From a virus: 20,988 nucleotides of DNA. This document shows, in pieces, positions 1 to 20,988 of the stretch (position 1 is the first letter of the stretch; each line of letters starts with the position of its first letter). The translations under genes were made by a program, and so were the position numbers. The notes beneath the pieces are model-generated. The model was not told the origin of the DNA, made no database searches, and saw only the letters and a list, made by a program, of their open reading frames with translations. The stretch spans positions 1 to 20,988 of the IMG/VR virus record IMGVR_UViG_3300031957_000527. One strand, given 5' to 3'.

Positions 1-4
1 TTTT

Positions 5-49
5 TATTAGTTGGTTAGACGGAACATCCGTCACCCAAAAAGCCCCACC
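5..49. repeat. Intergenic repeat unit, copy 1 (leader box, hairpin, terminator)
   Basis: TATTAGTTGGTT (5-16), a hairpin with stem GACGG/CCGTC (18-22 and 28-32) and loop AACAT, then ACCCAAAAAGCCC. The same order occurs at 406-452. The outer blocks are identical in the two copies, while the stem differs in sequence but still pairs. On the minus strand the unit follows the terminator of the 74-391 gene and would form the leader of a further leftward gene beyond the window. Confidence 0.7.
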
Positions 50-65
50 CTTGTGAGGTGAGGCT
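37..65 (-). terminator. Leftward intrinsic terminator after the 74-391 gene
   Basis: Read on the minus strand, AGCCTCACC (65 to 57) pairs with GGTGGGGCT (49 to 41) through nine pairs, one of them a G-U wobble, around a 7-base loop. A run of five U follows at 41-37. It lies just past the stop of the leftward 105-residue gene, as expected for a rho-independent terminator. A diverged copy is at 440-467. Confidence 0.8.
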
Positions 66-73
66 GTGAGGTT

Positions 74-391
74 TTAGTTAAATGCTACGCCAAGCAGCTT
101 CAGTTTGTTGATGTCTTCTTTTACTTTATCTATGGCAATATCCCAATCTTGGGGTAAATGATAGATAAACTCAGAATCGTCTGCATTAATATCTGGAATC
201 TCCGACTGGATTATAATCAATCCCCTTGAGGCATCTATGGTAATGTCACTAGCTTTCCAAGATAGCTCCAATCCGTGTAAGTTTAATGAATCCAAAAAGA
301 CATTTTTAACTGCTGTTGCAATCGATCTGTCTGGAATGGTTACCCAAAACTTAAAGGTGGCTTCTGTTTTAATAGCTTTTATTTTTTCCAT
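74..391 (-). CDS. Hypothetical protein (105 residues)
   Basis: I do not recognise this family. The protein looks like a small soluble alpha/beta domain: a beta-rich N-terminal half (TFKFWVTIP near residue 13), a central hydrophobic strand (GLIIIQSEIP near residue 57), and a helical C-terminus with KVKEDINKLKLLG. There is no signal peptide or membrane segment. The ATG at 391 is preceded by an AT-rich leader without a Shine-Dalgarno sequence (AACCAACTAATA, then AAATACC), similar to the leader of the 507-842 gene. The gene is flanked on both sides by leftward terminators, so it may be its own transcription unit or be reached by read-through. A small accessory or early phage protein is the only reasonable guess; function is unknown. 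Confidence 0.6.
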   Translation of the reverse strand: MEKIKAIKTEATFKFWVTIPDRSIATAVKNVFLDSLNLHGLELSWKASDITIDASRGLIIIQSEIPDINADDSEFIYHLPQDWDIAIDKVKEDINKLKLLGVAFN

Positions 392-405
392 GGTATTTAT
401 ATTTG

Positions 406-452
406 TATTAGTTGGTTCGTAAGCGACATGCTTACACCCAAAAAGCCCTACC
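406..452. repeat. Intergenic repeat unit, copy 2
   Basis: TATTAGTTGGTT (406-417), hairpin GTAAGC/GCTTAC (419-424 and 430-435) with loop GACAT, then ACCCAAAAAGCCC leading into the terminator at 440-467. It is the counterpart of the copy at 5-49. The stems differ completely but stay perfectly paired, and the loops share ACAT, so the structure rather than the stem sequence seems to be kept. It sits in the leader of the leftward 105-residue gene. Confidence 0.7.
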
Positions 453-467
453 CTTGAGAGGTAGGAC
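440..467 (-). terminator. Leftward intrinsic terminator after the 507-842 gene
   Basis: On the minus strand GTCCTACC (467 to 460) pairs with GGTAGGGC (452 to 445) with one G-U pair, and U5 follows at 444-440. It lies downstream of the stop of the leftward 111-residue gene and closely resembles the terminator at 37-65. Confidence 0.8.
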
Positions 468-506
468 TTGTTGATTATTATAGGGGTGCGAATAAGCCAT
501 TACAGG

Positions 507-842
507 CTACCAATCGGCTTGCCAAAACTTGGTGGCAATGGCATCCTCAAACTCTTTGACTATCTTAATAGTCTCTTCTAAGGTTTCGCAAATTACATAC
601 TCAGATTCATCTCCGCATTTTACTGCGTAGTTGCTAACCTCCTCTTTATCGATATTGGATTGCGTAGAGTTAGGAAGTAAGACAGTCATGTAATCCGAAA
701 AATCTGGATTAGGAATATCTCTGCTTATTGACGCTACTAAGTCATCTCCGTAAGATGAGTCAGACCATTTGCTACCAAGCTTTTGAATTAGATTATTCAT
801 GATAGGTTGAGCTAACTCGGGATTGTGATTTTTATATATCAT
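507..842 (-). CDS. Hypothetical protein (111 residues)
   Basis: Not recognised. The product is acidic and soluble. The N-terminus is helical (ELAQPIMNNLIQKLGSKW, about residues 9-26), the middle may form strands (DYMTVLLP, YAVKCGDESEYVICETLE), and the end is a helix (EETIKIVKEFEDAIATKFW). This order suggests a compact alpha/beta fold, but no motif assigns a role. The ATG at 842 follows GCCAACATAAATAAATAAATACT, an AT-rich leader without a Shine-Dalgarno that shares CCAAC and AAATACYATG with the leader of the 74-391 gene. It is the first coding gene downstream of the leftward promoter at 1515-1543, about 665 bases away, and is followed by an intrinsic terminator. Confidence 0.6.
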   Translation of the reverse strand: MIYKNHNPELAQPIMNNLIQKLGSKWSDSSYGDDLVASISRDIPNPDFSDYMTVLLPNSTQSNIDKEEVSNYAVKCGDESEYVICETLEETIKIVKEFEDAIATKFWQADW

Positions 843-1508
843 AGTATTTATTTATTTATGTTGGCTCTCCCTAATTTACAGACGGCTTGAGACGCTCTCA
901 GAGTGAGGCTAGGTTACCAACTATGTCCCCCGTGCTAAGTCGTCATACATCTCTGCTTTACCAACAGAGAGAAGCTAGCGGTAGGACTGTCAAAGAACGG
1001 AACTGCTCCTCTAAGATGCACACCTTCCAACCCTGCGCAAGCTTTTTTTTCCAGATAGTATGATCTCCCTTGTGGCTCCCATTTCCGTGACCAAGTAACA
1101 CCCCTTCTCCGACCCTCTTATAAGTGGCCCTCTCTCCGCGTTTCCTGCATCGCTGCGAGGCATCCTTGCATGGATTGAATGGCCAGAATCACTCCTTTGA
1201 ATGGAATGAATACATGGCATTAATCCTTTCCGTCACTGATAAAGAATTAAATCTCTCATACATAAGCAAACCCCAAGCAAACTGTACCATTGGGAAGCTT
1301 CCTTGTTGCACCCTGGTAGCTCAAGCCGTCCCCGGTGACCGCAAGCTCAGACGGGGGGGCGGGGGTCGCGTCGTGAGCCGGCTAGAATCGTATATATCAT
1401 CAGACACCCCTTTAAAAAATAGATAACTCATAGGCCATACTATCCGCATACTACCTTTGTATTACTCAGTAGGGTTACTGCTCCAATGCTCCTTTGTTCC
1501 AGCGGAGA
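843..1508 (-). ncRNA. Candidate large structured RNA or very long leader, transcribed leftward
   Basis: No believable coding gene lies here, yet the segment is downstream of a near-consensus leftward promoter (1515-1543). Local pairings, seen directly: CAGTA/TACTG closing a 4-base loop (1467-1480); ACCA-GGG with CCC-TGGT (1286-1294 and 1311-1317, two unpaired bases); CCGTC/GACGG (1350-1354 and 1326-1330) enclosing CGG/CCG; CTCTG/CAGAG (951-955 and 965-969); TGAGA/TCTCA around a 3-base loop near 888-900. Two 7-base long-range complements also exist: 1502-1508 with 1133-1139 and 1351-1357 with 927-933. A G-rich tract at 1350-1366 stands out from the AT-rich surroundings. I could not match it to a named RNA class; a pac or cos region or a plain leader remains possible. 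Boundaries are inferred from the promoter and the next start codon. Confidence 0.35.
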
Positions 1509-1514
1509 TTCCGG

Positions 1515-1543
1515 ATTCTATGTAGCACGAATTTCCATGTCAA
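1515..1543 (-). promoter_or_regulatory. Leftward sigma70-type promoter
   Basis: On the minus strand TTGACA (1543-1538) is followed by exactly 17 bases and then TAGAAT (1520-1515). The -35 box is perfect and the -10 box has five of six consensus bases. Transcription would start near 1508 and run into the non-coding segment 843-1508 and then the two leftward genes. It is back to back with the rightward promoter at 1585-1613. Confidence 0.65.
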
Positions 1544-1592
1544 GCAAAAAATCCAATTATTTTTGATCCAGGGGGAAGTAATCCTTGACATG
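1536..1592. promoter_or_regulatory. Inverted repeat spanning divergent -35 boxes, with AT-rich centre
   Basis: CATGTCAAG (1536-1544) and CTTGACATG (1584-1592) are perfect 9-base inverted repeats. Each holds the TTGACA of one of the two divergent promoters. Between them AAAAAT (1547-1552) and ATTTTT (1559-1564) form a second, inner dyad. The centre could act as a shared UP element for RNA polymerase or as an operator for a regulator that controls both directions. Confidence 0.55.
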
Positions 1593-1613
1593 TATCTAAG
1601 TCCTTCCTATCAA
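1585..1613 (+). promoter_or_regulatory. Rightward sigma70-type promoter for the terminase genes
   Basis: TTGACA (1585-1590), 17-base spacer, TATCAA (1608-1613; four of six -10 bases). The expected start point is about 1619-1621, on or next to the ATG of the small terminase gene at 1621, which would make that transcript leaderless or nearly so. Confidence 0.6.
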
Positions 1614-1620
1614 AGACATA

Positions 1621-2193
1621 ATGAGTACCCTAAATCCTACCCCCGAGGAGATGCGACTGGACCTAATGTCCAGTATTTCTGAGAGTATTCAGGCCGTAAG
1701 CAGGGAGAAGGAAGTGCTGAAGGTCAATAGTCTAAGCCGTGCTAACCCAGGAAAGGTGGCTGAGATACTTTATCACTACGCTATGGGTGAGACCCAGACG
1801 AAGATTGTGAAGAAGTACAAGTTCAATCGAGATACGGTTATATCTGTGCTTACTGATTATGCTGACCACATAGGGAAGTTCCGAGAGGTAACTGGCCGAC
1901 TAGCGGCCAGGAACTACTTGAACCTGTCCTCATTAGAAGAGGACCTCATTGAGAAAGTCCGTGGTAGGTTAGAAGGTGATCCGGAATTTGAGGTATCATT
2001 CCGTGACCTAAAGGAGCTATCCATTGCCAAGGCTAACGCAGGTAGGGAGGCTTTGACTGCTAGAGGTGAGGCTACACAAATCACGGAAGATAGAAAGGTC
2101 TTCACCCAGGATGATTACGAGGCTACGATCAAGGCAGCTAGGGATAGGATCAAGGAAGCTAAGACCATAGAGGCTGAGGTTAAGGATGCCTAG
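1621..2193 (+). CDS. terS: Terminase small subunit (putative)
   Basis: Likely DNA-recognition subunit of the packaging motor, which binds the packaging start site and hands DNA to the large subunit. The 190-residue protein fits the family in size. It has a helix-turn-helix-like stretch at about residues 56-78 (GETQTKIVKKYKF followed by DTVISVL), then a long helical region (LSSLEEDLIEKVRGRLEG) suited to ring assembly, and a charged C-terminal helix rich in K and E. The gene lies directly upstream of the large subunit with one small gene between, the usual order. No Shine-Dalgarno precedes the ATG at 1621; the promoter at 1585-1613 places the transcript start at about the same base. The next in-frame ATG codons, 1651 and 1666, have poorly spaced purine tracts, so 1621 is preferred. 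The call rests on position and fold-like features more than on a diagnostic motif. Confidence 0.7.
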   Translation: MSTLNPTPEEMRLDLMSSISESIQAVSREKEVLKVNSLSRANPGKVAEILYHYAMGETQTKIVKKYKFNRDTVISVLTDYADHIGKFREVTGRLAARNYLNLSSLEEDLIEKVRGRLEGDPEFEVSFRDLKELSIAKANAGREALTARGEATQITEDRKVFTQDDYEATIKAARDRIKEAKTIEAEVKDA

Positions 2194-2425
2194 ATCAATC
2201 ACGGATTCCAGCTATGACCCGATCTATGACCAGATACGAGGGATACTCGGAGAACATTTTGAGAATTATTGTTTCATAGTAATGGATGAACATGGAGAAC
2301 TCTTCTTTGACTACAACCATCTGCCAGCTGGAAGGATGCTTTTACATGAGATGCAGCAAGAGATCAGTGAGGACAATATAGAGATTGAGTGGGAATTTGA
2401 GGATGATCAAGAGGAGGAAGAATGA
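2186..2425 (+). CDS. Small acidic conserved phage protein between terminase genes
   Basis: A 79-residue acidic protein whose role is unknown to me. It starts with DPIYDQIRGILGEHFENY, predicted helical, continues with two short strands (CFIVMDEHGELFFDYN), and ends in a strongly acidic tail (EFEDDQEEEE). I recall similar small proteins next to large terminase genes in marine phages, but no function. The start overlaps the end of the upstream gene by 8 bases and its stop overlaps the ATG of the large terminase (ATGA), so the three genes appear to be translated as a coupled set. The acidic tail could bind a basic partner such as the terminase; that is inference only. Confidence 0.7.
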   Translation: MPRSITDSSYDPIYDQIRGILGEHFENYCFIVMDEHGELFFDYNHLPAGRMLLHEMQQEISEDNIEIEWEFEDDQEEEE

Positions 2426-4071
2426 CTATTGAGTTCACAAAGCACCCAGCCCTCGAAGCCCCTACCGATGAGGAGATAGTTCTCTTAGGTGAGGCTGATC
2501 CTAAGCTGTTGGTTGCGTTGCACGAAGCCCACGAGGGTAGGATACGGTCAGCGGAGGAGGATCCACTTCGTCACGGATTTGAACTGCCGGGCTGGAGCAG
2601 GATGCGAGATGCCCTGCAGGACTACGATGAGGTCATTACCTTTGGGGGAAACAGAAGCGGAAAGACAACGGGATGTGCTAAGATGGTCATGGAATCCGTG
2701 ACCGAGAACATGGACGGCCACGTTGTATGCTTCAGTCAGAATGCGGACACATCAATCAAAGTCCAACAGGCTGCCGTATGGGAGATGATGCCCAGGGAGT
2801 TCCGCAGGAAGACCAAGAGTATTGATGGTTACATTAACTTCAGTATGCAGAACGGGTTCACGGGTTCCTCTTTTATCTTCCCGGACACTAGGACTAGGGT
2901 AGATTTCAAGACCTATACTCAGTTCAGTAATAACCAAACGATCCTAGAAGGTTTTGAGTTCGGCTTCCGTAACCCCAGCGGAACAAATATAGGGGCTTGG
3001 CTGGACGAATACTTAGGGGATGCTGCTTTGGTAAACACCCTACGCTTCCGTCTTGCGACCAGAGATAGTAAGATGCTTCTGGGCTTTACCCCTATTGACG
3101 GATACACACCATTTGTTTCGGATTACCTAAAGGGTGCTGAGACGCTCGAGACTAAGCCTGCGTCCCTGCTGAATGGCGAACAGGTTCCCGTGATTCAATA
3201 CAGCCCCGAACGGGATGCTGGTGTTGTTTACCTGCACTCCGACGAGAACCCCTTTGGCGGTTATGACCGCATAGCTAAGGATCTAAAGAACGCGAACCGT
3301 GATACGATCATGGTCCGTGCCTATGGATTGCCCACGAAGTCCATGACTTCACTGCTACCTAACTTCAGTCCGGAGGTCAATGTTCTGAGCGAGGAGCCGA
3401 ACAAATACGATATGACCTTCCCTGACAAGAAGTCCCTTACCTGGTATCAGGTAGTTGACCCAGCATTTGCTCGGAACTATGTAGCCATATGGGCAGGAGT
3501 ATCCGAGGACGAGGAGATATTTATAAGAAGGGAGTGGCCGGACAGGGATACCTATGGTGAGTGGGCTTTGTTCGGTGACCCAAAATGGAGGAAGGGTCCA
3601 GCCTCAGAGAAGATAGGATACGATGTGCAAAGATACTGCGAACTATTTGAGGAGATTGAAGAGGAGCTAGGTATCGAGGTCACGGAACGAATTGGTGACT
3701 CCAGATTCTTTGCCAAAGAAAATGAGAACAATGTTGATCTATTTACGGCTTTTTACGATTTTGGCATGAATTTTACCCCATCGGACGGACAGCAGGAAGG
3801 CATAGGTAACACTAGCTTGGACGATTGGTTCTTCTATAACCCGAACTATGACCTTGATCCTGCTAACAGACCTCGGTGCTACGTGCATCAGGACTGCGGG
3901 AATCTTATTGAGAGCATGATTAATTACAACGCTGCTGGTAAAGCGGACGAAGCACTCAAGGACTTTTTTGACCTCATCCGTTATTTGCGAATGTCAAATG
4001 GCGGTATGGGTCCGGACTACTTTGCATCCTCCGATATGGGGATCACGAGAAAACAACAAGGAGGATACTAA
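2422..4071 (+). CDS. terL: Terminase large subunit
   Basis: The ATPase and nuclease of the DNA packaging motor: it translocates DNA into the prohead through the portal and cuts it at the end. The 549-residue length is normal. The Walker A loop is GGNRSGKTTG (residues about 75-84), the Walker B acidic pair is in WLDE (about 193-196), and a coupling motif follows in LLGFTP (about 219-224). The C-terminal nuclease half shows the acidic motifs VVDPAF (D346) and IGDSRFF (D426) expected for the RNase H-like fold. The start follows a strong GGAGGAAG Shine-Dalgarno and overlaps the upstream gene by ATGA. The stop overlaps the next gene by TAATG, preceded by AAGGAGGA. This is one of the most secure calls in the window. 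Confidence 0.95.
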   Translation: MTIEFTKHPALEAPTDEEIVLLGEADPKLLVALHEAHEGRIRSAEEDPLRHGFELPGWSRMRDALQDYDEVITFGGNRSGKTTGCAKMVMESVTENMDGHVVCFSQNADTSIKVQQAAVWEMMPREFRRKTKSIDGYINFSMQNGFTGSSFIFPDTRTRVDFKTYTQFSNNQTILEGFEFGFRNPSGTNIGAWLDEYLGDAALVNTLRFRLATRDSKMLLGFTPIDGYTPFVSDYLKGAETLETKPASLLNGEQVPVIQYSPERDAGVVYLHSDENPFGGYDRIAKDLKNANRDTIMVRAYGLPTKSMTSLLPNFSPEVNVLSEEPNKYDMTFPDKKSLTWYQVVDPAFARNYVAIWAGVSEDEEIFIRREWPDRDTYGEWALFGDPKWRKGPASEKIGYDVQRYCELFEEIEEELGIEVTERIGDSRFFAKENENNVDLFTAFYDFGMNFTPSDGQQEGIGNTSLDDWFFYNPNYDLDPANRPRCYVHQDCGNLIESMINYNAAGKADEALKDFFDLIRYLRMSNGGMGPDYFASSDMGITRKQQGGY

Positions 4072-4442
4072 TGAAAATAAAATTAACTGAGTTCACCGAA
4101 TATCATAATACTGATTTTGATGAAGCACTTCAAATCGCTCAAGAAAAACTACCCCCTGAATATATCAGCGGTACAGGAAAGAACACTTGGATTAGCCCAG
4201 AGGGGCAAGACATCCTGTGCGATGGTCTATTTATTAATGAAATAATACCTAAGCACTACAGAGGCAAGGTGCTATCAATCTGCCCGAACCCTAGGTTTAA
4301 TATGGTTCACTTCGTAGAAATCGGAAAGAAAGTTCCAGTCCTCTTGCCTAACAGGTTGAAAGACAGATTCTTAGGTAAGATGATTTGCTTTGAGGCAATT
4401 GAATCAGAAACAGGAGTCAGCTACCGTTATGTCAAAGGTTGA
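4071..4442 (+). CDS. Hypothetical protein downstream of terL
   Basis: Unrecognised 123-residue soluble protein. It begins KIKLTEFTEYHN, has a probable helix (DFDEALQIAQEKLPPEY), then a beta-rich central and C-terminal part (LFINEIIP, GKVLSICP, MVHFVEIGKKVPVLLP) that could be a small barrel. Base composition is more AT-rich than in terL. Its start has one of the best ribosome sites in the window (AAGGAGGA, five bases before the ATG) and overlaps the terL stop by TAATG. It overlaps the next gene by 14 bases. Position between terminase and portal suggests a packaging or head role, but nothing in the sequence proves it. Confidence 0.65.
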   Translation: MKIKLTEFTEYHNTDFDEALQIAQEKLPPEYISGTGKNTWISPEGQDILCDGLFINEIIPKHYRGKVLSICPNPRFNMVHFVEIGKKVPVLLPNRLKDRFLGKMICFEAIESETGVSYRYVKG

Positions 4443-4695
4443 TAGAACAAAGATATTTTACGGAAGGAACCTTGAGACTGGAGAGGTTGAGGACGAGAAC
4501 CTAACGCTGGATTACAAATGGAACCAGCAGAACAGGGATAGGCTAATAATGTGGGAGACTTTTAAGCGTCACGTAAAGCATGAGTCCAAAGTTCCCATGA
4601 CAAACATAGAGTTATGTGATAAGATAGGCAGTTCCAGAACACATCTGGCGAGTATGCTTCAACTAATTAAAAATAGACTAAATGCAGAACAATAA
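4429..4695 (+). CDS. Small protein with possible helix-turn-helix
   Basis: Eighty-eight residues from the ATG at 4429. An upstream in-frame ATG at 4390 is possible, but 4429 leaves a smaller overlap and has an AGGAG about 12 bases upstream. The N-terminal half is charged (YGRNLETGEVEDENLTLDYK). The C-terminal third, MTNIELCDKIGSSRTHLASM followed by LQLIKNRL, resembles a helix-turn-helix with the turn at GSS, so the protein may bind DNA, perhaps as a regulator or packaging accessory. The gene overlaps the portal start by 14 bases. Function is not established. Confidence 0.6.
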   Translation: MSKVDRTKIFYGRNLETGEVEDENLTLDYKWNQQNRDRLIMWETFKRHVKHESKVPMTNIELCDKIGSSRTHLASMLQLIKNRLNAEQ

Positions 4696-6772
4696 TATTT
4701 CAAAGGCCCTTACTTACGTTAGTGACGAGCCGGACATTCAAACTCTCCGATTTGCCTACGAGGAAACAGTAACTGAGCTAGAAGGTTATTTTGATTTATG
4801 TCGTACGAGTTACGATGACCGACGGAACTGGTGGCCGGGCAAGAGCCGCGATCACCGCAAGCACGGGTCGGACGCATTTCCTTGGGAAGGTGCAAGCGAT
4901 AGCGAGTGCCATCTTATTGATGAACGCATTACTAAACTTGCATCGCTATTTATTTCTGCACTCAAACGAGCCAACGTCAGAGCGTTCCCCGTGGAGAGTG
5001 GAGACATTGCTCGCAGCAAACTGGTGTCGGGTTTCCTAAAGTGGATGATACGATCCGGATACATTCCCCGCTTTTACAGGGAGATGGAATTAGGTGCTAA
5101 CTACCTACTCGAGCGTGGACTACTAGTCACTTATGTTGGATGGCACATGGAGGATCGATCCTTTGAGCAAGAGATTGATCTCCAGCAGATCGCACAAATA
5201 TCTCCAGAAATATTTCAAGCCGTGGAGCGAGGTGAAAACGATGAAGAACTAGTCCTGCTTTTACAACAAGTTTTTGACGGCGTTACGGAAAAGCGAGCAA
5301 AGACCGCACTCAAGGATCTACGCAAAAAAGGAATCGCGAAACTGCCCGTCGTGCGTCGTCAAATTAATTGCCCGGAGGTAAAGACCTTAGCACCTGACGG
5401 TGATTTTGTCTTTCCTCCATATGTAACTGATCCGCAGCGCGCACCGTATTGCTTTTGGAAAACGTATTATACTCCACAAGAACTAGAATTAAAGGTAACA
5501 ACCGACGGTTGGGATCAGGACTTCGTAGATATTATGATCGAAAGATACCGAGGGGTCAACATTGACAGCCTTGAGCGATACGAAGAAGGCCGTCGCAGCA
5601 TGAGCCTAACCGATACTGCATACGAAGCTGATGAACTTATTGAAATTGTTTACGGATACCAGAGACTTATTAATGAAGAGGATGGTTCCGAAGGCATTTA
5701 TTGCACAGTATTTCATAAGAACTTTGATGGAGATGACGGCACTGGGACTCCGGGATACGCAAAGTTTGAGCTACTCAATGGATACGAAGACTATCCAGTA
5801 GTAGTGACACGCTTGTCCGAGGACACTAAGCGTCTCTATGATGTATCCACCGTTCCCAGTATTCTTCGCGGTATTCAGAACCAAGTAAAAGTGGAGCGTG
5901 ATTCGCGGATTGACCGCAATAGCCTAGCTACCCTGCCACCCATTTTGCACCCAGTAGGCCAAGCACCCAATGACTGGGGTCCAGGTCGAATGATTCCATA
6001 TCGCCGCAAGGGTGACTTGGACTTCGCTCCTACCCCTGCGTATAACCAAGGTTCGCTTGAGATGGAACGTACGTTAATTACCCAAGCTGACAGAATGATT
6101 GGACTTGATCCAAGTGATCCGATGTCTCAATCCAGACAGCAGTTCATGGTTGATAAGTATCTTAGCCACGTATCCGAAGTGATTCGTATGGCATATAAGT
6201 GCTTCCAACGATTTGGACCTGACGAGGTCTTCTTCCAGGTAACTGGTATACCTGACCCTCAAGTAATGAACAAAGGGAATCCTAATGAAAACTTTGACAT
6301 CATGATTAACTTTGATGTTCTTGACAGCGACCCAGAAACAGTAGAAAAGAAACTACAAGGGTTTGTTGCATTGAATCAACTCAATGTTAATAATCGAATG
6401 AATATTGATGGACTACTTGATATTGCAGCCGCCAGCATTGATCCAGTCATGGCTGACGCTGTTCTGCAACCTGCACAAGATGCTCAACAAGAAATGGTTA
6501 AGAATGTTACTGATGATCTCACAAAGATTTTTGCAGGTATTGAAATGCCAGCCCGTCCTACAGGCGCGCAGATTGCAATGCAAGTCCTCCAGCAGTACGC
6601 CCAACAGCCAGACATTCAACAGCGTCTACAGCAGGATGAAGCATTCCGAGGACGCATGGAGAAATACCAGGGTCAATATACCTTCCAGATGCAGCAAGCA
6701 CAGAATGCACAGATTGGTCGAGTCGGCACAGCCCCTGCACAGATGGGCAGTGTTGACACTCAGAATATGTAG
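4682..6772 (+). CDS. Portal protein (P22-like head-tail connector)
   Basis: Forms the twelve-subunit ring at one capsid vertex through which DNA enters and leaves and to which the terminase docks. At 696 residues it is in the range of large P22-type portals. Recognised features are the N-terminal RRNWWPGKSRDHRKHGSDAF and FPWEGASD blocks (about residues 47-75), a long stem and wing region with MIPYRRKGDLDFAP (about 436-449), and a Gln-rich helical C-terminus (QQYAQQPDIQQRLQQDEAF) that fits a barrel or tail-facing extension. It lies after terL and before the lysozyme and scaffold, the usual place. The gene overlaps the upstream gene and has no clear Shine-Dalgarno, so coupling is likely. Family naming is from memory of similar proteins. 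Confidence 0.85.
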   Translation: MQNNNISKALTYVSDEPDIQTLRFAYEETVTELEGYFDLCRTSYDDRRNWWPGKSRDHRKHGSDAFPWEGASDSECHLIDERITKLASLFISALKRANVRAFPVESGDIARSKLVSGFLKWMIRSGYIPRFYREMELGANYLLERGLLVTYVGWHMEDRSFEQEIDLQQIAQISPEIFQAVERGENDEELVLLLQQVFDGVTEKRAKTALKDLRKKGIAKLPVVRRQINCPEVKTLAPDGDFVFPPYVTDPQRAPYCFWKTYYTPQELELKVTTDGWDQDFVDIMIERYRGVNIDSLERYEEGRRSMSLTDTAYEADELIEIVYGYQRLINEEDGSEGIYCTVFHKNFDGDDGTGTPGYAKFELLNGYEDYPVVVTRLSEDTKRLYDVSTVPSILRGIQNQVKVERDSRIDRNSLATLPPILHPVGQAPNDWGPGRMIPYRRKGDLDFAPTPAYNQGSLEMERTLITQADRMIGLDPSDPMSQSRQQFMVDKYLSHVSEVIRMAYKCFQRFGPDEVFFQVTGIPDPQVMNKGNPNENFDIMINFDVLDSDPETVEKKLQGFVALNQLNVNNRMNIDGLLDIAAASIDPVMADAVLQPAQDAQQEMVKNVTDDLTKIFAGIEMPARPTGAQIAMQVLQQYAQQPDIQQRLQQDEAFRGRMEKYQGQYTFQMQQAQNAQIGRVGTAPAQMGSVDTQNM

Positions 6773-6800
6773 TATTATTTTATTAACTAATACTTACACT

Positions 6801-7328
6801 ATGGCTGACAATCAAAGCACCCAACAACTCGCTGCACAACGAGTCCAGGAGCAACGCTCACAGAATTACTTTGACATGCTCGTCCTCAATGAGGGCAACA
6901 AACCCAAGGTTTACAAGGACACTAAGGGCAAGCGTACAATAGGCATTGGCTTCAATCTTGAAGAGCCTGCTAATCGCAAGTTTCTAAAGGAGCAAGGGAT
7001 TAATATAAATGAATTGTTTGCCGGCAGGGAACTGACCGACAGAGAAACAAAAACCCTTTACAACTATAGTCTTACGCAGGCATTTAAGGATGCAAAGAAG
7101 TATGACCCTAACTTTGATAAAAGACCCGAAGCAGTTAAGATGACTCTCGTTGATATGTCCTTTAACCTAGGTTTAACTAAACTGAACAAGTTTGAAAAAA
7201 TGAAGGCCGGCCTCATGAACAATGACTACAATGTAGCTGCCGATGAAATGATTGACAGTAAGTGGTACAAGCAAGTAAAGGACAGGGGTCCTAGAATGGT
7301 TCAAGTAATGCGTTCCGCAGCTAAATAA
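6801..7328 (+). CDS. T4-type lysozyme (GH24 muramidase)
   Basis: Hydrolyses the glycan strands of peptidoglycan. The catalytic pattern matches T4 lysozyme exactly in spacing: E31, eight residues, D40, five residues, T46, in NEGNKPKVYKDTKG followed by KRTIGIGFN. The later core also fits (TLVDMSFNLGLTKLNKF, about residues 114-130). The 175-residue length equals the single-domain family plus a short polar N-terminal extension; no signal peptide or membrane anchor is seen. The open frame extends far upstream inside the portal gene, but that part is a shadow; the start at 6801 is chosen because the family alignment begins there. The leader is AACTAATACTTACACT without a Shine-Dalgarno. Placement between portal and scaffold, away from the holin-like genes, hints at a virion-carried enzyme for DNA entry, although a lysis endolysin is equally possible. 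Confidence 0.9.
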   Translation: MADNQSTQQLAAQRVQEQRSQNYFDMLVLNEGNKPKVYKDTKGKRTIGIGFNLEEPANRKFLKEQGININELFAGRELTDRETKTLYNYSLTQAFKDAKKYDPNFDKRPEAVKMTLVDMSFNLGLTKLNKFEKMKAGLMNNDYNVAADEMIDSKWYKQVKDRGPRMVQVMRSAAK

Positions 7329-7329
7329 T

Positions 7330-7548
7330 ATGAATATCCAAGACGACATAAAGACACTGCATAACTACGAGGCTTTTGCTAGGTTCATGAAGATGGTACA
7401 TGAACTCAGAGAAGAGGCTATCGAGGAACTGCACGAAGCCACTAGCGAAACTATTCAGCAGATATCAGGACGAATTATTACTTATGATCAGCTATTGCAG
7501 TTATCCAGCTGGCAGGAATTAAGTAATCGTCACCGCGAAAATTTCTAG
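7330..7548 (+). CDS. Small helical protein upstream of scaffold
   Basis: Seventy-two residues, almost entirely helical: FARFMKMVHELREEAIEELH, then EATSETIQQISGRIITYDQL. I recall this pattern (helical hairpin with QISGRI and YDQ) in small proteins just before the scaffold in several short-tailed phages, but I know no proven function. It starts one base after the lysozyme stop and has no Shine-Dalgarno. A helical bundle or coiled-coil partner in head assembly is plausible. Confidence 0.7.
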   Translation: MNIQDDIKTLHNYEAFARFMKMVHELREEAIEELHEATSETIQQISGRIITYDQLLQLSSWQELSNRHRENF

Positions 7549-7550
7549 GC

Positions 7551-7580
7551 TGAACAACAACTGTTCACCTGTGTTATATT
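7551..7580 (+). promoter_or_regulatory. Candidate promoter with palindromic operator before scaffold and capsid genes
   Basis: TGAACA-ACAAC-TGTTCA (7551-7567) is a perfect 6-base inverted repeat. It overlaps a possible -35 (TGAACA, four of six), and 18 bases later there is an extended -10, TG-T-TATATT (7572-7580). The lysozyme side has no gene overlap here, and the 70-base gap is the largest in the head cluster. A promoter that boosts scaffold and capsid expression is plausible; the palindrome could be an operator or a small RNA hairpin. Confidence 0.4.
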
Positions 7581-7618
7581 AACGCATCGCAATCTCTCGG
7601 CGTAAATGAGTGGAAATT

Positions 7619-8707
7619 ATGACAGATGAAATCACGACTGCCGACTCTGGGGCAGATCAAAAACCAGTGGACAATACTAATATATCCGTAACGGATTTTG
7701 CAAATCGCCGATTGGGGCAGCTAAATTCTCAGACAAATACTGAGGAAGAAGCAGAACCAGTTGTCGAAGAGGAAACGGAAGAGACACCCGAAGAGGTCAT
7801 TGAGGAAACTCAAGAAGCCGAAGAAGGTGAACCAGAAGTTGAATCAGCATCCGAGGATGTTCTTTCACAGATTGATTTGGACAACGCGTCCGAAGAGGAA
7901 TTACGGGAACTAGCTGATAAGTTAGGCAGTAAAGCTGTGGCTCGTTTTGGGGAACTTACCGCAAGACGAAAATCAGCAGAAGAAAAACTGGCTAAACTAG
8001 AGGCTTCGCTTCAACAGCGAGATCCCCTGGAGTCAACAAAGAAAATAGAGAATAACCCATTCGGGGATTTAGATTCTATCCAAGCCCTGCAAAGTAAGGC
8101 TGAAGAGATAGAGCAAATAGTCGATTGGGCTGAGGACCTTCTTTTTGAAGGTGCTGACTATGCGGCTGACGATGTCATTACTGAGATCGAAGGCAAAGAA
8201 ATGACGAAAGCGGAAGTTCGTAAATCCCTACTACAGGCGCGTAAGGCTAAGAAGACCTTCATCCCGGATCAACTTTCTAAAATACAAGCCAAAGAACAGG
8301 CTGGAAATATGGAAGTTGCTTTTAAGAAAAGGGCTAAAGAAGAGCTATCATGGCTCGACGGCGAAGACAATGATATACGCAAACAATATGAAGCTACAGT
8401 GAACGATGCTCGTTTTCAAAAAATGAAAGAGATCGTATCAAGGGAAGCTCCAGATGTTGCGGGTCAATTGGATTACTGGTTTGCTCACGCAGCCAATAGT
8501 ATCTATGGTCGTAAACCGCTAGCTGAAAGTAAGCCAAGCATGAAACTTACACCACCCAAGGGTGCGACAACAAGTAATGCAAACGCTGCTAAGTCCCCAT
8601 CAAGAACTGCAAAGGCACTCAAGGATTTGCAAAGTCAATTCCAAAAATCGGGTAACGCTCGTGATTTTGCCGCACTTCGAAAACTACAAATGGCTTCACG
8701 CCTTTAA
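7619..8707 (+). CDS. Capsid scaffolding protein
   Basis: Temporary assembly core around which capsid protein polymerises. The order portal, scaffold, major capsid is classical. The 362-residue product is very hydrophilic. Residues about 35-85 are dominated by Glu, followed by coiled-coil-like helices (DLDNASEEELRELADKLG, TARRKSAEEKLAKLEASLQQ, KKTFIPDQLSKIQAKEQ). The C-terminus is short, basic and helical (RTAKALKDLQSQFQ, ALRKLQMASRL), as in scaffolds that bind coat protein with their tail. I chose ATG 7619; a GTG at 7610 would add three residues. No strong Shine-Dalgarno is seen. No protease motif is visible. Confidence 0.8.
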   Translation: MTDEITTADSGADQKPVDNTNISVTDFANRRLGQLNSQTNTEEEAEPVVEEETEETPEEVIEETQEAEEGEPEVESASEDVLSQIDLDNASEEELRELADKLGSKAVARFGELTARRKSAEEKLAKLEASLQQRDPLESTKKIENNPFGDLDSIQALQSKAEEIEQIVDWAEDLLFEGADYAADDVITEIEGKEMTKAEVRKSLLQARKAKKTFIPDQLSKIQAKEQAGNMEVAFKKRAKEELSWLDGEDNDIRKQYEATVNDARFQKMKEIVSREAPDVAGQLDYWFAHAANSIYGRKPLAESKPSMKLTPPKGATTSNANAAKSPSRTAKALKDLQSQFQKSGNARDFAALRKLQMASRL

Positions 8708-8733
8708 CTCATTAAAAATAATCATTAAATAAA

Positions 8734-9741
8734 ATGTCATTCTCAAATACATTCGATACTACAAACACAGGTTCGGGTGTCTCCAATCGCGAAGACTTGA
8801 CTGATGTCTTGACTATCCTCGCTCCCGAAGAGACTCCTATCCTTTCGTCTGCTAACAAACAACGCGCATCCGCAACTAATGTTGAGTGGACTGTTGACAG
8901 CCTTTCGGCTCCACAGACTGCCGGCATCTCTGAAGGTGCTGACGTTACTGCATTCACTGACCAATTCGCTGGCCGCGCTCGTCTCGGCAACCGCGTCCAA
9001 AAGTTCCGTCGTGACTACATGGTATCCGATCTGCAAGAAGCAGTCGATTCCGTTGGTCCTGCTAAGATTGCCCAGGCTGAAGCCAAAGCTATCCGTGAAC
9101 TCAAGCGCGACATCGAAGCTACTATCGCTGGTACTCAGGACTCAGCTACCGAAAACGGTGCTGGTGTTGCCAACGCCCTCCGTGGCCTAGGTGACTGGCT
9201 TGATTCTGCTGGTCCTGCTGACGTTCCTGCTGCATTCCGCACACCTGCGGATAGCATCTACACAACTGCTGAAGCAAATGCTTCTCCATTCAGCGAAAGC
9301 GACCTCAACAGCATCATCAGCTCTATCTTCCGCGTAACTGGTTCCGCAAACAATCTTATGCTTGTTGCTGACACTGGTCTTCGTCAAGTTATTGCTGACT
9401 TCGCTCGTGTGTCTGCTGGCGCAACTGAAAACATCCGTTCGGTGAACTACGACGGCAACAGCGGTAGCATCAAGCTATCTGTTGACCTCTATGAGTCCGA
9501 CCACGGTGTTGTCTCCATTGTTAACCAAAATCCTGACTGCGCACCTAGCTTCGGCGGTAACACAGCTACTGGTTCTGGTTACATCGTAAACCCAGAATAC
9601 TACGGTATTCACGAGCTTATCCCAATGGGATCAACTCGCCTTCCAAATCTTGGCGGCGGTGAGCGTGGATTCGTTGACTGTGCATTGACTCTCGGAGTGT
9701 ACCATCCTGGCGCACACGGTGTCATCCAAGACGTAACCTAA
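8734..9741 (+). CDS. Major capsid protein (SU10/DUF5309-type)
   Basis: Main shell subunit, HK97 fold by family. The N-terminal block REDLTDVLTILAPEETPILS followed by VEWTVDSLSAPQTAG is typical of SU10-type capsid proteins (DUF5309), as are KFRRDYMVSDLQE and KAIRELKRDIEATIAGTQD, which would form the spine helix. At 335 residues it matches the family. The gene has more C-ending codons than its neighbours, as expected for the most abundant protein. The ATG follows an A/T-only leader (TTAAATAAA) with no Shine-Dalgarno. It lies directly downstream of the scaffold and upstream of a beta-rich head protein and a strong terminator. Confidence 0.88.
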   Translation: MSFSNTFDTTNTGSGVSNREDLTDVLTILAPEETPILSSANKQRASATNVEWTVDSLSAPQTAGISEGADVTAFTDQFAGRARLGNRVQKFRRDYMVSDLQEAVDSVGPAKIAQAEAKAIRELKRDIEATIAGTQDSATENGAGVANALRGLGDWLDSAGPADVPAAFRTPADSIYTTAEANASPFSESDLNSIISSIFRVTGSANNLMLVADTGLRQVIADFARVSAGATENIRSVNYDGNSGSIKLSVDLYESDHGVVSIVNQNPDCAPSFGGNTATGSGYIVNPEYYGIHELIPMGSTRLPNLGGGERGFVDCALTLGVYHPGAHGVIQDVT

Positions 9742-9767
9742 CCCTTAACTAAAGGAGATATAATAAT

Positions 9768-10214
9768 ATGTCACGTTTAACTGTAAATGAAGCTGGAACA
9801 TCTGGCTACACAGATCAAATCACGCTAACCCCTAGCGACTTCACAACTGCCGCTGGAAATACAACCACACAGGTTCTTATTCCAGTCAAAGAAGGTGATG
9901 TCATCGAAGGTGCTGCACTTAACATTACTGAAGCGTTCAGCGTTTCTTCTAATGTAAAAGTTGGTATCGATGCAAACGCAGACTCAAGTGGTGCTGCAAC
10001 AGAAGCATTCATTGCAAATGTAAATGCTAATGCTACAAGTATCAAAGTAGATACTGGCACAGATATCGATGATCGACCTACAAATGGCGATGAAAGAGTC
10101 AAGGTTATAGCTACTGGCGATGGTAACATCACTGTTATCTCTGCAAGCGCACTCGACGTAAGCACAAGTGGATCAATGACCCTCTTGCTTCGCATCCGTC
10201 GTTTAAGCTTCTAA
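9768..10214 (+). CDS. Beta-rich head protein, likely capsid decoration or fibre
   Basis: 148 residues, rich in Thr, Ala, Val and Asn and poor in helix formers, with alternating patterns typical of a beta-sandwich (VKEGDVIEGAALNITEAF, VKVGIDANADSSGAATEAF, GNITVISASALDVSTSGSM, TLLLRIRRLSF). There is no catalytic motif and no export signal. It follows the capsid gene with a good Shine-Dalgarno (AAAGGAG, 10 bases before the ATG) and is closed by a strong intrinsic terminator, so it should be made in large amounts together with the capsid protein. That position and composition point to a head decoration or head fibre protein; the exact family is not identified. Confidence 0.65.
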   Translation: MSRLTVNEAGTSGYTDQITLTPSDFTTAAGNTTTQVLIPVKEGDVIEGAALNITEAFSVSSNVKVGIDANADSSGAATEAFIANVNANATSIKVDTGTDIDDRPTNGDERVKVIATGDGNITVISASALDVSTSGSMTLLLRIRRLSF

Positions 10215-10227
10215 TTAAATACTGGTT

Positions 10228-10254
10228 GGGGGGCTTCGGCCCCCCGCCTTTTTT
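10228..10254 (+). terminator. Strong intrinsic terminator with UUCG tetraloop
   Basis: GGGGGGC-TTCG-GCCCCCC (10228-10245), a perfect 7-base-pair stem with the very stable C(UUCG)G loop, then GCC and six T (10249-10254). It ends the scaffold-capsid-head protein block. The next gene starts only four bases after the T run. Confidence 0.95.
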
Positions 10255-10257
10255 AAT

Positions 10258-10566
10258 ATGGATATCATTGTTCCTAATTTAAAGAAGTACTCCGATGGAG
10301 AGATTGATCGCGCCTTTATGAAGGAGATCACTAACGGCTTCAACCTCGAGAAGAAGACGGAGAAAGAACGGGTTGCTCAAGCAGCCAAAGAAGCCCAGGC
10401 ACTAAAGGGGACAGTCCACCCAGTTCTTGGCAAACCAGTTGCAACTATTCCTCACCGGGAATACTTCCGACTAGTCCAGAAGTACGGTCAAGAGACTGTG
10501 CATTCTAAAGAATTTTTAAAGTACTACAATAAGAAGTTCCCAGAACTTACTCCAAACAAAATCTAA
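10258..10566 (+). CDS. Hypothetical helical protein after the head-block terminator
   Basis: 102 residues, basic and mostly helical: DGEIDRAFMKEITNGFNLEK, a Lys/Glu/Ala-rich helix (EKERVAQAAKEAQALKG), then HREYFRLVQKYG and SKEFLKYYNKKFPEL. I do not recognise the family; similar small proteins sit between the capsid and connector genes in related phages. The ATG at 10258 is four bases past the T run of the terminator, so no room exists for a Shine-Dalgarno and expression must come from read-through or from coupling. The next in-frame ATG (10318) has no better site. The stop overlaps the next gene by TAATG. Confidence 0.6.
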   Translation: MDIIVPNLKKYSDGEIDRAFMKEITNGFNLEKKTEKERVAQAAKEAQALKGTVHPVLGKPVATIPHREYFRLVQKYGQETVHSKEFLKYYNKKFPELTPNKI

Positions 10567-11516
10567 TGCAGACCAGAACGTACGGTGATCTTTTTAAGTT
10601 AATCCAATCCCTAGCTGGTGTTGGATCATTTGCTCCTACAGAAGCGGATGATATTGCTAATTTGATTAACCGTCGATTTCTACAAGCATTTAACGAGAGT
10701 CCAATCTGGCCTCGATACTTTGTGTCCTCCGAGAAGAGGGATATACTGTCATTGCAATTATCTGGGGCGACAGCCAGCACTAGCACTACAGTGAACCAGA
10801 ATTACAAGCTACTAGGTGCTAATACAACTGGTGGCTTAAATGTTTATCAAGGTGCGACTACTAATACTGTAATCATCTATAACACCGGAACTGCCTGGCG
10901 AGTGGACACTGCCGCATCAGCTACGGAGCAAGCGTCAGGAACCTTTACTGTTTCAGCAGGGACTCAACAATTCATTGAGGCTGATGTAAACAAGAAGGAC
11001 AATATTACAGAGGTAGTAACCTTTACTCCACGGGCAGGAACTGATTCCTTGTTAGTTGAGGGTAAGAACTTCATACCCTATGCCCAGACAGGAAGAACCA
11101 CTATTGGTTCATTCAATCGTATTTTTAGGAAGCAAGCCTTCTTAAATAACTCAGCACATGAATACGAGTTCTTTGTGGATTTTACTGGAGCCAATATACT
11201 CAATGTTGTATCCACAACTGACAATTCGGCTTTCATTACTTACAAGCAGCAGTTTACCCCATTTACTGTATCAGGTAGCCTTGTATCGGATTACACTGAT
11301 AGCACTGTTGAAGTCCCCGCCGAGTTCTTTGCTTATATTGCTCACGCAACCTATGCTGACTTCCTTCGTATGGACGGCCAGACTGACAAGGCATTTGCTG
11401 AAGAAAACACAGCGTCCATTGCCCTGGCACTTGAGCTTGAAAAGGTTGATATAATTTCTAATAACAATACCGTGAACAAGCGGTTCTCCACTTATGTAAA
11501 TCGGCAATCCCGATAG
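10566..11516 (+). CDS. Head-tail connector/adaptor-like protein
   Basis: 316 residues. The N-terminal 60 residues (TYGDLFKLIQSLAG, ADDIANLINRRFLQAFNESP) and the C-terminal part (VPAEFFAYIAHATYADFLRM, then KAFAEENTASIALALELEK) are helical and look like the helical core of head-completion adaptors such as T7 gp11 or P22 gp4. Between them, about residues 65-165, lies a Thr/Asn/Gly-rich beta segment (NYKLLGANTTGGLNVYQGAT and following) that looks inserted. Gene order, between head genes and the tail nozzle, supports an adaptor ring below the portal. It starts by TAATG overlap and has no Shine-Dalgarno. Assignment is by architecture, not by a diagnostic motif. Confidence 0.65.
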   Translation: MQTRTYGDLFKLIQSLAGVGSFAPTEADDIANLINRRFLQAFNESPIWPRYFVSSEKRDILSLQLSGATASTSTTVNQNYKLLGANTTGGLNVYQGATTNTVIIYNTGTAWRVDTAASATEQASGTFTVSAGTQQFIEADVNKKDNITEVVTFTPRAGTDSLLVEGKNFIPYAQTGRTTIGSFNRIFRKQAFLNNSAHEYEFFVDFTGANILNVVSTTDNSAFITYKQQFTPFTVSGSLVSDYTDSTVEVPAEFFAYIAHATYADFLRMDGQTDKAFAEENTASIALALELEKVDIISNNNTVNKRFSTYVNRQSR

Positions 11517-11526
11517 TAACCCCCCG

Positions 11527-11535
11527 TGATATAAT
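11527..11535 (+). promoter_or_regulatory. Candidate extended -10 promoter
   Basis: TG-A-TATAAT is a perfect extended -10 element in the 27-base gap between two structural genes. No good -35 is seen (AATCCC at the 17-base position), which extended -10 promoters can tolerate. The start would fall near 11542, almost on the ATG at 11544. Confidence 0.35.
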
Positions 11536-11543
11536 AATAAATT

Positions 11544-11798
11544 ATGGCAAGTTCAAGAAATAACGCACTGGAGTTTAGCTCCGCAGGTTCCATCATTCTC
11601 AGCGGGGCTTCAACGTCAAGCGGTAGATTTGGTGCTATTCAATTCCTAAAGGAATCCACTCTTAGCGGAACACTAACTGCTACCAATGTTTCTGGTTCAG
11701 CTAGTTTGCTGACAACATTTGTTGCTGGAACAATTATCTATGGCAACTTTACTACTGTTCAAATAAGCAGTGGTCTAGTAGCACTACACAGGGTCTAG
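11544..11798 (+). CDS. Small beta-rich structural protein
   Basis: 84 residues, rich in Ser, Thr, Gly and Ala: EFSSAGSIILSGASTSSG, then FLKESTLSGTLTATNVSGSA and FVAGTIIYGNFTTVQISSG. The pattern is that of a small beta-roll or jelly-like virion protein and lacks charged catalytic residues. It is followed after one base (TAG-T-ATG) by the lectin-like gene, so the two are probably made and used together. I do not recognise a family. A small decoration or tail-surface protein is a guess from composition and context. Confidence 0.6.
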   Translation: MASSRNNALEFSSAGSIILSGASTSSGRFGAIQFLKESTLSGTLTATNVSGSASLLTTFVAGTIIYGNFTTVQISSGLVALHRV

Positions 11799-11799
11799 T

Positions 11800-12675
11800 A
11801 TGCGCATTAGCCTTGATTCAGCACTGGGTCGCCCGCGCTTGCTGAACGTAGGGGGCGATAATGCCCTAGAGATTGCTCCTAACGCTGCGGCGGCATACAG
11901 CCTCCGTAGTTTAACTAGTGGCGATCCTACCGTTGTGCGTGTTCGCAGAGATACGGGTGGTGGCGCAGGAGATAATGATGAGCAAGATTTCACTGCGTCA
12001 GATATATCTTCAGGTGCTTTAGTTAGCTTTGTTGGTTCAGGAAATGACGGCTTTGTAGAGACTTGGTATGACCAGTCAGGTAACAGTAGGGATTTGATAC
12101 AAGCTACTGCCTCAAACCAACCCCAGATAGTAGATGCTGGTTCTTTGTTGAATGAGCTAACATTTAATGCGGTATCGGTTCATCTTATGACCGCAGCAAA
12201 CTTTGATGTATTCGGAGCTAATTCCTTATCTTTCTTTGCGGTAATAAATCCTAGTAGTTTTTCTGGCAATCCTCGTTACTTAAGCACTAGGAGTGGAACT
12301 CCAGGTGTTGAATTTATATTAAAGAATAACCCAAAATTGTATTACAGGGATTCTTCGGGTAATGGCACGGGGGGTGCTTTTGAAAGTGCAAGTATTGCTA
12401 GAGACACTGACAATCTTTATACAAGTATTGTTGATAGAGATACTGACCACACTGTTAAGCCATTTAAGAATGGTTCTGGGGTAACTATTAGTAGCCCGCC
12501 TAATTTAACAAGTGTTGGCTCAATAAATTCGGCAAAACTTAGCGTTGGTGCTGATAATACTGGAGGTAATCGTTATAGAGGAAAGACGAAAGAACTTATT
12601 ATCTACGCATCTAATCAAGAGGCAAAACGCACAGCCCTTGAAACTAACATTAACGATTATTACTCAATATTCTAA
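11800..12675 (+). CDS. Concanavalin A-like/LamG-type structural protein
   Basis: 291 residues. Residues about 30-110 contain AAYSLRSLTSGDPTVVRVRR and TWYDQSGNSRDLIQAT, a pattern shared with phage surface proteins and with the start of fungal alpha-L-arabinofuranosidase B. Residues about 115-290 show the strand pattern of a LamG/concanavalin A-like sandwich (LSFFAVINPSSFSG, GVEFILKNNPKLYYRDS, NRYRGKTKELIIYASNQEA). Such folds usually bind sugars. I see no complete catalytic triad, so binding is more likely than hydrolysis. Sitting between connector and tail genes, it may be an appendage that touches host polysaccharide. It overlaps the next gene by TAATG. Confidence 0.65.
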   Translation: MRISLDSALGRPRLLNVGGDNALEIAPNAAAAYSLRSLTSGDPTVVRVRRDTGGGAGDNDEQDFTASDISSGALVSFVGSGNDGFVETWYDQSGNSRDLIQATASNQPQIVDAGSLLNELTFNAVSVHLMTAANFDVFGANSLSFFAVINPSSFSGNPRYLSTRSGTPGVEFILKNNPKLYYRDSSGNGTGGAFESASIARDTDNLYTSIVDRDTDHTVKPFKNGSGVTISSPPNLTSVGSINSAKLSVGADNTGGNRYRGKTKELIIYASNQEAKRTALETNINDYYSIF

Positions 12676-12917
12676 TGCTTTATTTAATATACGCAAGCAA
12701 GGAAGCCGCCATTGAGCGAGCCGACGAAGAAGGTAAGGAGATTGGTTTTGATTACTGGGTCAAGGACAATGGTATAGGCACACGCTGGCTCACCTACCCA
12801 GACGAAACTGCTGACCATATGTGGGCATTGGACGTAACTGACTACGACCTGGACGAGTCCGAGAAGTCATCAACGGTTGATCACTACACACCTCTACCTG
12901 ACCCTGACGAAGACTAA
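12675..12917 (+). CDS. Small acidic hypothetical protein
   Basis: 80 residues, strongly acidic, with many aromatic residues: LYLIYASKEAAIERADEEGK, DYWVKDNGIGTRWLTYPD, MWALDVTDYDLDESEKSS, and an acidic end (PLPDPDED). I recall similar short proteins in marine phage structural clusters but know no role. It overlaps the stop of the lectin-like gene by TAATG and is followed after five bases by a small membrane protein. No membrane segment or metal motif is visible. Confidence 0.6.
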   Translation: MLYLIYASKEAAIERADEEGKEIGFDYWVKDNGIGTRWLTYPDETADHMWALDVTDYDLDESEKSSTVDHYTPLPDPDED

Positions 12918-12922
12918 ATGCT

Positions 12923-13090
12923 ATGGAAGACATTATCTACAGATCAACAATTGGAACAGGAGGATTTATCGCTACTATTGAATTAGCCCCCATTAACGAA
13001 CTACTTGGTTTCTGCGTAGGTCTAGCAACCTTCATCTATATGACGGCCTCTGCGGTCAAGATAATCAAAGAACTCAAAAATAAAAAATGA
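12923..13090 (+). CDS. Small single-pass membrane protein, possible holin partner
   Basis: 55 residues: a polar N-terminus (MEDIIYRSTIG), then one hydrophobic segment at about residues 26-47 (LLGFCVGLATFIYMTASAVK) and a basic tail (KELKNKK), which suggests the C-terminus stays in the cytoplasm. The stop overlaps the start of the next gene (ATGA), itself a predicted membrane protein, so the two are probably translated together. Small paired membrane proteins next to one another are common in phage lysis cassettes. An alternative start at 12918 opens only a 22-codon frame and is rejected. Confidence 0.6.
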   Translation: MEDIIYRSTIGTGGFIATIELAPINELLGFCVGLATFIYMTASAVKIIKELKNKK

Positions 13091-13485
13091 CACCAGAACT
13101 TATAGCAATGCTCGGAGGAGGAATCAGCGGCTTCGTAATGAAGCTGATTGGCACGCAGATGGAGAGCCAGGCTCGCCAGTTTGAGCGTATGATTATGTCC
13201 CAGCAAGCAGCGGATACATCTGCTGATGCAGCGGCAAAACGTGATGGTGGTGTATTGGTTCGTAGGTTCCTTGTTGCATCCACCGTCTTTGCCATTGTAA
13301 TAGCCCCATTCGTCTTTGCGTGGACTGACGTAGGGGTAACCATAGGTAGAGAGACAAACGGCTTTCTAGGGCTATTCAAGAGCCTTAAATGGGACACTGT
13401 GCAGGGCTTTGTTATTTTACCAGAAATTAGGCAAACTGCCTTAGCCATCGTAGGGTTCTACTTTGGTTCATCTCAAATCAAATAA
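13087..13485 (+). CDS. Holin-like membrane protein
   Basis: 132 residues with hydrophobic stretches near residues 5-20 (LIAMLGGGISGFVMKL), 58-80 (VRRFLVASTVFAIVIAPFVF) and 108-130 (FVILPEIRQTALAIVGFYFG). The long polar helix between the first and second (ESQARQFERMIMSQQAADTS) is typical of a protein family I recall from marine short-tailed phages, often labelled holin or membrane protein. A holin forms the inner-membrane holes that start lysis. No endolysin lies next to it; the lysozyme is 6 kb upstream. A membrane role is well supported, the holin label less so. Confidence 0.55.
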   Translation: MTPELIAMLGGGISGFVMKLIGTQMESQARQFERMIMSQQAADTSADAAAKRDGGVLVRRFLVASTVFAIVIAPFVFAWTDVGVTIGRETNGFLGLFKSLKWDTVQGFVILPEIRQTALAIVGFYFGSSQIK

Positions 13486-13490
13486 ATATT

Positions 13491-13595
13491 ATGCCACAAG
13501 GAAAAGGAACATACGGAAGTAAAGTAGGTCGCCCATCCAAAGCTGTTAAAGCCAAAGGAATGAAGGGAACGGGTAAACGAAAGAAGTGCAAGTAA
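13491..13595 (+). CDS. Very small basic protein (34 residues)
   Basis: A short frame of 34 codons, starting MPQGKGTYGSKVGRPSKAVK and ending KGTGKRKKCK. More than a third of the residues are Lys or Arg. I recall near-identical openings (KGTYGxKxGRP) in small proteins of marine phages, which supports a real gene despite the size. It starts five bases after the holin-like gene (AATATT then ATG) and its stop overlaps the next start by TAATG. It is the first of six basic proteins in a row; nucleic-acid binding is likely from charge alone. Confidence 0.7.
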   Translation: MPQGKGTYGSKVGRPSKAVKAKGMKGTGKRKKCK

Positions 13596-13723
13596 TGCAC
13601 CGCAAGATACTAGAGGTAGCTACTAAGCTAGAACAAGCATCCAAGGCTCACGCTGGACAAGCAAAAGTCTTGCGTAAGATCGTGGATGCTAAGATGTCTA
13701 AACAAAGAAAACTGGTTAAGTAA
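13595..13723 (+). CDS. Very small basic helical protein (42 residues)
   Basis: 42 codons, one amphipathic helix: HRKILEVATKLEQASKAHAG, then QAKVLRKIVDAKMSKQ and a KLVK end. It is joined to both neighbours by TAATG overlaps, which is strong support for translation in a coupled chain. No Cys or metal motif. Heptad-like spacing of Ile, Leu and Val suggests it may pair with itself or a neighbour. Function unknown. Confidence 0.65.
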   Translation: MHRKILEVATKLEQASKAHAGQAKVLRKIVDAKMSKQRKLVK

Positions 13724-13893
13724 TGCCTAAGAAAGCAAAGAGTGGAGGTAAGATATGCCCAGCGGGTAAAGCCTGGGCTAGACGTACGTTTGACACGTAT
13801 CCATCCGCTTATGCTAATATGGCTGCATCCAAGTATTGCAAAGACCCTAACTACGCCAAGAAATCTAAGAGTGCCAAACGTAAAAGAAAATAA
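13723..13893 (+). CDS. Basic protein with DUF5872-like signature (56 residues)
   Basis: 56 codons. The centre CPAGKAWARRTFDTYPSAYA followed by NMAASKYCKDPNYAK matches a short signature I know from many phages and giant viruses (DUF5872-like as I recall it). Two Cys (residues 12 and 39), with a basic N-terminus (PKKAKSGGK) and end (KKSKSAKRKRK). The role of the family is not known to me; the charge suggests DNA or RNA binding. TAATG overlaps join it to both neighbours. Confidence 0.75.
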   Translation: MPKKAKSGGKICPAGKAWARRTFDTYPSAYANMAASKYCKDPNYAKKSKSAKRKRK

Positions 13894-14132
13894 TGGGCCA
13901 GCTAGAACAATGGAGAAAGCAGAACTGGGTAAGGATTGGAACTGATGGAGCAATCAAAGGACCTTGCGGAACGTCGAAGGATAAGAAAAACCCTGACCGT
14001 TGCCTCCCTAAAAGAAAGGCTCTTAGCCTTACGAAAGCTGAGAGAGCAAGCACTGCTAGAAAGAAGAAAGCAGCAGGAGCCAGAGGAAAAACCGTAGTAG
14101 CAAATACACCTAAAGCAAAGGTCAGAAGTTAA
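13893..14132 (+). CDS. Basic phage protein with C-x11-C signature (79 residues)
   Basis: 79 residues. The segment WVRIGTDGAIKGPCGTSKDK followed by KNPDRCLPKRKALSLTKAER and ASTARKKKAAGARGKTVV is strongly conserved in marine phages in my memory, usually as the neighbour of the CPAGKAWA protein. Cys25 and Cys37 flank a basic loop and could form a disulfide or bind metal with a partner. The rest is a Lys/Arg/Ala-rich tail like those of DNA-condensing proteins. It is coupled by TAATG to both neighbours. Function unknown. Confidence 0.75.
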   Translation: MGQLEQWRKQNWVRIGTDGAIKGPCGTSKDKKNPDRCLPKRKALSLTKAERASTARKKKAAGARGKTVVANTPKAKVRS

Positions 14133-14368
14133 TGAGGAAGGAACACAAAAGTAAAAAGGGAGGACTCACAGCGGCTGGCCGTGCCTACTTCAAGCGCAAG
14201 ACGGGTGCTAACCTCAAGGCTCCGGTCACGGAATCCAAGCCGAAGGGTAAGAAGCTAGCAAGAAAGAAATCATTTTGTGCCAGAATGTCTGGCGTTAAGG
14301 GTCCAATGAAGGACAAAAAAGGAAGACCAACACGGAAGGCACTAGCCTTGAAGCGTTGGAAATGTTAA
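14132..14368 (+). CDS. Basic phage protein, DUF6321-like (78 residues)
   Basis: 78 residues. Key segments are KGGLTAAGRAYFKRKTGANL and SFCARMSGVKGPMKDKKGRP, ending RKALALKRWKC. The GLTAAGR and FCARMSG blocks are a recurrent phage family signature (DUF6321-like in my memory). It has two Cys, one at the very end of the chain. About a third of residues are Lys or Arg. Starts by TAATG overlap with the previous gene. Role unknown; a nucleic-acid-binding or virion-internal role fits the charge. Confidence 0.72.
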   Translation: MRKEHKSKKGGLTAAGRAYFKRKTGANLKAPVTESKPKGKKLARKKSFCARMSGVKGPMKDKKGRPTRKALALKRWKC

Positions 14369-14387
14369 TAATTAAATAATCAATACA

Positions 14388-14843
14388 ATGAGAAAACAAA
14401 CATTCCGTCGCGGTACAGCGGCATATAACCTGGCAAAGGCTCAAGGCCGTTTGCCTTCACAAATAAAAGCAAAGAAAAAAGCTGCTGAGGCTGCTTTAGA
14501 GAAAAAGACCGCCCCCAAGCCAAAAGGTTCTGCGGCTGCTTTAGAGAAAAAGACCGCCCCCAAGCCAAAAGGTTCTGCGGCAAAATCAAAGCCATCGAGC
14601 GGTGGCAGTCGTATGGGTACGGGCAAGTTAGCCGCTCGTAACAAGCTAAATGAAACAAAATCAAAGCCATCGAGCGGTGGCAGTCGTATGGGTATGGGAA
14701 AGCTAGCTGCTCGTAACAAGCTAAATGAAACAAAACCAAAGACATCGGGTAGCGGTAGCCGTATGGGTAAGGGCAAGCTAGCTGCTCGTAATAAGCTAAA
14801 TGAACCAAAGCCAAAGCCAGCCAGAAAAGGTAGACGACGTTAA
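14388..14843 (+). CDS. Basic repeat protein (151 residues)
   Basis: Begins MRKQTFRRGTAAYNLAKAQG, then two exact 15-residue repeats (AALEKKTAPKPKGSA) and three 25-residue repeats built around GSRMGxGKLAARNKLNE, ending ARKGRRR. Lys, Arg, Ala, Ser, Gly and Pro dominate, so most of it is probably unfolded, as in histone-tail-like DNA binders. It starts 19 bases after its neighbour with an AT-rich leader and no Shine-Dalgarno, and ends three bases before the nozzle gene. It is the largest and last member of the basic gene series. Repeat number is likely to vary between relatives. Confidence 0.7.
   Translation: MRKQTFRRGTAAYNLAKAQGRLPSQIKAKKKAAEAALEKKTAPKPKGSAAALEKKTAPKPKGSAAKSKPSSGGSRMGTGKLAARNKLNETKSKPSSGGSRMGMGKLAARNKLNETKPKTSGSGSRMGKGKLAARNKLNEPKPKPARKGRRR
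14489..14578 (+). repeat. Two 45-base tandem repeats inside the basic repeat gene
   Basis: GGCTGCTTTAGAGAAAAAGA and the following 25 bases occur twice head to tail (14489-14533 and 14534-14578), apparently without a mismatch. The unit length keeps the frame (15 codons). The lack of divergence suggests a recent duplication. Confidence 0.9.
14583..14807 (+). repeat. Three 75-base tandem repeats inside the basic repeat gene
   Basis: Copies at 14583-14657, 14658-14732 and 14733-14807, each 25 codons. Copies 1 and 2 are nearly identical in protein (one residue differs); copy 3 has diverged more. The best kept part encodes GSRMGxGKLAARNKLNE. Confidence 0.9.
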
Positions 14844-14846
14844 TCA

Positions 14847-17015
14847 ATGCCCGAATACCGCACATACGCTAACCTAGATGACCGCATTGCCAAGGATGGA
14901 GATGTTGGTTTTATTGGTTTCAATAATAGGATGCGACCCGATCAGTTGCCGCCAAGCCTGCTTGCTGATGCACAGAATCTTAGGACTGACCGCAGGGGCG
15001 AGGCGCAGGTGCGAAAGGGAATTGACTTAATTGTTAGCCCACTGTCCACGGGTGCGTCCGCGCTTACACTTCCGTTTTTCTTAGTTGCTGATGATACTTC
15101 GGTAACGGCTACACAGACTGGTGGTGCTGTGGTTCTAACGAATGTTACTGCTACAAATTTTCCAAGCACTGGAACAGTTAATGTGTCAGGCGTATCCGGG
15201 CTTACTCCTGCTGTTAATGGTGACCGTGCATTTACAAAGAATAGTAGCACACAGATTACAATAGCTGACCAAACATACAGCGGAACGGCCAGCGGAACTG
15301 CAACGGTTAAGTTCGGTATACTAAATGATGGTGCTGTTAATGCCATTTATGGCTCCTGTTCTTTCTCGGATCCAAATGCATCAGCCAGTCAATACATTAT
15401 ATTTGCGTCGAACTCAAAAGGGGTTGCTGTAAATATAGCTACTGGAGCAACTACGGATCTTGCTTATCCGACTGGAGTGACTGTATCAGCTACAGCATCC
15501 ATGCTTCAAGCATTTAACAAAGTATTTATATTTCGTGATGGCCAGACGGCACTCGAGTGGGACGGCTCATTTGGCGGCACGCCAGCCTTTACAAAGGTGT
15601 CCAGCGGTACTTATACTCAACCAATACCCCTTTCACTTACTGACATTGATTACGCTAGTGGCATAGCAACAGCCACAGCTAGCACTGCGGCGGTGGCTAC
15701 TTTATTGGTAGGAGATACTTTAACCTTTACTGGCGCGGGTAGTTCTACTTATGAAGTGGGTGATACTATTGTTGTTCAATCAATACCGAGTACAACGACT
15801 TTTACTTTTATTACAGATAAGGCTGATGATACAAATAAAAACGGAACTGTGCAAAAACGAGTATCGGTTGGTCTTGGATTTAGTCATATGCCAGCTCCCC
15901 CATATGCCGCATACCACCAACGTCGGCTAGTCATGCCATTTAAATTTAGTGTTGATGCGTCAACGGATTCATTTACCGCTCGAGGAATACTCGATGAAGT
16001 TATAGCCTCCGACATCCTGGACACTGACACCTATGACCAGATATATGCTCAGTACAGGTTCAATGCTGGTGAAGCTGACTTTAACGTAGGACTGCATTCC
16101 TTTTCCGAGGACAACCTAATGGTGTTCAACCGTAATAGTATTCACTTAATTACTAATACAACGTCCCTACAAGCAGCTAGCACTAGACTTTTAACTAACG
16201 AAGTGGGATGCGTAGCCCGTCAATCAATTACACAGGTCGGTAATCAGGTTATCTTTTTGTCCGACAATGGTGTTTACAGCACTCAGTTCTTTGATGAGTA
16301 CAACCTTCGTGGTACTGAGACTCCATTGAGTGAGCCAATCAACGTAACTATTCAAAGAATTAACCAGGCGCATTGGGACAAGTCCGTAGGCGTTTACTTT
16401 GATAACAGATACTTCTTAGCCGTTCCTCTGGACAATTCTACCAAAAACAACGCTATAATAATTTACAACTTTCTTAACAAGCAGTGGGAAAGTATTGACC
16501 AAGTCAATGACGCGGACTTCCACGTATCCAACCTACTAGTTGTGGGTGAAGGCGATGCCCGTGGAGTATATGCAGTCAATGACCTTGGCGGTGTCCAGAA
16601 ACTAGACGAACGGGTTGACGGAGTGGACCGAGTAATTACACAAATTGGAGGGTCAGAAAAAAATATTAATGTCCCAGGTTCTTTGACCACTCGGCAATAC
16701 ACACTTGGTAATCTAGAAAGAAAGAACTGGAAGCAATTTGAAATGCACATTGAATCCGGAGCATCTACGGTTTCTAACTGTGATATATCTGCTGAGACAG
16801 AGAACCCGGATTTTAATGTTACTTTAGGCAAACTCAGTGACTTTGTGGGATCAACTTTATCTGAGGCCGAGGATGTGTCCATCCGTGGTAGAATAGGTAA
16901 CCGTAGAGGTTACGGAATCCAATTTACAATTAATAATACACTCGGAAGACCAAAGATTAGGGCTGTTGAAGCTGACGGTTCCATATCCTTCCGTTCAACT
17001 AATAAAGCAGAATAA
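14847..17015 (+). CDS. Tail nozzle/tubular protein (beta-propeller type)
   Basis: 722 residues, the long lower tail component through which DNA leaves. The opening (GFIGFNNRMRPDQLPPSLLA, then DAQNLRTDRRGEAQVRKGID) is the familiar start of nozzle proteins in many short-tailed phages. The body shows repeated short strands, for example NVGLHSFSEDNLMVFNRNSI, IFLSDNGVYSTQFFDEYNL and VYFDNRYFLAVPLDN, as expected for a beta-propeller. Two Thr/Ala/Val-rich segments, about residues 81-157 and 265-338, look like inserted immunoglobulin-like domains. It starts four bases after the basic repeat gene and overlaps the fibre gene by TAATG. Confidence 0.8.
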   Translation: MPEYRTYANLDDRIAKDGDVGFIGFNNRMRPDQLPPSLLADAQNLRTDRRGEAQVRKGIDLIVSPLSTGASALTLPFFLVADDTSVTATQTGGAVVLTNVTATNFPSTGTVNVSGVSGLTPAVNGDRAFTKNSSTQITIADQTYSGTASGTATVKFGILNDGAVNAIYGSCSFSDPNASASQYIIFASNSKGVAVNIATGATTDLAYPTGVTVSATASMLQAFNKVFIFRDGQTALEWDGSFGGTPAFTKVSSGTYTQPIPLSLTDIDYASGIATATASTAAVATLLVGDTLTFTGAGSSTYEVGDTIVVQSIPSTTTFTFITDKADDTNKNGTVQKRVSVGLGFSHMPAPPYAAYHQRRLVMPFKFSVDASTDSFTARGILDEVIASDILDTDTYDQIYAQYRFNAGEADFNVGLHSFSEDNLMVFNRNSIHLITNTTSLQAASTRLLTNEVGCVARQSITQVGNQVIFLSDNGVYSTQFFDEYNLRGTETPLSEPINVTIQRINQAHWDKSVGVYFDNRYFLAVPLDNSTKNNAIIIYNFLNKQWESIDQVNDADFHVSNLLVVGEGDARGVYAVNDLGGVQKLDERVDGVDRVITQIGGSEKNINVPGSLTTRQYTLGNLERKNWKQFEMHIESGASTVSNCDISAETENPDFNVTLGKLSDFVGSTLSEAEDVSIRGRIGNRRGYGIQFTINNTLGRPKIRAVEADGSISFRSTNKAE

Positions 17016-17671
17016 TGGCAATTTTATCAAAAGGAACAGATTTTTCAACTGGCGATCAGGTCACGGCAGCTAACCTCAATGCCTTGGTTGATAGTGCAAC
17101 ATTTGCGACAGGAGCCGTGGATGACAGCACCACAGCCTTGGACAGTTCTACTCCAAAGAAAATTATTGTAAAGAATGAAGGAATAGGCACTACCCAACTG
17201 GCTGACGATGCGGTGACCGCAGTAAAAATAGCAGCAGGTGCTTTAACAGATGTGGTCTATCCGATTGGTTCTATATTTACTACGGTAACAAATTATGCGG
17301 ACTCAGCGGCTGTTGTAACTGCCATTGGTGGCACAACTTGGACTGCATTTGGTGCTGGGCGAGTGCTTGTAGGTTTGGATGCAGCCGATACAGATTTTGA
17401 TACAGCAGAGGAAACTGGTGGTGCTAAGACTCACACGTTGACTACTGGTGAAATTCCAGCCCACACGCACAATAGCAATGTAAGAGTTGAAGACCCATCA
17501 AATGTTTTAGTTGACACTAGCCTACAGATTTCAGTCGCAAGCGGACAGATACTGGATGAGGAAAATAATACCGGAACAGCTTCCACAACAACGGCATCGA
17601 CTGGAGGAGGCTCCGCTCACAACAATCTCCAACCATACATCGTCGTCTATATGTGGAAACGCACAGCCTAA
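17015..17671 (+). CDS. Short tail fibre with collar-type C-terminus
   Basis: 218 residues. The N-terminus (TDFSTGDQVTAANLNALVDS) and the GIGTTQLADDAVTAVKIAAG linker are typical of phage fibre shafts. From about residue 80, YPIGSIFTT, TTWTAFGAGRVLVGLDAADT, GGAKTHTLTTGEIPAHTH and AHNNLQPYIVVYMWKRTA form the well-known tail-collar receptor-binding tip. The His residues near 140-152 and 202 are placed like the metal-binding His of T4 gp12-type tips. It probably contacts the host receptor as a trimer. It is unusually short, with only a brief shaft. Overlaps both neighbours by TAATG. Confidence 0.85.
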   Translation: MAILSKGTDFSTGDQVTAANLNALVDSATFATGAVDDSTTALDSSTPKKIIVKNEGIGTTQLADDAVTAVKIAAGALTDVVYPIGSIFTTVTNYADSAAVVTAIGGTTWTAFGAGRVLVGLDAADTDFDTAEETGGAKTHTLTTGEIPAHTHNSNVRVEDPSNVLVDTSLQISVASGQILDEENNTGTASTTTASTGGGSAHNNLQPYIVVYMWKRTA

Positions 17672-18153
17672 TGAACCCTCTCCTGCAATCAGTTCAAATA
17701 GCATTACAAAATGCTGAACAGAAAGAAGCCATTGACTTTATAAATAAGGTCGTGGACTTTTGTATTGAACACGAGAACGGGAAGGTCTTAGCCGGATGGC
17801 CAGAGGATCGAATGCAGGTACTCATTGCCTATCATTTAGCCAAGCATACCTTCCTGTGCGAGCAGGACGAAGAGGGTAATATACAGGGTGTATTTATGTG
17901 GTATAATTGCAACGAGGACGATGGCTGGACTTTTGTTCAGAACTGGGAGGCCGATGACCCGGACGGTGACGCAATCTTCCTAGCCTTTTTATTCGCGGAC
18001 AGCACCGACACTTTCAAACGACTTACACAGAATTTTATTATCAAATGCCCTGAGGTTATGCAGAAGAAACTATTGGGCATAAGATACAGGAATCAAAAAC
18101 CCACAAAGGTGGAGTACACGCCTAAACTATTTAACAGAATACTAAGCATATAA
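17671..18153 (+). CDS. Possible GNAT-fold virion protein
   Basis: 160 residues from the ATG at 17671, chosen because it gives the TAATG overlap seen throughout; a start at 17653 is less likely. The order of segments, a helix (KEAIDFINKVVDFCIEHENG), RMQVLIAYHLAKHTFLCEQD, then strands (IQGVFMWYNCNEDDGWTFVQ, DGDAIFLAFLFADS) and a C-terminal R-Y-R block, recalls the acetyltransferase (GNAT) fold, and also the small internal protein gp13 of T7. No clear acetyl-CoA loop (R/Q-x-x-G-x-G/A) is visible, so it may be a non-catalytic member. Position just before the internal virion proteins supports a virion or ejection role. Low certainty. Confidence 0.5.
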   Translation: MNPLLQSVQIALQNAEQKEAIDFINKVVDFCIEHENGKVLAGWPEDRMQVLIAYHLAKHTFLCEQDEEGNIQGVFMWYNCNEDDGWTFVQNWEADDPDGDAIFLAFLFADSTDTFKRLTQNFIIKCPEVMQKKLLGIRYRNQKPTKVEYTPKLFNRILSI

Positions 18154-18157
18154 TATT

Positions 18158-19501
18158 ATGGGAGGAAAAGGAAGCACACCAGCAGCACCACCGCCAATTG
18201 ACCCAGGTCAGTCATCGGGAGAATACTTATTTGGGGAGAGCTTTGGCTCGGCTCAGGGCATCACGGACCCTCAATTGCAGGAGCGATTGATTGGTGCAGA
18301 GCGTACCTATCGCCCGCAATACACCGCACTGGAGCTTGCCGACATCGGAACAATGGCTCGTGGTATTGAGGGTGGTGCGGCTAACCCCGCATACCAAAGA
18401 CTCGAGGCAGAGCTTGCTGGACTTCGTGCTGGTCAAGAGACTGGCACTTCACGTTCTCAAGAAGACCTAGAAAATGCTGCTAATACTCTGTATCCCGACA
18501 GAGAGGCTAGCGGATTTAGGAGTAGTTCTTCCAACAAAGCTTTTAACGAATCCCAGGCGGCAAAACGTGACGCTTATCTATTAGCTGCTGGAGATCCGGG
18601 TCAGGATCGTGCGGCACGTATTGAACAGATTGAAGCGCAGATGCAGGGGATGTCACCAACCCTTGAGAAAACTTCAGGTCTGTTTGACCTTCTTGAAGAG
18701 CAGTCAAGTCGTGCAGGTGCATTACAACGTGAGCAGTTACAATTACAGCGTGAGTCCGACGTAGGTGCATTACAGGAGTTCGCACCTCAAGTAGTTGAGG
18801 CTTACCGTGCCGCTGATCCTGCTAGCACAGCAATAGCAGAACGCATGTCCCGTCGAGCTTTGGGTCAACTGACTCCAGAAGAGGAACGCAACATACAACA
18901 AAGGTCCAGGCAAGCAAGTCTATCGAGGGGTCGCATCGGTGACTCATCGTCCATTGCGGCAGAGGCACTTGGTCGTTCGGACTACACCTCTCAGTTCGCA
19001 CAGCCAGCCTTCGCAATGAACCGTCAGCTAGCAGGTGACGTAGGTATGACTCTCTTAGGTCGTCCTTCGGCTGCCGTTGGTCTAGGTGGATCAATGCTTG
19101 GACAAGCACAGCAAGGTGCAGCGGGTCAAATGGGACCTCAGTTATTCGATCCTAACATGGGTATTAATATGGCCTTGCAACAACGTGGACAGGACATTAG
19201 TTATCAAGGTGCAATGGCTCAGGCTAATGCCTCTAAGAGTTCTGGTCTTTTCGGAGCAGCAGGTAGCATCCTCGGCGGCATGGCGACTAGCGGAACTGGA
19301 TTCTTTTGCTGGGTAGCCCGTGAGGTCTACGGCATTGAGAATCCTAAGTGGCTAGAGTTCCGCGAATGGATGCTGAACGATGCACCAAGCTGGCTCCGTA
19401 ATCTATACATAAAGTATGGCGAGCGAATCGCTAAGTTCATATCCAACAAGCCTCGCGTAAAATCAATCATCCGCAAGTGGATGAATACAAAAATTAAATA
19501 G
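18158..19501 (+). CDS. Internal virion protein with C-terminal CWVAREVYG module
   Basis: 447 residues. The start MGGKGSTPAAPPPIDPGQ is typical of internal or ejection proteins of short-tailed phages. The middle is Gln/Ala/Arg-rich and helical (EQIEAQMQGMSPTLEKTSG, ALQREQLQLQRESDVGALQ), with TPEEERNIQQRSRQASLSRG and a low-complexity Gly/Ala/Gln part. A Gly/Ala-rich hydrophobic stretch (about 365-380) precedes the last 64 residues, which begin CWVAREVYGIENPKWLEF and hold WMLNDAPSWLRNLYIKYGER. That module recurs at the C-terminus of diverse phage proteins; its role is unknown. The ATG is four bases after the previous stop. Confidence 0.7.
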   Translation: MGGKGSTPAAPPPIDPGQSSGEYLFGESFGSAQGITDPQLQERLIGAERTYRPQYTALELADIGTMARGIEGGAANPAYQRLEAELAGLRAGQETGTSRSQEDLENAANTLYPDREASGFRSSSSNKAFNESQAAKRDAYLLAAGDPGQDRAARIEQIEAQMQGMSPTLEKTSGLFDLLEEQSSRAGALQREQLQLQRESDVGALQEFAPQVVEAYRAADPASTAIAERMSRRALGQLTPEEERNIQQRSRQASLSRGRIGDSSSIAAEALGRSDYTSQFAQPAFAMNRQLAGDVGMTLLGRPSAAVGLGGSMLGQAQQGAAGQMGPQLFDPNMGINMALQQRGQDISYQGAMAQANASKSSGLFGAAGSILGGMATSGTGFFCWVAREVYGIENPKWLEFREWMLNDAPSWLRNLYIKYGERIAKFISNKPRVKSIIRKWMNTKIK

Positions 19502-19502
19502 T

Positions 19503-20081
19503 ATGGCATTTCAAGCAGGATCAACAATTCGACCAGAACTGGGTAACGCGGACTACAGTGGCTTTGCAAGAGCCGCAGAGATACAGGCTAACACACTAGC
19601 CCAGCTAGGTGCTACCATTGGCGGAGCTATCCAAGTTGCTGGAGAAAAGAAAAAAGAAAAGGCTCTGAGCAAACAGGCTCAAGAGATGGTATTTGGCTTC
19701 CTTAAATCAAATCCTGCTCAGGCTAATTTCTTTGGTCTTCCAGAGGATTTTGAGATGAGTGACGTAAAACCTGTTGTTGATGTTCTGGGAGCTAAGCCTA
19801 GCATATCACTGATGATGCAACTCAAGATGGCTAGTATGAAAGCGGGTCAAACCAAACGTCCTACCATAGGTGACATAACCAAGCTAAGGGAGTTCCTTCC
19901 GGGCGATAAGGTAATTGAAGACGGACGGATTGTTGATACAACTTTTAGGAATGAAGTTCTGCCAGTAAGCGACCCCTTGGTTCAACAGTTATTACAAACT
20001 GACGTAGGCCAGTCCCAGCTATACGGATACGCTCCGGTAGAATTAATAAGCACAGATACAGAAGACGAAGAAGCAGAATAG
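19503..20081 (+). CDS. Internal virion protein, small (putative)
   Basis: 192 residues. The N-terminus AFQAGSTIRPELGNADYSGF, then RAAEIQANTLAQLGATIGGA and IQVAGEKKKEKALSKQAQEM, is a pattern I associate with structural proteins that lie between ejection proteins in marine short-tailed phages. It has an amphipathic Gly/Ala helix and ends with an acidic tail (STDTEDEEAE). It begins one base after the preceding stop (TAG-T-ATG) and is followed by the very large internal protein gene. Most likely packaged in the virion; exact role unknown. Confidence 0.65.
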   Translation: MAFQAGSTIRPELGNADYSGFARAAEIQANTLAQLGATIGGAIQVAGEKKKEKALSKQAQEMVFGFLKSNPAQANFFGLPEDFEMSDVKPVVDVLGAKPSISLMMQLKMASMKAGQTKRPTIGDITKLREFLPGDKVIEDGRIVDTTFRNEVLPVSDPLVQQLLQTDVGQSQLYGYAPVELISTDTEDEEAE

Positions 20082-20094
20082 AACTAATATACCT

Positions 20095-20988
20095 ATGGCC
20101 ACTTCTACATTCAGAGATCCAGGAACTGGCAGGACATTTAGTTTTAAACATGATTCTAAGTTAAATCCTGAACAGCTACAAGCGTTAGCCCAAGACAAAT
20201 TGTCTGAGGGTCTAAAGCGGGAGGGCAATATTGTCACCCGTAACCTAGCCATCGGCGTTGATACAATTGAACAGAATGTTTTTGGATCAGCTCTAGAAGG
20301 TATTGGTAAAACATTTGACCTCAAAACGCTCGAGGAGCTAGGTGCTAGCGTTATAGAGGAGCAAGAAAGCCAGATGGAAGACCGTCGTAGGTTTGCTCCT
20401 AGGTCAGAGGGCTTTGTTCCATACGTCACGGAAATGGCTGCTCAATCCGCTCCTATCAGTGGAGTTGGTCTAGCTGGTGGATATGCTGGTTTTAAGGGTG
20501 GTGCAGCCCTTGGAACCGTTTTAGGAGGGCCACCAGGCACAGTAATAGGTGGTGCTGTTGGTGGGTTCTTGGGAGCCGCAGGTGCGATGCTACCCTTCTT
20601 CTACGGAGGAAACAGAGAGCGTCAGAAGGAAGCTATTGAGCGTGGCTATCGTACTGAGGTGGACGAAGGAGCCGCTCTATTGACTGCTATCCCACAATCC
20701 GCACTGGATGGTATTCTCAATGCGTTCGTTGTTTCCAAGGTTGGTAGGGCGTTTGTCCCAGCGGCCATTCAAAAGGGTGGCGGTATATTTACTCGAGTCT
20801 CCAAAGGAACCGCAAAGGGTGTGCTTACTGAGACTCCTACTGAGCTAGGGCAACAAGTCCTTGAGCGTTATCAGGCCGGGCTTCCTATGGACACGCCAGA
20901 AGCTATTGAGGAATACAAGGCTGCCGCCGCTGGTGGTGCTATCCTTGGTGGTATCCTAGGTGGTGGTTCCAAAGCTATCTCCAGAAGT
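20095..20988 (+). CDS. Large internal virion (ejection) protein, cut by window end
   Basis: An open frame from the ATG at 20095 to the right edge, 298 codons with no stop, so the true gene is longer. The start MATSTFRDPGTGRTFSF is followed by a helical polar region (NPEQLQALAQDKLSEGLKRE), then a Gly-rich hydrophobic block (about residues 122-170: GVGLAGGYAGFKGGAALG, IGGAVGGFLGAAGAMLPFF) of glycine-zipper type and FYGGNRERQKEA. A second Gly-rich stretch (GGAILGGILGGGS) lies near the end. Such segments fit proteins that insert into the host membrane during DNA ejection, like the large internal proteins of T7-like and marine phages. The leader AACTAATATACCT has no Shine-Dalgarno. Confidence 0.75.
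   Translation, partial: MATSTFRDPGTGRTFSFKHDSKLNPEQLQALAQDKLSEGLKREGNIVTRNLAIGVDTIEQNVFGSALEGIGKTFDLKTLEELGASVIEEQESQMEDRRRFAPRSEGFVPYVTEMAAQSAPISGVGLAGGYAGFKGGAALGTVLGGPPGTVIGGAVGGFLGAAGAMLPFFYGGNRERQKEAIERGYRTEVDEGAALLTAIPQSALDGILNAFVVSKVGRAFVPAAIQKGGGIFTRVSKGTAKGVLTETPTELGQQVLERYQAGLPMDTPEAIEEYKAAAAGGAILGGILGGGSKAISRS

Follow-up and report, generated by a model that had tools for sequence, protein, structure and literature searches.

What is the function of the 778 bases (843 to 1620) that separate two divergent sets of genes in a 20,988-base virus fragment from IMG/VR, the stretch of DNA analyzed here and referred to as the window? On the rightward side, terS (start at 1621) and the TerL gene (start at 2422) are followed by genes for the major head protein and other structural proteins. 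On the leftward side, the gap is bounded by the ATG at 842 of a gene (507 to 842, minus strand) for a 111-residue protein that belongs to no known family, followed by a second small gene (74 to 391, minus strand). A Pfam search of eight window proteins gave no match. A sequence-only reading of this locus had proposed a large, undescribed structured RNA of ∼670 nt, rich in hairpins and without a convincing gene, downstream of a near-consensus leftward promoter. Several of these observations hold. First, the gap is non-coding because most indels relative to its relatives break the frame (12 of 14, 14 of 17, and 24 of 26 are not multiples of 3 in the gap alignments), which rules out a coding sequence. 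Second, the promoter, here P1, reads TTGACA (1543 to 1538) and TAGAAT (1520 to 1515) with a spacing of 17, matches the consensus at 11 of 12 positions, and is kept in relatives. Third, the G+C content peaks locally at 74.5% (1335 to 1385) compared to 45.7% for the window. The many hairpins did not prove unusual: on neither strand does the segment as a whole fold better than its dinucleotide-shuffled versions (z-scores of +1.75 on the minus and +1.04 on the plus strand) and, therefore, hairpins predicted from the single sequence are no argument for a structured RNA. Real structure is visible by comparison only, and in 1006 to 860 only.

A TerS search of IMG/VR yielded at least 198 related stretches, and 80 of them were retained; the anatomy of the gap derives from comparison with ∼60 related phage contigs. 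A DNA search of an isolated-phage collection found no relative, and a genome scan with TerL for a host gave no match. The sole annotated relative that we found, by its TerL protein (71% identical), is Phage C75C1, for which no host is recorded. In blast comparisons of the gap with relatives, the blocks 843 to 944, 976 to 1057, and 1351 to 1620 are conserved and the middle is variable. On the minus strand, relatives carry, in this order, P1, a conserved ∼100-nt block with a U-rich motif at its end, an AT-rich stretch, a C-run, a spacer, a second promoter (P2), a leader RNA, and an ATG. The gap thus has four parts: P1 with its conserved block (1543 to 1350), a variable spacer, P2 (∼1040 to 1012), and the leader RNA (∼1006 to ∼860).

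The leader RNA seems to be served by a closer promoter of its own. P2 (1048 to 1012, minus strand) is predicted from an A8 tract, a TTGCGC −35-like box, and an extended TGTGCATCTT −10-like box. In the window, P2 is a weak match (7 of 12 positions); its layout is kept in relatives with better matches, e.g., TTGACC...TAATAT and TTGACA...CATACT, and the predicted P2-like promoter ends ∼6 nt upstream of the start of the conserved RNA. The 5′ half of the leader, RNA-B (1006 to 923, minus strand), starts with GCAGUUCC(C)GUUC and continues into the only match of an Rfam search of the window, RAGATH-24 (RF03049), at 993 to 923 on the minus strand (54.6 bits, E = 1.8e-9; gathering cutoff 45.3). Hence, this half of the leader had already been described. 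Among relatives, 17 of 40 score above the gathering cutoff and 27 of 40 match at E below 0.001. In the alignment to the model, the consensus helices (closing helix, second helix, and hairpin arm) are present in the window; among relatives, the closing helix changes pairwise (GUCC/GGAC, GUCA/UGAC, and GUCG/CGAC), as does the second helix. The window differs from the model in that the variable third arm is absent, being reduced from 35 positions to 1. In relatives, this arm is present and long, and takes inserts that give leaders of ∼150 to 330 nt. Since family members vary in this arm, the window still counts as RAGATH-24 without it.

The conserved structure extends ∼60 nt beyond the RAGATH-24 model, into a domain (921 to 860, minus strand) that no family covered in the Rfam search. 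The domain consists of a closing helix (921 to 917 with 864 to 860), an inner helix (913 to 910 with 873 to 870), two hairpins (907 to 897 and 896 to 880), and a 3-bp pseudoknot (891 to 889 with 867 to 865). Four observations support this structure. First, in an alignment of 36 sequences located 3′ of RAGATH-24 (A1), for which the structure was drawn up by eye, 97.0% of cells are paired, two-sided changes number 160 compared to 55.9 in shuffles, the covariation score is 0.544 compared to ≤0.081 in slid controls, and RNAalifold recovers the nested helices unaided. Second, a covariance model built from A1 (R1) scores members at 49.7 to 98 bits and the next sequences at 10.8 bits and below; it also found members beyond its training set. 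Third, in an enlarged alignment of 47 distinct rows (A2), 97% of cells are paired, two-sided compensation is seen at 14 of 20 pairs, and the covariation score is 0.578 compared to 0.009 to 0.066 with the partners slid; shuffles lose the relatedness of the sequences, whereas slid controls keep it and still stay at ≤0.066. Fourth, the pseudoknot pairs are intact in 47 of 47 rows, each of them occurring as two to four types of base pair. The pseudoknot is the cleanest evidence because, unlike the nested helices, it was not used in fitting A2. Even in divergent members, the closing helix is compensated (UUCG/CGAA in L074; GUUAG/CUAAC in L126 and L144). Judged by comparative analysis, the domain is a new and strongly supported pseudoknotted extension of RAGATH-24, and the covariation, including that of the pseudoknot, argues that selection acts on RNA in 921 to 860. 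Thus, the covariation check proposed along with the sequence-only reading was strongly positive for the 3′ domain of the leader; the same check on 1508 to 1405 met 28 distinct but nearly identical sequences with too little variation to score. What stands of the proposal is that the minus strand encodes a conserved structured RNA downstream of the named promoter; its size (∼150 nt, 1006 to 860), family, and full novelty had to be revised. Neither RAGATH-24 nor the pseudoknotted domain was matched in C75C1.

The leader is followed by an A/U-rich, unstructured spacer (859 to 843, minus strand) without a Shine-Dalgarno sequence and then by the ATG at 842. Over 50 loci, the closing helix of the domain lies a median of 18 nt from the start codon. 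The first proteins behind the leader fall into 30 sequence clusters among these loci; the one in L106 has ArdcN and metallopeptidase domains and is an anti-restriction protein of the ArdC type. The comparisons thus establish the structure of the leader, its position, and the diversity of the genes behind it. The leader is present in phages whose TerL is only 52 to 54% identical to that of the window (L144 and L168) and absent from close relatives with 95 to 98% identity in TerS (L003, L006, L014, and L015), and is, therefore, an exchangeable module rather than a fixed part of the genome. Because ∼18 nt separate it from the start codon of 30 unrelated first proteins, we regard it as a generic leader of an array of swappable accessory genes, and it very probably acts in cis on whatever gene follows. 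Altogether, the RNA is a RAGATH-24 member with a new pseudoknot; it most likely works as a cis leader and probably controls the expression of the array genes.

How might such a leader act? The leftward arrays carry a terminator-like element, element E, which consists of a G+C-rich bulged hairpin, a U-rich tract, GGGU, a second hairpin, and an A-rich spacer before an ATG. The window has one copy (hairpin, UUUUUGGGUG, second hairpin) at 466 to 419 before the next gene and a second, also found in a terminator scan, at 65 to 18 after the gene at 74 to 391, both on the minus strand. In 47 arrays, 119 copies are in the forward orientation, i.e., on the transcribed strand, and 11 in reverse. Element E is present in 32 of 34 leader-bearing but only 5 of 13 leaderless arrays, at densities of 1.21 and 0.21 per kb, respectively, and there is none in the 19-kb rightward operon. 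No clear promoter follows it (mean best score 7.49 compared to 7.22 for shuffled sequences). Where accessory genes occur in both types of array, element E mostly precedes them in the leader-bearing type only. Two loci (L033 and L165) have element E between a RAGATH-type leader and the first gene. Two divergent leaders (L155 at 5318 and L165 at 3827, both on the plus strand) share the promoter and the GTTCTTTGACAGTC start, have another body, and are then followed by element E ahead of any gene.

On balance, we lean toward a model in which P2 drives a cis leader that acts as a nascent-RNA antiterminator for the accessory array. The host-type promoter P2 would drive the leftward transcript, and its first ∼150 nt would fold into the RAGATH-24 core and the pseudoknotted 3′ domain, ending ∼18 nt before the start codon. 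The leader would stand in front of a series of small accessory genes that are freely exchanged, and, while nascent, would carry RNA polymerase past the terminator-like hairpins that separate these genes. The antitermination step, taken by itself, we put at somewhat under an even chance. We infer it because a promoter-proximal RNA followed by serial terminator-like hairpins is the arrangement of put in phage HK022. There, the promoter-proximal put RNA is followed by terminators in series, putL lies just after an early promoter and works without a dedicated protein, and put is ∼70 nt long with two stem-loops (PMC9378689). As in HK022, the RNA described here is structured and followed by terminator-like sites, would open a predicted early transcript, and has no evident dedicated protein. 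It differs in being larger (150 to 330 nt) and in its fold, which has a pseudoknotted junction. This difference in size and fold speaks against antitermination, as does the weak match of P2 in the window. Moreover, the leader and an E-rich array may have been co-inherited as one exchanged block, which would give the same correlation. Counted by gene family, the association of element E with the leader comes down to just ∼7 against 1. Finally, the stem pairing of element E often extends beyond the U-tract (CCCA...UGGG) and some copies have three U only, so these hairpins are perhaps not terminators. Because the stem passes the U-tract, element E may be more than a terminator, e.g., a processing or recombination site; alternatively, it may not be a real terminator at all, with its hairpins serving another role.

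The main rival is that the leader controls translation or mRNA stability, the pseudoknot, which borders directly on the unstructured start region, shielding the 5′ end or recruiting or blocking ribosomes, perhaps under the control of a ligand or protein. We consider this somewhat improbable in itself, and almost as likely as antitermination. The start codon lies 14 to 24 nt from the closing helix in most of the 50 loci, without a Shine-Dalgarno sequence, and this tight spacing fits translation control equally well. In addition, in leaderless relatives P2 precedes a small hairpin and then an A-rich spacer like that behind the leader, and, in the leftward array of L079, several genes are preceded instead by H-type pseudoknot-like CAGUUUGCGGAACUGUAAAACCGCCUUUAAUAA elements; because of these small hairpins and pseudoknot-like elements, structure ahead of the start codon is common practice in these phages. 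However, control of translation or stability leaves the concentration of terminator-like elements in leader-bearing arrays unexplained, and a fold of 150 to 330 nt is large for 5′ end protection.

It is unlikely that the main role of the leader is to supply a processed, free small RNA acting in trans. Catalogue entries class RAGATH families as genes or small RNAs, and, in L073, RAGATH-24 (2997 to 3105) and the domain (2929 to 3003) are followed by a type II hammerhead ribozyme (2857 to 2917), which makes this locus an outlier with 103 nt between the closing helix and the first gene. Because the hammerhead lies between leader and gene, self-cleavage would free the leader. However, this arrangement occurs in 1 of 50 loci, elsewhere the leader reaches the start codon without a terminator, and hammerheads also lie between later genes in other arrays. 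Indeed, the leftward arrays of three relatives contain type II hammerheads (RF02276) (L073; L074, 1151 to 1214; and L058, 157 to 219; all on the minus strand), with further candidates by pattern in L015 and L068, and they occupy the place held elsewhere by element E. The window has no hammerhead by Rfam match or CUGAUGA/GAAA core, and RAGATH-24 differs from hammerheads in lacking the GAAA core strand.

Even less probable is that the segment serves chiefly as a DNA element, i.e., a replication origin or packaging site by terS, with the RNA being secondary. The terS promoter (TTGACA-17-TATCAA, 1585 to 1613, plus strand; 10 of 12 consensus matches) diverges from P1 (1543 to 1515), and terS mRNA is probably leaderless because the −10 box lies only 7 bases upstream of the ATG at 1621. 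Transcription from P1 is predicted to start at ∼1508, at the head of a conserved block, RNA-A (1508 to 1405, minus strand), which ends in motif M (1436 to 1405; ∼CCYWUGAG-N6-AUUUUUU-RAGGGG as RNA, CCYWTGAG-N6-ATTTTTT-RAGGGG as DNA). Motif M reappears in divergent relatives, with a similar stretch in C75C1. It is followed by a conserved DNA element (1400 to 1353, minus strand), an AT-rich ATGATATATA and a C-run that reads as a G-run on the plus strand, at the same place in relatives and C75C1. Together, 1353 to 1436 beside terS is a candidate replication origin or packaging site. The P1 block, motif M, AT-rich stretch, and C-run are kept on the terS side in all groups and partly in C75C1, and the spacer of several relatives contains short repeats. 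However, the covariation and pseudoknot in 921 to 860 indicate selection on RNA, and leaderless relatives retain the DNA element, which is, thus, separate from the leader RNA.

A single ornate RNA of 670 nt resembling GOLLD or ROOL, with which the leader shares a non-coding nature and a phage or mobile-element setting and to which size, position, and a P1 transcript that could span the gap would point, is very improbable: the leader is much smaller with another structure, GOLLD, ROOL, and HEARO models matched the window neither at the gathering score nor up to E = 10, the middle third is unconserved, there is no excess folding, and a second conserved promoter lies inside. Of the earlier readings, a long regulatory leader, offered as a fallback, fits best.

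The arrays contain further RNA elements. In 30 locus entries, among which several contigs are listed twice, giving ∼11 distinct sequences, the Rfam tmRNA model matches a 67-nt element (56 to 69 bits) from which the entire mRNA-like part is missing (e.g., L085, 16273 to 16339, minus; L083, 3555 to 3621, plus; L082, 14709 to 14775, minus; and L086, 3792 to 3858, plus). Its acceptor stem contains G3-U70, and it further has a short stem with pairwise changes, a T arm, and an encoded CCA. By these features, it is a tmRNA reduced to its tRNA-like domain, carried in phage arrays. In L082, L083, L085, L086, and L088, a gene whose product starts with MKIKIHTYP or MKVKIHTYP is preceded by a promoter and then by RTTACTAGAATNATCCA in two or three copies, which may form an operator.

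If the leader acts as an antiterminator, RAGATH-24 with its pseudoknot might, although this is doubtful, represent another class of processive antiterminators made of RNA only, the second after put and distinct from it in structure, with which an uncultured phage lineage reads through arrays of exchangeable, terminator-insulated accessory genes, anti-defence genes among them. Most RAGATH families are still without an assigned function (PMC11061315), and we found no mention of RAGATH-24 in the literature searched. RAGATH-24, catalogued without a function, is now placed in the first nucleotides of a predicted phage accessory-gene transcript, and gains a larger, well-supported structure and a testable role. 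Because the genes behind it comprise ∼30 unrelated first-gene families, one of them ArdC, the leader marks arrays in which counter-defence genes may be found.
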